Shown: positions 1 through 64,000 of the stretch, in pieces | How the letters are laid out: each line of letters begins with the position of its first letter | Position numbering within the stretch: the first letter of the stretch is position 1 | From: Urbifossiella limnaea | GTDB lineage: Bacteria; Planctomycetota; Planctomycetia; Gemmatales; Gemmataceae | Assembly: GCF_007747215.1 (NCBI RefSeq) | Contig: NZ_CP036273.1 | Span: 3,208,322 to 3,272,321, forward strand | Direction of reading: 5' to 3' | DNA length: 64,000 nt | Notes under the pieces: generated by a model | Seen by the model: only the letters and a program-made list of their open reading frames with translations | Databases searched by the model: none | What the model was told of the DNA's origin: nothing | Translations under genes and position numbers: made by a program

Positions 1-79
1 GCGGGCGGCGCGCGCGCACCGGCCCAGGCGGACGAGCAGGGGTGACAGTGGGGTGACACTCGGCGACACGTCCGGCTCC

Positions 80-3000
80 TCAGGCGGCCCGCCGGGCGGC
101 GGTGGGCGGCGCCGCGAGTGGCGTTCGAGCCCGCGGCCCCTGCCGGGCGGCGGACAGGATCACCGCGGCGTAGCGGTCGAGCATTTCGTTCTGCGTCAGG
201 TGTAAGTCGAACGCGGCCCGCGACTCGGCGGCCATCTTCGCACGCAGGCCCGGGTTCGCGAGCACCTCGCGCATCCGCTCGGCGAGGCCGGCGGCGTCGC
301 CGAACTCGAAGCGGAGGGCGTTCGCGCCCCAGAACACTTGCTCCGGTACGCCGTGAACGGGTGTCGAGAGAATGGGCAGCCCGAACGCCTCGGCTTCGAG
401 TACCGCCCGGCTGAACGTCTCCATGTGGGACGTGCAGACGAACACGTCCGCGGCGCGGAGGTAGTCCGTCACACGGTCCGTCTCGGGCACCAGGTTCACC
501 ATGCCGTCGAGACAGTGGCGGCGAACCAGCTCGCGGCAGTAGTCGGCGTACGGGATGCCGCTGCGGAGGCCGACCAGGTCGCAGGCGAAGTCGGTACGCT
601 CGCGCGCCAGCCGCGCCGCGGCCTCGATCAGCGTGTGCTGCCCCTTCCGCTCGCAGACCGTGCCGACGGCGAGGAAGCGGACGGGGCCGGCGGGAAGTTT
701 CCGGACCGGCGGGAAGGCAGCCGGGTCGAGCCCGTTGTGGATCACGCGGACGTTGCCGCGCGTGTTCAGGTGTGTGAACAGCGCCGCGGTGTCGTGCGAC
801 GCGGGGATGACGCGCGCCGCCAACGCGAACGCCAGTTCGACGCGCATCCGCGCGAACGGCGGGAACAGCCGCACCAGGGTTTCCCGCGAGTAGCTTTCGT
901 GGATGATCCACACCGCGGGGATGCCGGCCCGCGCGGCGGCTTCCACGAGCGGAAAGGTCGTCAGCGTGTTGGCGATCACCACTTCGGGGCGGTGCTGCCT
1001 CAGGACGGCGTCGGCCGTGCGGCGGGCGGCGCGGTACTCGGCGGGCGTCCACAGGCCGTCCACGAACCGGCGGCTCTGCGGCGTCTCGCGCACGTCCACG
1101 GGGATGCCGGCGTCGGCGTACACCGCCGCCCCCGGGCCGCCGAACGGCGACACGATCACGGGGGCGAGCGCGCCGCGGTCGCGCAGGCCCAGCACGATCT
1201 CGGACAGGTAGCGGGGCGCGCCCTCGGGGTTGTTCAGGTTGTGGGCCACGACCAGCGCCCTCACCGCCGGCCGCGTCGCCTCCGACGGCAGTGACAACGG
1301 GGCGTCACAGACCGGCTTCCACGGCGTGCGTTCGGAGCAGTTCGGGTTGTGGTACGGGTCGAGCAGCCGGCCGTGGGCGCGCCTCAGCGACAGGAGTTCC
1401 GACGGCAGGAACTCCGGCGGCGCGGCGCCCGTTCGCTTCAGTTCCGCACCCGGTACGACGGCGCAGCGGAGCCCGCGGCCACGCACGCGGAGCGAAAAGT
1501 CCACGTCCCACAGCGAGTGCGGGTAGCGGCGGGCGTCGAACCCGCCGAGTTGCTCGAACGTGTCGCGCCGCGTCAGGAGGCAGCGGCCGCTCACGACCGA
1601 CACGGTCCGCGTCACCTCGGCGAGGAAGTAGTAGCTGATCGCGGTCGGCTCCAGCCCCGCGAACGCCGGCGCGGGGGCGATGCCGTCGCGCATCCCGGTC
1701 ACGATCCCGGCGTCTATTCCGGCCCCGGTCGCGTCCACGATTCGGCCGCCGACGGCGCCGACGCCGGGAATTCGGAGGTTCGCTACGAGCCGCGACAGCC
1801 AGCGCGGGTCGGTCGGTTCGCAGCCGGCTTCGAGGAACAGGAGTAGGTCTTCCGTGCGGCCCGCGGCCATGCGGTTGAGCCGCTCGGCGGGCGGGTCGCG
1901 GTCGATCACCAGGTAGTCGGTGAAACCGCGGTACGCCGTCGTCTGCCGCAGCGCTCGCACCGTGCGCCGGGCAGCCTCGGCCTCGCCGCTCACGACCACC
2001 GCCACACTCGGGCCGTCGTCGGGGCCGTCGAGCGCGAGCACCGGCAGCCCCAACTTCGTGGCGAACGGCGGGACGTACAGCTCGGCGGCGATGCCCCGGC
2101 GGGTGAGTGCCTCTTCCACGGCCCGGCGGCCGGAGGTGTGGACGTAGGTCTTCACGCCCGCGGCCGTCGCCGTGGAGTCGGGCAGCGACCGCCAGTGGTA
2201 CAGCACCTGCGGAATGTGCTCGACCCGGTCCGTGCGCTCGGTCACGCGCAGGAGGAGGTCGTGGTCCTGCGAACCCTCGAACCCGGGGCGGAAGCGGCCG
2301 GCGGCCTCGAAGACGCTGCGGCGGATCGTCGTGAAGTGGTTGACGTAGTTGTAACTCAGGAGCAGTTCCGGCGACCAGGCCGGCTTGAACTGCGGGTCGT
2401 AGCGGCGGCCGGCGGCGTCGGTCTTGTCCTCGTCGGAGTAGATCAGGTCGGCGTCGGGCCGCGTCTGCAACCGCTCGGCGACGGCGAACAGGGCGTGCGG
2501 CGCGAGTTCGTCGTCGTGGTCGAGGAGGCACACGAACTCGCCGGTGGCCAGGTCGGCGGCGCTGTTCGTGGCCCGGCAGATGTGTCCGTTCTCGGCCCGG
2601 CGGACGAGCTTGATGCGCGGGTCGGCCGGGAGGCGGTCCAGGTAGCGGAGCAGGTCGGGGTCGGTGGAGCCGTCGTCGGCGAGGCACAGCTCCCAGTGCG
2701 GGTACGCTTGCGCCCGCACCGACTCCACGGCCCGCCGGAGCCAGCGCGAGCCGATCCGCTTCTTGGCGTCGAGGTAGACCGGCACCAGGATGCTGAACGT
2801 CGGCCCGTGTCGGAAGCGATCGATCTCAGCGGTCATCGCCGCTTGGAGGCGCGGCGTGACGGCGGTGTTCTCGACGTAGCCGAGGTGCGGGTCGCGCGGG
2901 CGGAAGCGGCGGGCGAGCAACCGGCCCTGCACCTTCTCGCGCAGCTCGCTCGCCTTCGCCGCGGCGCGGCCCAGGCGCGCCGCCCACCTCGCCGGCGAGA

Positions 3001-3376
3001 CGACCTCGCCGGACGCCACCGACTTCAACACCCTGCCGAGGAAGCCGGGCTGGTGCGGCGTGTCGGCCACGGTGTCGAGCGAGGCGACGGGCCGCGAGGC
3101 GAGCACGTGTTCGCCCGCGGCGAAGACCGCCACGACGGCCAGCGTGACGGCGGATTCTTCAGGGAACTGCGTTCCAAAGTTGACCCGCGCCTGCCCGCCG
3201 ACGGTCACGGGCACCGGCTCGCAGCGCGTGACCGTCTCGCCGTCGAGGCGGACGTCGAAGTGGGTCGGCGGCGCGGTCGCGCCTTGCCAGTACCCGGTGA
3301 CGCGGACCAGGCGCATCCCCGAGAACGGCTCGGTCACCCGCTCGACGGCGACGGACGTACTCGGCTCGGCGTCCAT
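80..3376 (-). CDS. Two-domain glycosyltransferase (GT2 + GT4)
   Basis: A 1098-residue protein that probably transfers several sugars to a surface polysaccharide at the cytoplasmic face. Residues about 190-430 form a GT2 (GT-A) domain: the strand FSILVPVYLDAKK, then ADDGSTD, then the metal-binding DHDD in LLDHDDELA. Residues about 450-680 look like a second, weaker GT2-like module. From about 720 to 1060 there is a GT4 (GT-B) domain with GTVCERKGQHTL and the EX7E nucleotide-sugar site in METFSRAVLEAEAFG. The first 100 residues form a beta-rich domain I do not recognise. No transmembrane segment is evident. It follows the FGE gene by 69 bp on the same strand and could be cotranscribed. Donor and acceptor sugars cannot be read from the sequence. 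O-antigen or rhamnan-type assembly is an inference from family architecture. Confidence 0.85.
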   Translation of the reverse strand: MDAEPSTSVAVERVTEPFSGMRLVRVTGYWQGATAPPTHFDVRLDGETVTRCEPVPVTVGGQARVNFGTQFPEESAVTLAVVAVFAAGEHVLASRPVASLDTVADTPHQPGFLGRVLKSVASGEVVSPARWAARLGRAAAKASELREKVQGRLLARRFRPRDPHLGYVENTAVTPRLQAAMTAEIDRFRHGPTFSILVPVYLDAKKRIGSRWLRRAVESVRAQAYPHWELCLADDGSTDPDLLRYLDRLPADPRIKLVRRAENGHICRATNSAADLATGEFVCLLDHDDELAPHALFAVAERLQTRPDADLIYSDEDKTDAAGRRYDPQFKPAWSPELLLSYNYVNHFTTIRRSVFEAAGRFRPGFEGSQDHDLLLRVTERTDRVEHIPQVLYHWRSLPDSTATAAGVKTYVHTSGRRAVEEALTRRGIAAELYVPPFATKLGLPVLALDGPDDGPSVAVVVSGEAEAARRTVRALRQTTAYRGFTDYLVIDRDPPAERLNRMAAGRTEDLLLFLEAGCEPTDPRWLSRLVANLRIPGVGAVGGRIVDATGAGIDAGIVTGMRDGIAPAPAFAGLEPTAISYYFLAEVTRTVSVVSGRCLLTRRDTFEQLGGFDARRYPHSLWDVDFSLRVRGRGLRCAVVPGAELKRTGAAPPEFLPSELLSLRRAHGRLLDPYHNPNCSERTPWKPVCDAPLSLPSEATRPAVRALVVAHNLNNPEGAPRYLSEIVLGLRDRGALAPVIVSPFGGPGAAVYADAGIPVDVRETPQSRRFVDGLWTPAEYRAARRTADAVLRQHRPEVVIANTLTTFPLVEAAARAGIPAVWIIHESYSRETLVRLFPPFARMRVELAFALAARVIPASHDTAALFTHLNTRGNVRVIHNGLDPAAFPPVRKLPAGPVRFLAVGTVCERKGQHTLIEAAARLARERTDFACDLVGLRSGIPYADYCRELVRRHCLDGMVNLVPETDRVTDYLRAADVFVCTSHMETFSRAVLEAEAFGLPILSTPVHGVPEQVFWGANALRFEFGDAAGLAERMREVLANPGLRAKMAAESRAAFDLHLTQNEMLDRYAAVILSAARQGPRARTPLAAPPTAARRAA

Positions 3377-3445
3377 GCCGCGGCCCGATGGGGAAGGTTC
3401 GAGCGGGGAGGGTACAGCGCCCGCGCCGCCGCACTCAACCCCAAC

Positions 3446-4519
3446 TCACGGCGCGTTCTTCGCGCAGCGGAAGCCGGTGTGCGTGGCGCTGCTGTCCGTC
3501 GGGTCCTTGTCGCGGGCCGACGGCAGGTAGCGCTTGCAGTACGTGTCGTCGCACAGGTACGAGCCGCCGCGGCGCACGCGCTCGGCCACGCCGTCCGGGC
3601 CGAGTACGCCGCCGTCCGGGCCGGGCGGGTTGGACCGCGGCGAGCGGGCGTAGTAGTCGGGGTCGTACCAGTCGGCGCACCACTCCCACACGTTGCCGCT
3701 CAAGTCGTGTAGCCCGTAGCCGTTCGCGGGGAAGCTGCCGACCGGGGCGACGCCGGCGTAGCCGTCCGCGCCGGTGTCGGTCTTCGGGAAGCTGCCCTGG
3801 TGGGCGTTCGCGTACCACTTGCCCTCCTGGCCCTGGTGGGCGTCGCCCCAGCAGTACGGTTTGTTCGCCAGGCCGCCGCGGGCCGCGTACTCCCACTCCG
3901 CTTCCGTGGGCAGGCGCTTGCCGGCCCAGCGGGCGTAGGCCGCGGCGTCGTCCCACGCGATCTGCACGGCGGGGAAGTTCGCTTTCCCCGTCAGGTCGGT
4001 GCCGTGTCCCTCGGGCCGGCGCCAGCACGCCCCCGGCACGTACTTCCACCACGGCGGGTAGGCCGCGGGCCACGTCCGCGGGTCGAGGGACGCCTCCGCC
4101 GCGTAGAACACCGCCGACCCCGGCACGAGCTTTTCCGGGTCCGCGCCGGGGTACTTCCGCGCGTCCGGCTTCCGCTCCGCGACGGTGACGTAGCCCGTGG
4201 CCCGCACGAAGGCCGCGAACTGGGCGTTGGTCACCTCGGTCTTGTCGAGGTAGAACGGGGCCAGCGTTACCTCGTGGGCCGGCTGCTCGTCGGCGGGGCC
4301 GTCGGCGCGGCCCATCGTGAACGTGCCGCCGGGGACGAGCACCATCTCGCCGGCCGCGTTGTCGGCGAGGCCGAGTGCGACTCGGTCCGACGGGTCCCCC
4401 GATTTAAAGCCGACCACGGAGAGGACGCCGACGAGCGCCCCCACGCCAACCACCGCGACGATCAGGAGCCACGACAGCCTCTTCGGCTGCGGCTGCGGCG
4501 ACTTCGGACGGCGCGACAT
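3446..4519 (-). CDS. Formylglycine-generating enzyme, membrane-anchored
   Basis: A SUMF1/FGE-family enzyme that converts the active-site Cys of type I sulfatases to formylglycine. The start MSRRPKSPQP is preferred over an upstream ATG because it puts one transmembrane anchor (about residues 17-38, LSWLLIVAVVGVGALVGV) right after a basic tail. The catalytic domain then follows outside the membrane. The C-terminus carries GGSYLCDDTYCKRY, which keeps both cysteines of the true FGE copper site, and ends in the family-typical HTGFRCAK. That separates it from catalytically silent SUMF1-like domains such as the one at 33,330. No sulfatase is present in this window, so its clients must be encoded elsewhere. 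It is divergent from the cysA-like gene at 4651. Confidence 0.9.
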   Translation of the reverse strand: MSRRPKSPQPQPKRLSWLLIVAVVGVGALVGVLSVVGFKSGDPSDRVALGLADNAAGEMVLVPGGTFTMGRADGPADEQPAHEVTLAPFYLDKTEVTNAQFAAFVRATGYVTVAERKPDARKYPGADPEKLVPGSAVFYAAEASLDPRTWPAAYPPWWKYVPGACWRRPEGHGTDLTGKANFPAVQIAWDDAAAYARWAGKRLPTEAEWEYAARGGLANKPYCWGDAHQGQEGKWYANAHQGSFPKTDTGADGYAGVAPVGSFPANGYGLHDLSGNVWEWCADWYDPDYYARSPRSNPPGPDGGVLGPDGVAERVRRGGSYLCDDTYCKRYLPSARDKDPTDSSATHTGFRCAKNAP

Positions 4520-4650
4520 GGGTGCGGCCCGGAGGACGGGTGTGGCAGATTGCCGACTAATCTGATAAATCAACCGACGAATTCGGCTCAAGCCGCGGTC
4601 CGGTTCGGCCGATGGTTCGGGTCAGGATACCGCGCCCGCCCCGGGAAGCC

Positions 4651-5715
4651 ATGAGCATCACCGCCACGAACGTGAGTAAGCGGTTCGGCGAGTTCGTCGC
4701 CCTCGACGGCGTTTCGGTCGAGTGCCCCGCCGGGGAGTTGGTGGCGCTGCTCGGCCCGAGCGGCTCCGGCAAGACGACGCTCCTGCGGATCATCGCCGGG
4801 CTCGAAGTCGCCGACAGTGGCAGCGTGCATCACGAGGCGGAAAACATCACGCACCGCTCCGCGAAGGACCGGCACGTCGGCTTCGTGTTCCAGCACTACG
4901 CCCTGTTCCGGCACATGACCGTGTTCGAGAACGTGGCCTTCGGCCTCCGCGTGCGGAAGTGGCCGGAGGAGAAGGTGCGCGACCGGGTGATGAAGCTGCT
5001 GAACCTCGTCCGCCTGCCGGAGAAGGCCGAGCGCTACCCCGCGGCTCTGTCCGGCGGGCAGCGGCAGCGGATCGCGCTGGCACGGGCGCTGGCCCCGGAA
5101 CCGAAGGTGCTGCTTCTCGACGAGCCGTTCGGGGCGCTCGACGCCAAGGTCCGCACCGAGCTGCGCCACTGGCTGAGGCAGTTCCACGACGAGTCGCACG
5201 TCACCAGCATCTTCGTGACGCACGACCAGGAAGAGGCGTTCGAGGTGGCCGACCGCGTAGTCGTGATGAACAAGGGGAAGATCGAGCAGGTCGGCAGCCC
5301 GATCGAGGTGTTCGAGCACCCCGCGAACGCCTTCGTGATGGACTTCCTGGGCAACGTGAACAAGCTGCCGGTGCGCGTGGAGGGCGGCCGGGCGCTGTTC
5401 GGCGAGAAGCACCGGGTCGAACTGCCGGGCAAGCTGTTCGAGCAGGCCGACGGCCACGCCGACGCCTACATCCGGCCGCACGAGTTGGACATCTCGCGCA
5501 CCGCGGACGCCGGCAACTGCATGTCCGCGGAGGTGGTCCACATCAACCCGGCCGGTTCGGTCGTGAAGGTGCGGCTGCTCGCGGAGGACTTCGGGCTGAT
5601 GCTCAACGTCGATCTGCCGCTGGAGCGATACCGGCAGCTCGGCCTCCAGGCGCGGGAGGCGGTGTACGTCACACCAAAGTCAGCGACCATCTTCACGCCC
5701 GACTACGCGATCTAG
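4651..5715 (+). CDS. cysA: Sulfate/thiosulfate ABC transporter ATP-binding protein
   Basis: A 354-residue ATPase that would power sulfate or thiosulfate import. The Walker A is [11 protein letters not shown], the ABC signature is [15 protein letters not shown], the Walker B is [12 protein letters not shown], and the switch His lies in [10 protein letters not shown]. The region after residue 235 is a CysA-type regulatory (TOBE-like) domain with IRPHELDI. The ATG at 4651 is chosen over an in-frame GTG at 4612 because [13 protein letters not shown] matches the usual family start. No permease (cysT/cysW) or binding protein is nearby, so this is an orphan ATPase. A different anion substrate is possible. 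It ends just before a 20-bp hairpin. Confidence 0.88.
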
Positions 5716-5736
5716 CACGGAAGTCGATTCACTTTG

Positions 5737-5781
5737 GCGGACGCTTGCGGCTTCGCGTTCGGCGAAGCCGCAAGCGTCCGC
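5737..5781. terminator. Long hairpin after the cysA-like gene
   Basis: A 20-bp perfect inverted repeat (5737-5756 with 5762-5781) around a 5-nt loop, 21 bp after the cysA stop. There is no clear T tract. It is read as a terminator or transcript-end stabiliser. Confidence 0.65.
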
Positions 5782-5881
5782 TTCGGCTTATAAACCTCTT
5801 TGAAATCAGAATTTGCACCATTCACATCGGTAAAGTCAAAATTCCCGCTGGACGTGTCCCGATTAGGCCGATAGAGTTGCT

Positions 5882-5911
5882 ACACGACCAAGTTGATGAT
5901 TCTGGTCGTGT
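5882..5911. promoter_or_regulatory. Inverted repeat upstream of the lipoprotein gene
   Basis: The 9-bp arms ACACGACCA (5882-5890) and TGGTCGTGT (5903-5911) are separated by 12 nt. The repeat ends 18 nt before the GTG at 5930 and just before the GGAGG ribosome site at 5920-5924. It sits in an AT-richer leader (5782-5929) and could be an operator or a 5'-UTR hairpin. Which of these it is cannot be decided here. Confidence 0.4.
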
Positions 5912-5929
5912 TTATGATCGGAGGCCGTC

Positions 5930-6376
5930 GTGACCGTCGCCGCGTTTCGCTCCCCGCCGCCACTCCGTCGCATCCTCGCGGGCTTCGTCGCCTGTGCCGG
6001 CGTGACCTTCACCGGCTGCGGCACTAAGGGGCCGGAGCTGTACCAGGTGAAGGGCACGGTTCTCGTCAACAAGAAGGCCGCTGAACACGCCACGGTCGTA
6101 CTTCACCCGGTGAACCCGGCCACGCCCGACGCACCGAAGCCGCGCGGCAAGGTGAACGCCGACGGCTCCTTCACCCTCACGACGCACACCGTCGGCGACG
6201 GCGCCCCGGCCGGCGAGTACCGCGTCACGGTCGAGCAGTGGCTCGCCGGTGCCCGGTCCGACGACCCGCCGGCGAACCGCCTGCCGGCGAAGTACGCCGA
6301 CCCGAACACGTCCGGCCTCACCGCCACGATCTCCGCCGGGGCGACCGAACTCAAGGCCATCGAGATCACCCGCTAA
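5930..6376 (+). CDS. Small lipoprotein, carboxypeptidase-regulatory-like
   Basis: A 148-residue exported lipoprotein. The N-terminus has a signal peptide ending in the lipobox FTGC (Cys at about residue 26). The body starts VKGTVLVNKKAAEHATVVLHP, the transthyretin/carboxypeptidase-regulatory-like beta sandwich that is frequent in planctomycetes. The start is GTG with GGAGG six bases upstream. It lies 30 bp ahead of the DUF1559 gene and is probably cotranscribed with it, a pairing I recall as common in this phylum. Molecular function is unknown. A structural or substrate-binding role at the cell surface is inference. Confidence 0.75.
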   Translation: MTVAAFRSPPPLRRILAGFVACAGVTFTGCGTKGPELYQVKGTVLVNKKAAEHATVVLHPVNPATPDAPKPRGKVNADGSFTLTTHTVGDGAPAGEYRVTVEQWLAGARSDDPPANRLPAKYADPNTSGLTATISAGATELKAIEITR

Positions 6377-6406
6377 CAGCACCCCGCCCCCGAACCGGAG
6401 ACACGA

Positions 6407-7381
6407 ATGCCCCGCCTTGCCCGGACCCGCCGCGGGTTCACGCTCATCGAACTGCTGGTGGTGATCGCCATCATCGCCATCCTCATCGGCCTGCTACTGC
6501 CGGCCGTGCAGAAGGTGCGTGAGGCCGCCGCCCGCGCCAAGTGCCAGAACAACCTCAAGCAGCTCGGCCTCGGGCTGCACGCCTACCACGACGCGAACAG
6601 CGGCCTGCCGGCGAACATCCGGCCGGACGCCGTCAGCACCGTCCGCGTCCGCTGGCTCACCTACGTCCTGCCGTACATCGAACAGGCACCGCTGTTCCAG
6701 CAGGCCAACCTGAACCAGAACTGGCACCTCCAGCCGGCGGTGTTCGGCGTCAAGCTCAACGTCGTCGAGTGCCCGTCGGCCCCGAACGGGCAGGTCGTCG
6801 ACGGCGCGCCGGACACGTCTCCGCAATGGACGTCGATCGTGGCCAACGGCGACTACGCCGGCTTCTACGGCGTGTCGCCGGAACTGGTGACTGTCGCCGG
6901 GCTGAGCGCGACGACGGCGCGGGCCGACAACGGCGCCATCTCGAAGACGATTAAGCTGTCCTTCGGCTCGTTCACGGACGGCCTCTCGAACACGCTCCAG
7001 CTGACGGAGTCGGCCGGCCGCCCGGACATCTACCGCAACGGCAAGCTGGTGGTGAAGGCGAACGGCGGCACGCGGGTGAACGGCGGCGGCTGGTGCCGGC
7101 CCGCGAGCGAGTTGAACATCCTCCGCGGCTCGGACGCCAGCGGCACCACGGCCCCGGGCACGTCGGCGATCAACGTGACCAACGGCATCCAGCTGAACGG
7201 TTACCCCGACCCGTTCTACAACACGGACGGCACCGGGCAGATTTACAGCTTCCACACCGGCGGGGTGAACGCCCTGCTCGGCGACGGCAGCGTACGGTTC
7301 CTGAAGTCCGGCGCGCCGATCGCAACGGTCGCCGCGCTGGTCAGCCGCAACGGCGGTGAGACGGGCTCGAACCTGGATTGA
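6407..7381 (+). CDS. DUF1559 family protein with prepilin-like N-terminus
   Basis: A 324-residue protein. [20 protein letters not shown] at residues about 4-25 is a type IV prepilin/pseudopilin cleavage and methylation motif (cleavage after G, mature F1, E5) with its hydrophobic helix. It is followed by [18 protein letters not shown] and the DUF1559 beta-rich body, which ends in the family-typical [17 protein letters not shown] near the C-terminus. Such proteins are strongly expanded in Planctomycetota. Their role is unknown but is presumed to be pseudopilin-like assembly at the cell surface. It is preceded by the lipoprotein gene and followed by a strong terminator hairpin. Confidence 0.9.
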
Positions 7382-7404
7382 GCAGACGCGCCGGTCCGCC
7401 GCAG

Positions 7405-7428
7405 CGCCCGGGGTGTGTTCCCCGGGCG
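7405..7428 (+). terminator. Terminator after DUF1559 gene
   Basis: A perfect 9-bp stem (CGCCCGGGG / CCCCGGGCG) with a 6-nt loop, followed by TTCGCGTTT, 23 bp after the stop at 7381. Confidence 0.75.
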
Positions 7429-7497
7429 TTCGCGTTTGCATCGGCCGGCCCGGCGTGTACGCTGGTAGGTGACCCCAATCGGGCCGGAGGTTCCGTC

Positions 7498-8508
7498 ATG
7501 CCCCCCACCCCCGCCGCGAAGCCGGACCGCCGCCCGCCGCTCGACCCCGACCGCGAGTTCCGCGGCCCGCCGGAGGAGGAGTTCTGGGAGCGCTACAACC
7601 GCCGCCTCGAATTCCCGCTCTCCGCCGTCGCCGCCGTCCTGCTCCACGTCGCCGTCGCGGCGTTCGTGATCTTCCTGTTCGTCAAGGTCATGGGTGCCGG
7701 CCCCGACCGCTCCGCGGTCCCCGTGTCCCTCGTGGACCTGGGCGGCGACGACGACATCGGCCTGGGGTCGAAGGGGTCCGGCGGCACGACCGACGACATC
7801 AAGGAAGGCGAGAACCAGTTCAAGGCCCAGAAGAACGAACTGCCGACGCCCGAGCAACTGGCGCAGGCCGAGGTGGCCATGAAGCGCGTCCTGCTCGACG
7901 ACGCGGGGACGCTGCCGGTCGCCGCCGCGAACCGGGCCGCGTTCGCCAAGTCGGACGAGGAGTTGCTGAAGAAGATTCTCGGCAGCCGCAAGGGCGACGG
8001 GCCGGGCGACGGCAAGGGGAACACCGGCGAGGCGGGGAAGGGGCCCGGCGGCTCCGGCGCCGACTCGACCCGCGCCCGCTCCCTCCGCTGGGTGCTCCGC
8101 TTCCAGACCAGCGACGGGCACGACTACGTCAACCAGTTGGCGGCGATGGGGGCGACGATCCTGGTGCCGCTGCCGCCGGAGAACAAGCAGTGTCTGCACT
8201 TCAGCGACCTGCGAACGCCGAACCCGCGGATGGCGACCGACGACGACCTGAAGTCGCTCTCGGGCCAGATCAAGTTCAGCGATACGCGGCCGGGGTCGGT
8301 GGCCGGCGTGTGCGCGGTGCTGCGGGTGACGCAGCCGGCGCAGTCGTTCTGGGCGTTCTTCCCGCGCGGGCTGGAGGACGACCTGTCGCGGAAGGAACTG
8401 GCCTACCGCAACCGCCGGGCGGAGGACATTGAGGAGACGATTTTCAAGGTGATTGTCCGCGGCGGCAGCTACGACCTGGTCGTGGTGGACCAGACGCCGA
8501 AGCGGTGA
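7498..8508 (+). CDS. Single-pass membrane protein, TonB/TolA-like layout, unknown function
   Basis: A 336-residue protein with a cytoplasmic, charged N-terminus of about 39 residues and one transmembrane helix (about 40-66, VLLHVAVAAFVIFLFVKVMG). A long Gly/Asp/Lys-rich region (to about residue 190) precedes a folded C-terminal domain. This topology is that of TonB or TolA energy-transducing proteins. Its stop lies only 11 bp from the convergent exbD-exbD-exbB operon, which fits a role as the partner of that motor. I see no recognisable TonB C-terminal motif, so this is inferred from layout and context. The ATG at 7498 is preferred over an upstream in-frame start because it removes residues that overlap the terminator hairpin. 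Confidence 0.6.
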   Translation: MPPTPAAKPDRRPPLDPDREFRGPPEEEFWERYNRRLEFPLSAVAAVLLHVAVAAFVIFLFVKVMGAGPDRSAVPVSLVDLGGDDDIGLGSKGSGGTTDDIKEGENQFKAQKNELPTPEQLAQAEVAMKRVLLDDAGTLPVAAANRAAFAKSDEELLKKILGSRKGDGPGDGKGNTGEAGKGPGGSGADSTRARSLRWVLRFQTSDGHDYVNQLAAMGATILVPLPPENKQCLHFSDLRTPNPRMATDDDLKSLSGQIKFSDTRPGSVAGVCAVLRVTQPAQSFWAFFPRGLEDDLSRKELAYRNRRAEDIEETIFKVIVRGGSYDLVVVDQTPKR

Positions 8509-8519
8509 CCACTCGATAA

Positions 8520-9146
8520 TTATCGCACGGGTCGCGGCCGCAGCAGCACGTTGTGGACGCCGTTCCCCTTGGCCGCGTCCAGGATCGTCGTCTGGACGCC
8601 CCACGGCACGTCGGTGTCGAGGTCGAACAGCATCTCGCTGCGGCCGGTCTTGTTCATCACGTCCTTCATGCGGCCTTGCAGCTGCTCGATCGGCACCGCC
8701 TCCTTCTCCAGCTTCACCGCCACCTTCTCGCCCTCCATCGCCGCCGACACGATGAACACCTTGTCGCGGATGTCCTTCAGGTTCACTTTCGGCACCGCGG
8801 CGCCCTTGTCCTCTGGCGCCGTCTCCGGGATCGAAATCGACCGCTCCAGCGACTCGTAGCTGATGGTGAGGATGAAGAAGATCAGCAGCACGAGGCACAC
8901 GTCGATGAGCGGGTTCATGTCGAGGTGCGTCTCGTCGGCCTCGGCGTGGCCGTGGTCCTCCTGCTCGGCCGCGGCCTCGGCGAAGACGGGGTGCAGCTCC
9001 AACTGCGTCCACGTCGTCTCGCCCGGCCCGCGGACCTCGTCGGTCGGCAGCCACACGCCGTCCGCCAGCCCGGCTGCAATCTCCTGGGCCGACGGCACCG
9101 AGGCCGCGGTCGGCGAGCCCTCCTGGCGGACGTGCCACGTACTCAT
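8520..9146 (-). CDS. ExbD/TolR-family proton-channel subunit, second copy, GYF_2-like N-terminus
   Basis: A 208-residue biopolymer-transport protein. The single transmembrane segment LDMNPLIDVCLVLLIFFILT (about residues 75-95) carries the conserved Asp of the ExbD/TolR proton path, and a periplasmic domain follows. The first 55 residues (MSTWHVRQEGS ... TWTQLELHP) resemble a GYF_2/DUF4339-type domain placed on the cytoplasmic side, which classical ExbD lacks. It starts inside the stop of the preceding exbD through a 4-bp ATGA overlap, so the two are translationally coupled. It probably forms a heteromeric channel with the ExbB at 9867-10592. Confidence 0.85.
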   Translation of the reverse strand: MSTWHVRQEGSPTAASVPSAQEIAAGLADGVWLPTDEVRGPGETTWTQLELHPVFAEAAAEQEDHGHAEADETHLDMNPLIDVCLVLLIFFILTISYESLERSISIPETAPEDKGAAVPKVNLKDIRDKVFIVSAAMEGEKVAVKLEKEAVPIEQLQGRMKDVMNKTGRSEMLFDLDTDVPWGVQTTILDAAKGNGVHNVLLRPRPVR

Positions 9147-9874
9147 CCCGGGGGTGCCTCGTTCACGGTCGCGTCGAAGGACTGGATGAGCCGCTTGTCG
9201 AACCGCTTCTTCAGCTCCAGTTGCATCTCGACGACGCGCTTGCTCGGCAGCGCCTTCTCGCACGCCACCTGCACGTGCGGCGGCTGCGTCGCCTCGCCGA
9301 GCAGGGCGTCGAGCGCCTTCAACGCGTCCTCGGGGCTGCCGAGCCGGGCGTACTCCGGCCGCGGGGCCGTCTTGCCGACCCGCAGCGCGTAGTACACGTC
9401 CTCCTCGGACGCCTTCTGGATGTTGATCGTGATGGCGTTGGGGTCGTTGGTCAGTGTGCCCGCGTGCTTCATGTCCGGCACGTCTACCGGCGAGAGCGCG
9501 CCCGTGGCCGAGACGATGACGAAAAACACGAGCAGCACCATGCTGATGTCGATGAGGGGGATCATGTCCACCTCGTCGTCCTCGGCCTCGCGGACCTTCC
9601 GGCCGTGGCTTTCGGGCTCGACCGGCTCCGGCAGCTCGACTTCGCCGCCCTCCGCGCCCGGGGCCGTACCCGACCCCGGCAGGTAGTCGGCGAACAGCTC
9701 CCACGTGCCGACGGTGCGCCAGTCGCGGTCGCCGCTGCCGGCGGGGCGGAGCTGGTCGGCGGCGCCCAGCCGGCCCTCGCGGACCCAGTCGGCGACGACT
9801 TGGTACGGCACGCCGCGGTAGACGGTGTTCGCCGTCACGTACCACACGTCGAGGGCCTTCGGGGCGCTAGCCAC
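9143..9874 (-). CDS. ExbD/TolR-family proton-channel subunit, first copy, GYF_2-like N-terminus
   Basis: A 243-residue ExbD/TolR protein. DEVDMIPLIDISMVLLVFFV (about residues 100-120) holds the conserved membrane Asp. The N-terminal WYVTANTVYRGVPYQVVADW is a typical GYF_2 (DUF4339) opening and is followed by an acidic linker. It overlaps exbB by 8 bp and the next exbD by 4 bp, giving a tight three-gene operon. Two unlike exbD genes beside one exbB suggest a heterodimeric stator plug. The energised partner (TonB-like, Tol-like or gliding-type) cannot be fixed from the sequence, but the convergent gene at 7498 is a candidate. Confidence 0.87.
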   Translation of the reverse strand: MASAPKALDVWYVTANTVYRGVPYQVVADWVREGRLGAADQLRPAGSGDRDWRTVGTWELFADYLPGSGTAPGAEGGEVELPEPVEPESHGRKVREAEDDEVDMIPLIDISMVLLVFFVIVSATGALSPVDVPDMKHAGTLTNDPNAITINIQKASEEDVYYALRVGKTAPRPEYARLGSPEDALKALDALLGEATQPPHVQVACEKALPSKRVVEMQLELKKRFDKRLIQSFDATVNEAPPG

Positions 9875-10592
9875 GGCTCGCCCCCCGGGCCGGGGCGCGG
9901 GCCGGCCGAGCGTCCTCCTCGTCCTCGCGCTTCTTCGGCGGGGCGAGGAGGTTCGGGTCCTTCTTGAAGTTGGTGACCAGCGCGATGAGCTTCGACCCGG
10001 CCTGCTTCGTCTTCGTCTCGAAGTTGGCGATCCACGCCTTGAACAGCACGTGGCTGAACACCAGTGGGATGGCGGTGAACAGCCCCAGCGCCGTGGCGAA
10101 CAGCGCCAGGCCGATCTTCGACGAGTGCCCGCCGATGTCCTTGGCGCCGCCCTTGTTCGCCGCCTCGCCGATGGCGTTGAACGTGTTGATCATCGAGATG
10201 ACGGTGAACAGCAGCCCCACCATCGTGGCGATCTTGGCGAACGCCAGGATGGTCGGCAGGAGGGCGTTGAGCCGGGGCACGATTTCCAGCTCGGTCTCGG
10301 CCGCCATGCTGCGCCGCATCGCCGCCGCACCCTGGTCCGACGCTTCGAGCCCGGCGACGAACAGGCGGCTCGGAATCAGCCCCTTTTCCTCGCGGCACAT
10401 CTCGGTGGCCCCGGCGATGCCGCGCTTGCGGAGCGTCTCCTGAAAGTCGGGGAGGAAGTCGTCGAGGTCGGTGCGGGCGGTGTTGTTGAGGAGGAGCCGC
10501 CAGATCACGAGGCCGGCGCCGATCAGCGACATGATGACCAGCGGGGCGGCGAAGTACCACTCGCCGATGAAGAAGTCGGTAACCGCTTTCAT
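9867..10592 (-). CDS. exbB: MotA/TolQ/ExbB proton-channel family protein
   Basis: A 241-residue inner-membrane protein with three membrane helices in ExbB/TolQ arrangement: about residues 15-35, then ILAFAKIATMVGLLFTVISM (about 118-140) and IGLALFATALGLFTAIPLVF (about 160-185). A long cytoplasmic loop lies between the first two. The last two helices carry the family's Gly/Ala-rich packing. It is the first gene of the exbB-exbD-exbD operon and uses the proton-motive force to drive a periplasmic partner. Upstream lies a 23-bp inverted repeat that belongs to the end of the EF-G gene. Confidence 0.9.
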   Translation of the reverse strand: MKAVTDFFIGEWYFAAPLVIMSLIGAGLVIWRLLLNNTARTDLDDFLPDFQETLRKRGIAGATEMCREEKGLIPSRLFVAGLEASDQGAAAMRRSMAAETELEIVPRLNALLPTILAFAKIATMVGLLFTVISMINTFNAIGEAANKGGAKDIGGHSSKIGLALFATALGLFTAIPLVFSHVLFKAWIANFETKTKQAGSKLIALVTNFKKDPNLLAPPKKREDEEDARPARAPARGASRG

Positions 10593-10679
10593 GCGGGCTC
10601 ACCCGGGCGGGGACGTGACGGGGGACGGCGCTGCACTTCATTATCGGAGAGCGCCACGCGGAAACAACAAGAGTCTCCC

Positions 10680-10751
10680 CGAGCCGGCGGCGTCAGCCGT
10701 CGGAGCCTTCCGCAAGCGCCGCAGACTACGACGGCTGACGACGCCGGCTCG
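10680..10751. terminator. Long imperfect hairpin after EF-G-like gene
   Basis: 23-nt arms (10680-10702 and 10729-10751) are complementary except for one mismatch, around a 26-nt loop. It lies 6 bp past the EF-G-like stop on the minus strand. It probably ends that transcript and insulates the exbB operon. Confidence 0.65.
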
Positions 10752-10757
10752 GTGCGG

Positions 10758-12905
10758 TTACTCGTCGTCCTCGTCGTGCGCCACCTTCGCCTTGCTGACG
10801 ATCTGCTGCTGCACCGCCGCCGGCACCAGGTCGTAGTGGCTCAGCTCCATCGCGTACGAGCCCTGGCCCTGAGTCATGCCGCTCAGCTGGGCGGCGTACC
10901 GCGTCACCTCCGACAGCGGGGCGCGGGCGTAAATCACCGTCATGTCGCCCGGCAGGCTGTCCTGGTTCTCCACGTGCGCCCGCTTCGTCGGCAGGTCGCC
11001 CAGCACCGCCCCGACGTACTTCCCGGGAACGGTGATCTCCAGCTTCACCACCGGCTCCAGCAGCGCTGGCCGCGACGCCAGGAACGCCTTGCGGAACGCG
11101 TGCCGGGTTGCCGTCTTGAAGGCCGCTTCCGACGAGTCCACGTCGTGGTACTTCCCGAAGTGAACTTCCACCGCCACGTCCTGGATGCGGTACCCAGCCA
11201 GCACGCCGCGCTCGAGCATCTCCTTGCAGCCCTTCTCGATCGCCGGCAGGAAGTTGTTCGGGATCGTGCCGCCGACGATGTGGTCGAGGAACGCGAAGTT
11301 GCAGCTCGGGTCGTAGTGGACGTGCCGCAGCTTCTCGAACCGGCTCTTGTTGGCGAACTGCTCCTCGCAGTCCTGCTGCGTCTTGATGTCGCGCGACAGC
11401 GGGTACGTGCGGATGTGGACCTCGGCGAACTGGCCGCGGCCGCCGGTCTGCTTCTTGTGCTTGTGGTCGCCCGCCCCCTCGCCGTGGATCGTCTCGCGGT
11501 ACGGGATCTTCGGCTCCTTCGTGTTCACCTCCACGTTGAACCGCGCCTTGAGCCGCTCGCGGATGATGTCGAGGTGGAGCTGGCTCACGCCGCTGATGAC
11601 GAGTTCGTGCGTCTGCGGGTCGTGGCTCACCTTCACCGTCGGGTCTTCCTCCGCGATCTTGTGCAGGCCGACGGAAATCTTCTGCTCGTCGCCGCGGTTC
11701 TTCGGCTCGACCGCGAGGCCGAACATCGGCGTGGGGAAGTGCGGCAGCGGCAGCTTCGGGGCGTGCGCCGTGTGGGCGATGGTGTCGCCGATTTCGAGCC
11801 CCTCCACCTTGGCGATGGCGACGATGTCGCCGGGGCCGGCGTCCTGCACCTGGCTCGTCGTCTTGCCTTGAACTTCGAGCAGGTGGCCGACGCGGATTGT
11901 CGAGCCGTTGCGGAGGTTGACGACGTTGTGGTTGTGGTGCAGCGTGCCGGCGAGGACGCGGACGAAGCTGAGGTGCCCGACGAACTTGTCGTTCACCACC
12001 TTGAACACCTGCGCGACGAACTCCTCCTGCTCGGTCGGCTGCAGCTGGTGGGTGCTCCCGTTGGCGCCGACCATGAGGCCGTCGAGCCGCTTACGGGCGA
12101 AGCTCGGCGACAGGCCGTAGCGGGAGAGCGCGTCGAGCAACTCGCGGACGCCCTTGTCCTTCTTCGCCGCGGTGCAGAAGATCGGGATGAGCGTGCCGGC
12201 GTCAAGCGCTCGGGTGATGTCCGCCTCCAACTCGGCGACCGTCACCTGCCCCTCGGTCAGGTACTTTTCCAGCAGCGCCTCGTCGCTCTCGACGACGGCC
12301 TCGATCAGCCTGCTGCGGGCCTCCGCGACGTCGACGGGGCACCCGGGCGGGATGTACGTCTTGGGGTCGAGGAGGCAGTACACCTCGCGCATCCCGGGGC
12401 CGGTGCGGTCGGGCACGTTGAACAGCACGCAGTTCTTGCCGAACGCCTCCTGAATCTGGCCGACGAGCGTCGGCAGGTCCACGCCCTCGGCGTCGAGCTT
12501 GTTGACGACGACGGCCCGGGACAGGCCGAGGTTCGTGGCCTCGTGGAACATCTTTCGCGTGGCCGGCTCGATGCCGTTGACCGCGGACACGACCACCACC
12601 GCGGTCTCGACCGCGGCCAGGGCTTCGAGCGCCGCGCCGATGAAGTCGGGGGAGCCGGGGGCGTCGAGGATGTTGAGGTGTTTGCCGGCGTGGTCGGCGT
12701 GGAGGACGTGGGTGTCGATGCTGAAGTGGTGTTTGTGCTCCTCGTCGTCGGCGTCGGCGACCGAGGTGCCGTCGTCCACGCTCCCCAGGCGCTCGACGGC
12801 GTGGGCGTCGAACAGGAGGGCGTCGGCGAGGGTGGACTTGCCCGCGGCCCGGTGCCCCACGAGGGCAATGTCGCGGACGTTCTCGACCAGGTGCTTGACG
12901 GCCAT
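10758..12905 (-). CDS. fusA2: Elongation factor G-like protein (EF-G-2 type)
   Basis: A 715-residue translational GTPase. The P-loop is GHRAAGKST (normal EF-G: AHxDAGKTT), G3 is DAPGSPDF instead of DTPGHVDF, and G4 is NKLD. Domains II-V follow in EF-G order, with YETIHGEG-like and HIVGGTIPNNFLPAIEKG segments in domain IV. Loss of the His in the DTPGH motif and the unusual P-loop place it with the EF-G-2/FusA2 paralogues rather than the main translocase. These bind GTP and ribosomes, but their role is less defined. The start is the ATG at 12905, giving MAVKHLVENVRDIALVGH. It ends at a long hairpin. A canonical fusA should exist elsewhere. Confidence 0.85.
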   Translation of the reverse strand: MAVKHLVENVRDIALVGHRAAGKSTLADALLFDAHAVERLGSVDDGTSVADADDEEHKHHFSIDTHVLHADHAGKHLNILDAPGSPDFIGAALEALAAVETAVVVVSAVNGIEPATRKMFHEATNLGLSRAVVVNKLDAEGVDLPTLVGQIQEAFGKNCVLFNVPDRTGPGMREVYCLLDPKTYIPPGCPVDVAEARSRLIEAVVESDEALLEKYLTEGQVTVAELEADITRALDAGTLIPIFCTAAKKDKGVRELLDALSRYGLSPSFARKRLDGLMVGANGSTHQLQPTEQEEFVAQVFKVVNDKFVGHLSFVRVLAGTLHHNHNVVNLRNGSTIRVGHLLEVQGKTTSQVQDAGPGDIVAIAKVEGLEIGDTIAHTAHAPKLPLPHFPTPMFGLAVEPKNRGDEQKISVGLHKIAEEDPTVKVSHDPQTHELVISGVSQLHLDIIRERLKARFNVEVNTKEPKIPYRETIHGEGAGDHKHKKQTGGRGQFAEVHIRTYPLSRDIKTQQDCEEQFANKSRFEKLRHVHYDPSCNFAFLDHIVGGTIPNNFLPAIEKGCKEMLERGVLAGYRIQDVAVEVHFGKYHDVDSSEAAFKTATRHAFRKAFLASRPALLEPVVKLEITVPGKYVGAVLGDLPTKRAHVENQDSLPGDMTVIYARAPLSEVTRYAAQLSGMTQGQGSYAMELSHYDLVPAAVQQQIVSKAKVAHDEDDE

Positions 12906-13012
12906 GATGGGCCTCCACGGAAGGGAAGGGCGGCCCGGCGGGTCGGAGTACCCGGGGAGAGGTGGCTCGGCGGCGTGCGCGCCTCGCGGGGGAGCCCCCG
13001 CGGGGTGGCGCG

Positions 13013-13756
13013 TCAGAGGAGTCGCCTGTCGGGCACGGCGGTCGCGCGGACCAGTTGAAGAACAGACCCGAGATCGATCGCGCCTTCGTACAGCGCCCGG
13101 CCGATGATCGCCCCCGGCAGCCCCGCTTGAGCTAGCCGCAGCACGTCGTCGGCCGAACTGACCCCCCCGCTGGCGATGACGGGGAGGGAAATCGCCGCCT
13201 TCAGCTCCGCCAGCGCGGCGAAGTTGGGGCCGGCCATCATGCCGTCCGTGGCGATGTCGGTGGCCACGACCGCGGCCAGCGGGGCGTCTTGCACCCGGCG
13301 GGCGAGGTCCACGGCCTTCACGCGCGACACGTCGAGCCACCCCTCGGTGGCGACGTAGCCGTCCTTCGCGTCCAACCCCAGGACGATTCGCCCGGGGTGC
13401 TTGTGGGCGGCGGCGAGGAGCCACGCGGGGTCCTTCAGGGCCTTCGAACCGAGGACGGCCCAGCGGATGCCCCACGAAAAAACGGCGTCGAGGTCGGCGT
13501 CGGTGCGGATGCCGCCGCCGAGTTGAACGGGTACACCGGCGGCGCCCACGATGCGGCGGATGACCTCGCCGTTGACGGGCGTGCCGGCCTTCGCGCCGTC
13601 GAGATCGACGACGTGAAGGCGGTCTGCGCCCTGGCTCACCCACTGGCGGGCAACCGCAGCTGGGTCGTCGGAGAAGACGGTTTCCCGCGAGTAGTCGCCC
13701 TGCCGGAGGCGGACGCAGCGGCCGCCGAGCAGGTCGATCGCGGGGTAGAGGAACAT
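13013..13756 (-). CDS. hisA: ProFAR isomerase, histidine biosynthesis
   Basis: A 247-residue (beta/alpha)8 enzyme. It isomerises 5'-phosphoribosyl-formimino-AICAR-nucleotide to its ribulosyl form, step 4 of histidine synthesis in the cytoplasm. The N-terminal YPAIDLLGGRCVRLRQGDY contains the catalytic Asp8. LGGGIRT, DIATDGMMAGPN with the second acid region, and the C-terminal IASGGVSS and GAIIGRALYEG are phosphate-binding motifs. Full family length. No other his gene is adjacent, so the pathway genes are scattered. It lies 107 bp upstream of the EF-G-like gene on the same strand. Confidence 0.96.
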   Translation of the reverse strand: MFLYPAIDLLGGRCVRLRQGDYSRETVFSDDPAAVARQWVSQGADRLHVVDLDGAKAGTPVNGEVIRRIVGAAGVPVQLGGGIRTDADLDAVFSWGIRWAVLGSKALKDPAWLLAAAHKHPGRIVLGLDAKDGYVATEGWLDVSRVKAVDLARRVQDAPLAAVVATDIATDGMMAGPNFAALAELKAAISLPVIASGGVSSADDVLRLAQAGLPGAIIGRALYEGAIDLGSVLQLVRATAVPDRRLL

Positions 13757-13826
13757 CGAATCCGTCCGCGGGGAGAAGCCGCCGCTATTCTCCGGCGGCC
13801 GCGCGGCGGAAGCAAGGGGGTTGGCG

Positions 13827-14672
13827 CTATTCGAATGATAACGCGAGGTCGCTCGTCGCGCCCGCCGTCACGCCGACGGGCGTCGTGCGCTCCAACGGCG
13901 GTCCGTAGGTCATCCGGCTGACGAGCCCCGTCTCCGGGTCGCGGTCCTGCCGGGCCGGCCGCCAGTTGGGGTGCCACGCCACCACCTCGACGCGCCCCGC
14001 CGGCACCTGCGGCAGCGAGAACCGACCCGCGTCGTCGGTGAGCGTCCAGTACGGGTGGTCGGACACGAACAGGTCCGCCCGCGCCCAGTAGAGCCCGGTA
14101 CCGCTCGACAGCTCGACCCGGCCCGGTTGCTCGAACTTCCTCACCCGCGGCGAGTCGGCGGCCGGCAGTGCCAGGCTGAAGAAGTCGTCGCCGCGGCCGC
14201 GGAGGATGTGGTACACCGGCTCGCCCGACGCGAACTGCACCTCGGCGAACCGCCGCACGAACCCGACGCGGCCGACGCCGCCCTGAATCACGCGGATGGC
14301 GCCGTCCGCGATTTCCACCCGCACCGGCGGATGGTCCCACGGCCGCGCTGCCGCTGAATCGACCCCGCGCAGCGAGACGACGACGCCCGCGAGGCCACGC
14401 GACGTCGGATCGATTCGCGGCTGATAGGGACCCCTCAATGACTTCGTCACGAAGTTCCCACCGGCGGCTGCGACGCCGTACAGGAACGTCGGCTGGTCCG
14501 GCGACGCGCCCCCCCACGTCACCCGGCCGGTGATCGTGCCGCAGCGTGCGGGATCGAACCGCTGCTCGGAGCTCGTCGGACTCGGCGCCGCGGGGTCGGG
14601 GAGAAGAAACGTCGGTTGCGTCCCGCAGCCGACCGCAAAAAGTAGGGCGAAGCAACTCACTCGGCGGAACAC
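13827..14672 (-). CDS. Lipoprotein with carboxypeptidase-regulatory-like domain
   Basis: A 281-residue lipoprotein: signal peptide with lipobox AVGC (Cys at about residue 16), then a Pro/Ser linker. The body starts CGTITGRVTWGG, a transthyretin-like sandwich opening, and a second copy of that fold near the C-terminus reads TDDAGRFSLPQVPAGRVEV (about residues 218-236). The middle resembles the cupredoxin-like proteins that often accompany such domains in planctomycetes, but I see no clear Cys/His copper set. Function unknown. It is divergent from the cupin gene (start 14,741). Confidence 0.7.
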   Translation of the reverse strand: MFRRVSCFALLFAVGCGTQPTFLLPDPAAPSPTSSEQRFDPARCGTITGRVTWGGASPDQPTFLYGVAAAGGNFVTKSLRGPYQPRIDPTSRGLAGVVVSLRGVDSAAARPWDHPPVRVEIADGAIRVIQGGVGRVGFVRRFAEVQFASGEPVYHILRGRGDDFFSLALPAADSPRVRKFEQPGRVELSSGTGLYWARADLFVSDHPYWTLTDDAGRFSLPQVPAGRVEVVAWHPNWRPARQDRDPETGLVSRMTYGPPLERTTPVGVTAGATSDLALSFE

Positions 14673-14740
14673 GCACGCACCTCGTCGGGGGGCCGCCGTG
14701 CGGCTAGCCTGAAGTGGACTTGGTTCACGGGGACACAGCG

Positions 14741-15097
14741 ATGCCGACCGCGACCCGCGGCTACCTGGTTCGCCGCGCCGCCGACGCCCCGACGGTGCCG
14801 TGCCCGTGCGGCGACAGTACCCGCATCCTGACCGCCGCCGACGGGGCGCCTCTGTCGCTACACGTCACGTCGATCCGCGACGCGGTGCGGCACTACCACC
14901 GCGAGACGACCGAGGTGTACTACATCCTGTCGGGCACGGGCAAGATGGAGTTGAACGGCGACTGGGTGGACGTGGAAGCCGGCACGGTGCTGTGGGTCGA
15001 GCCCGGGACGAGGCACCGACTCGTGAGCAAGACGGGAGTGACAACCGTGGTCGTCGCGCTACCAGCGTTTAATCCTGAAGACGAGTTTTTCGACTGA
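14741..15097 (+). CDS. Small single-domain cupin
   Basis: A 118-residue cupin. Motif 1 is seen in HYHRETTEVYYILSGTGKME, with two His and a Glu for metal binding, and motif 2 is PGTRHRLVSK with the fourth ligand. The ATG at 14741 is used, with GGGGA 8 bases upstream. An in-frame GTG at 14714 would add nine residues outside the fold. Single-domain cupins include sugar epimerases, dioxygenases and small binding proteins, and the substrate cannot be told. It is transcribed away from the lipoprotein gene, with no operon partner. Confidence 0.8.
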   Translation: MPTATRGYLVRRAADAPTVPCPCGDSTRILTAADGAPLSLHVTSIRDAVRHYHRETTEVYYILSGTGKMELNGDWVDVEAGTVLWVEPGTRHRLVSKTGVTTVVVALPAFNPEDEFFD

Positions 15098-15380
15098 CGC
15101 GCATTTGCCCGAGCAATAATTGTATCTTCGGCACAACTTCGCTCCCGGGTATGAGCTCATTTCCGGTCAGAAATCTGACAGCCGCGTTGCGTTCTGAGCC
15201 GATTTTCTTGTGGTGCCACGAAACTTATTGGCCTGCCGCCTGAATCCGGGCGTGCCGGGGCGCAAAACGCCAGAAATCGGCCTCAATACCCCTTGCGGAT
15301 TAATTGAGGTCCGGCGAAACTAGCGGCAGCGAGTTCAGCTAGCAGCGGATGTTCTTTCACCCCCTCACGGAGAGGACTCC
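15098..15380. other. Intergenic leader region, no gene seen
   Basis: This 283-bp stretch is less GC-rich than its surroundings. It holds no convincing ORF. It ends in a good ribosome site (GGAGAGGA) directly before the ATG at 15381, so it probably contains that gene's promoter, but I cannot place -35/-10 boxes with confidence. Confidence 0.4.
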
Positions 15381-15596
15381 ATGTTTCGTACGCGCCTCAG
15401 TCTAACCTGGCTCGAATCCCGCGACGTCCCGGACGGCGGCGGGGTCGACCCGACTGTCATCATTCCGCCGCCCAGCGGCAGCAACCCGCCGATCTACGAC
15501 CCGGGCAACGGCAGCGGCATCGACCCCAGCCAAGGGCCGATCGGCGGCGGCGGCACCAGCAGCGGCGGCACCCCGCCGTACGTTCCCGGCCCGTGA
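15381..15596 (+). CDS. Small Gly/Pro-rich protein with LESRDVP motif
   Basis: A 71-residue protein. The first 17 residues, FRTRLSLTWLESRDVPD, match the short N-terminal motif (LExRxVP) that I recall from many large secreted planctomycete proteins. The rest is a low-complexity tail of Gly, Pro, Ser and Asn with no fold. It could be a free-standing export-tagged peptide or the stump of a larger surface protein. A proper ribosome site and a strong terminator after the stop support an expressed unit. Function unknown. Confidence 0.55.
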   Translation: MFRTRLSLTWLESRDVPDGGGVDPTVIIPPPSGSNPPIYDPGNGSGIDPSQGPIGGGGTSSGGTPPYVPGP

Positions 15597-15610
15597 TTCC
15601 GGTTGTCGCT

Positions 15611-15648
15611 GCGGCCCCGGTGGGCTCCCTGTTCACCACCGGGGCCGC
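15611..15648. terminator. Bidirectional terminator hairpin
   Basis: A perfect 13-bp stem (15611-15623 / 15636-15648) with a 12-nt loop, lying between the convergent 71-residue gene and the kinase gene. Confidence 0.7.
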
Positions 15649-15655
15649 GTCGGTT

Positions 15656-18460
15656 TCACTTTCGCATCAACTCGACAGCCGCTGCCCGAAACTCGCGGTA
15701 CTCGGGCGTCTCGCGAAGCGCAGCCAGGTCGTTGTCGCTCTCATACCTCGACACGTTTCGAACGCCCGCCAGGTAGGCCTGCCGGAGCCACTGCAGGGCT
15801 GCGGTCTGGTCCGCCGGGTTACTCGACCGAGCCAGTGCGGCCGCGAGGCGGTACGAGTCGAGGTCCGTGGGTTGCCGCGCGGCCGAGGCGGCAACGGCGT
15901 CACGAGCCTCGGCCGCCCGGCCGAGACGGGCGAGCGCCAACGCGCGGGCGGCGTGGAATTCGGCACGCCCGGGGAAGCGGTAGACGGCCTCCTCGGCGGC
16001 GTGCAGCGCGGCCTCCGCGTCGTTCGTGTGACCGAGCACGGATCGCAACAGCGCCCGGAAGGCGTCCGGCGTGGCGGCGCCTCCGGCGACGGCCTTCTCA
16101 AAGTCGCGTCGCGCTCCGGTGGGGTCGTGGGCCTCGATCGCCAACCCCCGTTCCAGCCAATCGACCGCCCGTACGGGCGTGACCGACGCCAGTGCGCGTC
16201 GGTCGGCAGCAGCCCCGGCTGGGTCGCCGCTGGCGTCCCGGGCCGCGGCCCGGCCGAGGAACGACGCCACCGGCCGAACGCCGCTGCGGATCGCCACCGT
16301 GAAATCGTCCGCGGCGCCCGGGTAGTCGCCGACCGCGAGCCGGGCGCTACCGCGCAGGTCACGGAAGTCGGCCCCCGGCTCGACGCCCTCCATCCGCCTC
16401 ACGCTTCGGTCGAACACCTTCAGCGCGCGGTCGGGCCGTTTCGCGTTCAACTCGGCCCGCCCCCAGTGGCGGTAGGTGCGGAGGTCGCGGGGAAGGAGCG
16501 CCGCGGCGACGGCGTACCGTTCGACGGCCGCGTCCGCCTGGCCCAGGCGGTCCCGGCAGGTGGCGAGCAGGAACTGGGCCGCGGCGTGCGTCGGGTCGGC
16601 GAACGTCACGTCTTCCAGAGCCGCGGCAGCCTCCGCGGTGCGGGCCGCCCGGAAGTCCTCGACGGCGTTCAGGAAGTGGTCGCGCGGCGTCGACGGCGGT
16701 CCGGGCTCGGCGGCGCTCAGCCCGAACTCACGGAGGAGTCGCACGAGGGCCGGCGGCGCCTCTGCGAAGCACGCGGTCGCGGCGTGGGCGAACCGAGCGG
16801 CGTCGTTGCGGACGGCGTCCCCGTCGGGGCCGGGCTCCACCCGCGACTCGGCCAGTCGGGCGCTGGCGTACAGCAGGGCCACCTCACCCAGGTCGGCCGT
16901 GAGGGCGGCACGTCGGTCGTGCGGGAGGCGGCGTAGTGTGTCGCGCTCCCGCCAGTTCGGGTCGTCCGCGAGGCCGTAGTCGGAGAGCAGTACCCGAGCG
17001 CGGCTCATGCCGCGCGCGACCGCCAGGGGGTCGTCCGTCGTCGTCAGGTCGATCCGCAGTGGGTGGAGCAACTCGGTCGTGGTCTGGGCCTTCAAGTGGG
17101 CTTCGGCGGTACTGCGGCCGTCGGCGGCCTGCACGGCGTAGGAGGCGCTTCCGCCGGCCGCCAGGACCACGGCAGCGATCACGCCGCCGACCAGGAGCCG
17201 GGGGTTCCGCCGCCGCCACTTCCGAGCCCGCTCCGCGACGGACCGCTCGCGCGCGAACCGGAGCGGCCGGTCGGCCAGCTGTCGGTCCACGTCCTCCTTC
17301 AGGTCCGCGGCCGTCTGGTACCGGTCGGCCGGGTCGGGGGCGAGCAACTTCCTCACGATCGCATCGACCGCCGGCGTCACCGCGGTGTTCGCGGCGCGCA
17401 GGTCGGGCGGCCCCGCCTGCCGGGCGGCCATCAGGCTGTCGAAGTTGGCCAGCGCGCGCGACGAGCCTGGGAACGGCGGTTCGCCCGCGAGCAACTCGAA
17501 CGCGACCACACCGAGCGCGTACAGGTCGGTGCGCGCGTCCACCCCGCCGTGCCCGCGGGTGCGCAGGTCGAGCAGTTGCTCCGGGGCCATGTACTGCACG
17601 GTGCCGCCGACCAGCTCGCGGCTCGCCTCGGTGGCGTCGGTCGAGAGGTTGAAGTCGAGGAGCATCGGCTCGCCGGTGTCGGCGAGGAGCACGTTACCCA
17701 GCTTGATGTCGAGGTGGAGGATGCCACGGCCGTGGGCGTGGTCGAGCCCGGCGGCGAGCTGAGACAACACCCTCAGGACCGCGACCGGGTTGCCGACCAG
17801 GTCGTCCGGTACGTCGGCGGCGGGCGTCGGGGTCGGTGCCGGTGCGGTCTTCTGCGGCCGCACCTTGGTGGTCACGGTCGTGGAGCCGCGCAGGGCGCGG
17901 GTCTTCTTGCTCCACCCGCCGGAGCTACCGCGGTGCGACTTCAACACGTCGGCGAGTGTCCGCCGGCCGCGGAGCGGCATGCAGATCAGCTGCATCGGCC
18001 CGACCGCGTGAACGGAGTAGACCGGCACGACGTTCAGGTGCTGAAGCCGGGCCAGCCGCTCCGGCTCGCGCGTCGGACGGAGCGTGACCTTCAGAGCAAC
18101 CGGGCGGCTGGCGAGGTCGAGTTGGTGGGCGAGGAACACCCGCCCGAACGTGCCGCGGCCCAACTCCTCGACGAGCCGAAAGCCCACGAACACGTCGCCG
18201 ACCTCCGGCATCGACGGGCCGGCGGCGGGGTCGTCGCCGAACGCGGAGCTACCGGTCCTGCTGGACCCGAACACGGCGGGAGGCGGGGGCGGGCCGAACA
18301 GGATGGTCGGAGGCGGCGTCTGGTCCAGCGGAGCCGGCAGCCGGCGAGACGGCGGGATGGGAATGCTGGGCGTAATCGTCACGGACGACTCCGGGCGCTC
18401 CCGTGAGCAGGGCCGGGGTCCGTCCCGGGCTTGGGGGTCGTCGCCACGTTCAACCGACAC
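15656..18460 (-). CDS. Membrane Ser/Thr protein kinase with TPR tail
   Basis: A 934-residue Hanks-type kinase. The Pro-rich N-terminus (about 1-85) is followed by the kinase domain (about 90-400) with glycine loop LGRGTFGRVF and lysine in VALKVTL. The catalytic loop is HLDIKLGNVLL and the metal-binding motif is DFN, in place of HRD and DFG; YMAPEQ follows. One transmembrane helix (about 425-450, LLVGGVIAAVVLAAGG) leads into an outer region of tetratricopeptide-like repeats (about 560-920). A 40-residue basic insertion rich in Lys/Arg/Thr sits in the N-lobe to C-lobe junction (about 175-215). The non-RD loop suggests it is not controlled by activation-loop phosphorylation. Substrate unknown. 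It is monocistronic, convergent with the 71-residue gene. Confidence 0.88.
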   Translation of the reverse strand: MSVERGDDPQARDGPRPCSRERPESSVTITPSIPIPPSRRLPAPLDQTPPPTILFGPPPPPAVFGSSRTGSSAFGDDPAAGPSMPEVGDVFVGFRLVEELGRGTFGRVFLAHQLDLASRPVALKVTLRPTREPERLARLQHLNVVPVYSVHAVGPMQLICMPLRGRRTLADVLKSHRGSSGGWSKKTRALRGSTTVTTKVRPQKTAPAPTPTPAADVPDDLVGNPVAVLRVLSQLAAGLDHAHGRGILHLDIKLGNVLLADTGEPMLLDFNLSTDATEASRELVGGTVQYMAPEQLLDLRTRGHGGVDARTDLYALGVVAFELLAGEPPFPGSSRALANFDSLMAARQAGPPDLRAANTAVTPAVDAIVRKLLAPDPADRYQTAADLKEDVDRQLADRPLRFARERSVAERARKWRRRNPRLLVGGVIAAVVLAAGGSASYAVQAADGRSTAEAHLKAQTTTELLHPLRIDLTTTDDPLAVARGMSRARVLLSDYGLADDPNWRERDTLRRLPHDRRAALTADLGEVALLYASARLAESRVEPGPDGDAVRNDAARFAHAATACFAEAPPALVRLLREFGLSAAEPGPPSTPRDHFLNAVEDFRAARTAEAAAALEDVTFADPTHAAAQFLLATCRDRLGQADAAVERYAVAAALLPRDLRTYRHWGRAELNAKRPDRALKVFDRSVRRMEGVEPGADFRDLRGSARLAVGDYPGAADDFTVAIRSGVRPVASFLGRAAARDASGDPAGAAADRRALASVTPVRAVDWLERGLAIEAHDPTGARRDFEKAVAGGAATPDAFRALLRSVLGHTNDAEAALHAAEEAVYRFPGRAEFHAARALALARLGRAAEARDAVAASAARQPTDLDSYRLAAALARSSNPADQTAALQWLRQAYLAGVRNVSRYESDNDLAALRETPEYREFRAAAVELMRK

Positions 18461-18615
18461 GAGAAAAATAGTGTGCGGGTTGTAACGGCTGCGACGGCTG
18501 TATCAACGGTTACGAGCATGTAGCACGCGACGACGCGGCGTGCAACAAAAACGGGCGGAATCCCTACCCGCGAGACCGCGGCCGGCAGACGGCTGAGTCC
18601 GTTACCCGAAATTCG

Positions 18616-20151
18616 CTACTTCTTGGGAACGGGGACAGCGCCGCGCTCCGGCGGTGGAGGGACGGCCGGCACCGTGAGCGGCTGCGCGACGCCACGGCCG
18701 AGCGAGGACTCGGCCGGCTGCCCGAGGGCGGTGAACAGGCGGTACTGGGCGCGGTTGAACTCGATGACGGTTTGCAGGTACTGGGTCCGCGCCTGGTTCA
18801 GGGCCTGGATGCCGGTCAGCGGCTCGAGCGCGTCGAACTGCCGCTTCGGCCCGTCGGCGCCGTACGCCGCCTCGCGGAACTTCCGACCCATCTCGGTCGC
18901 CTCGCGGACCGCTTCCTGTGCGGCGAGGAGCGCGTCGTACCGCGCGGCTGCGGTGCGGGCGGACTCGGCCACTTCCGCCGACACCGCGGCGCGGACTTCG
19001 GCGACGCGGTACTGCGCCGCCTCGAACACGGCGCGGCGCTGGCGGACGGTCGCCGCGTTGCCGGCGCCGAGGGCGTCGAGCTGCCACACGAGCGCGGCGC
19101 TGGCGTTGTACTGGCCGCGGAACTCGCTCCACCCGTAGGTCGTGCCGGCCGGCACCGGCTTGACGAGCCCGCGCCCCGCCTGCATCCCGCCGCCGATGAA
19201 GTCGGCCTGCACACGAGGTAAGAGCGGGGCCATCTTCGCCTGCTGCACGAGGCTCGTGGCTGCCTCCAATTCGGCGAGCACCGCCGTCATTTCGGGCCTG
19301 GCCTGCACGGCGGCGTCGATCAGCTGCGGAAGCGTGTTTTCCCCCGGCACCAGGATCACGGGCACGACGGCGACCTCGAACGGCCGCAGCTCGACGGCCG
19401 GGTCGAGAAGTAGCAACCGTGCGAGCCGCGCGGACGCGGCCCCCGCGCGGGCGCGGAGCACGAGCGCCTCCTGCCGGCGGATGTTGACCTCCGTGGCGGC
19501 GCGCTGGACGTCTGCCACGGTCTTGTTCGCGCCGGCCTTCGCGCCTGCTTCCGCGGCCGTGAGCATCTGTTCGGCACGGAATAGCGTTCGGGCGTTCACC
19601 GCGAGGAGGCCGTGCGCTTCGAGCAAGTCCAGGTACGCCGACGCGGCGTCGTACTGCACGCTGTTCGCCGCGGCGACCGATCTCGCCTCCTCGGCCCGGA
19701 CGACGCGGCGGGCGACGAGCGGGCCGTAGAGGGCCTCACCCAGGTCGAACCGCCACTGCGGCCCGACGCCGAGGGCGAAGTACCCGCGCGAGGCGTCGAA
19801 GATGTCGCCGCGGCGGTTCTGGTCGATCCCCTCGTGGTAGAAGAACGACGGCCCGAACGAGAGCGTCGGAACCCACTGGAGCTGGGAGCGGTCCAGCCTT
19901 GCGACGGCTTCCTGGGCACGGGCGCGGGCGATGCCGACGGTGGGGTTGTTGGCCCCGGCGAGCTTCAGCACCGTGGGCAAGTCGATGGGGTAGGCGCTGG
20001 GTGTGAGGGCACCGTAGAGGTTCCTCGGCACCAGGTCGCCAGCGCTCTGCGGGAGTGTGGCCTCCGGCGGGCCGAACGGGTTCGGCAGCGGCGGCTGGGC
20101 GACGGCGGGTGTCGTGGCCGCGAGGAAGAGCAGCCAGCCGGCCCGACGCAT
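18616..20151 (-). CDS. TolC-family outer-membrane channel protein
   Basis: A 511-residue secreted protein. The signal peptide MRRAGWLLFLAATTPAVAQ is cleaved near residue 19. Two long alpha-helical halves follow the TolC/OEP pattern, with an AAYLDLLEAHGLLAVN-type helix in the first half and a LVQQAKMAPLLPRVQADF helix-strand turn in the second. It would form the trimeric outer-membrane exit duct of an efflux or type I secretion system. No inner-membrane pump or membrane-fusion protein is adjacent, so its partners are elsewhere. The start at 20151 fits the signal peptide; longer in-frame extensions do not code. Confidence 0.87.
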   Translation of the reverse strand: MRRAGWLLFLAATTPAVAQPPLPNPFGPPEATLPQSAGDLVPRNLYGALTPSAYPIDLPTVLKLAGANNPTVGIARARAQEAVARLDRSQLQWVPTLSFGPSFFYHEGIDQNRRGDIFDASRGYFALGVGPQWRFDLGEALYGPLVARRVVRAEEARSVAAANSVQYDAASAYLDLLEAHGLLAVNARTLFRAEQMLTAAEAGAKAGANKTVADVQRAATEVNIRRQEALVLRARAGAASARLARLLLLDPAVELRPFEVAVVPVILVPGENTLPQLIDAAVQARPEMTAVLAELEAATSLVQQAKMAPLLPRVQADFIGGGMQAGRGLVKPVPAGTTYGWSEFRGQYNASAALVWQLDALGAGNAATVRQRRAVFEAAQYRVAEVRAAVSAEVAESARTAAARYDALLAAQEAVREATEMGRKFREAAYGADGPKRQFDALEPLTGIQALNQARTQYLQTVIEFNRAQYRLFTALGQPAESSLGRGVAQPLTVPAVPPPPERGAVPVPKK

Positions 20152-20235
20152 CCGCGACTCCTGGGGTGAGACGTGTCGGGAGTATCGGCGCGGGCGGTCA
20201 CGTGGCTTGGGGGATTTCGGGAAGGGTGAAAGGAA

Positions 20236-20267
20236 CGAAGCCCACCCGCCGCGGCGGGTGGGCTTCG
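20236..20267 (-). terminator. Terminator after EF-Tu-like gene
   Basis: A perfect 15-bp stem (20236-20250 / 20253-20267) with a 2-nt loop, followed on the minus strand by TTCCTTTC. It lies 6 bp after the EF-Tu-like stop. Confidence 0.8.
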
Positions 20268-20273
20268 CCCGGG

Positions 20274-21449
20274 TCAGCCCAGCAACTCGGTGACGACACC
20301 GGAGCCGACGGTCTTGCCACCCTCGCGGATGGCGAACCGGCCGCCGGCCGTCAGCGCCACCGGCCGGTCGAGCGTTACCTCGACCGGGGCCGAGTCGCCC
20401 GGCATCACCATGTCGACGCCCGCCGGCAGCGTCAACGCCCCGGTCACGTCGGTGGTGCGGACGAAGAACTGCGGCTTGTACCCGCTGAAGAACGGGGTGT
20501 GACGACCGCCCTCCGCCTTCGTCAGCGCGTACACCGACGCCCGAAACCGCGTGTTCGGCGTCACCGACCCCGGGGCGGCGAGCACGCAGCCCCGCCACAC
20601 CTGGTCGGCCTTCACGCCGCGCAGCCGGACGCCGACGTTTTCGCCGGCCTCGGCCCGGGCCGTCGGCAGGTGGAACGCCTCGACGCTGGTGACGACCGCC
20701 TCCAGGCCGTCGGCGGCGCCAAGCACCTCGACGCGGTCACCGGGGCCGACCCGCCCCCGGGCGACCAGGCCGGTGACGACCGTGCCGAGCCCCTCGATCG
20801 AGTACACGCCCTCGACCGGCAGAAGGAACGGCTTGTCCACCTCCCGCGCCGGTGCGGGGACGTGGGCGTCGAGCGCCGCCAGCAGCTCGCGGACGCACCC
20901 GTTGAACACGGGGTCGGCCGGGTTGTCGAGGGCGCCCTTCGCGTTGCCGCGGACGACCGGCGTGCCGGCGCCGTCGTAGCCGTACTTCGCCAGCAGGTCG
21001 CGGGTCTCCAGCTCGACCAGGTCCACCAACTCGGCGTCCGTCACGAGGTCCACCTTGTTGAGGAAGACGACGAGCCGGTCGAGGCCGACCTGGCGGGCGA
21101 GGAGGACGTGCTCGCGCGTCTGCGGCATCGGGCCGTCCACGGCCGAGATCAGCAGCACCGCCCCGTCCATCTGGGCGGCCCCGGTGATCATGTTCTTGAC
21201 GTAGTCCGCGTGCCCCGGGCAGTCGACGTGGGCGTACTCGCGGTGCTCCGTCTCGTACCGGACGTGGCTGGCGACGACGGTGACCGTCTTCGTCTCGTCG
21301 CGCCGCACGCCGCCCTTGGCGATGGCGTGGTAGTCCTTCCGCTCGGCGAGGCCGAGTTCGGCCTGAACGGCGAGGACGGCGGCGGTGAGGGTGGTCTTGC
21401 CGTGGTCGATGTGGCCGATGGTGCCGACGTTGACGTGAACCTTCTTCAT
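20274..21449 (-). CDS. Divergent elongation factor Tu paralogue
   Basis: A 391-residue EF-Tu-family GTPase of full length with all three domains. [38 protein letters not shown] and the C-terminal [15 protein letters not shown] and [16 protein letters not shown] are clear. The switch I (effector) region differs: where EF-Tu has the near-invariant RGITI, this protein has KTVTV, preceded by GGVRRDET. The Thr that contacts Mg is retained, but the Arg-Gly before it is lost. It stands alone instead of beside the usual tRNA, secE or rps genes. I read it as a specialised second EF-Tu; whether it delivers aa-tRNA is open. A 9-bp hairpin (21480-21508) lies in its leader. Confidence 0.85.
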
Positions 21450-21654
21450 GGGAGCGAGCCCCTGCCGGCCGCGACGAGCGGGCGGCGGTTGTCCGGGGTC
21501 CGCCGCCCGGCCGCGGCTTGCGGCCTTTTTTCCGCGACGAGCGGATCCAGGGCGGGGCACCCGGCGGTGCCAAATGGCGGGTCAAGGACACGGACGGTTC
21601 GGTGGAGGTTCGGCGGGGCCGGCGCTACAATGCCTCACACAACAGGAGCCGCAC

Positions 21655-22128
21655 ATGGGCCGATCCGCGAGTGGGTATGACCTGTCGCCGCTGACCGCCG
21701 ACGCCCGCGCCGCGGCCGAGGCGACACTGACGCCGGACGAGCGGCGCGTCATACTACACCAGGGCACGGAGCGGCCGTTCTGCGGCGGGCTGCTGAAGAA
21801 CAAGGAAGCGGGCGTGTACGTGTGCCGGCTGTGCGGCCTGCCGCTGTTCCGCTCGGGGTCGAAGTTCGAGTCCGGCACCGGTTGGCCGAGCTTCACGACG
21901 CCGTACGACCCGGCCCACGTCGCGGAGGTCGTGGACGACAGCCACGGCATGGTCCGCACCGAGATTCGCTGCGCCCGCTGCGACGGCCACCTCGGCCACG
22001 TCTTCCCTGACGGCCCGGCGCCGTCGGGTCTTCGGTACTGCCTGAACTCGGTGTCGCTGGCGTTCAGGACCGAACCGCCGCCGCCGGGCGCGGGTCCGTC
22101 CCTTGCCCCTGCAACGGGGCCGGCTTAG
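21655..22128 (+). CDS. msrB: Peptide-methionine (R)-S-oxide reductase
   Basis: A 157-residue MsrB that repairs methionine-R-sulfoxide in proteins. Two zinc-binding CxxC pairs are visible (CRLCG and [12 protein letters not shown]). The catalytic Cys lies in RYCLNSVSL near the C-terminus, and SGTGWPSF is the conserved substrate-site segment. The ATG at 21655 has AGGAG upstream. Longer in-frame starts run through the EF-Tu leader and are rejected. Its stop is 1 bp from the converging stop of the integrated integrase gene, so read-through from the island is possible. Confidence 0.95.
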
Positions 22129-22129
22129 G

Positions 22130-23515
22130 TTAAATCGACGGGCCAAGTGGCGGAATGGCAGACGCACTCGACTCAAAATCGAGCGTAGCAATACGTGTGG
22201 GTTCGAGTCCCACCTTGGCCACCTGAACATCTGGACAGTATGAGACGGGAGCGGTCAGGACCGGACTAACCGGTCTGCCCGCAAGCACTTCCGCCGATGT
22301 TGTCCCGTCGGGTCTAATTCCGTCCGCCCGGGTCTGCGTCGGCTTTTGCGTCGCCGGTGCGTCGGAAGTTGCGTCGCCGCGCACGGCCTTCTCGAAGTCC
22401 CCTTCCAGCGTCTGCAAGTAGTGGCCGAGCGCGATCTTCGGCGTGTTGCCGACCCAGGCGGTCACGACGTGTATGGGGTGTTGCTTCATCAGGTCGGTTT
22501 CGAGACTCGACCGCAGGTTCTGGAACAGCCGCGGCCACGCCACCAGTCCGGCCCGGCGGACGAGCTTCTCGAACACCGACCGCAGGTTCGTGTTCACCCA
22601 CCCGCCCGGCTTCTGGGTCGTGGCCCGGTAGCGGTCGCCCTGCGCGCCGCCGATCACGTACACCTCGCCGGGGCCGGCCAGCTCCCACGCCTCTTCGAGG
22701 TACGGCCGGAGCCGGGCGAAGATCGGCACCACCCGCGACGCCTTCCCCTCGATGTGCTCCGTCTTCGGCGAGTCCACGACCATCCGCCCGCGGGGCAGGT
22801 CCACGCCCTCCCACTTGAGCGACAGCACCTCGGACGGGCAGCGGAGCCCTCCGAACCGGGCCAGTGCGATGATGACCCGCCAGAGGGGTGTCGCCTTGTC
22901 GAGGAGTGCGAGGGTGTCCGCCTCGGTGACGTAGAACTGGCGCTCGAGCGGGTTGTGGTTCTTGCCGCCCACGTCGGCGAACGGGTTCTCGGCGATGAGT
23001 TTCAGCTTGAGCGCGTACTTGAACAGCATCTTGGCCATCTTGAGCCGGCGGTAGACCGTGGCCCCGGCCTTCCCCGTGTATGCCGCTTTGAACCGCTCGG
23101 CCTCGGCCACCGTGACGGCCCGGAGGTCGGTCCCGACCCCGAGCTCGGCCACCAGGTCGGCGGCGACCCGGCGGATCGTCACCAGCGTGGCGGGCTTGGT
23201 GTGCCCGTCGGTCGCTCGGCGGCGGACGTACTCGTCGAGGAATGCGCCCAGCTTCTGGGACTGACGCTCGGCCATCAGCCCCACGGCGGCGAGCTTCGCG
23301 GCGAGGTCGTCGGGAATGGTGGCCGTCCACGCCGCCGTCTGCGGATCGACCGGCGCCCTGGCGGCGATGCTGCCGACCAGCGACTCGACGCGCAGCTTGA
23401 CCGCGGCGGCGACCTTCTGCGTCACCTTCCCGAGGTAGATCGTCTTCCGCCCCCCGCCGGGGGCGGCGAACAGGATGCGGACGTTGCCGCCGTTGTCGGT
23501 GCTGATGCTGGCCAT
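22130..23515 (-). CDS. int: Tyrosine integrase of the island (integrated form, altered C-terminus)
   Basis: A 461-residue tyrosine recombinase. A SAM-like core-binding region (about 90-180) precedes the catalytic domain: Arg225 in GLRCPSEVLSL, box II QNLR (Arg335, with Gln in place of the usual His), HVVTAWVGNT, and the nucleophile Tyr366 in GHYLQ. From residue 432 the frame enters the attachment core (VAKVGLEP), and the last 22 residues are antisense tRNA-Leu sequence. The start is the ATG at 23515 with AGAAGGG upstream. The native tail appears to be the 77-codon ORF at 37,133-37,366, so the gene is split by integration. Transcription runs antisense through tRNA-Leu. Confidence 0.92.
   Translation of the reverse strand: MASISTDNGGNVRILFAAPGGGRKTIYLGKVTQKVAAAVKLRVESLVGSIAARAPVDPQTAAWTATIPDDLAAKLAAVGLMAERQSQKLGAFLDEYVRRRATDGHTKPATLVTIRRVAADLVAELGVGTDLRAVTVAEAERFKAAYTGKAGATVYRRLKMAKMLFKYALKLKLIAENPFADVGGKNHNPLERQFYVTEADTLALLDKATPLWRVIIALARFGGLRCPSEVLSLKWEGVDLPRGRMVVDSPKTEHIEGKASRVVPIFARLRPYLEEAWELAGPGEVYVIGGAQGDRYRATTQKPGGWVNTNLRSVFEKLVRRAGLVAWPRLFQNLRSSLETDLMKQHPIHVVTAWVGNTPKIALGHYLQTLEGDFEKAVRGDATSDAPATQKPTQTRADGIRPDGTTSAEVLAGRPVSPVLTAPVSYCPDVQVAKVGLEPTRIATLDFESSASAIPPLGPSI
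22141..22221 (+). tRNA. tRNA-Leu (anticodon CAA)
   Basis: The acceptor stem GGCCAAG (22141-22147) pairs with CTTGGCC (22214-22220), U8 and discriminator A22221 are in place, and the CCA end is not encoded. The anticodon stem CTCGA/TCGAG encloses loop CTCAAAA, giving anticodon CAA for UUG codons. A long variable arm is typical of class II tRNA-Leu. The 3' half is the insertion site of the island and remains intact. Confidence 0.95.
22199..22222 (+). repeat. att direct repeat, left copy
   Basis: A 24-bp perfect match to 37343-37366. It spans the T-loop and acceptor 3' strand of tRNA-Leu plus one base beyond the discriminator. On the minus strand it encodes VAKVGLEP in the integrase frame. Confidence 0.93.
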
Positions 23516-23660
23516 CGAGTTGTGCCCTTCTGAGAACGGCCGGCCGGCGGGTGCGGTTCTCAGGTCGCATCCCGCCGGCCCGGCCAAAGGCGTGTGGATC
23601 ATACCGGCGGCCACCGCGGCGCGCCAGCTCGGTAGTCGATCGCTCCCGCCCGCCGACACC

Positions 23661-23722
23661 TGAAACCATCCCCAAAGTCCCCATAGTTGAACCACGGTCG
23701 AACTACGGGGGCTTTGGGGACT
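23661..23722. repeat. Imperfect palindrome between replication gene and integrase
   Basis: Arms 23667-23688 and 23701-23722 are inverted copies, about 80% alike, of a motif containing CCCCAAAGTCCCC. The repeat directly follows the primase stop and precedes the integrase start. It could be a terminator or a protein-binding site for control of int. Related motifs recur at 32,576 and 37,084 within the same island. Confidence 0.6.
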
Positions 23723-26118
23723 CATTCCCAGGTACGACGGTTCCAGCTCGGGTTCACCTCATACGTCTCGGGGATCGGCCCCGGGCGGGCGTTCTCGGGC
23801 CGGTCCACGGGCCGGATGTAGCCGTGGTCCACTAGCAGCGCGAACACCGTGGCCAACCCCGCGGCGCTCGACACGTCGCGCTCGTCCTTCACCTGTTGGT
23901 AAGCATCCGTGCGGGTGAACGCGGTCCGCTCGGGGTTGCGGGCCAACCACGCCAGCAGCCGTCGTGCAACACGTCCGGGCCGGTCGAGCCACTTCCGGCC
24001 GTAGGCGCGACCGGCGTGCCGCTCGAAGTAGTCCACAAGCACCGCCCCGCCGGCCAACTCGTCCACGCCGATCGGGGCGTTCTCCTCCACGAGCCCGCAC
24101 ACCCGGCGGACCGACCACAGCAGCGCCGCAAACCGGGCGCAGTAACCGCGGAGCTTGGCCAAGACGCCCCGGAACGGGTCGGCCTCGTCGAGGGCGTTCG
24201 TGCGGGCGGAATTCATCTCCGTGAACTCCTCCCACGCCAATTGGCCGTCGTGACTCAACCGCACGAAGTGCGGCCGGTACTCGGGGTCGGCGGCGGGGCC
24301 GTCCGGCACCAACTCCAACCCGAGCAGGTCGAACACCACGTCGGCGTAGCCGGCCTCCTGGTCCGGGGTCACGGTCCGCCACGACTCCTTCATCGCCGGG
24401 CACGGGTCGGGGTAGGCGAACAGGAAGCGGTCGAGGAACCCGTCGGCGGCCGCATCCCCGTGGCGGTTCTCGCCGCGGAGCTCGGCCAGCGAATCGGGAC
24501 ACATCATCCCGGCGACGGCCGCGAACGGGTGCGGGATGACCAGCGGCCCCGCGGCGTGGTCCTTCACCCGGTTCACCTTCGCGGGCGCCCCGGCCCAGGC
24601 GCTGAGCCAGAACTGCCGGTCGGCCCCGCGGCCGCCCCGGTACTGGTCCATGCCGCGGACGAACCCGCTCAGCTCGTCCTTCAGCACCACCACGCCGCGC
24701 TCGTTGTCGGCCAGCACCCGGGCCACCGCCTCGGTGGTGGCGTCGTCGAGTACCGCCTGCCGGAGCGTCGGCCGCCGCGGGGGGCTCGGCGGCTCGCCCT
24801 CACACCCCTGTTCGCGCCACTCCTTCAGCCGGGACTTGTGCCGGTCCATCTCGGTGTCGAACACGGACAGCTCGCCCCGGTACGTCCGCTGCCATACCCG
24901 CTCGGCCTTTAGCAGCGGCGCCCGGGCCATCTTCAGGGCCGCGCTCTTCGTCGAGCCGGGCGGTGCGAGCACTGCCGTCCAGAACAGTGGCACCTCGGAC
25001 CACGAACTCTTGATCTGCGCCGCCCGGGACCGGCCGGCGGCGGCGCCGACTACGGCCAACCCGGGCGCGGCGACGTACTCGGGCGGCACGGCCAGCGCGG
25101 CGGCGGCCGCCTGCCAGTAGTCGGCCACCTTCGGCGGGAAGACCGCCAGCGGGAATGGGGGCACCGGGGGCAGGGTCGGCAGCGGCACCGGGGGCGCCCA
25201 CCCCGGGGGTGGCGTTACGGCTGACCGGGTGGAGTTCGTCGCACGACCACCACCGTCGTCGGCGGCGTCGAGGAGGTAGCCGCGGGGCTTGCCGTAGTCC
25301 TTCGTGGCGGCGTCCTTCACCTTGTGGGCGAGCTCGGGCTCGGACCACGGGGGCGTGCAGCGCGGGTTGTAGTCGTCGCGCAGCAGCCGCAGCACCACGT
25401 CGTCGGGGAGGGCGAACCCCCAGGCGAGCGCCCGGGCGACGGCGAACGTCCGCCCGTGGCCGTCCTGCCCGCTCACCGCCCCGTCGCACTTTTTCAGGTA
25501 CGCCCGCGCCCGCTCCTCCGCCCCCGGCCCGGCCGTGGCGGTGAGCTTGAGCGACGTACCGCGCACCCACGCCAGCAGCCACGCCGGCGCGTCGGCGGGG
25601 TCGCGGGTGTCGGTCCAGGCGTAGGCGCCGGTGGCGTTGACCGACGGCGGCGCCACGAAGTAACCGCCCTCGCCGCGCACGTCGATCTTGAGCCCGCGGT
25701 GGTTCTTGCGGTTCGTCAGCGGCACCCCGTCGGCCGGCCAATTGAAGATGAGGTGCGCGCCCCCGGAGCCGGACCGGCCGCGGCGGGTCGGCGGCACGGG
25801 GCCGTGCTCGTCGTTCAGCCGGGCCAGGTCGGCCAGCCCCGCGTCGCCGTCCGGCCCGACCATCAGGATTCCCGCCGCGGCGCCGGTCGCCACGCCGACG
25901 TTGGCGTCCGGCCACTTCACCCACCAGCCGCGGATCGTCGCCGCGTCGGTGCTGGCGTCCTTGACGCCGTGCGCGGTTCGGGGGTGCTTCCCGGCCTGCG
26001 CGCAGTCGGATTTGCGACAACTACAGCCGCCGTCCACGGGGTTGTGAAGGGCGAGCACGGGCCAGCCGCGGGCGGCGTAGTCGAGCGCCGCGGCGAGCCG
26101 CACGTTGGGCGTTGTCAC
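23722..26118 (-). CDS. Prim-Pol / DUF3987 replication protein
   Basis: A 798-residue protein likely to initiate replication of the excised element. Residues about 8-190 match the bifunctional primase-polymerase (Prim-Pol) domain: YAARGWPVLALHN at the start, a Cys-rich segment CSCRKSDC, KHPRTAHGVKDAS, GSGGAHLIF, and KIDVRGEGGYFVAPPS at the end. The usual acidic metal motif appears as LMVGPDGD, which is a departure. From about 290 the DUF3987 region has the P-loop-like APPGSTKSAAL and LKDELSGF, as in helicase-like proteins of plasmids and phages. GTG start at 26118 in a GTGA overlap with the preceding gene, so the two are translationally coupled. Confidence 0.82.
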   Translation of the reverse strand: MTTPNVRLAAALDYAARGWPVLALHNPVDGGCSCRKSDCAQAGKHPRTAHGVKDASTDAATIRGWWVKWPDANVGVATGAAAGILMVGPDGDAGLADLARLNDEHGPVPPTRRGRSGSGGAHLIFNWPADGVPLTNRKNHRGLKIDVRGEGGYFVAPPSVNATGAYAWTDTRDPADAPAWLLAWVRGTSLKLTATAGPGAEERARAYLKKCDGAVSGQDGHGRTFAVARALAWGFALPDDVVLRLLRDDYNPRCTPPWSEPELAHKVKDAATKDYGKPRGYLLDAADDGGGRATNSTRSAVTPPPGWAPPVPLPTLPPVPPFPLAVFPPKVADYWQAAAAALAVPPEYVAAPGLAVVGAAAGRSRAAQIKSSWSEVPLFWTAVLAPPGSTKSAALKMARAPLLKAERVWQRTYRGELSVFDTEMDRHKSRLKEWREQGCEGEPPSPPRRPTLRQAVLDDATTEAVARVLADNERGVVVLKDELSGFVRGMDQYRGGRGADRQFWLSAWAGAPAKVNRVKDHAAGPLVIPHPFAAVAGMMCPDSLAELRGENRHGDAAADGFLDRFLFAYPDPCPAMKESWRTVTPDQEAGYADVVFDLLGLELVPDGPAADPEYRPHFVRLSHDGQLAWEEFTEMNSARTNALDEADPFRGVLAKLRGYCARFAALLWSVRRVCGLVEENAPIGVDELAGGAVLVDYFERHAGRAYGRKWLDRPGRVARRLLAWLARNPERTAFTRTDAYQQVKDERDVSSAAGLATVFALLVDHGYIRPVDRPENARPGPIPETYEVNPSWNRRTWE

Positions 26119-26507
26119 TGGCCACCCCCTTCTGCGGCGATGGTGTCGCCCGTCGCCGGGTTCGTAGCGAGCCACGCGACCGCGGCGGTGCGGTCGGCCA
26201 GCTCCCACACGGTCACGGGGCGGGCGTGGCCGACGGCTCGGCCCGTTCGGGCGTAACCCGTCGCTCGGATGATCCCGGCGCGGGCCAGCGGTCCAGCGAC
26301 CGGCCCGAACAGCTTGGGGTCGAACCCCGGCGGCACAGCCACAACGACCCGCACGTCGTCGATCGTCGCGGTCGGGTGGGTGAGGAGTCGGGTCAGCAGC
26401 GCCCGCCGCGCGGCGAGGATCAGCCGGCCGCGGGTGCACTCGAGGAGGCGGTGGGCGACACGCATCAGGGTCTCGCCCTCGGGTCGGTCACCGGTTAAGG
26501 TGGTCAT
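26115..26507 (-). CDS. Small winged-helix-like protein of the island
   Basis: A 130-residue protein with a compact alpha/beta pattern: a helix ARRALLTRLLTHPTATIDDV, then PPGFDPKLFGPVAGPLARAG and a beta-wing ending ARPVTVWELAD. I read this as a winged-helix fold of the kind seen in small DNA-binding accessory proteins of mobile elements. No enzyme motif is visible. It overlaps the Prim-Pol gene by 4 bp, so a role in replication or its control is likely. Function unknown. Confidence 0.6.
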   Translation of the reverse strand: MTTLTGDRPEGETLMRVAHRLLECTRGRLILAARRALLTRLLTHPTATIDDVRVVVAVPPGFDPKLFGPVAGPLARAGIIRATGYARTGRAVGHARPVTVWELADRTAAVAWLATNPATGDTIAAEGGGQ

Positions 26508-26582
26508 AGGTTCTCCTGCGGACCGGGCCGCGGCGTCGCCTCGTGGGGAGTCGGGCGCCGCGGCTCGTTCCGATTGGGGGTG

Positions 26583-26810
26583 TCAGGTGGTGGGGTTGGT
26601 TCGGGCCTTCGCCGTCAGGTACGCGGCGAGCGTCGGGACGTGAAACAGTACGCGGCGGCCGACCTTCAGCCGGCCGACGGGCTCGCCCTGGTCGGCCAAC
26701 CGGCCGAGGGTCTTGTAACTCAGTCCGCTCAGCCGCTCGGCCGCGCCCTGGTCCACCGTCAGGGCCGGGTGACCTTCAGCGTGTGGGGTGAGGTGAATCG
26801 CTCCCGTCAT
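26583..26810 (-). CDS. Excisionase-like helix-turn-helix protein
   Basis: A 75-residue protein. The sequence AAERLSGLSYKTLGRLADQG followed by VGRRVLFHVPTLAAYL is the MerR-like/HTH_17 fold of excisionases: the helix-turn-helix, a wing with GRR, and a final helix. It would bind near att sites and direct the integrase toward excision. The start at 26810 is chosen over an upstream ATG because residues before it are low-complexity. It is first in the replication/integration gene run; the 293 bp upstream (26,811-27,103) hold no gene and probably its promoter. Confidence 0.75.
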   Translation of the reverse strand: MTGAIHLTPHAEGHPALTVDQGAAERLSGLSYKTLGRLADQGEPVGRLKVGRRVLFHVPTLAAYLTAKARTNPTT

Positions 26811-27103
26811 GGCGTGATCCCCGCTCCGCCGGCCGGGCTGCGGGCGACCGTTCGCCCTGTCGTCGAGGCGGGAGCACGTCGCCCCCGGCACCCTCGATCA
26901 CGCCCAGTCCGGACATGGGGCAGCATTGCTGGGATGCGGGGCACCTGTAATGATGAGAGAGAAGTGAGCAAGGAGCAGCGGCGGTCTACTCGATCGGCAC
27001 TTGGTTTAGCTGTTTGACATGAAGGCGTAACTTGCTGGCATAAAGTCACTTGCGATTACAGCTTCAGGTGCACGACGGGTGCTTCCCCCGCACGCGCCCA
27101 GAA

Positions 27104-30100
27104 CTAGCCGGTGATTGGTCTTTGAACGGGCATTCGCGGCGGGGCGGTGTCCCACATCAGTTTCACCTCGGCCGGCGTTAGCCCGAACGCCGCGTTCACA
27201 GTGTCGGAGATGCGATGTTCGAGCGCGTCGGCCTCACGCGTCAGCCGTTGGAGGGGTCGCACGGACGCCTCGAACTCGTCCCGCAACCGCTTCACGTCGG
27301 CCACGGTGAGCCCCTTCTTCCGCCCCTTCTTCACTTCCGCGGTGAACTCGTCACTGTCGAGCCCGGCGGGGTCTTGGAGCTTCTGGGACGGTTTCTCGAC
27401 CCCGAACTCGGCGCGCAGCCAGTCCACCACCGCGGCGCGGCCGGTCTGCCGTTCCCGGGTCCGCTCAACCAACTGCCCGACCGCGGCCTCGACCGCGGCG
27501 CGCTGGTCGGCCGTCGGTCGCGGGATCGGAGTTTGTTCCACCAAGTAGCCCATTGGGGAGAGGGCTTCGTCCTTCAGGTGAACCAGCGCCCGCCAGTTGT
27601 GCCACCACATCGCGGGCGAGTTAAGTACGCCCAACAGGTAGAGGTCTGCGGTGGGCAGGAAGAACGTCTTGTCGTTGCCGAGCATCCCTGCAACGTCGAG
27701 CGCGTAGGACGGGTGATACTGAATCACCTGATAGACGAGCTTGGGGTTCCCGAACGCCTGCCAGTACTCCACCGGGTCTTGCAACTCGTACCACTTGTAC
27801 GCACCCGGTTTCCGACCCGGCCATTCCTTGCCTGCCCAGTCCTTCGGCTTCGGTTCGAGCTGGATTCGGTACGCCTCAAGGTGCCGCTTCACCGCGGGGA
27901 ACTGGTTGATGTCGATCCCACGGCGGGCGAAGATCATCCACTGCCCGGCCCACTCGGAGCGCCAGCGGTCCACGTCCTGACCGCGCAGGTACTTCTTCAG
28001 CACCGCTGCGCTACTCGGGTGTTCATTGACCAGCCGATCCCGCGTCGGTGTGTCCACGACGAACGCTTCGTTGCACCCGGTCTTCACGCCGTACAGCGGC
28101 GACACCCCGGCGAATTCCCGGAGCGTCAGACCCACTGCCTTCAGCTTTGCCATGAGGTCGGCCACGCCCCGCGGTTCGAGGTTCCACGGGTCAGCTCCGA
28201 ACCGCGACCGTGGGACCGACACACCCTCGGCCCGAATCTGCCGCGACAGGTCATCGACCCGGAACTGCTCCCGCGGGATGACGCACACCCGCGCCGACTC
28301 CGGGGCCGGGCCGGCGTCCGGCTTCCGGGCCGTCAGGATGCACGGGAACACGTCGGCGTCGGGGAAGATTTGCTTGTTGTGCCCCAGGTCCACCACCGTT
28401 TCGAGCCACGCGGCTTCGGCGTACAGCTGCCGCAGCGCCTCGCCGTAGCCGGCCTTCATCCACTTGTTCGTGACGATGTAGCCGAGCCGCCCGCCGGGCC
28501 GCAGGACGTTCAATCCGAGCTCGTAGAAGTAGACGTACAGGTCGGCCACGCCGTCATACGCCCGATAGTGCCGCTGAAGGTACGGCTTGTCGCCCTTGAT
28601 CCACTCCTGGCGGACGTAGGGCGGGTTGCCGATGACCACGTCGAACCCGCCGGCGGCGAACACGTCCGGGAACGTGGCCCGCCAGTGGTCCCGCGGCGAC
28701 ACGTCCGCGGCCGGCGCGACGACGCTGTTCCCCTCGATGATGTTCCGGTCGAGGGCCGTCAGGAGCTTCCCGCGGGCGGCCGTCTTGATCCAGCACGACA
28801 GCCGGGCGATCTCCACCGCGGCGCCGTTCAGGTCCATGCCGAACAGGTTGTGCGTGAGGATGGTCCGCTGCGGCTCGAACAGGTTCGAGCCGCTCCCGAG
28901 CGCCTGAAGATACCCCTCGGCTTCCCGGTAGTGGGCGAACATCTGGTCGAACGCCTCGATGAGGAACGCCCCGCTGCCGCACGACGGGTCCACGATCCGC
29001 ACCGTCTCCAGCCCATTCGCCCAATCCCGCCAGAACCCGACGAGCAAGTTCCGGGCGGTCGTGTCGAGCATGTCGGCGTCGAAGACGCGCGGGTCATCGA
29101 GGGCTTTGGCTTTCTTCGACCGCTTCGCGGCCAGTTGGTGGGCGGCCCGGAGCGTCTCGAACCGGTCGCGCAGCACCGGCCCGAGCGTTTCGGCGACGAT
29201 GTACCCGGTGATGAACTCGGGGGTGTAGAACGCGCCTTCGCGCTTCCGCTTGCTCGGCCCGGCCGCGTCGGCGTCGGCCCCGGCGGCGAGCTGGGTCTGC
29301 GTCTCTTCGAGGTCGGTAATCGACTGCTCGAAGATGTGCCCCAGAATGTCCACGTCGATGTATGTGGCGCTGCCGCTGCCGGGCTTCCCGTACTCGTAGT
29401 CCGCCAGCCGCTTGAACCCCTCGCACACCGCGTCCGGGACAGTCAGCAAATCGACCGCGGGGTCGGGCTTGTAGAGCCCGCCGTTGTATTGGTCGATGCC
29501 CAAGTCCGGTTTGCCCTCATTCACGGCGTCGAAGAGCCCGCGGAAGTTCTCCCAAATCGGGCGGCGGGTATACCGGTCTCGGTGCTTATAGGCGTCAGCA
29601 ATCGTGTCACGAGGCAGTAGCCCTCGGTCCTCACCGAATGCGATGAACAGCACGCGGTCAAGAATCTTCTGCGTGAGGGCCAGCAACTCCCGCGGCGGGC
29701 GCTGGGGGTTGTGCTGGCAGAGTGCGGCGAAGGTCTGTTCGCGGAGCTGGCGGTATTCGCGGTAGTAGTCGGCCGTGAGCGCCCGGCCGATCTTCTTGGA
29801 CTCGACGAACAGCATGTCGAGGTGGTTCACGCCGGTGTCGGGGGCCACCCTGGCGGCTCCGAGGATGGCGACGAAGCGCCGCAGTTCGGCCTCGTCCGCG
29901 GCCAGCGTGCCCATCTCGAACCGCTCGTAGTGGGCGGTGTCGTGCCCCTTGTGGTAGAGCCGAATCTCCTTCAGGTTCGTGACGACGTACCAGTCGGCGC
30001 GGAGCTGGAGGGCGTACAGCGCGGCCTGTTCCACCGCCGACCGCTTCCGCCCCGCAAACGGGCGGTCGAGTGGGTCGCGCGGCCCCTTCCCCTCGACGGC

Positions 30101-30430
30101 CACCATGATGGTGTCGCCCGCTGCCCCGAACCGCCCGAGGGCGGCGTCGGCGTACTTGCCGTCCACCTGAACGAGCGCCTCCCGCTTCAGCGTGTACACC
30201 GGACCGCCGTCGGCCGGGCCTGTGTAGCCGAGCAGCTCGACGAACACATCGCGCAGGTAGTCCGGAAGGAGTTCAGTTTCCTTCTTCTTGTCCGCGGCGG
30301 CAGTCGAGAGGAGCGCCGCCCACTTCCCGAGCTTGACCCGCGGCTGGGTACTGGCGGGCATCAGGACGACAGACTCGACGACGGGCCGAATCGCCTCGGG
30401 GCGGAACAGCGGTTTGGATTCGACGGCCAT
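27104..30430 (-). CDS. Type IIG-like restriction-modification enzyme
   Basis: A 1108-residue single-chain enzyme. The N-terminal part (about 85-150) looks like a PD-(D/E)XK nuclease: Asp in DGKYADAAL, then VAVEGKG giving E-x-K. An adenine-specific (N6) methyltransferase follows with motif I DPSCGSGAF (about residue 480) and motif IV NPPY (about 600). The C-terminal 350 residues resemble the TaqI/Eco57I-type target-recognition domain (LYGVKTGCNEAF, KKYLRGQDV). It would methylate host DNA and cut unmodified invaders. The start at 30430 lies only 34 bp from the end of an IS630 element, which has pushed away the original promoter. Whether it is expressed is uncertain. Confidence 0.85.
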   Translation of the reverse strand: MAVESKPLFRPEAIRPVVESVVLMPASTQPRVKLGKWAALLSTAAADKKKETELLPDYLRDVFVELLGYTGPADGGPVYTLKREALVQVDGKYADAALGRFGAAGDTIMVAVEGKGPRDPLDRPFAGRKRSAVEQAALYALQLRADWYVVTNLKEIRLYHKGHDTAHYERFEMGTLAADEAELRRFVAILGAARVAPDTGVNHLDMLFVESKKIGRALTADYYREYRQLREQTFAALCQHNPQRPPRELLALTQKILDRVLFIAFGEDRGLLPRDTIADAYKHRDRYTRRPIWENFRGLFDAVNEGKPDLGIDQYNGGLYKPDPAVDLLTVPDAVCEGFKRLADYEYGKPGSGSATYIDVDILGHIFEQSITDLEETQTQLAAGADADAAGPSKRKREGAFYTPEFITGYIVAETLGPVLRDRFETLRAAHQLAAKRSKKAKALDDPRVFDADMLDTTARNLLVGFWRDWANGLETVRIVDPSCGSGAFLIEAFDQMFAHYREAEGYLQALGSGSNLFEPQRTILTHNLFGMDLNGAAVEIARLSCWIKTAARGKLLTALDRNIIEGNSVVAPAADVSPRDHWRATFPDVFAAGGFDVVIGNPPYVRQEWIKGDKPYLQRHYRAYDGVADLYVYFYELGLNVLRPGGRLGYIVTNKWMKAGYGEALRQLYAEAAWLETVVDLGHNKQIFPDADVFPCILTARKPDAGPAPESARVCVIPREQFRVDDLSRQIRAEGVSVPRSRFGADPWNLEPRGVADLMAKLKAVGLTLREFAGVSPLYGVKTGCNEAFVVDTPTRDRLVNEHPSSAAVLKKYLRGQDVDRWRSEWAGQWMIFARRGIDINQFPAVKRHLEAYRIQLEPKPKDWAGKEWPGRKPGAYKWYELQDPVEYWQAFGNPKLVYQVIQYHPSYALDVAGMLGNDKTFFLPTADLYLLGVLNSPAMWWHNWRALVHLKDEALSPMGYLVEQTPIPRPTADQRAAVEAAVGQLVERTRERQTGRAAVVDWLRAEFGVEKPSQKLQDPAGLDSDEFTAEVKKGRKKGLTVADVKRLRDEFEASVRPLQRLTREADALEHRISDTVNAAFGLTPAEVKLMWDTAPPRMPVQRPITG

Positions 30431-30464
30431 TGCATACCGGGGCGGGGCAGGGTGCCGGCCCCTA

Positions 30465-31679
30465 GTCGGCTGACGCTTTCGAGTTGCGGACAGCCCCCCG
30501 ATCAGCTCCACTGGGGCGATCGGGAGGAATCCGCCATGAAGAAGTACGTTGTGACCCTGACCGCCGACGAGCGGGTCGAGTTGACCGGGTTGCTGGCGGC
30601 CGGGAGGACGGCCGCCCAGAAGGTGGCCCACGCCCGCATCCTGCTCAAGGCCGACGCCGCCGACGGCGGGCCGGGGTGGACGGACGACCGGATCGCCGAG
30701 GCCGTGGAGGTCAGCACCGACACCGTCGGGCGGGTCCGCCAGCGGTTCGTCGAGTCGGGGGTGGCCGCCGCGCTGACCCGGAAGGCCCAGGCCAAGCCGA
30801 GTCGGGAGCGGGTGCTGGACGGGGCGGCCGAGGCCCGGCTCATCACCCTCGCCTGCTCCCCGCCCCCGGACGAGCGCACCCGGTGGACCCTGCGGATGCT
30901 GGCCGACAAGTTGGTCGAGTTGGAGGTCGTTCCCGCCGTCTCGGCCGAGACGGTCCGGCGGGTGATGAAAAAAACGTGGTGAAGCCGCACCTGAAGGAGC
31001 AGTGGTGCCTGCCGGACGGCCCGAGCGGGGAGTTCGTGGCCCGGATGGAGGACGTGATCGAGGTGTACCACCGGCCGGCGGACCCGAAGCGGCCGCTGGT
31101 CTGCATCGACGAGTCGTCCAAGCAGTTGGTGAGCGAGGTCCGTGAGCCCCTGCCGACCGCCCCGGGCGCCCCGGCCCGGTACGACTACGAGTACAAGCGG
31201 GAGGGGACGGCGAACCTGTTCATGATCTCCGAGCCGCTGGCGGGTTGGCGGCAGGTGACGGTGACGGACCGGCGGACGGCGAAGGACTTCGCCGAGGTGC
31301 TGCGGTGGCTGGTGGAGGAGCGGCACCCCGGGGCCGACAAGCTGGTCCTGGTGACGGACAACCTGAACACCCACGACCCGGGGTGCCTGTACGAGGCGTT
31401 CGAGCCGGACCGGGCGCGGCGGATCGCCGCGAAGCTGGAGTGGCATTACACCCCGAAGCACGGGTCGTGGCTGAACGTGGCGGAGTGCGAGTTGGCCGCC
31501 CTGTCGGGTCAGTGCCTGGACCGCCGGATCGGGTCGGCGGCCCGGCTGAGCCAGGTGGTGACGGCGTGGGTGAAGGAGCGGAACGAGCGGAAGGTCGGAG
31601 TGAACTGGCGCTTCACGACGGCCGACGCCCGGGTCAAACTCCGCCGGCTCTACCCCGCACCTCAAAAGTGCTGACCGAC
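30465..31679 (+). mobile_element. IS630-family insertion sequence
   Basis: A 1215-bp element with imperfect terminal inverted repeats (30465-30489 and 31655-31679, 18 of 25 positions matching). It is flanked by TA on both sides (30463-30464, 31680-31681), the target duplication expected for this family. It contains one transposase split into two frames and is inserted directly upstream of the restriction-modification gene, opposite in direction. Confidence 0.9.
30536..31674 (+). CDS. IS630 transposase, two frames joined by -1 frameshift
   Basis: The first frame (30536-30982, 148 codons) holds the helix-turn-helix DNA-binding part (DDRIAEAVEVSTDTVGRVRQ). The second frame is offset by -1 and runs to 31674 with the DDE catalytic part: Asp in VCIDESSKQL, Asp in LVTDNLNTH, Glu in WLNVAECE. 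They meet at a run of seven A (30968-30974), where a -1 slip by the ribosome or RNA polymerase would read VMKKNVVKPHLKEQWC, matching intact family members. The stop lies inside the right terminal repeat. The element appears intact and may be active. Confidence 0.87.
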
Positions 31680-31801
31680 TAGCCTACCAGTCGGCAAGGT
31701 TGGCACAAGAACCAACTTCCGCCCGAACGTCCGCGCGGGACTATAACCCCACGTCCCGATCGGCACGATCGGCTTTTTTTGGCGTCGGAAATTCTCAGGC
31801 A

Positions 31802-32242
31802 CTACCCCGCTCGGGTACGTCCCTGCGCCTTGCCACTGCCACGGTGCTGAGTTCGTGTCCGGCGCTCGTACTGACTTCGGTAGACGAGTCGGCAGCAGAC
31901 GCGACAGCCGAGCCGGTCTCGGGCGGGGACGAGGTACAGCAATCCGCAGCGACGGGCGCATCCGGGGCACGCCCACCACGTCCGCAACCCGCCGTGCGCC
32001 GCGGGCGCCTTCACAGTGTAAACGCGATAGCGCTGAGGCTCCGACGGTTGGCCGGCCAGCGCGGCGAATATCCCGCGGCAACCCGGGTGCCTCACGGTCA
32101 CGCTGTCGTCGTCGTTCAGTGTCCACTCGACGACACGGGCGCCGACGCTCAACCTGCCCCAGAACTCGCCTCCCGAGAAGTCCCGGGGGCCGTCACGGGA
32201 GATGCGCCAGGCGGGGCGGACGTACTCGACGAACAGCGGCAT
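31802..32242 (-). CDS. Zinc-ribbon protein, unknown function
   Basis: A 146-residue protein. Beta-rich N-terminal half, then two metal-binding pairs in WWACPGCARRCGLLYL and LGCRVCCRLVYRSQ, forming a zinc ribbon of CxxC type. I recall this arrangement (ending YRSQ) in many small planctomycete proteins near mobile elements. The C-terminal tail is basic and disordered. Before the IS630 insertion it stood directly upstream of the restriction-modification gene on the same strand, so the two may have shared a transcript. No enzymatic motif is visible. Confidence 0.7.
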   Translation of the reverse strand: MPLFVEYVRPAWRISRDGPRDFSGGEFWGRLSVGARVVEWTLNDDDSVTVRHPGCRGIFAALAGQPSEPQRYRVYTVKAPAAHGGLRTWWACPGCARRCGLLYLVPARDRLGCRVCCRLVYRSQYERRTRTQHRGSGKAQGRTRAG

Positions 32243-32742
32243 GGGTGGCCCTCCGATCCACGCTACAGGGTACTCCGATATCGGGTTTTTCAGGGCGGTG
32301 CGGCCTTACCGCCGCACCCTCAATCGCCGTGGGAATCGAAGCTTTTGTGAGAATTCATGAGCGTTCGGGGCGTCGAAATCAAAAGCCGTTCACTGCCTTT
32401 CGATACTGGCTTGCACCTTCGCCAAACCGGCGCCACGGATAGTCTTTGAAAGGTGCAGCCAGCACGCCGCGACCGCGGTCACGTCGGGGTCGGTGTCCCC
32501 AGTGGTTGTGCAACAGTTCGGTCGTTGCCCCGCTTCGGTCCTGATCCGTATTCGCCCTCTGACGAGCTTCTCACTCGGGGGATTTTGGGGACGGTTGCGG
32601 GGGCGTCAGCCGAAACTCGTCGCTGCCTCCCGCGCCGATTCCCCGGCGAGGTTAGTGGGGGGGTAATTCGGCCCGGGTGGTGGCATCGACCCGGGCGAAG
32701 TTAGAGTGCCAAAAGGGATACTCGCCGGCGTGGCGGGCGGGG
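32243..32742. other. 500 bp without a supported gene
   Basis: Only shadow ORFs without recognisable motifs are found. At 32576-32597 there is a copy of the island's GGGGAyTTTGGGGACGGTT motif. The rest shows no repeat or hairpin of note. It may be a promoter zone for the zinc-ribbon gene or decayed sequence. Confidence 0.4.
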
Positions 32743-33027
32743 TCAGTTGTCCTTTTCCGTGGCTCGTCGGAGGGCCACCCGAAACCCGCACCCGGGGCAT
32801 CCGACCGACAACCTGCTGTGAGACCAGATCATCCCGGCCCGGCACGTCGGGCAGTCCATCACGGCCGGCGGCCGCCAGCACGCCCACCCGCACCCGCCGG
32901 AAGCGCAGTACCAGAACCGGGAGTACGCCGCCCCCGTGCGCACCTTCACCTTCCCCAGCCGGCACCGGGGGCAGTTCCGTGACCACGCCACCCGCGGCCG
33001 GGACCGGCAGGAGAACGCCACGCTCAT
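32743..33027 (-). CDS. Small protein with two zinc ribbons
   Basis: A 94-residue basic protein. Cys pairs occur as CPRC with a later CASGGC, and as CPTC with CPGC, giving two C4 zinc ribbons resembling topoisomerase-type DNA-binding ribbons (NCPRCRLGKVKVRTGAAYSR, then SRFWYCASGGCGW). It probably binds nucleic acid. The start at 33027 is chosen because it precedes the first ribbon closely; an upstream in-frame ATG adds only basic low-complexity residues. Its role in the island is unknown. Confidence 0.6.
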   Translation of the reverse strand: MSVAFSCRSRPRVAWSRNCPRCRLGKVKVRTGAAYSRFWYCASGGCGWACWRPPAVMDCPTCRAGMIWSHSRLSVGCPGCGFRVALRRATEKDN

Positions 33028-33329
33028 GTTGCGATCCCGGGAGCGAAGGTTATGCCTCGGTCCGTGCCAGCGTGCGGTCACATCTGGGATTGTAACGGGT
33101 CCGCGCCGGGATCAGGACGTGCGTACAGATGCGACGGGCGGTGCAGCGCGGATGAGGCGGGGCCTCGGCTTGGTGACGGGGAAAGGGTCACGGGCCGAAG
33201 GGGTGGGCGTGCCGGTCTGCAACTCCTCCCTTAGGTGTAGCAACTCCCCCTCGGCCTCGAACTCAACCGCCCGCACGTCGAGTAACTGCGAGAATCTAGC
33301 GAAGCGATGACGAGCCGGATTACAATCGG
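33028..33329. other. 302 bp with a start-less ORF remnant
   Basis: No complete gene is seen. On the minus strand an open frame of about 65 codons (33112 to about 33315) contains FSQLLDVRAVEFEAEGELLH, a short heptad-like helix, but has no ATG. It could be the end of a decayed coiled-coil protein. It directly follows the kinase gene stop. Confidence 0.35.
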
Positions 33330-36300
33330 CTAATCAAGCAAAGTCCTGGAGGGGCGGAACCCGACCGTGATGTCGCCGTAGGACGGCCGGACGCTGCCGC
33401 GGAGCGCACACCGCAGGAGCTCCCGCGTGCTGCTGAATGAGCCACCACGAAGAAGTCTGTTTAATTGTTCATTAATCTCAAGATACTGTGCGTTCTCCCT
33501 ATCCTCCACCTGCCCCGTCGCGTACGGCACGGCCGGGTCCTCCACCCACTCCAGCACGTTCCCCAGCATATCAAACAGACCCAGGTCGTTCGGCTTCAGC
33601 CGACCCACCGGCCACGACCGGTCGTCCGCATTCCTCAACCCCCACGCGTAGAACGGCAACAGCCCCTCCGGCCGGCCGAAGTACCGCCCCGTCACCGCAC
33701 CCGCCCGGCACCCATACTCCCACTCCACCTCCGTTGGCAGACGGTACCCCGTCAGACTCAGATGACCCTTCCGCATCGTCATCCCTTCCCCATACTCCCC
33801 CTTCGCATTCGGCTCGTAACACCACTGATCCTCCGGGATTCCTTCCCGATCGCTCAGCCAGTTGCAATACGCCGCCGCCTGATACCACTTCACCGACACC
33901 GCCGGCGAGTCCCCGTCCGGGCTGTACCGCTTCACCCACGAGTGACCCGGCCGGAACCGCAGGAACTGATCGACCGTCACCTCCTTCGTCGCGATCGCGA
34001 ACGACCGCACGATCCGCTTCCGGTGAGCCGGCTCGTTCACCTCCACCCGCCCCGGCTCCGTCGCCGGCGACCCCAGCGTGAACTCCTTCGGCTCACGGAT
34101 CACGGTGAACGCCTGCCCCTCCCCGTTCACGTACCATCCCTTCCCCGTCTTCGCCCCGTCGCCACCCTTCTTCGCCAGCCCCGCGTCGATCACCGCCACC
34201 GCCGCCGCCTGCCCCCACTTCTGCCGCAGCAGCCAGTCCAGCGACCCGTGCAGCCCCGCGTCCGCGTCCTCCTTGTAGAGCGTGAGGAGCTCCGCCGTCA
34301 GCCCCGCACGATCCGGCACCGCCGCGGGAGGGTACTCCCCCAGCGTCAGCAGCAACGCCCGCTTCGCCGACATGTCACCCTCCGCACGAAAACGCCCGAC
34401 CAGGGCGACCGGATCGACACCCACCCTCGCCGCCCGGTGCACCAGATAGCTCCGCACCGTCGGGTCCGGCGTGTGTTTGAAAAGCGGCCACACCGCCTCG
34501 GACTCCACCGGCGACAGCAGCACCGCCGCCGCGTTCGCCTGCCGCAGGGCCAGCGCCTCCTTCGCCTCCTCGACCCCGGTCGCCGTCTCCACGACCCGCA
34601 GAATGAACGCACCGACCCCCTTGAACGACGAGGCGTACACGGCGTAGCTCCCGTCTCCGGACGGGGTATAGTTGAGGAGCGCGTTCTCGCCGCCCCCGCC
34701 GTCGTCGTCCGCGGCCACTTCCTTCCCCGCCGCGTCCCGAACGGCCAGGTAAGAATCGAAGTCCGCGCTCTCCAGCGTCAGCCGGTACGACTTTCCGCCC
34801 AACAGCCGGACCTCAAACCGCTTCGCGGCCATCGCGGCCTTCGCCGTCGCGTGCTTCACCCGCAGGTCGGCAGCCGTGATCTCGCCCAGGTAGTCGGCCA
34901 CAGGCTTGTCCTCGGGCACCACCACCCGCCGGCCGAGTTCGGCCGTCAGCAGCGGCACTACCGCCGCCCGGTTCGTCGTGATTGCCCCGGCGAACAGGGC
35001 GTGGTGCCGGGCGTCCACCGTCACCGCCAGCTCCGCCAGCTCCGCCGGCCGGTCCGCGGCGTAGCGGGCCAACAGGTTCGCCGTCAGATCGAACCCCGAC
35101 GCCTCGGCCGACAGGGCGGACACCGCCAGCTTGCCCGACTCGATCCGCTCCCGTGACGCGGGGTAACGCTTCACCAGCGCCTGCAGCAGCGCCCCCCGCA
35201 CCGGCTCCAGCGCCGCCGACCACGCCACGAACTCGACCGGGTTGGCCTGCACCGCCGCCTCCGCCACCGCCGGGGCCAGCCCCGCCCACCGCGGGTCAGC
35301 CGGCGCCAACCCCGCCAGCGCGGCCGCCGCCCGCACCCGCCGCCCCGGAGCCGCCGACTCGTTCGCCAGCACCGCCCACAGCGGCGGCGACACGACCACG
35401 GCGTGCGGCTTCAGGGCGTCGCGGATCGGCAAGAGTTCCCCCGGCTGGCACGCCGGCAGGTACGCGGCGAGCTCCGCCGCCCGCCCCAGCTCGTCGGGGA
35501 GCAGCGCCAGCCGGGCGTGGAGCCCTGCCGGCGTGGTCACCGGCTGCGCGGCCAGCTCGACCAGACGCGGCCGGGCCAGGTCGCGGAGGTCGGTGAGGTC
35601 GGCGACGATCCGCGGCACCGCCGCCGGGTCCGCCCCGGCCAGCGAATCGACCAGCGCCGCCGCCCGGGTTTCCCGCTCCTTCTGCCGGGTCGTCTCGTCC
35701 GCGGCGATCCGGTCCTGTTCCCGCCGCGCCTGCACCTGCACGGCCGTGACCCCGCCGCCGATCGCCACCAGCACCACCACCCCGGCCAGCACCAGTTGCA
35801 CCCGCCGCCGCTTCCGCTGCTCCTCGGCCTTCGCCTCGGCCGCCGCCCGGTCCGTCTCCGCCTGCCGCAGCCGCGCCTCCACCCCGGCCCGGTACGCCGC
35901 CAGCTCCGCCGCCACCACCGTCCCGTCGGCCGGGCGGTCCGTCGGCCGCGGGCTCAGGCACTGCTTTGCCAGCGATAGCAGGTCCGAGTCGGCCCCGCAG
36001 GCGTCGAGCCGGGCGAAGGGATCGGACAGGTCGCCGGCCCGGGCCTTCGCCATCACCTCGGCCGTAGTCGCGCCGGTGAACGTTCGCTTCCCGGTCAGCA
36101 CCTCGCACAGGACGCCGCCGAGGGCAAACACGTCGGCCCGGGCGTCCACGTCCTCGCCCCGGGCCTGCTCCGGGGCCATGTACGCCGGCGTCCCCATCAC
36201 CGCCCCGGCCACCGTCAGCGCCGCCGCCCGGACCTCCAGCGCCGTCTCCCGCACCCCCGGCCCGTCGGCCGGCCGCTCCTCCTCCCGCTCCCGGGCCAGC

Positions 36301-36890
36301 CCCCAGTCCATCACCTGCACCTCGCCGAACGCCCCGACCATGACGTTCGCCGGCTTCAGGTCGCGGTGGATCACCCCCTGCGAGTGGGCGAACCCGACCG
36401 CCTGGGCGATCTGCTCGACGACGCCGACGAACCGCGGCCGGTCGTCGGCCAGGTCGGGACGGTCGGCGAGTAGCGCCGCCAGCGTCCGGCCGCGGACCAG
36501 CTTCATCGCCAGGAACGGGGAGCCCTCGGCCAGGGTGCCGAGCTCGTAGGCCGGCGGGATGCCGGGGTGGGCCAGCCGGCCGGTGATCCGCGCCTCGCGG
36601 ACGAACCGCTCGGCCTCCTCGCCCGCCTCGTGCCCGGGGAGGAGTACCTTGACGGCGACCTCGCGGCCGAAGGCGAGGTCGGTGGCAGCGAGCACCCGGC
36701 CCATGCCGCCGCGGGCGATCTCGCCGGTGACGGCGTACCCGGGCACGTCGAGGAGCCCGTCGGGCCGCGCCCCCGCGGGCCGGCTACTCGGCTGGGTGCC
36801 AGCGGGGTCCGGGGCGGGGGCGGGGGTGTAGTCGCCGGTGGCGACCGGGTTGCGGATAGGGGCGGCCGGCTGCGTCCGGTCGTGAGACAT
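33330..36890 (-). CDS. Ser/Thr protein kinase with HEAT-like, PPC-like and FGE-like tail
   Basis: A 1186-residue protein. The kinase domain (about 50-330) is well formed: GGMGRVLAA, VAVKVLLP, HRDLKPANVMV, DWG in place of DFG, YMAPEQA. A transmembrane helix (about 358-382) is followed by alpha-helical repeats. A pre-peptidase-C-like beta domain (about 690-770) and a SUMF1/FGE-like C-terminal domain (about 925-1186) complete it. The latter lacks the two FGE cysteines (GGSFSSTRELLR where FGE has two Cys), so it is a binding or structural module. The start at 36890 fits MSHDRTQPAAPI before the linker. It is carried inside the island, which is unusual cargo. It could sense or act on surface ligands; the role is unknown. 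Confidence 0.87.
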   Translation of the reverse strand: MSHDRTQPAAPIRNPVATGDYTPAPAPDPAGTQPSSRPAGARPDGLLDVPGYAVTGEIARGGMGRVLAATDLAFGREVAVKVLLPGHEAGEEAERFVREARITGRLAHPGIPPAYELGTLAEGSPFLAMKLVRGRTLAALLADRPDLADDRPRFVGVVEQIAQAVGFAHSQGVIHRDLKPANVMVGAFGEVQVMDWGLAREREEERPADGPGVRETALEVRAAALTVAGAVMGTPAYMAPEQARGEDVDARADVFALGGVLCEVLTGKRTFTGATTAEVMAKARAGDLSDPFARLDACGADSDLLSLAKQCLSPRPTDRPADGTVVAAELAAYRAGVEARLRQAETDRAAAEAKAEEQRKRRRVQLVLAGVVVLVAIGGGVTAVQVQARREQDRIAADETTRQKERETRAAALVDSLAGADPAAVPRIVADLTDLRDLARPRLVELAAQPVTTPAGLHARLALLPDELGRAAELAAYLPACQPGELLPIRDALKPHAVVVSPPLWAVLANESAAPGRRVRAAAALAGLAPADPRWAGLAPAVAEAAVQANPVEFVAWSAALEPVRGALLQALVKRYPASRERIESGKLAVSALSAEASGFDLTANLLARYAADRPAELAELAVTVDARHHALFAGAITTNRAAVVPLLTAELGRRVVVPEDKPVADYLGEITAADLRVKHATAKAAMAAKRFEVRLLGGKSYRLTLESADFDSYLAVRDAAGKEVAADDDGGGGENALLNYTPSGDGSYAVYASSFKGVGAFILRVVETATGVEEAKEALALRQANAAAVLLSPVESEAVWPLFKHTPDPTVRSYLVHRAARVGVDPVALVGRFRAEGDMSAKRALLLTLGEYPPAAVPDRAGLTAELLTLYKEDADAGLHGSLDWLLRQKWGQAAAVAVIDAGLAKKGGDGAKTGKGWYVNGEGQAFTVIREPKEFTLGSPATEPGRVEVNEPAHRKRIVRSFAIATKEVTVDQFLRFRPGHSWVKRYSPDGDSPAVSVKWYQAAAYCNWLSDREGIPEDQWCYEPNAKGEYGEGMTMRKGHLSLTGYRLPTEVEWEYGCRAGAVTGRYFGRPEGLLPFYAWGLRNADDRSWPVGRLKPNDLGLFDMLGNVLEWVEDPAVPYATGQVEDRENAQYLEINEQLNRLLRGGSFSSTRELLRCALRGSVRPSYGDITVGFRPSRTLLD

Positions 36891-37132
36891 CGGGGCGACC
36901 TCGGGGGACCGCCCGATGCTAACACGACGGATCGAGGCCGGCAACGGGCGGGACTCGCCGCGACGCGGCTGCGGATGCTTGAGTGAATGCGGTGGCGGCC
37001 GGCTCTCGCCCGGACGCACAATCTACCGGCCAAGCCGCTACGGGTGAAAGCACGGCCCGGCGTCGGTCTGGTGAGGCTCGAATTGTGGGGACTTTGGGGA
37101 CGGTTTCACCGGGTGACGACCCGAGTTCGTTG

Positions 37133-37366
37133 TCACGCCCCCGCCCCACCCCCTGCCGCGACGAGGGCGAGAATGGCCCGTCGGATCGGCTCGGGGAGAG
37201 TCGGCCATGCCGCGGCCACGGCGGCCAGATCGGGGTCGGCGAGGCGGGTCGTGAGTAGCGGGGAAGGGGAGTGCGTCGGATTCTGCGTCGCGCTGCCGGC
37301 CGGAACGCAGGAAATACTAGGATTCGTAACGATTTCGCCGGCGGGTTCGAGTCCCACCTTGGCCAC
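37133..37366 (-). pseudogene. Detached C-terminal tail of the island integrase (intC)
   Basis: A 77-codon open frame that begins exactly on the right att core with GTG GCC AAG..., reading xAKVGLEP in the same frame as residues 432-439 of the integrase. It continues AGEIVTNPSISC ... and ends in DPDLAAVAAAWPTLPEPIRR followed by a short hydrophobic helix, a type of end I recall from planctomycete recombinases. It has no ribosome site of its own. In an excised circle the two parts join seamlessly to give a 508-residue integrase. It is therefore not a free gene in this state. Confidence 0.8.
37343..37366 (+). repeat. att direct repeat, right copy
   Basis: A 24-bp perfect copy of 22199-22222 (tRNA-Leu 3' end). 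It marks the right boundary of the island. The chromosome resumes at 37,367 with the likely original tRNA-Leu downstream sequence. Confidence 0.93.
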
Positions 37367-37383
37367 ACACTTCGAAAACGATG

Positions 37384-37412
37384 CGGGCCGCGCCGGTGTG
37401 CGGCGCGGCCCG
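37384..37412. terminator. tRNA terminator hairpin (probably formerly shared)
   Basis: A perfect 12-bp stem (37384-37395 / 37401-37412) with loop GTGTG, just past tRNA-Arg on the minus strand and followed there by CATCGTTTTCG. Before the island inserted it would also have followed tRNA-Leu on the plus strand by about 20 bp. Confidence 0.75.
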
Positions 37413-37414
37413 AG

Positions 37415-37487
37415 TGCCCCCGGTGCGAATTGAACGCACGACCCCCAGTTTAGGAAACCGGTGCTCTATCCCCTGAGCTACGGGGGC
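37415..37487 (-). tRNA. tRNA-Arg (anticodon CCT)
   Basis: A 73-nt tRNA. The acceptor GCCCCCG (5' at 37487) pairs with CGGGGGC (37416-37422), discriminator A. The anticodon loop TTCCTAA between CCGGT and ACTGG gives CCT, decoding AGG. CCA is not encoded. It was probably convergent with tRNA-Leu before the island separated them. Confidence 0.95.
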
Positions 37488-37578
37488 ATACCTTTCCTGT
37501 TATAGCACTGCGGGCGGCGCGCACCAACGCCTGCCAGACACCACCCCCCGACGCCGGGTTCGCCGGCCCCGAGGCCCG

Positions 37579-38769
37579 ATGGGTGCCGGCTCCTTCTTCC
37601 TCCTCGCCGCGCTCGCCGCCGGGCAGCCGGACCGACCCACGTTCGAAGCCGTCGGCCCCGCGGCCGAGCGGTCCGTCGGGCGGCTCGTGCGGCTAGCCGA
37701 CGGCCGGGCCGCACTCGACACCGCAGACGGGGAGGTGACGGTCACCGACCTGGTGAGTCTGCGGCGCGTCGGGGTGCCGCGGCCGGCGTTCCCACGAGGT
37801 CCGGGGCTCCTTACTACGACCGACGACCGCGTCCCCGGCCGGCTCGTCGGCGGTGGGGCCGAGGTGCTGCGGTTCCAGGCGGCCGGCGTCGAGGAGCCGT
37901 GGGCGGTGCCGCTGCCGGCGGTCGCGGTGTCGTGGCTCGGGACGCAACCCGCCGGCACGCCGCCAGACCCCGCCCGCATGACGTGGCTCGGCCCGACCCG
38001 CAAGCGCGACGTACTCCGCTTCCGCAACGGCGACACCACCGCGGGCACGGTCGTCGGCTTTGCGGCCGACGGAGACGCGGTCACGTTCAAGCCGGACGCC
38101 GGGGAGGAGCGGGCGGTGCCGCTCGCCACCGTCGGTGCGGTCGCGTTCAACCCGGCGCTGGCGTCGGCCCGGCGGCCGAAGGGGGCGTACACCCTCGCCG
38201 TCCTCCGCGACGGGACGCGACTCCACCTCGTCGGGGCGAGTGCGGACGAGACGACACTCCGCGGCAAGACGCTGTTCGGGCCGGCGGTCGAGCTTCCGAT
38301 GTCGCGGGTGGTCGCGCTCGACACGCTGCGCGGGAAGGCGACCGAACTGTCGGCGATGCGGCCGAAGGCGGAGCAGGGCGGGTTCCTCGGCGTGGTTTGG
38401 CCGTGGGCCGCGGACCGCACGGTGCGGGGCGAGCCGCTGTCGCTGCTCACGGCGAACGGCGTCGAGACGTTCGACCGCGGGCTGGGCACGCACCCGCGCA
38501 CGGTGCTGACCTTCGAGCTCGGAGGGAAGTACCGCCGGTTCGAGTCACTCGTCGGTCTCGACCCCGTGACCGGGCGGCAGGGGCGAGCGGTCGTTCGCGT
38601 CGCCGTCGACGGCAAGGACGTGGGCACGGTTGAACTGATACCCGGCCCCGCGGTTTCGGTGCGTCAGGAGCTGGCAGGGGCTCGGCAGATGGCGTTGACG
38701 GTCGACAGCGGGCCGGCGGGGGACGTGCAGGCGGACGTGAACTGGGCCGACGCGCGGCTGGTCGAGTAG
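37579..38769 (+). CDS. Secreted protein with NPCBM carbohydrate-binding-like domain
   Basis: A 396-residue protein with a short signal peptide (to about residue 15). The middle is beta-rich repeats of an unrecognised type (RLADGRAALDT, VLRFRNGDTTAG, AVLRDGTRLHL). The C-terminal 130 residues match the NPCBM/NEW2 domain: GVETFDRGLGTHPRTVLTFE, the GGKYRRFESLVGLD strand pair and the closing VNWADARLVE. It would bind glycans at the cell surface. No catalytic residues were recognised. It is followed by a SUKH-family gene 44 bp downstream, possibly cotranscribed. Confidence 0.8.
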   Translation: MGAGSFFLLAALAAGQPDRPTFEAVGPAAERSVGRLVRLADGRAALDTADGEVTVTDLVSLRRVGVPRPAFPRGPGLLTTTDDRVPGRLVGGGAEVLRFQAAGVEEPWAVPLPAVAVSWLGTQPAGTPPDPARMTWLGPTRKRDVLRFRNGDTTAGTVVGFAADGDAVTFKPDAGEERAVPLATVGAVAFNPALASARRPKGAYTLAVLRDGTRLHLVGASADETTLRGKTLFGPAVELPMSRVVALDTLRGKATELSAMRPKAEQGGFLGVVWPWAADRTVRGEPLSLLTANGVETFDRGLGTHPRTVLTFELGGKYRRFESLVGLDPVTGRQGRAVVRVAVDGKDVGTVELIPGPAVSVRQELAGARQMALTVDSGPAGDVQADVNWADARLVE

Positions 38770-38813
38770 CTCTGACCGCCGGCGTCGCGTCGGCGGCTCG
38801 AGGCGGTGCAGAA

Positions 38814-39383
38814 ATGAAAGCCACCCTCACCACGCGACTTCGCGAACTCGGGTTCGCCCTGCCGGCCGAGGCGGTCACCCCCACCCTCGGATTGGTCCGT
38901 GGCTACGAGGAGCAATTCGGGCTGACGCTCCCGAAAGACTACCGGACCTTCTTGTCGAAGCACGCCGGCGTCCGCGGGCTGGCGTCCTGCCCGCTGTTGG
39001 AACCGACGCCGTTCGGCAACGCCGAGTGCATCGACTACTTCTTCGGGTTCGAGCCGGACGGCCTCGCGGACGCGACGGAGCTGATCGAGGGCGCCCCCGA
39101 CGTCGTCGCGCTGGGCTACACGCCGCTCGGCCGGATGTTCTGGCTGTTCTGCGCGGAGCCGTACCGCGGGCATGTGTTCGTTCACGACCACTACGGCCGC
39201 TCGGCCTGGCCGGACGACGAGTTCCGGAAGTGGCCGAACCTGGCCCCCGAGATTCATCACTACCTGGACCTGCGTCGAACCGGCAGGCTGCCGCCCAAGC
39301 CGCCCGGGTTCGAGAACCTGTACCTCGCGGCGCGGAGCTTTACCGAGTTCGTCGAGCGGTTGGAACCGTACCGAAGTGAGTGA
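38814..39383 (+). CDS. SMI1/KNR4 (SUKH) family protein
   Basis: A 189-residue protein. YEEQFGLTLPKDYRTFLSKH is the helix-strand opening of the SUKH fold, followed by a middle part with GYTPLGRMFWLF and VFVHDHYG strands. SUKH proteins often act as immunity proteins against nuclease toxins or as scaffolds. No toxin gene is adjacent, so a general regulatory role is equally possible. Convergent with rpsI across a terminator. Confidence 0.78.
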   Translation: MKATLTTRLRELGFALPAEAVTPTLGLVRGYEEQFGLTLPKDYRTFLSKHAGVRGLASCPLLEPTPFGNAECIDYFFGFEPDGLADATELIEGAPDVVALGYTPLGRMFWLFCAEPYRGHVFVHDHYGRSAWPDDEFRKWPNLAPEIHHYLDLRRTGRLPPKPPGFENLYLAARSFTEFVERLEPYRSE

Positions 39384-39398
39384 GCCGGGCGCGTGAAA

Positions 39399-39426
39399 AC
39401 GCCCACCCGGTTTGACGGGTGGGCGT
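39399..39426 (-). terminator. Terminator after rplM-rpsI
   Basis: A perfect 11-bp stem (39399-39409 / 39416-39426), followed on the minus strand by GTTTTCAC, 18 bp after the rpsI stop. Confidence 0.8.
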
Positions 39427-39444
39427 GATCGGGGGGCGTGACGC

Positions 39445-40038
39445 TTAGCGCTTCGAGAACTGCGTGCCACGACGGGCGCCGCGGAGGCCGTACTTCTTAC
39501 GCTCCTTCATGCGGGCGTCGCGGGTGAGGAAGCCGCTGTCGCGGAGCTTCTTCACCATGCCGCCGGCCTCGTCCAGCGGGGCCGCGGCGGCGTCGGCGCT
39601 CGGGGCCGCGGCCGGGGCGGCCACCAGCGCCCGGGCCTTCTCCCGCTCCTTCTTCTCGTCGCGGTACAGCTTCACCACCGTCGTGCGGTGGAACACGTAC
39701 CGCTTCTGGTCCTCGGCCGGGCTGAACATCGTCTTGATGGCCCGGGCCAGCCCTTGGCACACGGCCCCGGCCTGGCCGGTGATGCCGCCGCCGTTGGCAA
39801 GCACGATCACGTCCACCCGGTTCACCTGGTCGGTGACCTTCAGCGGCCCGAGCACCGCGGCCCGGTCCTTGTCCTCGGTGAAGTAGTCGTCCAGCGCCCG
39901 GCCGTTGATCGTGATGCTCCCCTTGCCCTCGGTCACGCGCACCCGCGCGACCGCACTCTTCCGCCGGCCGGTGCCGATGTAGTACGTCTTCGCTTCCTTC
40001 GCCGCGGGCTTCTTCTCGGCGGGCTTCTTCTCGGCCAT
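39445..40038 (-). CDS. rpsI: Ribosomal protein uS9, with internal insertion
   Basis: A 197-residue 30S subunit protein whose C-terminal tail reaches the P-site tRNA. YYIGTGRRKSAVARVRV, GGGITGQAGAV and the invariant basic end RGTQFSKR are clear. It is longer than the usual 130 residues: a 16-residue Lys/Ala N-terminal extension and about 55 extra residues (about 112-165, VVKLYRDEKKEREKARALVA then an Ala/Pro stretch) before LRDSGFLTRDAR. The insertion lies in the helical region on the solvent side by comparison with the bacterial fold. It follows rplM by 41 bp, the common order. Confidence 0.95.
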   Translation of the reverse strand: MAEKKPAEKKPAAKEAKTYYIGTGRRKSAVARVRVTEGKGSITINGRALDDYFTEDKDRAAVLGPLKVTDQVNRVDVIVLANGGGITGQAGAVCQGLARAIKTMFSPAEDQKRYVFHRTTVVKLYRDEKKEREKARALVAAPAAAPSADAAAAPLDEAGGMVKKLRDSGFLTRDARMKERKKYGLRGARRGTQFSKR

Positions 40039-40079
40039 GGTCGGGGGGTCCGTGGGTCGGGGTGTGCGGGGTGCGGGCC

Positions 40080-40511
40080 TCAGCTCAGCTTCAGTTCCTG
40101 CGGCTGCTGGGCCTGGTGCGGGTGCTGGTCGCCGGCGTAGATGCGGAGCTTCGTCAGCTGCTTGTACGCCTGCGGGCCGCGCGGCATCATCCGCTTCACC
40201 GCCCGGCGGATAATTTCTTCCGGCTTCCGGGCCAGCATCTCCTTCGCCGGGGTGACCTTCTGCCCGCCGGCGTAGTGGCTGTAGTCCTGGTAGCTCTTCT
40301 GGTCCCACTTCTTGCCGGTGAACTGCACCTTCTCGCAGTTCACCACCACCACGAAGTCGCCGGTGTCGCAGTGGGGCGTGTACTCGGGCTTGTGCTTGCC
40401 GCGGAGGACGTTGGCGATGAGCACCGCCAGCCGGCCGACGACCAGGTCGGTAGCGTCCACGACGTACCACTTTTGCGTAACCGTCGAAGCCTTCGCCATT
40501 GTCGTGGACAT
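40080..40511 (-). CDS. rplM: Ribosomal protein uL13
   Basis: A 143-residue 50S assembly protein. WYVVDATDLVVGRLAVLIAN, the GDFVVVVNCEKVQFTGKK core, YQDYSHYAGGQK and AVKRMMPRGPQAYKQLTKLR are typical. The last 15 residues (GDQHPHQAQQPQELKLS) match the normal end. First gene of the rplM-rpsI operon. A second in-frame ATG at 40499 is also possible as the start, four codons in. Confidence 0.97.
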   Translation of the reverse strand: MSTTMAKASTVTQKWYVVDATDLVVGRLAVLIANVLRGKHKPEYTPHCDTGDFVVVVNCEKVQFTGKKWDQKSYQDYSHYAGGQKVTPAKEMLARKPEEIIRRAVKRMMPRGPQAYKQLTKLRIYAGDQHPHQAQQPQELKLS

Positions 40512-40689
40512 CGCTCACCCGTGCCGTGTGTCGCGCCCGGAAACGAACAAACCGCCGGGGGGCGGCCGATCCGGAAGACAGTCATCCTAGACCGGCCGGT
40601 GCGACCGTCAAGCCGGAACCGCGGAAAGGTTTTGCCCGGACGGCCGAAACCAGGTATAGAGAAGTCCCCACTTCCGGAGCCCGCACCCG

Positions 40690-41304
40690 ATGAGTACCGC
40701 GTCCTACCCCGCCGCGCAGCACCCCTACGGCCTCCCGATGGGGACCGTCCGCGGGTTCATGTCGCTGCTGATCTGCTCGTTCTTCTGGATTTTTCTGCTG
40801 CTGCCGGACAGCTCCGGCCTGCCGCACACGGCCCCGCTCGGGCACTTCTTCCTGCTCACGCTCGTGTTCATGGCGTTCGCCTCGCACCAGCACACGAACT
40901 CGCCCGAGGGCTCCGAGTTCCTGCCGTGGATCATCCGCATCGTGTTCGTGTTCGGCAGCATCGGCGTCGTCGGCTACACGGCGTACGCCCACCCGGACCG
41001 CCTCGCCACCCGGCTGACGCCGAACGCCAGCGAACTCGGCCAGTGGCCGGTCCTCCTCGGCACGCTGTCGGCCGGGTTCGCGGTCGGCCTCCTGAGTCGC
41101 AAGCTCATGGGGCGTAACAACAACCTGTTCATGACGATCCGCGGCTGGACCGGCGTCATCGCCTCGTTGCTGCTCATCGCGGAGACGGTGTTCCAGTTCG
41201 CCATCCGGCCGAGCCTGTCGGAGCCGCCGTCGGACGCGGCCATGAAGGTGTGGGAGGGCGTCATCATCGCCTTCGTCTCCGCCTACTTCGGCACCCGCGT
41301 GTGA
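40690..41304 (+). CDS. Integral membrane protein, unknown function
   Basis: A 204-residue protein with five or six predicted membrane helices: about 22-42 (FMSLLICSFFWIFLLLP), 50-66, 80-100 (IIRIVFVFGSIGVVGYTAYA), 118-134, 145-165 (WTGVIASLLLIAETVFQFAI), and an amphipathic C-terminal stretch. No family motif recognised. Divergent from rplM with 178 bp between, and its 3' end overlaps the convergent transporter gene by 22 bp. Confidence 0.6.
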   Translation: MSTASYPAAQHPYGLPMGTVRGFMSLLICSFFWIFLLLPDSSGLPHTAPLGHFFLLTLVFMAFASHQHTNSPEGSEFLPWIIRIVFVFGSIGVVGYTAYAHPDRLATRLTPNASELGQWPVLLGTLSAGFAVGLLSRKLMGRNNNLFMTIRGWTGVIASLLLIAETVFQFAIRPSLSEPPSDAAMKVWEGVIIAFVSAYFGTRV

Positions 41305-42194
41305 GCCGCGTCCGCGGGGTGGGGCGCGCTCGCGCCCCAGTTCGCCTCCAGGATCAGCAGCCACGCCGTCGGCGCGATGACCAGCGCCGTGCCGACGAGC
41401 GCCACGGCGTTCACCTCCCGCCCCCACAGCCAGGCGTCGAACGCCAGGCCCATCACGATCTGACTGAGCCCCACGACCGACACCTTGGCCGGCGCCCCGC
41501 CGCCGAACGCCAGCGTCAGGAAGAGCTGACCCACGGTGGCGGTCACGGCCATGCCCGCCAGCTTCAGCAGCACGCCGGGCTCGGCCACGCCCGCCGGGTC
41601 GCGCTCGACCGGCCCCACGAAGTACGCCGCGACGCACACCACCGTGGCGACCGACGAGAAGTGGACGACGATCGCCCGCGGGTCGATCCCCTTCAGGCTG
41701 TGCAGCCCGAGCATGGCCACGGCGGTGAGCAGCGCCGCGGCCAGCGCCGAGTAGACGCCGGGGTTACCGCTCTCCAGGTGCGGTTGCTCCACCAACACGA
41801 CGCCGGAGATGCCGACGCCGATGGCGAGCAGCATCTTCACGCCCGGCGGCCGGCCGTAGAGTGGCCACGACAGCACGGCGACCCAGATGGGGAAGGTGTT
41901 CGTGAGCGTCAGCACGTCGGCCGCGGGGAGCTTGGCGAAGGCGTAGAAGGTGCAGACCATGCTGCAGCTCCCGGCGACGCTGCGCACCCACAGCCGCCAC
42001 GGCCAGAACACCAGCCTCGCCCCCGCGACGCCGGCGATGACCGCGGCCAGCACCGCGACCAATCCGGCCCGCGCGACGGCGACGAGCTGCCAGTCGCACT
42101 CGCGGGTGAGGACGTGGGCGAATTCGGCCATCAGGGTGAACGAGAAGCTGCCGCTGAGCATCCACAGGTACGGCCGGGCGTCGGGGCGGGTCAT
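41283..42194 (-). CDS. EamA/DMT-family transporter
   Basis: A 303-residue protein with ten hydrophobic helices in two repeated halves, as in drug/metabolite exporters. The first half has SFSFTLMAEFAHVL and VAGSCSMVCTFYAFAKLPAADV, the second GMAVTATVGQLFLTLAFGGG and QIVMGLAFDAWLWG, each half ending in the ALTLT/ALVGTALV-type helix. It probably exports a small metabolite; substrate unknown. Its 3' end overlaps the preceding convergent gene by 22 bp. Confidence 0.85.
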   Translation of the reverse strand: MTRPDARPYLWMLSGSFSFTLMAEFAHVLTRECDWQLVAVARAGLVAVLAAVIAGVAGARLVFWPWRLWVRSVAGSCSMVCTFYAFAKLPAADVLTLTNTFPIWVAVLSWPLYGRPPGVKMLLAIGVGISGVVLVEQPHLESGNPGVYSALAAALLTAVAMLGLHSLKGIDPRAIVVHFSSVATVVCVAAYFVGPVERDPAGVAEPGVLLKLAGMAVTATVGQLFLTLAFGGGAPAKVSVVGLSQIVMGLAFDAWLWGREVNAVALVGTALVIAPTAWLLILEANWGASAPHPADAAHTRVPK

Positions 42195-42281
42195 CCTGCA
42201 ACGATAGGCGCCGCGTATGATGGGGGCGAGTCGGGCGAGCCGAGGGCGTCAGCCCGCGGGTTCCGATCGAGGGGGCGAGCC

Positions 42282-42626
42282 GTGTACCCGTCGGGCGAGT
42301 GGGAAGGGTTCTGGGTGCAGGAGCACTACGGCCGGCAGTCGATGCAGGCGTTCAACCTCCGCTTCGCAGACGGCCGGATCACGGGCCGCGGCCGCGACGT
42401 GATCGCGCCGTTCGCCTTCCGCGGCACCTACGACGAGCGGACGGGGGCGGTGGTGATGGTGAAGAAGTACCTGCGGCGCCACACCGTGACGTACCGCGGT
42501 CGACCCGACGGGGAAGGTTGCATTCAGGGGACGTGGCACATCGGCGAGCTGGGCAGCGGCCCGTTCCTGATCCGCCCCGTGGTGCGCCGGCCGGCCGGCG
42601 ACGAGCCGATCCAGGAAATCGGCTGA
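42282..42626 (+). CDS. Small beta-rich protein, unknown function
   Basis: A 114-residue protein with GTG start and GAGGGGG six bases upstream. The sequence is strand-rich: GEWEGFWVQEHYGRQSMQAF, RFADGRITGRGRDVIAPFAF, then KKYLRRHTVTYRGRPDGEGC and TWHIGELGSGPFLIRP. I recall similar conserved hypothetical proteins with the WxGxWVQ ... GRxxGRGRD pattern; the fold may be a small calycin-like barrel. It lies 3 bp from the convergent sigma-factor gene. Function unknown. Confidence 0.65.
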   Translation: MYPSGEWEGFWVQEHYGRQSMQAFNLRFADGRITGRGRDVIAPFAFRGTYDERTGAVVMVKKYLRRHTVTYRGRPDGEGCIQGTWHIGELGSGPFLIRPVVRRPAGDEPIQEIG

Positions 42627-42629
42627 CGA

Positions 42630-44729
42630 TCACGGGATGGTGAACGCCGTCGGTTCTAGCCGAACGGTCATGGGCCGTTCGCCGACGGTTACGTCTACCT
42701 CGCCTTCGACCCGATACCGGCCCGGTGGCAGCCGCCAAACGTGCGGTCCGGTGTGAACGTCCGCCCCGGACGGCCGGCCCGTGATGACGACCCGCTGCCC
42801 GGCCTGCGTGTCCAGTCCGACGTACCCGTCGGGCGGCACCTCGACCGCACGCGGGCGGGGCGGCGGCTCCTTCTCCACGCCTTCCCGGCCGAGTTGGACG
42901 GGTGGGATCGACGACCAGCCGGACCCTCGGATCGTGACTCGCACCTGCGACGGCGTGACAACAACTCGCACCGGGGTTCGCGCGTGGGTCAGCAACTCCA
43001 GTCGGCCGTCCAAGCCCACGCGGGCGTTGGCGAGGTCGCCCGGCGGCTCGGGCGGCACCCGGTCCGACCGAACCACGACACGCGCCGACAACTCCGGCCC
43101 AGCCTCGACCGCATTGGGCGGGGCCGGCTCGGGCGGCAGCGGGGTTGCGTCCTTCGGCAGCCGGCCTGGCGTCCAGGCGTGTTCGGCCAGCTTGTCGATC
43201 CGGCGGGCCGGTCCCTCCGCGGCGTAGCGGGTCAGCTGCTCGCGGGTGAAGCCGCTAAGGATGCCGTCGTTGGTCTTCGCATCGAACCGCCGAAACAGGA
43301 CCACCGTCACGTCCTTGTCCTTCACCCGGTCGGCGGTCTTGACCGCGAGGCTCAGCCGCTCCGCGAACGGCGCCAAGTCGTCGGTTAAGTTCTTCGTGAG
43401 CGGACCATTCAACACGAGATAGAGCTTTTTCCCAGAGCGCAGCACGTCGTCGAACCGCACCTCCGCCCGCGGGTCCACGGCTGCGGCCTTGCTGCGGGTC
43501 AGCGAGAACGTGAATAGCGTGGTGCCGCTCGTCGTGGAGTACCCCTTCGGCCGGCCGAGTTCAGTGCGTTGGAGCCGCAGGCAGATTCGCAGCTTGTCGC
43601 CGTCGACGGCGTAGATGCCGGGATACGTCTCACCCTGCTTCGGGCCGTCGAGCATCGTCGCGTCGATCTGCTTCGGTTCGGCCGCCGGGTCGGTCTTGAC
43701 GCGGAAGTCGGTGAGGTGCAGCACGCGAACGCCCTTCACCTCGCAGCGGCCGCCGGCGATCACGAACGTCGTTGGCTGCGCGAATTCGTCGGGGGCCGCG
43801 GCCGTGTTGACGGGTCTGCCTCCGGTCTCGATCAGGGTCACCGTCCACGTGCCGTCCAGCTCCGATTTTTCGGGGGGGGCATCGACCTTCGCCGCAGGCG
43901 GCGGCCGCTTCGGCGCCCGCTCGGCGGGCGGCGGTGGCGCGTTCCGCGTCCGGCCCGGTTGCTCCTGCGCGACGGCGGCGAGACCCACGCCCGCGGCCAG
44001 AACCAGAGCCGCGGTGAATTTGGCGAACGTCATCGAGAACCCTCCTTCGACCAGTCGGAGAACCGCGGGCGGGATCGGCACCGCGCCTGCGGCGATGCGG
44101 GTAGCGGCGTCGAGCAGTGGGGCGGGAACGGCGACCGTGCCGAGCAACACGACTCGGCCGACGCCGCGTCGCCTGAGTGCTGCGCGCAGCTGCGCGCGGC
44201 CGCGTTCGAGGCGCTTCTTCAGCGCTGCCTTCGACAGCCCGAGCTCGGCCGCGGTGTCGTCGTGCGTCAGACCGCGGAGGTAGCACGCGACCAGCGGCTC
44301 ACGGTAACGCTCCGGCAGCGCCGCCAGCGACTCGTGAACGACCGCATGCGCGTCGCTCCAACTCGGATCGGCGGCGGACGGCGGTAACACCGACGCTTCG
44401 TACCTGGCGCGCCGCAGCGTCGCGGCGCGGGCCTTCCGCGACACGCGAACGGCGACTCCGTGTAGCCACGCCCCGACCGACGCCGGCTTCCGCAGCGCGT
44501 CGGCCCGGCGAGCAAGGGTGAGGAACGTCGCTTGGAAGGCGTCGTCGGCGTCGGCGGCGTTGCGGAGGACGGACCGGCACACGTCCCAGACCGGCCCGCC
44601 GTGGCGGCGCACCAACTCCGCGAACGCCGCCTCGTCGCGCGCCGCCACGAAGCGGGTGAGCAGATCGGCGTCGGGCGTACCGCCGCGGAGCAGGTCACGG
44701 ACGCCGGCGGGGAGGCGGGTCGCGGTCAT
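42630..44729 (-). CDS. ECF sigma factor fused to membrane helix and TIGR03067-like domain
   Basis: A 699-residue protein. Residues about 23-95 are sigma-70 region 2 (FAELVRRHGGPVWDVCRSVL, DADDAFQATFLTLARR); about 125-185 are region 4 (ALPERYREPLVACYLRGLTH, ELGLSKAALKKRL). A hydrophobic helix (about 223-245, ALVLAAGVGLAAVAQE) follows. Then comes a Pro-rich linker and a TIGR03067-type planctomycete domain (about 290-410, LDGTWTVTLIETGGRPVN) and about 270 further residues. The sigma domain would sit in the cytoplasm and the rest outside, so signal sensing and the sigma factor are in one chain without a separate anti-sigma. The start at 44729 avoids an upstream extension that overlaps the terminator. 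Confidence 0.85.
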   Translation of the reverse strand: MTATRLPAGVRDLLRGGTPDADLLTRFVAARDEAAFAELVRRHGGPVWDVCRSVLRNAADADDAFQATFLTLARRADALRKPASVGAWLHGVAVRVSRKARAATLRRARYEASVLPPSAADPSWSDAHAVVHESLAALPERYREPLVACYLRGLTHDDTAAELGLSKAALKKRLERGRAQLRAALRRRGVGRVVLLGTVAVPAPLLDAATRIAAGAVPIPPAVLRLVEGGFSMTFAKFTAALVLAAGVGLAAVAQEQPGRTRNAPPPPAERAPKRPPPAAKVDAPPEKSELDGTWTVTLIETGGRPVNTAAAPDEFAQPTTFVIAGGRCEVKGVRVLHLTDFRVKTDPAAEPKQIDATMLDGPKQGETYPGIYAVDGDKLRICLRLQRTELGRPKGYSTTSGTTLFTFSLTRSKAAAVDPRAEVRFDDVLRSGKKLYLVLNGPLTKNLTDDLAPFAERLSLAVKTADRVKDKDVTVVLFRRFDAKTNDGILSGFTREQLTRYAAEGPARRIDKLAEHAWTPGRLPKDATPLPPEPAPPNAVEAGPELSARVVVRSDRVPPEPPGDLANARVGLDGRLELLTHARTPVRVVVTPSQVRVTIRGSGWSSIPPVQLGREGVEKEPPPRPRAVEVPPDGYVGLDTQAGQRVVITGRPSGADVHTGPHVWRLPPGRYRVEGEVDVTVGERPMTVRLEPTAFTIP

Positions 44730-44764
44730 CACCTGATAGTGCCCCGGGGCGGCGGCCGGGGCGA

Positions 44765-44798
44765 CAAAAAAAGCCCGGGGACGAATGTCCCCGGGCTT
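44765..44798 (-). terminator. Canonical terminator after RNase E/G gene
   Basis: A perfect 12-bp stem (44771-44782 / 44787-44798) with 4-nt loop GAAT, followed on the minus strand by a run of seven T. The best rho-independent terminator in the window. Confidence 0.92.
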
Positions 44799-44817
44799 CG
44801 CGGCTGACACTTGTGAC

Positions 44818-47553
44818 TCAATCCAGCTGCTGCGGGAAGCGCGGCTGCGGCCGCCCCGGCGGGATGCGGCCGCCGGCCAGCCGCACCGGGGCCGGCGGGA
44901 TCAGCCGCACCTCGGCGCCGTTGTGGTCGAAGCACTTCACCAGGCACGTGTCCGGCGACACGCCCATCTGCCCCGTCACCACCACCTCGAAGTTCGCCTT
45001 CTCCTCCAGCCGCGCCAGCTCGCGCCGCCGGCGGTTCTGCAGGTAGTGGGCCACGTCCTGGTGGACCGTCACGTGGACCGACTGCACCGCCGGCGCCCGG
45101 TGGGCCGCCAGCTGCACCAGCCGCATCACCTCGATCGACGCGCTCTCCGAGGTCTTGACGAAGCCGGTGCCCTTGCAGTGCGAGCAGTCGGCGAAGATGC
45201 TTCGCTTCAGGCTCGGCCGGATCCGCTGGCGCGTCATCTCGATGATGCCGAACTGGCTGATGCGGAGAATCTTCGTCCGCGCCCGGTCGCGCCGCATCGC
45301 GTCCCGCAGCACGTTCTCGACGTTCCGCCGGTGCGACTCGCTCCGCATGTCGATGAAGTCGTTGACGATGACGCCGCCCAGGTCGCGGAGCCGCAGCTGC
45401 CGGGCGATCTCCTTCGCGGCCCGGAGGTTCATCTGGTACGCCGTCTCCTCGGCGTTGTTCTCCGCCCGGAAGTTGCCGCTGTTCACGTCGATGGCCACCA
45501 GCGCCTCGGTCTGCTCGATGATGATCGACCCGCCCTCGGGCAGCTCGATCCGCTTCTGGTGGATGCGGGCGATCTCGTCCTCGATGCCGTACTTGTGGAA
45601 CAGCGGCTCGGTCCCGTCGAAGTGGCGGATGCGGTCCGCGTACTTCGGCATGACGATCTGCAGGAACTCCCGGGCGTGGTCGAACGCGGTCTGCTCGTCC
45701 ACGTAGATGGAACTCACGTCCGCGGTGAAGATGTCGCGGATGGTCCTGGTGATCAGGTCGGACTCGCGGTAGATCTCGACCGGGGCCGCGACCCGCTTGA
45801 TCCGCTTCACCACCACCTGCCACAGCCGCAGCAGGTACGCCAGGTCGTTGCGCAGCTCCTGGGCGTCGCGGTCGATGGCGGCGGTACGCACGATGAACCC
45901 CACGCCCTTCGGCGGCCCGAGCGTGGCCATGATGTCGCGGAGCCGGCGGCGCGCCTCGTGGTCCTCGATCTTCCGCGACACGCCGACGCGGTTCAGGCTC
46001 GGCATCAGCACCAGGTACCGGCCGGCGATGCTGATGTACGTCGAGAGCGTCGGCCCCTTCGTGCCGATGCCCTCCTTGATGACCTGGACGATGACCTCCT
46101 GGCCGCGCTTGAAGATCTCCTGGATCGGCGGCTTCGGCAGCCCGCGGTCGCGGCCGCCCTTCGGCCCGCCGGGGCCGCCGTTGCCGAAGCGCGGGCCGCG
46201 GTCCGGGCCGCGCCCGGCCGCCGGGCGGGGGCCACGGTCGTCGCGGTCGCGACCGGGACCGCGCCCGCGGTCGCGGTCCCGCCCACCACGCCCGCGGTCG
46301 CGGTCGCGGTCGCGCCCGCCGCGGTCGCCGCGCGGCTCGGGGCGGGCGTCGTCGAAGTCGTCGTTGAAGCCGCGGCCCGGTTCGCCGACGGGTGCCTCCC
46401 GCTCGGCCTTCTCGACCTCGCGGGCCTCCTCCTCGGCGGCCTCCGCGGTCTCCGGCTCGAAGTCCTCGGCGTCGTCAACCGGGATCGCCGGCAGCTCGGG
46501 CGGGGTGCCGTCGGCGAAGCGGTCGTTCGGGGCGTCGGGGTCGAAGTCGTCGGCGCCCTCGAAGAACGGCCGAATCTCCGGCTCGTCGCCCGGCGGGCTG
46601 GTGCGGTGCTCGGCCCCGCCCATCGTCAGCGGCGGCACGTCCGGCGGGGCGTCGCCGCCCTCGGGCGCGTCGCCCTCGCCGTCCGCCTTCTTCTTGCGGC
46701 GACGCGGCTTCGGCTTGGCCTCGCCCTCCTCGCCGGCGGCGTCCTCGGGCTTCGCCTCGTCCGTCTTCCGCGGCCGGCGGCTGCGCGGCTTCTTTTTCGG
46801 CTCCTCGGCCTCGGCCTCGGCCTCGGGGGCCGAGGTCTCCTCGGACGGCGCGGGCGACTCGGCGATTCCTTCGGCGAAGCCGTCGTCGTCGTCGAGCCCG
46901 GCGCCGAACTCGTCGTCCTCGACCGGCGGGGCCGGCGGCCGGGCCTGGCGCGGCGGCCGCGGCGGGGGGGCGACGGCGGCCGGCGGTTCGTCCGGCCCGT
47001 CGGCGAACGGCGCGATCGGCTCCTCGTCCGGCGCCTCGGCGGCCGGGGCCGCCGCGCCGTCGAGGCCTTCGGTGAAGCCGTCGTCGTCGACCGACGCGGG
47101 GCCGGCCGGCTGCGGTTGGAGCCAGCTGCTCGGCTGCGCCGGTTCGCGGAAGTTCTGCCCGCCGCCGCCGCGCTCGCCGCGGTCACCCCGCTCGCCGCGG
47201 TCACGCCCGCGGCCGCCGCGGTCGCCTTGGTTCTGGCGCTGGGCTCCACCCCCGCCGTACTCGCGGTCGATCTCGGCCTCGTACTCGGCGAGTGCTTCCT
47301 TCGAGAGGAGGTGCTTGTAGTAGGCGGGGTCCACGTCGGAGACGTGGAGGAAGCCGTTGCGGCCGATGCCGAAGTCCACGAACGCGGCCTGGATGCTCGG
47401 CTCGATGTTGACGATGCGGCCCTTGTAGATGTTGCCGACGTAGCTCTCCTGGCTGGAGCGCTCGACGTACAACTCCTCGAGCTGGCCGTCCTCGACGATG
47501 GCGATGCGGCACTCCTCCGGCTGGAGGACGTTGATCAGCATTTCTTTCTTCAT
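44818..47553 (-). CDS. rng: Ribonuclease E/G with very large insertion in S1 domain
   Basis: A 911-residue endoribonuclease for mRNA and rRNA processing. The S1 half-domain SYVGNIYKGRIVNI ... NGFLHVSDVDP (about 37-77) is interrupted by about 370 residues (roughly 100-470) of Gly/Arg-, Glu- and Pro-rich disordered sequence. It then resumes with IFKRGQEVIVQVIKEGIGTK (about 480-500). The DNase I-like catalytic part has IDVNSG (about 688) and VNDFIDM (about 730), and the zinc-link is CSHCKGTG (about 790). In E. coli RNase G this loop is about 20 residues. The insertion may act as an RNA-binding or scaffold region, taking the place of the C-terminal scaffold of RNase E. Last gene of the hpf-pts-DUF2344 run. 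Confidence 0.93.
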   Translation of the reverse strand: MKKEMLINVLQPEECRIAIVEDGQLEELYVERSSQESYVGNIYKGRIVNIEPSIQAAFVDFGIGRNGFLHVSDVDPAYYKHLLSKEALAEYEAEIDREYGGGGAQRQNQGDRGGRGRDRGERGDRGERGGGGQNFREPAQPSSWLQPQPAGPASVDDDGFTEGLDGAAAPAAEAPDEEPIAPFADGPDEPPAAVAPPPRPPRQARPPAPPVEDDEFGAGLDDDDGFAEGIAESPAPSEETSAPEAEAEAEEPKKKPRSRRPRKTDEAKPEDAAGEEGEAKPKPRRRKKKADGEGDAPEGGDAPPDVPPLTMGGAEHRTSPPGDEPEIRPFFEGADDFDPDAPNDRFADGTPPELPAIPVDDAEDFEPETAEAAEEEAREVEKAEREAPVGEPGRGFNDDFDDARPEPRGDRGGRDRDRDRGRGGRDRDRGRGPGRDRDDRGPRPAAGRGPDRGPRFGNGGPGGPKGGRDRGLPKPPIQEIFKRGQEVIVQVIKEGIGTKGPTLSTYISIAGRYLVLMPSLNRVGVSRKIEDHEARRRLRDIMATLGPPKGVGFIVRTAAIDRDAQELRNDLAYLLRLWQVVVKRIKRVAAPVEIYRESDLITRTIRDIFTADVSSIYVDEQTAFDHAREFLQIVMPKYADRIRHFDGTEPLFHKYGIEDEIARIHQKRIELPEGGSIIIEQTEALVAIDVNSGNFRAENNAEETAYQMNLRAAKEIARQLRLRDLGGVIVNDFIDMRSESHRRNVENVLRDAMRRDRARTKILRISQFGIIEMTRQRIRPSLKRSIFADCSHCKGTGFVKTSESASIEVMRLVQLAAHRAPAVQSVHVTVHQDVAHYLQNRRRRELARLEEKANFEVVVTGQMGVSPDTCLVKCFDHNGAEVRLIPPAPVRLAGGRIPPGRPQPRFPQQLD

Positions 47554-47592
47554 CGAATCTCCTGCCGCCCGTGGGGCGGGGGCGTGATGGTC

Positions 47593-48363
47593 CTACTCCG
47601 CCGCCAGGTCGCCGGGGACGGCGACGCTAGTCGAGGCAACGGGTTGGTCGGGGATGGCGCGCGAGGGGTCCGCGGGCCGGGTGTCCGCCGGGCCGTCCGG
47701 CGGGATGTCGGTCGGGTCGAGGGGCGCGGCCGCCTCGTCCCGGAGTTCCACGAGGGTGCGTTCGAGCACGCAGCCGGCGTCGAGCAGATCGTCCACGCCG
47801 AGGAGGCGAAGCAGTTCGTCGGCGCGGGCGGTGCCGGTGGTGGTGACCCACAGGTCGAGTGTCAGGGTGTTGTCGCGGACGGCGACCGAGCGGAGGTACC
47901 GGCGGACGTTCAGCCCCTTCCGGCTCGGCCGCACCCGCTCCACCCACACGGCGTCCTGCGCGAGAAGGGCCGCACACGCCGTGGCCGCCTCGCCCGCCCG
48001 CTCCGCCGGCAGGGGCAGCGAGTACACGATCCGCCGCGGCATCGCCGTCGTCCGCATCGGGACGACCGCCGCGCGTGTGAACCGCAGCCCCTCGGGCGCC
48101 TGGGTGTTCAGGCCGGTCAGCACGGCCCCGGAGTCGCGCACCTCGGTCAGTTCCAGCTCGACGACCTCGTCGCGGCCGACGACGCCGAGCGGGAGCGACT
48201 GCGCGAAGACGACGCGGGGGCCGGGGTGGAACCCGGCGGTGGACTTGAACGGCAGGCCGGCCCGGCGGAGCATTCGCTCCAGCACGCGCATCAAATCGTG
48301 ATGGCTGAGCAGCCGGAGAACACCGGCCTTCTCGAAGCGGAGGCGGAACTTGTCCCCGAGCAT
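47593..48363 (-). CDS. DUF2344 radical-SAM-associated protein
   Basis: A 256-residue protein of the DUF2344/TIGR03936 family: RLRFEKAGVLRLLSHHDLMR, RAGLPFKSTAGFHPGPRVVF and LPLGVVGRDEVVELEL are the family opening. It normally accompanies, or is fused to, a radical SAM protein and lies beside RNase E/G and rplU; here only the RNase E/G neighbour (39 bp downstream) is in the window. The last 40 residues (Pro/Asp-rich) are not part of the domain. Biochemical role unknown, probably RNA- or ribosome-related by context. Confidence 0.85.
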   Translation of the reverse strand: MLGDKFRLRFEKAGVLRLLSHHDLMRVLERMLRRAGLPFKSTAGFHPGPRVVFAQSLPLGVVGRDEVVELELTEVRDSGAVLTGLNTQAPEGLRFTRAAVVPMRTTAMPRRIVYSLPLPAERAGEAATACAALLAQDAVWVERVRPSRKGLNVRRYLRSVAVRDNTLTLDLWVTTTGTARADELLRLLGVDDLLDAGCVLERTLVELRDEAAAPLDPTDIPPDGPADTRPADPSRAIPDQPVASTSVAVPGDLAAE

Positions 48364-48423
48364 CGCGTCCGGTCTTCCCGGCGGATTTCGGACGGCGATG
48401 AACAACGGCCGACGGCACGCGGC

Positions 48424-48451
48424 CGTCGTTCGTCGTTCGTCGTTCGTCGGT
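48424..48451. repeat. Tandem 7-mer repeat
   Basis: Four head-to-tail copies of CGTCGTT (the last has one change) in the 176-bp gap between ptsI and the DUF2344 gene. Confidence 0.7.
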
Positions 48452-48539
48452 CGTCCGCCCGTTGCCCCCCGTGCGTGTCGGGTGCGTCGACCGAACCTCG
48501 GCCGGGGTTTGGTGCCCCCCGGCCCGAGAGCCCGGCCCG

Positions 48540-50315
48540 CTACTCGACCGCCTCCGGGAGGATGCGGCGTAGTTGGTCGCGCAACAGGTTCTGAACCTGC
48601 CGGGCGGTGTCCATCGACAGCGCCTGCCCGGCCACCGTCTCGGCCTCGGCCACGCTCAGCTGGCGGATCACCCGCTTGATCTCGGGTATCTTCCGCGGCG
48701 TCGCGCTGAGCGACCGCAGCCCCAGCCCGATCAGGAGCGGGGTGTAGAGCGGCTCGCCGCTCATCTCCCCGCACACGTTCACGTCGATCCCGGCCTTGCC
48801 CGCCGCCTCCACCACCGTCCGGATCAGCCGCAGTACGGCCGGGTCCGCCGGGTCGTAGAGGTGGGCCACGTGTTCGTTGTTCCGGTCCGCCGCGAGGGTG
48901 TACTGGATCAGGTCGTTCGTCCCGACCGAGAAGAAGTCCACCTCGCGGGCCAGCACGTCCGCCAGGATGGCGGCGGACGGCACCTCGATCATCGTACCAA
49001 CCGGGATGTCCGCTTTGTAGGGGACGCCCGCCTCGTCCAGGTCCTCCTTCACCTCGTTGAGCAGCGTCTTGCACTGGCGCAGCTCGCCGAGCGTGCTGAT
49101 CATCGGGAACATGATGCGGATGTCGCCGTGGGCCGCGGCCCGCAGAATCGCCCGGAGCTGGGTGCGGAACAGGTCCACCTTCCGCAGGCACAGCCGGACG
49201 CTGCGCAGGCCCAGGAACGGGTTCTTTTCCACGCTCAGGAGGCCGGACACGCTGCTGAACTTGTCCGCCCCCAGGTCGAGCGTGCGGATCACGACCGGCC
49301 GGTTCGCCCCGATCTCGTCGATGACGGCCCGGTAGGCGTCGTAGTGTTCCGCCTCCGTGGGGTCGGACGACTTGTTGAGGTACAGGAATTCGGTGCGGTA
49401 GAGGCCGACGCCCTCCGCGCCGCGGTCGGCGCAGTGGGCGGCCTCGGGGGCCAACTCGATGTTTCCGAGCAGGCGGATTGCCACTCCGTCGTGCGTGACG
49501 GCCGGCTTGCCTCGAAGTGCGTCGTACCGGTCGGCGCGGTTCAGCGCCGCGATCCGCTTCGCCTCGTACTTGCGGACCGTCTCCTCGTCCGGGTCGAGGA
49601 TGATCTTCCCCTCGTTCCCGTCCACGATGATCATGTCGCCGCCGGACACGTCCGTCAGGAACCGGCCGACGCCGACGACCGCCGGGATCTCCAGGGCCCC
49701 GGCCAGGATGGCGGTGTGGCTCGTGGGGCCGCCGCTCTCGGTGGCGAACGCCCACACCGTCCGCGGCGAGAAGTCGGCCGTGTCGGACGGCATCAGGTCG
49801 TTGGCGAGGATGACGACGCGGTCGCCGCCGAGGGGGGCCACGGCGTTCGGAACCTGGCCGAGGAGGGTCGAAAGGATCTGCTTTTCCAGGTCGATCAGGT
49901 CGCCGGCGCGGCGGCGGAGCACTTCCGACGCGGCCAGGTCGCCGACCTTCCGCTGGGCCTCCTCCAGCTTCTTGACCTGCTCGCGGATGCCGCGGCTGAC
50001 GGCGTACTCGGCGGAGTACGTCTGCGTGCGGATGAGGTGCTCGAGCCGGTCGCGGAACGACGGGTCTTCGAACGCCGACTGCTGGGCGGCGAAGATGTTG
50101 CCGATGGCCGGCTCGAACCGGGCGGTGTACCGCTGCCGCTTCTCGCGGGCCTCGGAGGCGGCGTCGTCCAGCGCCCCGCGGAGGCGGACGACCTCGGCGT
50201 CCACCTGGTCGGCGGGGACGAGCTTGTTGGGGATCCGGACGCCCTCGGTGTCGAGCACCAGGGCCGGGCCGATGGCGATCCCGGGCGAGACGGCGGTACC
50301 GTACCTGTATTCCAT
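48540..50315 (-). CDS. ptsI: Phosphoenolpyruvate-protein phosphotransferase (enzyme I)
   Basis: A 591-residue PTS enzyme I that passes phosphate from PEP to HPr in the cytoplasm. The phospho-histidine lies in GGPTSHTAILA. The PEP-binding barrel has GVGLYRTEFLYLN, MFPMISTLGELRQ, VGTMIEVPSAA, SVGTNDLIQYTLAADRNNE and the catalytic Cys in INVCGEMSGEP-type sequence (VNVCGEMSGEPLY). Full length. The gene sits 15 bp after ptsH and in the same run as a fructose/nitrogen-type EIIA, without any EIIB/EIIC. Confidence 0.96.
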   Translation of the reverse strand: MEYRYGTAVSPGIAIGPALVLDTEGVRIPNKLVPADQVDAEVVRLRGALDDAASEAREKRQRYTARFEPAIGNIFAAQQSAFEDPSFRDRLEHLIRTQTYSAEYAVSRGIREQVKKLEEAQRKVGDLAASEVLRRRAGDLIDLEKQILSTLLGQVPNAVAPLGGDRVVILANDLMPSDTADFSPRTVWAFATESGGPTSHTAILAGALEIPAVVGVGRFLTDVSGGDMIIVDGNEGKIILDPDEETVRKYEAKRIAALNRADRYDALRGKPAVTHDGVAIRLLGNIELAPEAAHCADRGAEGVGLYRTEFLYLNKSSDPTEAEHYDAYRAVIDEIGANRPVVIRTLDLGADKFSSVSGLLSVEKNPFLGLRSVRLCLRKVDLFRTQLRAILRAAAHGDIRIMFPMISTLGELRQCKTLLNEVKEDLDEAGVPYKADIPVGTMIEVPSAAILADVLAREVDFFSVGTNDLIQYTLAADRNNEHVAHLYDPADPAVLRLIRTVVEAAGKAGIDVNVCGEMSGEPLYTPLLIGLGLRSLSATPRKIPEIKRVIRQLSVAEAETVAGQALSMDTARQVQNLLRDQLRRILPEAVE

Positions 50316-50330
50316 GTCGCCCGTGGGCGG

Positions 50331-50654
50331 TCAGATCGTGTAGTCTTCCCCGCCGGGGGAGCCGAGGATGGCGGCCAGCGGGTCCAGGGCGGCGGCCGCG
50401 TCGGGCCCGTCCACCTCGACCACCACCTCGGCGTCCGGCAGAACCACCAGCATCATCAGGTCCCAGACACTCTTGCCGTCGGCCCGCGAGTCGCCGTGGA
50501 AGACGGCGACGGCGGCGGCGAACTGGCGGGCGGCCCGGCTGAACCGGTCGGCGACGCGGTGGTGGAGCCCCAGCGGGTTCACCACCTTGACGGTGCGGCG
50601 CAGCGGGCCGTTCCCGCCCGTTTCGCCGTTTCCGGTTCGCCCGTTCGCCGCCAT
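50331..50654 (-). CDS. ptsH: HPr-like phosphocarrier protein
   Basis: A 107-residue HPr. The active His is in NPLGLHHRVADRF, where most HPr have GLHARPA; the His and Arg are kept while Ala-Pro are replaced by His-Val. The regulatory Ser region is DGKSVWDLMML. A 17-residue Gly/Asn-rich N-terminal extension precedes the fold. It would accept phosphate from the adjacent enzyme I and give it to the EIIA at 50,704-51,210. Confidence 0.9.
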   Translation of the reverse strand: MAANGRTGNGETGGNGPLRRTVKVVNPLGLHHRVADRFSRAARQFAAAVAVFHGDSRADGKSVWDLMMLVVLPDAEVVVEVDGPDAAAALDPLAAILGSPGGEDYTI

Positions 50655-50703
50655 GCCCGCCCCCGCCCGGTGCCTTCAGGTAAGACCCCGCCGCCCGGCC
50701 GCG

Positions 50704-51210
50704 TCAGAGGCCGGGGGCGGCTTCGAGCAGGTTCCACACCTCGGCCTTCGTCGTACAGGCCCGCAGCTGTTTGACGAAGTCCTCGTTCCGCATCGTCCGC
50801 ACCACGGCTTCCAGGGCGCGGAGGTGGTCGCCGGGGCGGTCCTTCGGCGACACCAGCAGCACGAACACGTACACCGGCTCGCCGTCGAGGCTGTCGAACG
50901 GCAGGCCGGCGGGGGCGATCCCGAGGGCGCCGATGAGCTTCTCGGCGGCGGCGTGGCGGGAGTGGGGGATGGCGATGTTCCGGCCGATCCCGGTCGTGCC
51001 GAGTTGCTCGCGCCGCATGACCTCCTTGACCACGTCGTCCGTGTGCTCGGGGCCGAACGCGCGGGCCGCCTGGAGCGCCCCTACCAGCTCGCGGACGACG
51101 CGCTCCTTCACCCCGGCCACGGCCGCGGCGTCCTTCGGGTTGACGTCCGCGGCGGACGTGGCGAGGGCCGGGATGATGGCGTCCGGGACGATGAAGTTCG
51201 GCAGCCGCAT
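50704..51210 (-). CDS. ptsN: PTS EIIA, fructose/nitrogen-regulatory type
   Basis: A 168-residue EIIA of the PTS_EIIA_2 fold. The phospho-His is in GRNIAIPHSRH, and the remaining fold shows VKERVVRELVGAL and EPVYVFVLLVSPKD. There is no EIIB or EIIC nearby, so it is more likely a regulatory PtsN-like protein than part of sugar uptake. The start at 51210 is chosen over one at 51255 because the latter overlaps the hpf stop and adds only Ala/Pro. Order hpf-ptsN-ptsH-ptsI recalls the hpf-ptsN linkage near rpoN in other bacteria. Confidence 0.9.
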   Translation of the reverse strand: MRLPNFIVPDAIIPALATSAADVNPKDAAAVAGVKERVVRELVGALQAARAFGPEHTDDVVKEVMRREQLGTTGIGRNIAIPHSRHAAAEKLIGALGIAPAGLPFDSLDGEPVYVFVLLVSPKDRPGDHLRALEAVVRTMRNEDFVKQLRACTTKAEVWNLLEAAPGL

Positions 51211-51251
51211 GGGGGGCTCCGGGCCGGGTGCGGGGGGCGGGGCGGCCGCGG

Positions 51252-51587
51252 TCACTTCCCACCCGCGTCGTTGTGCGACGGGTCCCGCCGGTGGTCGTGC
51301 AGCTTCTCCTTGTAGTGCTTGATCTGCTGCTTGATCTTGTCCTGCGCGAGGCCGAACGCGGCCACCACGTCGCCGTTCGCCTCGGTGGCGACGAACTCGT
51401 GCTTGTGCCCGGCGGTGGCGGTGATTTCCACCTTCACGTTGTGGGCGTGGTCCTGGTGGAGGTCCACGACGACGGCGACGGAGACGAGCCGCTCGAAGTA
51501 CTTGAGGAGGCCTTCGGCCTTCTCGCGGAGGGCGGCCTGGGTCTGGTCGTCCAGATGCCCGTGGCGGGCGGATACGGTCACCTGCAC
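51252..51587 (-). CDS. hpf: Ribosome hibernation-promoting factor, short form
   Basis: A 111-residue protein of the HPF/RaiA (S30AE) family, MQVTVSARHGHLDDQTQAAL with the basic helix DKIKQQIKHYKEKLHDHRRD. It binds the 30S decoding centre in stationary phase and inactivates or dimerises ribosomes. The long-form C-terminal dimerisation domain is absent. First gene of the hpf-ptsN-ptsH-ptsI run, 41 bp upstream of ptsN. Confidence 0.93.
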   Translation of the reverse strand: MQVTVSARHGHLDDQTQAALREKAEGLLKYFERLVSVAVVVDLHQDHAHNVKVEITATAGHKHEFVATEANGDVVAAFGLAQDKIKQQIKHYKEKLHDHRRDPSHNDAGGK

Positions 51588-51682
51588 CGGTAGAACCTCA
51601 CGTCGCGGGGAGGGCGAACCGCCCGGGCGGTCGGGCTGAACGGCCTGATTGTATCCGTGGTTGCGGCGGGGAGCAACCGGCG

Positions 51683-51763
51683 GGGACTTTGGGACGTGGA
51701 GACTGTGGGACTGGTGAAGGGTTTCCGTCCCTGTGTCCCACGGCCCCCTCGTCCCAAAGTCCC
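51683..51763. terminator. Long branched hairpin
   Basis: Perfect 14-bp outer arms (51683-51696 / 51750-51763) with an inner pairing GTGGGA / TCCCAC. It lies 4 bp past the stop of the enolase-superfamily gene (minus strand) and between it and the hpf promoter. The arms contain GGGACTTTGGGAC, similar to the motif repeated in the island. Confidence 0.65.
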
Positions 51764-51767
51764 AGGC

Positions 51768-53120
51768 TCAGCCCGCGCCCAGTCCGACGCCGTCGAGAAG
51801 TGCCGTGTTCATCGTGCCGTCGGCGACGGTGAACACGCCGGGGTAGCGGTCGTCCCACCCGGCGTTCGCGGCGGGGCAGTACTGCCGGCCGTTCGACTCG
51901 ATCGCGGCCACGCCCGGGATGTGGGCGGCGAGCCCGGCCGAGTGGATCAGCGACCGGCCGACGCACGTCAGGTCCTGGACGCAGCGGAACAGCCCCATCT
52001 CCTGCGCCGCCGCGGCCAGGAGGAGGCTTTGGGTCTGCCCCTTGCACGCCTTGAAGGCGACGCCGGTGTACCCCATCTCACGCGCCAGGTGGAGGCTCTC
52101 CAGGTCCACGAGCGACTCGTCGATGACGACGGGTTTGAGCTTCGCGGCGGCGTGCATGACGTTCTGCCGGTTCGCCTTCAGGTCGCGGGCCGTCGGCTGC
52201 TCGATGTACTGCACGCGGTCGTACCCGGCGGGCGCCTGCTCGCGCAGCCGGCGGAGGAACTCGATGAGGTACTCGACCGTCTGGCAGCGCTCGTTGAAGT
52301 CGAGGGAGTAGAACCACGTCGCCACGCCGCGGGCGCCGTTCACCTCCTCGGCCACGGCGTTCACGCGCACGACGCGCTCGACGTCCCAGCCCAGGTCGTC
52401 GCCGTTCAGCTTCACCTTCAGGTGGGTGAGGCCGTCGCGGGCGATCCACTCGCCGAGGGTTTCGGGCAGGCCGTCGCCGACGGGGGCTTTCACGTCCGCC
52501 GAGGTGAGCGGGTCGAGCGCCCCGACGAGGTGGTACAGCGGCAGCTTCGCCTTCGGAGCCGGCAGCACGTAGCGGTCGAGGGTGCGGCCGGCGAAGTCGG
52601 CGCCGAGGTAGTGGCCGAGGTCGGCGGTGAGGTAGTCGGGGCCGTAGCACTGGTAGACGCTGCGGCCGAGGAGCTTGCCGTAGCCGTCGTGGAGCGCGGC
52701 GTCGAACGGGCTCGCGGCGACGAGCGCGGCCAGCACGGGGATCGGTTCCCCGAGGCCGAGGCGCTCGCCGGTGGGGCCGAGGTGCGCGAGGAACTGCGGT
52801 TCCAGGGCGTGCCCGAGTTCGACCGGGTGGCCGTAGCCGGCGTGTGCCGCGGTGGTGTCACGGAAGGCGGCGACCAGCGCCGTCATGGCACCGAGGGTCT
52901 GATCATACCCGAGTGTGCGCGACGGGAAGGCCCAGACGTTGCTCAGCGGCATCGAGCCGACGCCCTCGGCACGCCGGCCCTGCCGGTCTTCGACCGTCAC
53001 GCGGGCGGTGAGGACGGTGGCCTTGTCCAGCGCGACGCCGCCGAACTTGATGGGCGTGCGGTACTGGTAGTCGTCGGTGGTGTACGACACTTCGGCGACG
53101 CGCACGTCGGTGGGCTTCAC
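51768..53120 (-). CDS. Enolase-superfamily (mandelate racemase/muconate lactonizing-like) enzyme
   Basis: A 450-residue enzyme. After an N-terminal capping domain (about 1-160) the barrel shows the superfamily base pattern: LTHLKVKLNG with KxK (about 235), then the metal acids in SLDFNE, YIEQPT and VIDESL, and the second base region AFKACKGQTQ (about 355). It would abstract a proton alpha to a carboxylate. It is longer than usual and the substrate cannot be assigned; o-succinylbenzoate synthase-like or sugar-acid activity are both possible. It is followed by a long hairpin and lies downstream of efp on the same strand. Confidence 0.8.
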   Translation of the reverse strand: MKPTDVRVAEVSYTTDDYQYRTPIKFGGVALDKATVLTARVTVEDRQGRRAEGVGSMPLSNVWAFPSRTLGYDQTLGAMTALVAAFRDTTAAHAGYGHPVELGHALEPQFLAHLGPTGERLGLGEPIPVLAALVAASPFDAALHDGYGKLLGRSVYQCYGPDYLTADLGHYLGADFAGRTLDRYVLPAPKAKLPLYHLVGALDPLTSADVKAPVGDGLPETLGEWIARDGLTHLKVKLNGDDLGWDVERVVRVNAVAEEVNGARGVATWFYSLDFNERCQTVEYLIEFLRRLREQAPAGYDRVQYIEQPTARDLKANRQNVMHAAAKLKPVVIDESLVDLESLHLAREMGYTGVAFKACKGQTQSLLLAAAAQEMGLFRCVQDLTCVGRSLIHSAGLAAHIPGVAAIESNGRQYCPAANAGWDDRYPGVFTVADGTMNTALLDGVGLGAG

Positions 53121-53144
53121 GGCGGGCTCCTCGGCGCGCGGAAA

Positions 53145-53170
53145 AGCCCACCGGCCACGGCCGGTGGGCT
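53145..53170 (-). terminator. Terminator after the EF-P-like gene
   Basis: A perfect 12-bp stem (53145-53156 / 53159-53170) with a 2-nt loop, followed on the minus strand by CTTTTCC, 10 bp after the stop. Confidence 0.85.
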
Positions 53171-53180
53171 CGGGGTCCGG

Positions 53181-53759
53181 CTACTTCCCTTCCTTCGCCG
53201 CCCGCTTGAGGTACTTGCCGTCCTCCGTCTGGATGACGATCTGCTCACCCACGGCGATGAACGACGGCACCTGTACGACGACGCCGGTCTCCAGCGTCGC
53301 CGCCTTCGTCTGGGCGGCGGCGGTGGCGCCCTTGATGCCGGGCTCCGTTTCCGTCACCTTCAGCGTGACCGTCTGCGGCAACTCCATCGACAGCGCCTTG
53401 CCGTCGTAGAAGGTGATCTTCACCGGGTCGTTCTCGCGGAGGTACTTCATCATGTCGCCGACCATGTCGGCGCCGAGGTTGACCGGCTCGAACGTCTCGC
53501 CGTCCACGAACACGTACTCGTCGCCGTCCTTGTACGAGTAGTTGAAGTCCTTCGTGTCGAGGTACACAACCTCACCCTTGTCGTCCGGGTGGACGCGCTC
53601 GTCGGTGATGCTCCCGGTGGTCAGGTTCTTCATCTTGAGGTACAAGATGGCCCGCCAGTTCCCGGGCGTGTTGAGGTCGCGGTCGAGGACGTAGAACAGG
53701 GTGCCGCCCATGTTCAGCACCATGCCCTTGCGGACATCGATCATCTTCACGGCTGCCAT
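53181..53759 (-). CDS. EF-P-like translation factor of EfpL/YeiP type
   Basis: A 192-residue three-domain EF-P fold that rescues ribosomes stalled at proline motifs. The overall sequence resembles E. coli YeiP/EfpL more than EF-P: KGMVLNMGG, DRDLNTPGNWRAILYLKM, FNYSYKDGDEYVFVD, LELPQTV-type (MELPQTVTLKVTETEPGIKG) and VVVQVPSFI. The tip loop reads TPGNWRA where EF-P has KPGKGQA, so the modified Lys34 is absent and an Arg is present nearby, as in EfpL. Transcribed in the same direction as the enolase-superfamily gene, separated by a terminator. Confidence 0.88.
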   Translation of the reverse strand: MAAVKMIDVRKGMVLNMGGTLFYVLDRDLNTPGNWRAILYLKMKNLTTGSITDERVHPDDKGEVVYLDTKDFNYSYKDGDEYVFVDGETFEPVNLGADMVGDMMKYLRENDPVKITFYDGKALSMELPQTVTLKVTETEPGIKGATAAAQTKAATLETGVVVQVPSFIAVGEQIVIQTEDGKYLKRAAKEGK

Positions 53760-53898
53760 CGGAACTCTCCGCGGTGCGAGCCGCGCGGGCTCGGACGGGG
53801 GACACGGTCGTGGCTGTTGGTTTATCGGATCCGCCCGCGGCGGAGTAGGGTGCGGTCCCTACACTCACCGCATCCCACCGACCCCGCGAGAGCCTCCG

Positions 53899-55884
53899 AT
53901 GTTCGCGCGCGCCTTCCCCGCCGCCCTCCTGGCGGCGCTCGTCGCCCTCCCCGCCGCCGCCGACGGCCCGGCCGACAACATCCCGGACAACGTCCGCCCC
54001 GTCCCGCCGAAGGGGATCGACCTGCCGCCGGCCGACGACGCCGAGCTGCGGAAGGGGCTCGCCGAGCTGCAAGGGCTCATCAAGGACATCGGTAGGCACC
54101 CGCTGCTCGCCGATGTCGCGATTTACGAGAAGGCCGTGCGGTACGCCGTCGAGTACAAGGAAGTGTTCGACCCGAAGGGCATCCCGGCGGTGAAGAACGT
54201 CCTGAAGGCCGGGCTGGAGCGCGCCCGGCTGCTGAAGGACGGCAAGCACCCGTGGACGACGCAGACCGGCTACGTGGTCCGCGGCTACTTCTCGAAGATC
54301 GACGGCTCCGCGCAGCCCTACGGGCTGCACGTCCCGGCCAACTACCAGTTCGTCGGGAATGCCGATCACCGGCTCGACTTCTGGTGGCACGGCCGAGGCG
54401 AGACGCTGAGCGAAGTGAACTTCCTGGCCGTCACGCAGAACGCGGGCGGCATCATCCCGGCGCCCGGGGCATTCATCCTGGCCCCCTACGGCCGCTACTG
54501 CAACGCCAACAAGTTCGCCGGCGAGATCGACACGTTCGAGTGCCTCGCCCACGTCTCGAACCACTACCGCATCGACTGGTCGCGGCTCGTCGCCCGCGGG
54601 TTCAGCATGGGCGGTGCGGCGTGCTGGCAGTACGCCGTCCACTTCCCGACCCTGTGGTGCGCCGCCGCCCCCGGGGCCGGCTTCAGCGAGACGCCCGAGT
54701 TCCTCAACAACTTCCAGGGCGAAAAGGTCCAGCCGAAGTGGTACGAGCAGAAGCTGTGGCGGATGTACAACGCCACCGACTACGCGCAGAACATCTTCAA
54801 CGTGCCGACGGTCGCGTACAGCGGCGAGATCGACAAGCAGAAGCAGGCCGCCGACGTGATGGCCCGCGAGATGAAGAAGGTGGGCCTGGAACTGACCCAC
54901 GTCGTCGGCCCGAAGACGGCCCACAGCTACGAGAAGGCGGCGAAGGAGGAGGTAAACAAGCGGATCGACGCGGTCGTGGCGAAGGGGCTGCCGAAACAGC
55001 GTGACGAGATCCGGTTCACGACGTACACGCTGAGCTACAACCAGTGCGACCCGATCCTGCTGGACGGGCTCGTCAAGCACTGGGAGCCGGCGACCGTGCG
55101 GGCGACGATGAAGGACGGCGCGTACGACATCACCACGACCGGCGTCACGGCGTTCACGCTGCGGAGCCGCGCCCGCGACGTGAAGGTGACGGTCAACGGG
55201 AAGGTCGTCCTGGACCAGAAGGGGCTTCCCGACGTGGGCCGCCCGAACGAGTTCCGCTTTACCGACGTCGCGGGGGGGCCGGCAGTCGGCGCGGCACCCG
55301 CGTCGGGGCTGGCGAAGACCCCCGGGCTGCAGGGGCCGATCGACGACGCCTTCCTGAGCCGCTTCGTGATGGTGCGGCCGACTGGCAAGGCGCTGAACGA
55401 GAAGGTCGGCGCCTGGGCCGACGCCGAGATGAAACACGCCGTCACGCACTGGCGGAAGCACTTCCGCGGCGACGCACCTGTGACCGACGACACGAAGTTG
55501 ACCGACGAGCAGATCAAGAACGCCAACCTCGTCCTGTGGGGCGACCCGAACAGCAACGCGGTGTTGGCGAAGATCGCCGACAAGCTGCCGGTGAAGTGGA
55601 CGGCCGCGGGTGTGACGGTCGGCGACAAGACGTACCCGGCGGGGACGCACGTGCCGGTGCTGATCTACCCGAACCCGCTGAACCCGACGAAGTACGTGGT
55701 GCTCAACAGCGGGTTCACGTTCCGCGAGTACGCGTACCTCAACAACGCCCGCCAGGTGCCGATGCTGCCGGACTACGCGGTCGTGGACATCACGACGCCG
55801 CCGAACAGCCGCTACCCGGGGAACGTCGTGCGGGCCGGGTTCTTCGGCGAGAAGTGGGAGCTGCTGGCGAACGACGGGCGATAG
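53899..55884 (+). CDS. Secreted prolyl-oligopeptidase-like alpha/beta hydrolase
   Basis: A 661-residue exported protein. Signal peptide to about residue 21 (FARAFPAALLAALVALPAAA). The hydrolase domain (about 130-360) has HGRGE for the oxyanion strand and the nucleophile elbow ARGFSMGGAA (Ser at about 235), with His in KTAHSYEKA (about 345). The C-terminal 280 residues form a beta-rich region and an additional domain (KLTDEQIKNANLVLWGDPN) seen in planctomycete esterase/peptidase fusions. Substrate unknown. The stop is followed by a 27-bp perfect hairpin. Confidence 0.8.
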   Translation: MFARAFPAALLAALVALPAAADGPADNIPDNVRPVPPKGIDLPPADDAELRKGLAELQGLIKDIGRHPLLADVAIYEKAVRYAVEYKEVFDPKGIPAVKNVLKAGLERARLLKDGKHPWTTQTGYVVRGYFSKIDGSAQPYGLHVPANYQFVGNADHRLDFWWHGRGETLSEVNFLAVTQNAGGIIPAPGAFILAPYGRYCNANKFAGEIDTFECLAHVSNHYRIDWSRLVARGFSMGGAACWQYAVHFPTLWCAAAPGAGFSETPEFLNNFQGEKVQPKWYEQKLWRMYNATDYAQNIFNVPTVAYSGEIDKQKQAADVMAREMKKVGLELTHVVGPKTAHSYEKAAKEEVNKRIDAVVAKGLPKQRDEIRFTTYTLSYNQCDPILLDGLVKHWEPATVRATMKDGAYDITTTGVTAFTLRSRARDVKVTVNGKVVLDQKGLPDVGRPNEFRFTDVAGGPAVGAAPASGLAKTPGLQGPIDDAFLSRFVMVRPTGKALNEKVGAWADAEMKHAVTHWRKHFRGDAPVTDDTKLTDEQIKNANLVLWGDPNSNAVLAKIADKLPVKWTAAGVTVGDKTYPAGTHVPVLIYPNPLNPTKYVVLNSGFTFREYAYLNNARQVPMLPDYAVVDITTPPNSRYPGNVVRAGFFGEKWELLANDGR

Positions 55885-55892
55885 ACGCCATC

Positions 55893-55973
55893 GAGCGGGG
55901 TCGCGTCAGCGCCCCGTGCGTACCCGAGACTGGACGTACTGCGTAAGCACGGGGCGCTGACGCGACCCCGCTC
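55893..55973. terminator. 27-bp perfect hairpin between two hydrolase genes
   Basis: Arms 55893-55919 and 55947-55973 are fully complementary over 27 bp with a 27-nt loop. It lies 9 bp after one stop and 13 bp before the next start. A strong terminator or RNA stabiliser; no T tract. Confidence 0.7.
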
Positions 55974-55986
55974 GGCGGGTGATCCG

Positions 55987-57744
55987 ATGCGCCGCGTCAC
56001 GCTCCTGATCGTTCTGACCCTGCTCGTCGTCGTAGTCGCGACTAGCGTCTGGTACTTCACCCGCCGCGGCCCCGCGCCCAACGGCCTCGTCCCCGACGGC
56101 ACCCCGACTGGCCCCGGCCGGCTCGTCGTCGTCGTCGTGTTCGACCAGTTCCGCGGCGACTACCTCGCCCACTGGGCCGAGCACTTCGGCCCCGACGGGT
56201 TCGCCCGCCTCCAGCGCGAGGGCGTGTGGTACGCCGACGCCCACTTCCCCTACGCCTGCACGTCCACCGGGCCGGGTCACGCCAGCATCGCCACCGGTGC
56301 TCCGCCGTCGGCACACGGCGTCGTCGAGAACGACTGGTACGACCGGAAGGCCGCCGCCCGCGTTTACTGCGCCCAGCCCGACCGCGCCCACGACCGTGTC
56401 CCGCCGCTGCTCGTCGGCGGGCAGCCGGCGCGCGGCAGCGGCCTCGGCTTCGGCCCCGACCGCGTCATGGTCGAAACCCTCGCCGACCGCCTGCGCGTCG
56501 CCACCGGCGGCAAGGGGCGGGTCGTCGTGCTCTCGATCAAGGACCGCTCGGCCGCGATGCTGGGCGGCAAACAGCCGGACGCCGCCTACTGCTTCGACAC
56601 GCGCGACGGCCGCTTCCACACCGGCAGCAACTACCGGCCACAGCCGCACCCGTGGGTCGAGGAGTTCAACGCCTCCGGTACCGCGACCCGGTGGGTCGGC
56701 AAGACGTGGGAGCGGCTGCGCCCCGACCTGAACTACGACGCGCTCGCCGGCAAGGACGACGCCCCCGGCGAGGGGTACGGGGCGAAGCAGGGGCGTAAGT
56801 TCCCGCACCCGATGAGCGACGAGGAGGCCGCCGGCCCGCGCTACTTCGCCTCGGTGGAAACGTCGCCGTTCGGCAACGAGCTGCTGCTCGAACTGGCGAA
56901 GCAGGCCGTGACCGCGGAGAAACTCGGCAACGGCGAAGCGGCCGACCTGCTGTGCCTGAGCTTCTCGTCGAACGACCTCGTGGGCCACCAGTGGGGGCCG
57001 GACTCGCACGAGGTGCTGGACATCACGCTCCGCTCCGACCGGCTCATGGCCGACCTGCTCACGTTCCTCGACACCACGGTCGGTAAGGGCCGGCACACGG
57101 TCGTCGTGACCGCCGACCACGGCATCTGCCCGATCCCGGAGGGGAAGAGGCTGCAACGGGCGGAGCGGCTGTCGGTGAACGCACTGCTGCCGGGGCTGCC
57201 CGCGGCGCTGGACGAGGTGTTCGGCCCCGCCCCGACCGGCCTCACGCGCTGGCTCGAACTCGACGGCAAGGACGCGCAACAGGTGTGGCCGTGGGTGTAC
57301 CTCAACCACGCGGCGATCCGCGCCCGCGGGGCGGACCTGGACAAGGTGGCCGACTTCGCCGCGCAGTGGCTCGGCAACCGCCACAACTCGCAGCTGGTGG
57401 CCTTCACCCGCAAGCAGATCGAGACGGGCACGCTGCCGCCCGGCGCCGGCCCCGAGTTGCGACCGCTGCTGGAGCAGGTGAAGCTCGCGTACCACGCCGA
57501 CCGCTGCGGCGACATCATCGTGATCCCGCAGCCCGGCGTGCTGGTGACGGGCTACGCCGAGGGGACGAGCCACGGCAGCCCGCACCCGTACGACACGCAC
57601 GTGCCGGTGCTCGCCGCGGGGCAGGGGGTTCCGGCGCTCGGGAAACAAGACCGGCGGGCGTCGGCGCTGCTAGTGGCGCCGATCGCAGCGAAGGCGCTGG
57701 GCATCTCCCCACCCGAAGCCGCGCGAGAACCTCTGACGTGGTGA
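55987..57744 (+). CDS. Alkaline phosphatase/phosphodiesterase (PafA/NPP-like), membrane-anchored
   Basis: A 585-residue enzyme with an N-terminal membrane anchor (about 4-24, LLIVLTLLVVVVATSVWYF). Metal and active-site motifs of the alkaline phosphatase superfamily are present: Asp in VVVFDQFRGDY, the nucleophile Thr in TSTGPGHASIATG (about 95), SFSSNDLVGHQWGPDS with Asp and His, VTADHG, and His in SHGSPHPYDTHVPV. The spacing is closest to PafA-like phosphatases that hydrolyse phosphate mono- or diesters in the periplasm. The gene is followed by an 82-bp palindrome. Confidence 0.9.
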   Translation: MRRVTLLIVLTLLVVVVATSVWYFTRRGPAPNGLVPDGTPTGPGRLVVVVVFDQFRGDYLAHWAEHFGPDGFARLQREGVWYADAHFPYACTSTGPGHASIATGAPPSAHGVVENDWYDRKAAARVYCAQPDRAHDRVPPLLVGGQPARGSGLGFGPDRVMVETLADRLRVATGGKGRVVVLSIKDRSAAMLGGKQPDAAYCFDTRDGRFHTGSNYRPQPHPWVEEFNASGTATRWVGKTWERLRPDLNYDALAGKDDAPGEGYGAKQGRKFPHPMSDEEAAGPRYFASVETSPFGNELLLELAKQAVTAEKLGNGEAADLLCLSFSSNDLVGHQWGPDSHEVLDITLRSDRLMADLLTFLDTTVGKGRHTVVVTADHGICPIPEGKRLQRAERLSVNALLPGLPAALDEVFGPAPTGLTRWLELDGKDAQQVWPWVYLNHAAIRARGADLDKVADFAAQWLGNRHNSQLVAFTRKQIETGTLPPGAGPELRPLLEQVKLAYHADRCGDIIVIPQPGVLVTGYAEGTSHGSPHPYDTHVPVLAAGQGVPALGKQDRRASALLVAPIAAKALGISPPEAAREPLTW

Positions 57745-57756
57745 CTGGCCCGGAAT

Positions 57757-57838
57757 GACCAATTCCCAATGACCCACCAATGACCAAGGAATTCCCGCGG
57801 GAATTCCTTGGTCATTGGTGGGTCATTGGGAATTGGTC
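57757..57838. repeat. 82-bp perfect palindrome
   Basis: Positions 57757-57797 and 57798-57838 are exact reverse complements (41 + 41) with no loop, centred on CCCGCGGG. Each arm contains AATGACC motifs and is AT-richer than the genome. The right end touches an IS66 fragment. It lies 12 bp after the phosphatase stop. Confidence 0.95.
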
Positions 57839-58053
57839 CCTCGGTAACCCTTCAGCCTCCTGAACTGGCTTTCTCCGGCAGCGGTGGCAGCGCGTCCCGG
57901 TGGTGGCGTAGGCCCGCAGGGCGTCGAGGATCGTTTGCAGCGGGTCCAGGCCCCGGTTCTTCCGGGTCCGGCACACGCTCATCCGGACGCCCCGCGTCGC
58001 CGCCCCCCGCGCGCCCTTGCTCCCGTAACTCGCCTTCCGCATCCGCACCGCCG
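57836..58053 (-). pseudogene. IS66 transposase fragment
   Basis: A 218-bp stretch about 97% identical to 61130-61345, the C-terminal end of the nearby IS66 transposase (VRMRKASYGSKGARGAATRG, LDPLQTILDALRAYATTGT). Compared with that copy it has 2 extra bases that break the final codons but retains a base that the other has lost. It begins at GTCCCTCGGTAACCC next to the palindrome and ends where a 28-bp CCGG-rich palindrome (58055-58082) starts. A remnant only. Confidence 0.88.
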
Positions 58054-58112
58054 TCCGCGGCCGGCCGGCCGGCCGGCCGCGGTCGGCGGCGTGATCCATC
58101 GACCACGCTCCC

Positions 58113-59483
58113 CTACTGCCGGAGGTCCACGCACACGACCTCGCGGTCGTTCCGCACGAACATGCACTTGTTCGCGTAGGCCGGGTGGACCCACACGACC
58201 TTCCGCCCGGCGCCGGCCATCGTGTTCGTCGGCTCGATCACGTTCGCCCGGTCGATCTCCGCATAGCCGGCCTTCGTCAGTTTGGCGATGATCAGGTCGC
58301 CCTGCTCGTTGAACAGGAAGTAGCGGCCACCCTGCGGCGTCAGGAAGGCGTTGCTCCACCGCTCGCTCCCGGCCGGCTCGTCGCTCGCCGCCACCTTCGC
58401 CGGGGTCCGCTTGCCGCGGGTCGCCTGCATCGTCTCCCACAGCCGCTTGCCGCTCGGAACGTCCAGGCCGCGGAGTTGGCCGTAGCTGCACACGCCGTAC
58501 GCGGTGTCGCCGTCGATCACGGGCGTCGGCATGATCGAGCTCAGGTCCGTCGTCTGGCTCGCCGCCTCGCCCTTCGTCTTGCTCTTCCACACCACGTCGG
58601 CCTTGTCCGCGCCCACCTTCAGGAACATCGACCCGTTGTAGAACGACGTGACGAACAGCCCGTCGGTGCCGACCTTCCGCGCCATCGGGGCGGTGAGGGC
58701 GAACTTCACGTCGAAGTCCTGCTTCCACAGCCGCTTCCCGGTCGCGGGTTCGAGCCCGACGACGGCCTTGCTGTGCCAGACGACGATCTGCCGCTTGCCG
58801 CCGAACTCGTGGGCCACCGGAGCGCTGTAGCCGAAGTCGCCGGCAGTGCTCTGAGACGCCCAGACCTCCTTGCCGGTGTGCTTGTCGAAGGCGATCACCA
58901 TGCGGTCGTTCGTCCCGCCGACGAGGCAGACGAGCCGGTCGCCGTCGATGAGCGGGTGGGCGGCGTGCCCCCAGATCTGGGTGCCGGCCCCGTAGTCGCG
59001 GATGAAGTTCTTGGCCCACACCAGCTTCCCGGTCGCGGCGTCGAGGCAGCGGAGGTCGCCCATCGCCCCGAGGGCGTAGACCTTCCCGCCGTCCACCGTG
59101 GCGTTGGCCCGCGGCCCGCCGGGGTAGCCGATCCGGTACTCGACCGGGTAGGCGTCGGCCCACAGCTCCTTGCCGGTGGCGGCGTCGCGGCAGACCAGGC
59201 GCTCCTCGCCGCGGAACTCGCCCTTGGCGAATCCGCCGTCCGGTAGCTTGTCCTTCGGCATGAAGTCGGGGACGTAGACCTTCCCGGCCGCCACCGACGG
59301 CCCCGAGTAGCCCGGCCCGCACGGCTGCCGCCACAGCACCTTCGGCCCGCCGGCGGGGAACTTGTCGAGGACGCCGTCCTCGCGCCAGACGCCGTCGCGC
59401 TGCGGCCCCATCCACTGCGGCCAGTCGTCGGCGCGGGCGGCGGTCGCGGCGGCGGCCGCGACGAGAACGAGTGCGTAGCGCAT
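58113..59483 (-). CDS. Secreted PQQ-type beta-propeller protein
   Basis: A 456-residue exported protein. Signal peptide to about residue 18, then WPQWMGPQRDGVWREDGVL, the usual opening of PQQ-like/quinoprotein beta-propeller proteins in planctomycetes. Repeats of the LVCRDAATGKELW, LRCLDAATGKLVW, VIAFDKHTGKEVW and VVGLEPATGKRLW type form the blades. It lacks the dehydrogenase calcium/PQQ residues I would expect, so a binding or scaffold role is more likely than catalysis. It lies 152 bp from the divergent ffh. Confidence 0.85.
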   Translation of the reverse strand: MRYALVLVAAAAATAARADDWPQWMGPQRDGVWREDGVLDKFPAGGPKVLWRQPCGPGYSGPSVAAGKVYVPDFMPKDKLPDGGFAKGEFRGEERLVCRDAATGKELWADAYPVEYRIGYPGGPRANATVDGGKVYALGAMGDLRCLDAATGKLVWAKNFIRDYGAGTQIWGHAAHPLIDGDRLVCLVGGTNDRMVIAFDKHTGKEVWASQSTAGDFGYSAPVAHEFGGKRQIVVWHSKAVVGLEPATGKRLWKQDFDVKFALTAPMARKVGTDGLFVTSFYNGSMFLKVGADKADVVWKSKTKGEAASQTTDLSSIMPTPVIDGDTAYGVCSYGQLRGLDVPSGKRLWETMQATRGKRTPAKVAASDEPAGSERWSNAFLTPQGGRYFLFNEQGDLIIAKLTKAGYAEIDRANVIEPTNTMAGAGRKVVWVHPAYANKCMFVRNDREVVCVDLRQ

Positions 59484-59635
59484 GCGTGTTCCTTGGGTGA
59501 GCGGCGGCGACTCCGGGGATACCGGCGAGACCCGCCGCGCTTTCCGTCCCGTTGAACCGCGCCGGGTGCGGCCTTACAGTAACCTATCGTCCGCCCCGCC
59601 GGCGGCCCGCACGACGATACCGGGACGGTGACTCG

Positions 59636-61078
59636 ATGTTCGAAGGCATTACCAAGTCGCTGACCGAGGCGTTCAAGAAGTTCCGCGGCGGTAAGCTCAC
59701 CGCCGAGAACGTCCGCGACGGCCTGCGCGAGGTCCGCCGCGCGTTCATCGAGGCCGACGTCAACTACGACGTGGTCACCGACTTCATCGGCCGGGTCGAG
59801 GCGAAGGCCGTGGGCCAGGAAGTCCTGGCCCGCGTCAACCCGTCCGACCAGATCATCAAGATCGTCCACGACGAGCTCGTGGCCACGATGGGGCCGGTGG
59901 ACCCGAAAATCCCCCAGCGCGCCGACCGGCCCGTCGTGCTGATGCTGTGCGGCCTCCAGGGCGCCGGCAAAACGACCACCGCCGCCAAGCTCGCGCTCAC
60001 GCTCCAGTCGCGCGGCCGCAAGCCGCTCCTCGCCGCGGCCGACTTGCAGCGCCCCGGTGCCGTCGAGCAGCTGCGCACGCTCGGCGAGCAGATCGGCGTC
60101 CCGGTCTACTCCGAAGCCACGAACCCCGTGGACGTGTGCCGCAACGCCGTCGCCGAGGCGAAGAGGACGCTGTGCGACGCCGTCATCCTCGACACCGCCG
60201 GCCGGCTGCAGATCGACGACGACCTGATGGCGGAGCTGCAGCGGATCGACAAGCTGGTGAAGCCGGACGAGTGCTACCTGGTCGTGGACGCGATGATCGG
60301 CCAGGAGGCGGCGAACGTCGCCAAGGCGTTCAACGACGCGCTGGAGCTCAACGCCTGCATCCTCACCAAGCTCGACGGCGACGCCCGCGGCGGCGCCGCC
60401 ATGTCGATCAAGGGCGTGACCGGCGTGCCGGTGAAGTTCATCGGCGTCGGCGAGAAGGTGGACAAGCTCGAAGACTTCGTCCCCGAGCGGATGGCCGGCC
60501 GGATCATGGGCCAGGGCGACCTGATGGGGGTGGTCGAGAAGATCGCCAGCATCCAGTCGCAGGTGTCCGAGGAGGAACTGAAGAAGCAGCAGGAGGCGCT
60601 GACCAAGGGGCAGTTCACGCTGGACATGTTCCGCCAGCAGTTCGCCACCATCGCCAAGATGGGGATGAAGGACATGCTCGGCCGGATGCCGGGGATGAGC
60701 GAGATGATCCCCGAGGGCGAAGACCCCGAGGAGGCGCTGAAGCGCGTCCAGGGGATGATCGACTCGATGACGAAGAAGGAGAAGGACGACCCGGACATCA
60801 TCGACACGCCGCGCCGCCGCCGCATCGCCAGGGGGGCCGGCGTCGAGCCGCACGAGGTGAACCAGTTCCTGAAGCAGTTCGAGCAGGTGCGGTTCCTGAT
60901 GAAGCAGATGGCGAGCATGTCGATGTGGCAGCGGCTGAAGATGGTGACGGGCCTCGGGAAGGCGGGGGCGTTCATGCCCGGCGGGATGGACATGCTGAAG
61001 ACGAAGGGCGACACCGGCACCCGCAAGAGCGCCAAGCAGCGGGCCGAGGAGCGGAAGAAGAAGAAGAAGAAGAAGTAG
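59636..61078 (+). CDS. ffh: Signal recognition particle protein Ffh
   Basis: A 480-residue SRP54 GTPase that delivers nascent membrane proteins to FtsY. N domain, then G domain with GLQGAGKTTTAAKL, DTAGRLQID and TKLDGDARGGAAMS. The methionine-rich M domain follows with GQFTLDMFRQQF and GMKDMLGRMPGMSEM. It ends in a basic poly-lysine tail of nine residues (EERKKKKKKK end). The ATG at 59636 is used; the upstream in-frame GTG at 59552 adds a non-homologous extension. Next downstream is a degenerate IS66 in opposite direction. Confidence 0.97.
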   Translation: MFEGITKSLTEAFKKFRGGKLTAENVRDGLREVRRAFIEADVNYDVVTDFIGRVEAKAVGQEVLARVNPSDQIIKIVHDELVATMGPVDPKIPQRADRPVVLMLCGLQGAGKTTTAAKLALTLQSRGRKPLLAAADLQRPGAVEQLRTLGEQIGVPVYSEATNPVDVCRNAVAEAKRTLCDAVILDTAGRLQIDDDLMAELQRIDKLVKPDECYLVVDAMIGQEAANVAKAFNDALELNACILTKLDGDARGGAAMSIKGVTGVPVKFIGVGEKVDKLEDFVPERMAGRIMGQGDLMGVVEKIASIQSQVSEEELKKQQEALTKGQFTLDMFRQQFATIAKMGMKDMLGRMPGMSEMIPEGEDPEEALKRVQGMIDSMTKKEKDDPDIIDTPRRRRIARGAGVEPHEVNQFLKQFEQVRFLMKQMASMSMWQRLKMVTGLGKAGAFMPGGMDMLKTKGDTGTRKSAKQRAEERKKKKKKK

Positions 61079-61136
61079 CGGTAATAGAGATTACTGGAAG
61101 GAAGAGACCCCTGAATTCGTCGCGAGTTGTCCCTCG

Positions 61137-62636
61137 GTAACCCTTCAGCCTCCTGAACTGGCTTTCTCCGGCAGCGGTGGCAGCGTCCCGGTGGTGGGGT
61201 AGGCCCGCAGGGCGTCGAGGATCGTTTGCAGCGGGTCCAGGTCCCGGTTGTTCCGGGTCCGGCACACGCTCTCCGGACGCCCCGCGTCGCCGCCCCCCGC
61301 GCGCCCTGGCTCCCGTGGCTCGCCTTCCGCATCCGCACCGCCGGCCGGACCTCCCGCTCGGCGTGGTTGTTCGACGACGGCACCCCCTCGAACTCCACGA
61401 ACGTGAGCAACTCCTCACCGTACTTGCGCAACCGCTTCGCCAGCCGCCGGGCGTGCGGGTTCGACCAGTCGCCGATGCTCAGATCGACGACCCGGGCGTG
61501 GAGCCGCGACAGCTTCAGGCCGTACTCGTCCGACGGCTTCACCCGGCGCGTCAGTTCCAGCCGTACGGCGTCGGCTTACACCCGCCGCAACCGCCGGGCG
61601 AAGTCGGGCCAGTCGCCCCCCGCGTCCGACCCCGCGCCCATCTCCTTCAGTTCCCGCAGCAGGTGCGGCCAGCACTTCTGCTTGGCCCGCCCGACCGCGT
61701 CGTACGCCGCCCAGAAGTCCGTCACCAGCAGACCCGCGAACTCCTCGACGAAGAACGGGTCGAGGGCCGGGTGGCCGCGGGACTCGTCGATCCGGTCGTA
61801 CGTGGCGTCGGCGCCGGTGAAGCACCACCGCCAGTGCGTCCGTCCTTCGACGCGCCACCCGGTCTCGTCGGCGTGGGGGACGCCGGCGTCGAGGCCGTGG
61901 CGGTGGACCTGCTCGTACCACGGCCCCAGGACGTCGCCCCGGCGGTGCCACATCTGGGTCCGCCCGCCGTCGGTGATCGGGAGGTGCAGGTGGCCGTTGA
62001 AGACGTCCACGATCTGGCGGGTCGTGACCCCCAGCCCGTAGTGGAGCCCGGCGGACAAGACGACGGTGCGGTTGCCGACGGTGCAGCCGGGGAGGGCGTC
62101 GGGGACCGGGGGCTCGACCGGCTTCCGGCCGCACGGGCACCAGTCGCGGTGGATGGTGTGCTCGGTCAGCTCGGGCCGGAGGTCGTCGGGGACGTCCTCG
62201 ACGAGGCGGGTGCGGGTCCGTCCGGTGCGGGTGCGCCGCCCACCGCAGTCGGGGCAGGCGGGGAGTTGGTGCGACTGGTGGCGGTCGATGTGCTCGGGTC
62301 GCGGGCGTGGGGTGCCGGGGTGGCCGGGCACGGCCCGGCGTTTCTTCCGCGGGGGCGTGGCCGACGGCCTGGCATACGGCGGGACGGTGCCCGGGGGCGT
62401 GTGGGCACCGCCGGCGGGCGCGGGTGAGCCGAGGGCGGTGCAGAGTTGGAGGAGGAAGAAGATGGCGGCGGCCCGGTCGCGGGGCAACGCCGCCTCGGCC
62501 TGCCCGGCGGTCAGGGTGCCGGCGCGGAAGGCCGCGACGAAGGCGTCATCGAGGATCGGGGCCACGGCGGGCATGCCCGCGGTTCTCGGGATCCCGCCGA
62601 GAAGCGCAAGCCCTGTTCTGGAGGCTGAAGGGTTAC
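61137..62636. mobile_element. IS66-family element, single-gene, degenerate
   Basis: A 1500-bp element with perfect 17-bp terminal inverted repeats GTAACCCTTCAGCCTCC (61137-61153; inverted at 62620-62636). No 8-bp target duplication is recognisable at the flanks. It contains one transposase gene with no accessory tnpA/tnpB, as in the ISBst12-like group. Inserted between ffh and the PBP4 gene, 12 bp after the latter's stop. Confidence 0.87.
61145..62574 (-). pseudogene. IS66 transposase (two lesions)
   Basis: About 476 codons from the ATG at 62574. The zinc-ribbon part (CPDCGG, CPCGRK) and DDE core (HADETGWRVEG, LLVTDFWAAYD, NNHAEREVRP with the final Glu) are recognisable. An in-frame TAA at 61576-61578 cuts the protein after ARRLRRV, while the following frame continues ADAVRLELTRRVKPSDEY, as in intact relatives. 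A 1-base deletion near 61270, visible against the fragment at 57,836, shifts the last 45 codons. No full-length enzyme can be made. Confidence 0.88.
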
Positions 62637-62648
62637 GGTCATTCCAGG

Positions 62649-64000
62649 TTACGGCCCGTTGTCGTGGATGATCTCGCACAGCCGGCCCAGGACGCGGCCC
62701 TCGCGCGCCGATCCGGTCTCGCGCGACACCGGCACGTTGTTCACGAACATGGCGAAGTACAGCGTCGCGCCGCCCTTGGTGATCATCGTCCCGGCCAGCG
62801 CCTTGCTGCGGAGGAGCCACCGGTCGTTGGCCACGTCCGTCCAGTACAGCGTACCCGTCTTGGCGAACACCTTGCCGCGGGCCGGGCTGTCGCGGCCCAC
62901 GACCGCGGCCAGCGTCCCGTCCACCCCGAGCACCGGGAGCCCGGCCCGGTAGGCGGCCCACTCCGGCCGCGCCGCCATGCCGCGCAGCAGTTGCACCGTC
63001 GCCCGCGCCGACACGCAATCCGCCTCCGCCCCGCCCGCCCCGCCGCCGAACGAGAACGCCCCCGCGTCCACGCCCAGGTCCGTCAGCAGCCGCCGGCCGC
63101 GGCGCAGTCCGTCGGCGGCGGTGGTGCGGCCGTCGCCGACCGCGACCAGGCACGGCAGCGTGCTGGCGTACAGGTTGTGGCTCACCTTCAGCGTCACCGT
63201 CGTCAGGTCGCTCAGCGGCGCCGACTTCAGCGTCGCCGCCTTCGTGAGGGTGGCGTAGTCGCCGCGCGGCGGCAGCGTCGGGAGGCCGGGGCGGATCACC
63301 GCCGCCTCGCACCGCACGCCGTTGCGCCGCAGCGCCTCGACCAGCAGCGCCCGCGCGAACAGCGCCGGCTCGGCCACCGGATGGATGGCCACGACCGCCT
63401 TGCCCGCGGCCGGCACCCGGCCGCGCACCGCGAGGTGGTTCGGCCCCACGGCCAGTACCTCGACCTGCGCCTTGGCCTTCTCGTCGGCCGTGCTCACCTG
63501 CGCGTCCACCTGGAAGAACGCCGTCTCGGGCCGCGTCTTCACCGTCGCCGGGTCGCCGGCCTTCGCCCCGGGCGTCACGATCACGTCGACGACGTTGTCG
63601 TTGACGGTGACGGGCGAGACCACGTCCGGGCCGCTGCCCGAGCTGCGGGCGCGGGCGAACAGCCGGTCGTCAATCATCACCTCGCCCTCGACGGCGTTGA
63701 CGCCGCTGGCCTTCACCTGCCGGGCGATGTCGTTCAACCCCGCGAGCGGGTCGGCGTCGGTAAGGTACGCCTCGGCCAGCCCGCTACCGGCGTAGGTGTG
63801 GTCGCTGTTCTTCCACACCGTCTTGCCGTCGGGGCCGGTGCGGCCGCCCATGATCGGGTCGCCGGACGCGACGAGGATCAGGTCGCCGCGGAGGGTGCCG
63901 TTGAGCAACAGCCCGCGGCGGAACACGTCGGTGACGAAGGTGTGGTCCGCCCCGAGCGCGAGCAGCGCCGCGGCACACGTGAACAGCTTCGTGACCGACG
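62649..64000 (-). CDS. dacB: D-alanyl-D-alanine carboxypeptidase/endopeptidase (PBP4 type), 5' end outside window
   Basis: At least 450 residues of a class C penicillin-binding protein. The window edge cuts the gene exactly at the active-site motif SVTK (codons 63998-63987). The SxN motif is SHN in KVSHNLYAS and the KTG motif is FAKTGTL near the C-terminus (about 62,865). The large domain insertion between SxxK and SxN typical of DacB is present. It trims peptidoglycan cross-links in the periplasm. The stop at 62649 is 12 bp from an IS66 right end, which does not damage the gene. Confidence 0.9.
   Translation of the reverse strand, partial: SVTKLFTCAAALLALGADHTFVTDVFRRGLLLNGTLRGDLILVASGDPIMGGRTGPDGKTVWKNSDHTYAGSGLAEAYLTDADPLAGLNDIARQVKASGVNAVEGEVMIDDRLFARARSSGSGPDVVSPVTVNDNVVDVIVTPGAKAGDPATVKTRPETAFFQVDAQVSTADEKAKAQVEVLAVGPNHLAVRGRVPAAGKAVVAIHPVAEPALFARALLVEALRRNGVRCEAAVIRPGLPTLPPRGDYATLTKAATLKSAPLSDLTTVTLKVSHNLYASTLPCLVAVGDGRTTAADGLRRGRRLLTDLGVDAGAFSFGGGAGGAEADCVSARATVQLLRGMAARPEWAAYRAGLPVLGVDGTLAAVVGRDSPARGKVFAKTGTLYWTDVANDRWLLRSKALAGTMITKGGATLYFAMFVNNVPVSRETGSAREGRVLGRLCEIIHDNGP

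Follow-up and report, generated by a model that had tools for sequence, protein, structure and literature searches.

Long hairpins at gene ends of the planctomycete Urbifossiella limnaea: a loop-less 82-bp palindrome and the AATGACC family to which it belongs

The perfect palindrome found at positions 57757-57838 of the DNA analysed here (64,000 nucleotides, hereafter the window, corresponding to positions 3208322-3272321 of the complete, single-contig genome of 7,795,793 bp) is one member of a family of long hairpins with arms built from AATGACC heptamers; the copies lie at or close behind stop codons, belong to a population of gene-end inverted repeats strongly enriched over shuffled sequence, have arms that match each other within a copy, and are frequently replaced at the orthologous gene ends of related species. 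On balance, the element is probably a hairpin marking mRNA 3' ends in both directions rather than a canonical terminator; transcription through it, a function at the 3' end and a mechanism copying one arm onto the other are proposed to account for these observations. The genome-wide figures given below rest on model searches, pattern searches and 20-kb samples.

The palindrome and its surroundings

As originally predicted, the second 41-nt arm (57798-57838) is the exact reverse complement of the first (57757-57797) and follows it with 0 nt in between; with 51% GC the arms are indeed AT-richer than the window (71% GC), and the repeated AATGACC units ascribed to them are present, the exact 9-mer CCAATGACC occurring four times in the window and every time inside the palindrome. 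The inverted-repeat scan assigns the palindrome a score of 41, and Markov-shuffled copies of 584 kb of the genome contained no inverted repeat with a score of at least 16; the predicted RNA fold has a free energy of -81.7 kcal/mol (z = -13). A covariance model trained on 16 copies of the family, this one included, scores the whole element (57751-57844) at 98.1 bits on the + strand and 96.4 bits on the - strand.

Table 1. Coordinates in the window of the element, its neighbours and other gene-end hairpins.
Feature	Position	Strand	Remark
Whole element, covariance-model limits	57751..57844	.	G000:C1:3266072-3266165; right-most heptamer truncated
AATGACC heptamer, outermost in left arm	57754..57760	+	
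AATGACC heptamer, left arm	57768..57774	+	
AATGACC heptamer, left arm near centre	57779..57785	+	
AATGACC heptamer, right arm near centre	57810..57816	-	
AATGACC heptamer, right arm	57821..57827	-	
Type I phosphodiesterase / nucleotide pyrophosphatase gene (PF01663), upstream	55987..57744	+	stop TGA 57742-57744
PQQ-type beta-propeller gene (PF13360, PF01011), downstream, convergent	58113..59483	-	
IS66 transposase 3' remnant; abuts the element and clips its right end	57836..58057	-	similarity to 61129-61347
Long near-perfect gene-end hairpin, unrelated sequence	55892..55974	.	7 nt past stop of 53899-55884
Gene-end hairpin, GGGAC-word type	51683..51763	.	stop 4 nt away
Gene-end hairpin	10679..10752	.	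stop 5 nt away
Gene-end perfect palindrome, 32 bp	20236..20267	.	stop 6 nt away
Gene-end hairpin GCGGACGCTTGCGGCTTCGC	5737..5781	.	stop 21 nt away

The palindrome is located between two convergent genes, coding for the PF01663 phosphodiesterase and the PQQ propeller (Table 1), and begins 12 nt after the stop TGA of the former. The neighbouring IS66 fragment that had been noticed is confirmed: 57836-58057 is 95% identical to 61129-61347, which lies in an ORF matching PF03050. According to the limits of the family model, the right terminal heptamer of the element, GGTCATT, is cut at GGTC by this remnant, which clipped the right end of the element and is not part of it. The two IS66 3' remnants, 3.3 kb apart, both lie directly behind gene ends, those of the phosphodiesterase gene and of an SRP54/Ffh gene whose own 3' end is an extended stretch of lysine codons (61047-61078). 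Where the likeness of the two remnants ends lies another inverted repeat lacking a loop (58048-58089, 21+21, 95%).

A palindrome both perfect and loop-less raises the suspicion, voiced in the original prediction, that the assembly folded a single arm back onto itself. Such an artefact is not credible, and its probability is negligible, because the same structure, with different loops and different arm sequences, recurs at about 57 sites along one complete contig and is also present in independently assembled relatives, MAGs among them.

The AATGACC family and its position behind stop codons

When the genome is searched for the arm in single or inverted copies, the core CCAATGACCCACCAATGACC recurs, chiefly as inverted pairs, and the suggestion of a dispersed element is borne out: the covariance model yields 112 strand-matches that merge into 57 places. 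The consensus, in a modelling which took in copies up to ~140 nt, reads GGAATGACC-AATTCCC-AATGACC-CACC-AATGACC-AAGGA-loop-reverse complement. In those copies of the own genome that were read by script the loop measures from 0 to 59 nt, the copy at 57757-57838 being the shortest (0) and the others ranging from 7 to 59 nt.

Of the 61 Gemmataceae genomes sampled, 11 contain the family, and a scan of genome contigs for the core gave matches only in MAGs labelled Gemmataceae, Planctomycetia or Planctomycetota. A looser heptamer-hairpin pattern matches 18 of 294 planctomycete genomes, from several distant families, its reversed control giving 0 to 2 matches per genome; in these distant families too, heptamer hairpins are found at stop codons. 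In particular, in regions picked because they already contained the pattern, six of seven distant genomes outside the family (G298, G277, G159, G325, G225 and G047, not G163) have AATGAC hairpins that pass the scan threshold, the majority of them at gene ends, the low-GC G300 being considered apart. The latter, a planctomycete with 47% GC, contains at L350 (G300:C51) and at other matches of the looser pattern arrays of AATGACG heptamers together with AATGACT- and AATGTCC-type words, and no hairpin above the scan threshold was detected in the piece analysed. No Rfam match exceeded the gathering score among 10 loci containing the element, the locus had no BLAST match among the PLSDB plasmids, and a 20-mer scan of IMG/VR found none; the literature covered, from which most subscription papers are absent, holds neither a description of an AATGACC family nor the arm sequence, and the words of the other hairpin families led to unrelated papers only.

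Genes were called by a codon-usage predictor trained on the own genome. Of the 58 places considered (the 57 plus one half-copy), 33 are in tandem gaps, 17 in convergent ones and 7 in divergent ones, and one is within a predicted gene. An element is faced by 65 gene ends in all. The stop lies inside the element in 30 of them, usually as the TGA of AATGACC; in 31 it is at the edge, between 3 nt inside the element and 10 nt ahead of it, and in 4 it is farther off. The stop is thus inside the element or at most 10 nt from it in 61 of the 65 cases. As each heptamer unit shifts the frame by one base, an array offers TGA in all frames, a point made earlier for TAACTGA repeats (PMC4679880). Part of the 3' bias could be explained by avoidance of promoters.

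The family is not alone. In an unbiased 584 kb, consisting of the window and 26 20-kb pieces picked by coordinate, 67 near-perfect inverted repeats were counted, versus 0 after shuffling; they belong to several unrelated word families, lie mostly a few nucleotides behind a stop and show a strong bias to gene 3' ends (examples from the window are given in Table 1). Among gaps of 60-250 nt, 13 of 20 convergent, 31 of 125 tandem and 3 of 37 divergent ones are occupied (P = 1e-5 for the contrast of convergent with divergent gaps, P = 0.04 for that of tandem with divergent ones). The median distance separating the hairpin from the stop is 8 nt; that from the following start, measured in tandem gaps, is 32 nt. 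Both of the further families tested consist of inverted pairs (9 forward and 10 reverse in one, 33 + 33 in the other). Hairpins of this sort were also seen in pieces of G001, G002, G005, G069 and G076; none was found in the pieces of G006 and G013, in which few genes were called.

Turnover at orthologous gene ends and matching of the arms

The C-terminal parts of 22 element-bearing genes were searched in four congeners and the sequence following the stop was inspected. Where the gap was at least 60 nt, the orthologous ends, orthology being defined by the best C-terminal match rather than by two-neighbour synteny, carried the same family in 9 cases, an unrelated hairpin in 19 and none in 13; at ordinary gene ends of the same genomes a hairpin is present in 20 of 75 (P = 0.0015 for unrelated hairpins alone and 1.5e-5 overall). 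The family is kept, for instance, at 386470 in G001, G002 and G005, at 4292878 in G001 and G005, and at 6307369, 942447, 110870 and 5269229 in G001; a different long hairpin is found instead at 6828677 in all four species, at 7692791 and 6513269 in G001, and at 2719470 in G001, G002 and G005. At the locus of the palindrome itself, the orthologous end in G001 has by eye a weaker, imperfect hairpin falling below the count of the scan, and that in G005 has no hairpin. The 13 of 41 roomy orthologous ends devoid of a hairpin indicate that it is not essential. Across related species, the place behind the gene often continues to hold a hairpin although its sequence has given way to that of an unrelated one; this speaks for a signal working in both directions at the gene end, as opposed to chance or an assembly artefact.

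In the 30 full-length copies, the identity of the two arms inside a copy is 0.916, compared to 0.827 when arms are shuffled among copies; 0 of 2000 shuffles reached the within-copy value. In 26 well-kept copies, changes at core positions shared by both arms have a transversion to transition ratio of 11:5, and those confined to one arm of 5:13; although the changes are few and inheritance may account for some of the variants, this pattern agrees better with one arm being copied onto the other than with a stepwise repair through G-U pairs. The sense-strand mismatches of 114 tandem-gap hairpins are equal within error (G-U 32 vs A-C 27), so that in this set no selection at the RNA level is seen through a G-U bias, and pairing in RNA is not demonstrated by it; the E. 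coli control (G-U 9 : A-C 2) is too small to set the scale.

The original prediction had it that so unstable a palindrome implies tolerance, recent origin or a function. SbcD, which in E. coli makes up half of the palindrome nuclease, has its gene in this genome, so that its absence is not the source of any tolerance; a function, together with arm copying, is favoured by the evidence. In E. coli, template switching at quasipalindromes is well established (PMC7202029). A switch of this kind between the arms may restore their identity at the DNA level, and the perfect, loop-less copy at 57757-57838 would then be its extreme outcome.

Proposed function and relationship to known repeats

According to the proposed explanation, the element would form the last part of the upstream gene's transcript and, in convergent gaps, would be transcribed from the opposite side as well; the RNA would fold into a stem of ~40 bp marking and protecting the mRNA 3' end and possibly assisting a factor-dependent stop of transcription. 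The latter may be available, Rho being encoded: three Rho-like genes were detected (G000:C1:4165360-4166610, 1154202-1155446 and 573413-574504), two of which exceed the curated cut-off. By placing TGA in shifting frames, the heptamer arms could also supply the stop codon when a copy lands right at a gene's end. What is retained at the gene end would be the hairpin and not its letters, families being swapped between species. Against a two-way 3'-end hairpin it may be objected that 7 of the 58 copies sit in apparently divergent gaps and that the gene calls come from our own codon-usage predictor.

The very stable stem and its location behind stops and between convergent genes would equally suit a canonical bidirectional Rho-independent terminator, a reading that is improbable given that only 10 of 75 hairpin tails have at least 4 T in 8 nt, i.e. 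there is no U-tract; moreover, in another family (GACGGG...CCCGTCAAAAAA) the runs on the 3' side are of A, and in 20 kb of the window hairpins with a U-tract are at chance level (8 vs 7.6). A more serious contender, albeit an unlikely one, is that the family is selfish and non-autonomous, resembling MITEs or REPs: a transposase acting in trans would move it, and its copies would simply be tolerated directly behind stop codons. The copies are dispersed, they are present or absent at the same gene pair in different species (those at 287099 and 1868884 are missing in G001), and the genome has three Y1_Tnp genes (PF01797; G000:C1:118501-118836, 6914170-6914370 and 986477-986710). However, 55 copies give no signal of target-site duplication (3.29 vs 3.24 nt in shuffled pairs), AATGAC[CG] is absent from the ~1.5-kb flanks on each side of all three Y1_Tnp genes, the arms covary within copies, and unrelated hairpins are commoner at the same orthologous ends than at ordinary ones. 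The target-site duplication by which a MITE is recognised was accordingly not observed, and of the features of REP / REPtron systems the dispersed 3'-end palindromes are present, but not, within ~1.5-kb flanks, a Y1 (RAYT) transposase flanked by the palindrome. REP/BIME sequences are dispersed palindromic units found shortly after stop codons and are candidate mRNA 3'-end structures; the likeness lies in dispersed palindromes behind stops, the difference in the missing link here to RAYT-type (Y1_Tnp) transposases.

Short words in inverted pairs at gene ends also recall the neisserial DNA-uptake sequence, DUS, whose inverted pairs act as terminators (PMC2397512). That AATGACC serves as an uptake word is very improbable: the exact 9-mer is confined in the window to the palindrome, near-matches there are at chance (12 vs 10.2 expected) and, unlike DUS, the word shows no single-copy enrichment in the window and no U-tract accompanies it.

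Returning to the 3'-end hairpin, its closest relatives are the stem-loops described by Petrillo et al. 2006 (PMC1590033), which are stable, are concentrated at 3' ends and in convergent gaps, and in part form repeat families; the excess over shuffled sequence, the concentration at CDS 3' ends and in convergent gaps, and the occurrence of repeat families are shared, whereas the present stems are far longer and near-perfect, their arms are word arrays, and unrelated families replace one another at orthologous ends. The cyanobacterial STRR, dispersed intergenic 7-bp repeats capable of forming hairpins, for which a role in transcript stability or termination was suggested (PMC2670836), resemble by their description the dispersed heptamer arrays of the AATGACC family, most of which, unlike STRR, come as pairs of inverted arms linked to stop codons. 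The TAACTGA repeats of Beggiatoaceae are likewise intergenic heptamers yielding stops in three frames, but are direct repeats lying mainly directly upstream of start codons (PMC4679880). The kind of element is therefore known. Its novelty seems to lie in the way three features come together: arms made of word arrays, a tie to stop codons, and the swapping of unrelated hairpins at orthologous ends.

A broader hypothesis, put forward tentatively and with less confidence than the 3'-end role, is that planctomycetes possess a widespread class of interchangeable gene-end hairpins, selection keeping a long two-way hairpin behind particular genes, the word families that spread in a given lineage repeatedly overwriting its sequence, and arm copying at the DNA level maintaining its near-perfection. 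If it is true that the slot outlives the sequence, selection would be acting on a gene-end structure invisible to sequence alignment, and the many natural replacements at one gene end would be usable for probing the function of 3'-end hairpins. The family is also a natural system for the study of palindrome arm correction in a genome encoding SbcD, and it suggests how transcription units of planctomycetes may finish where no U-tract terminators are apparent.
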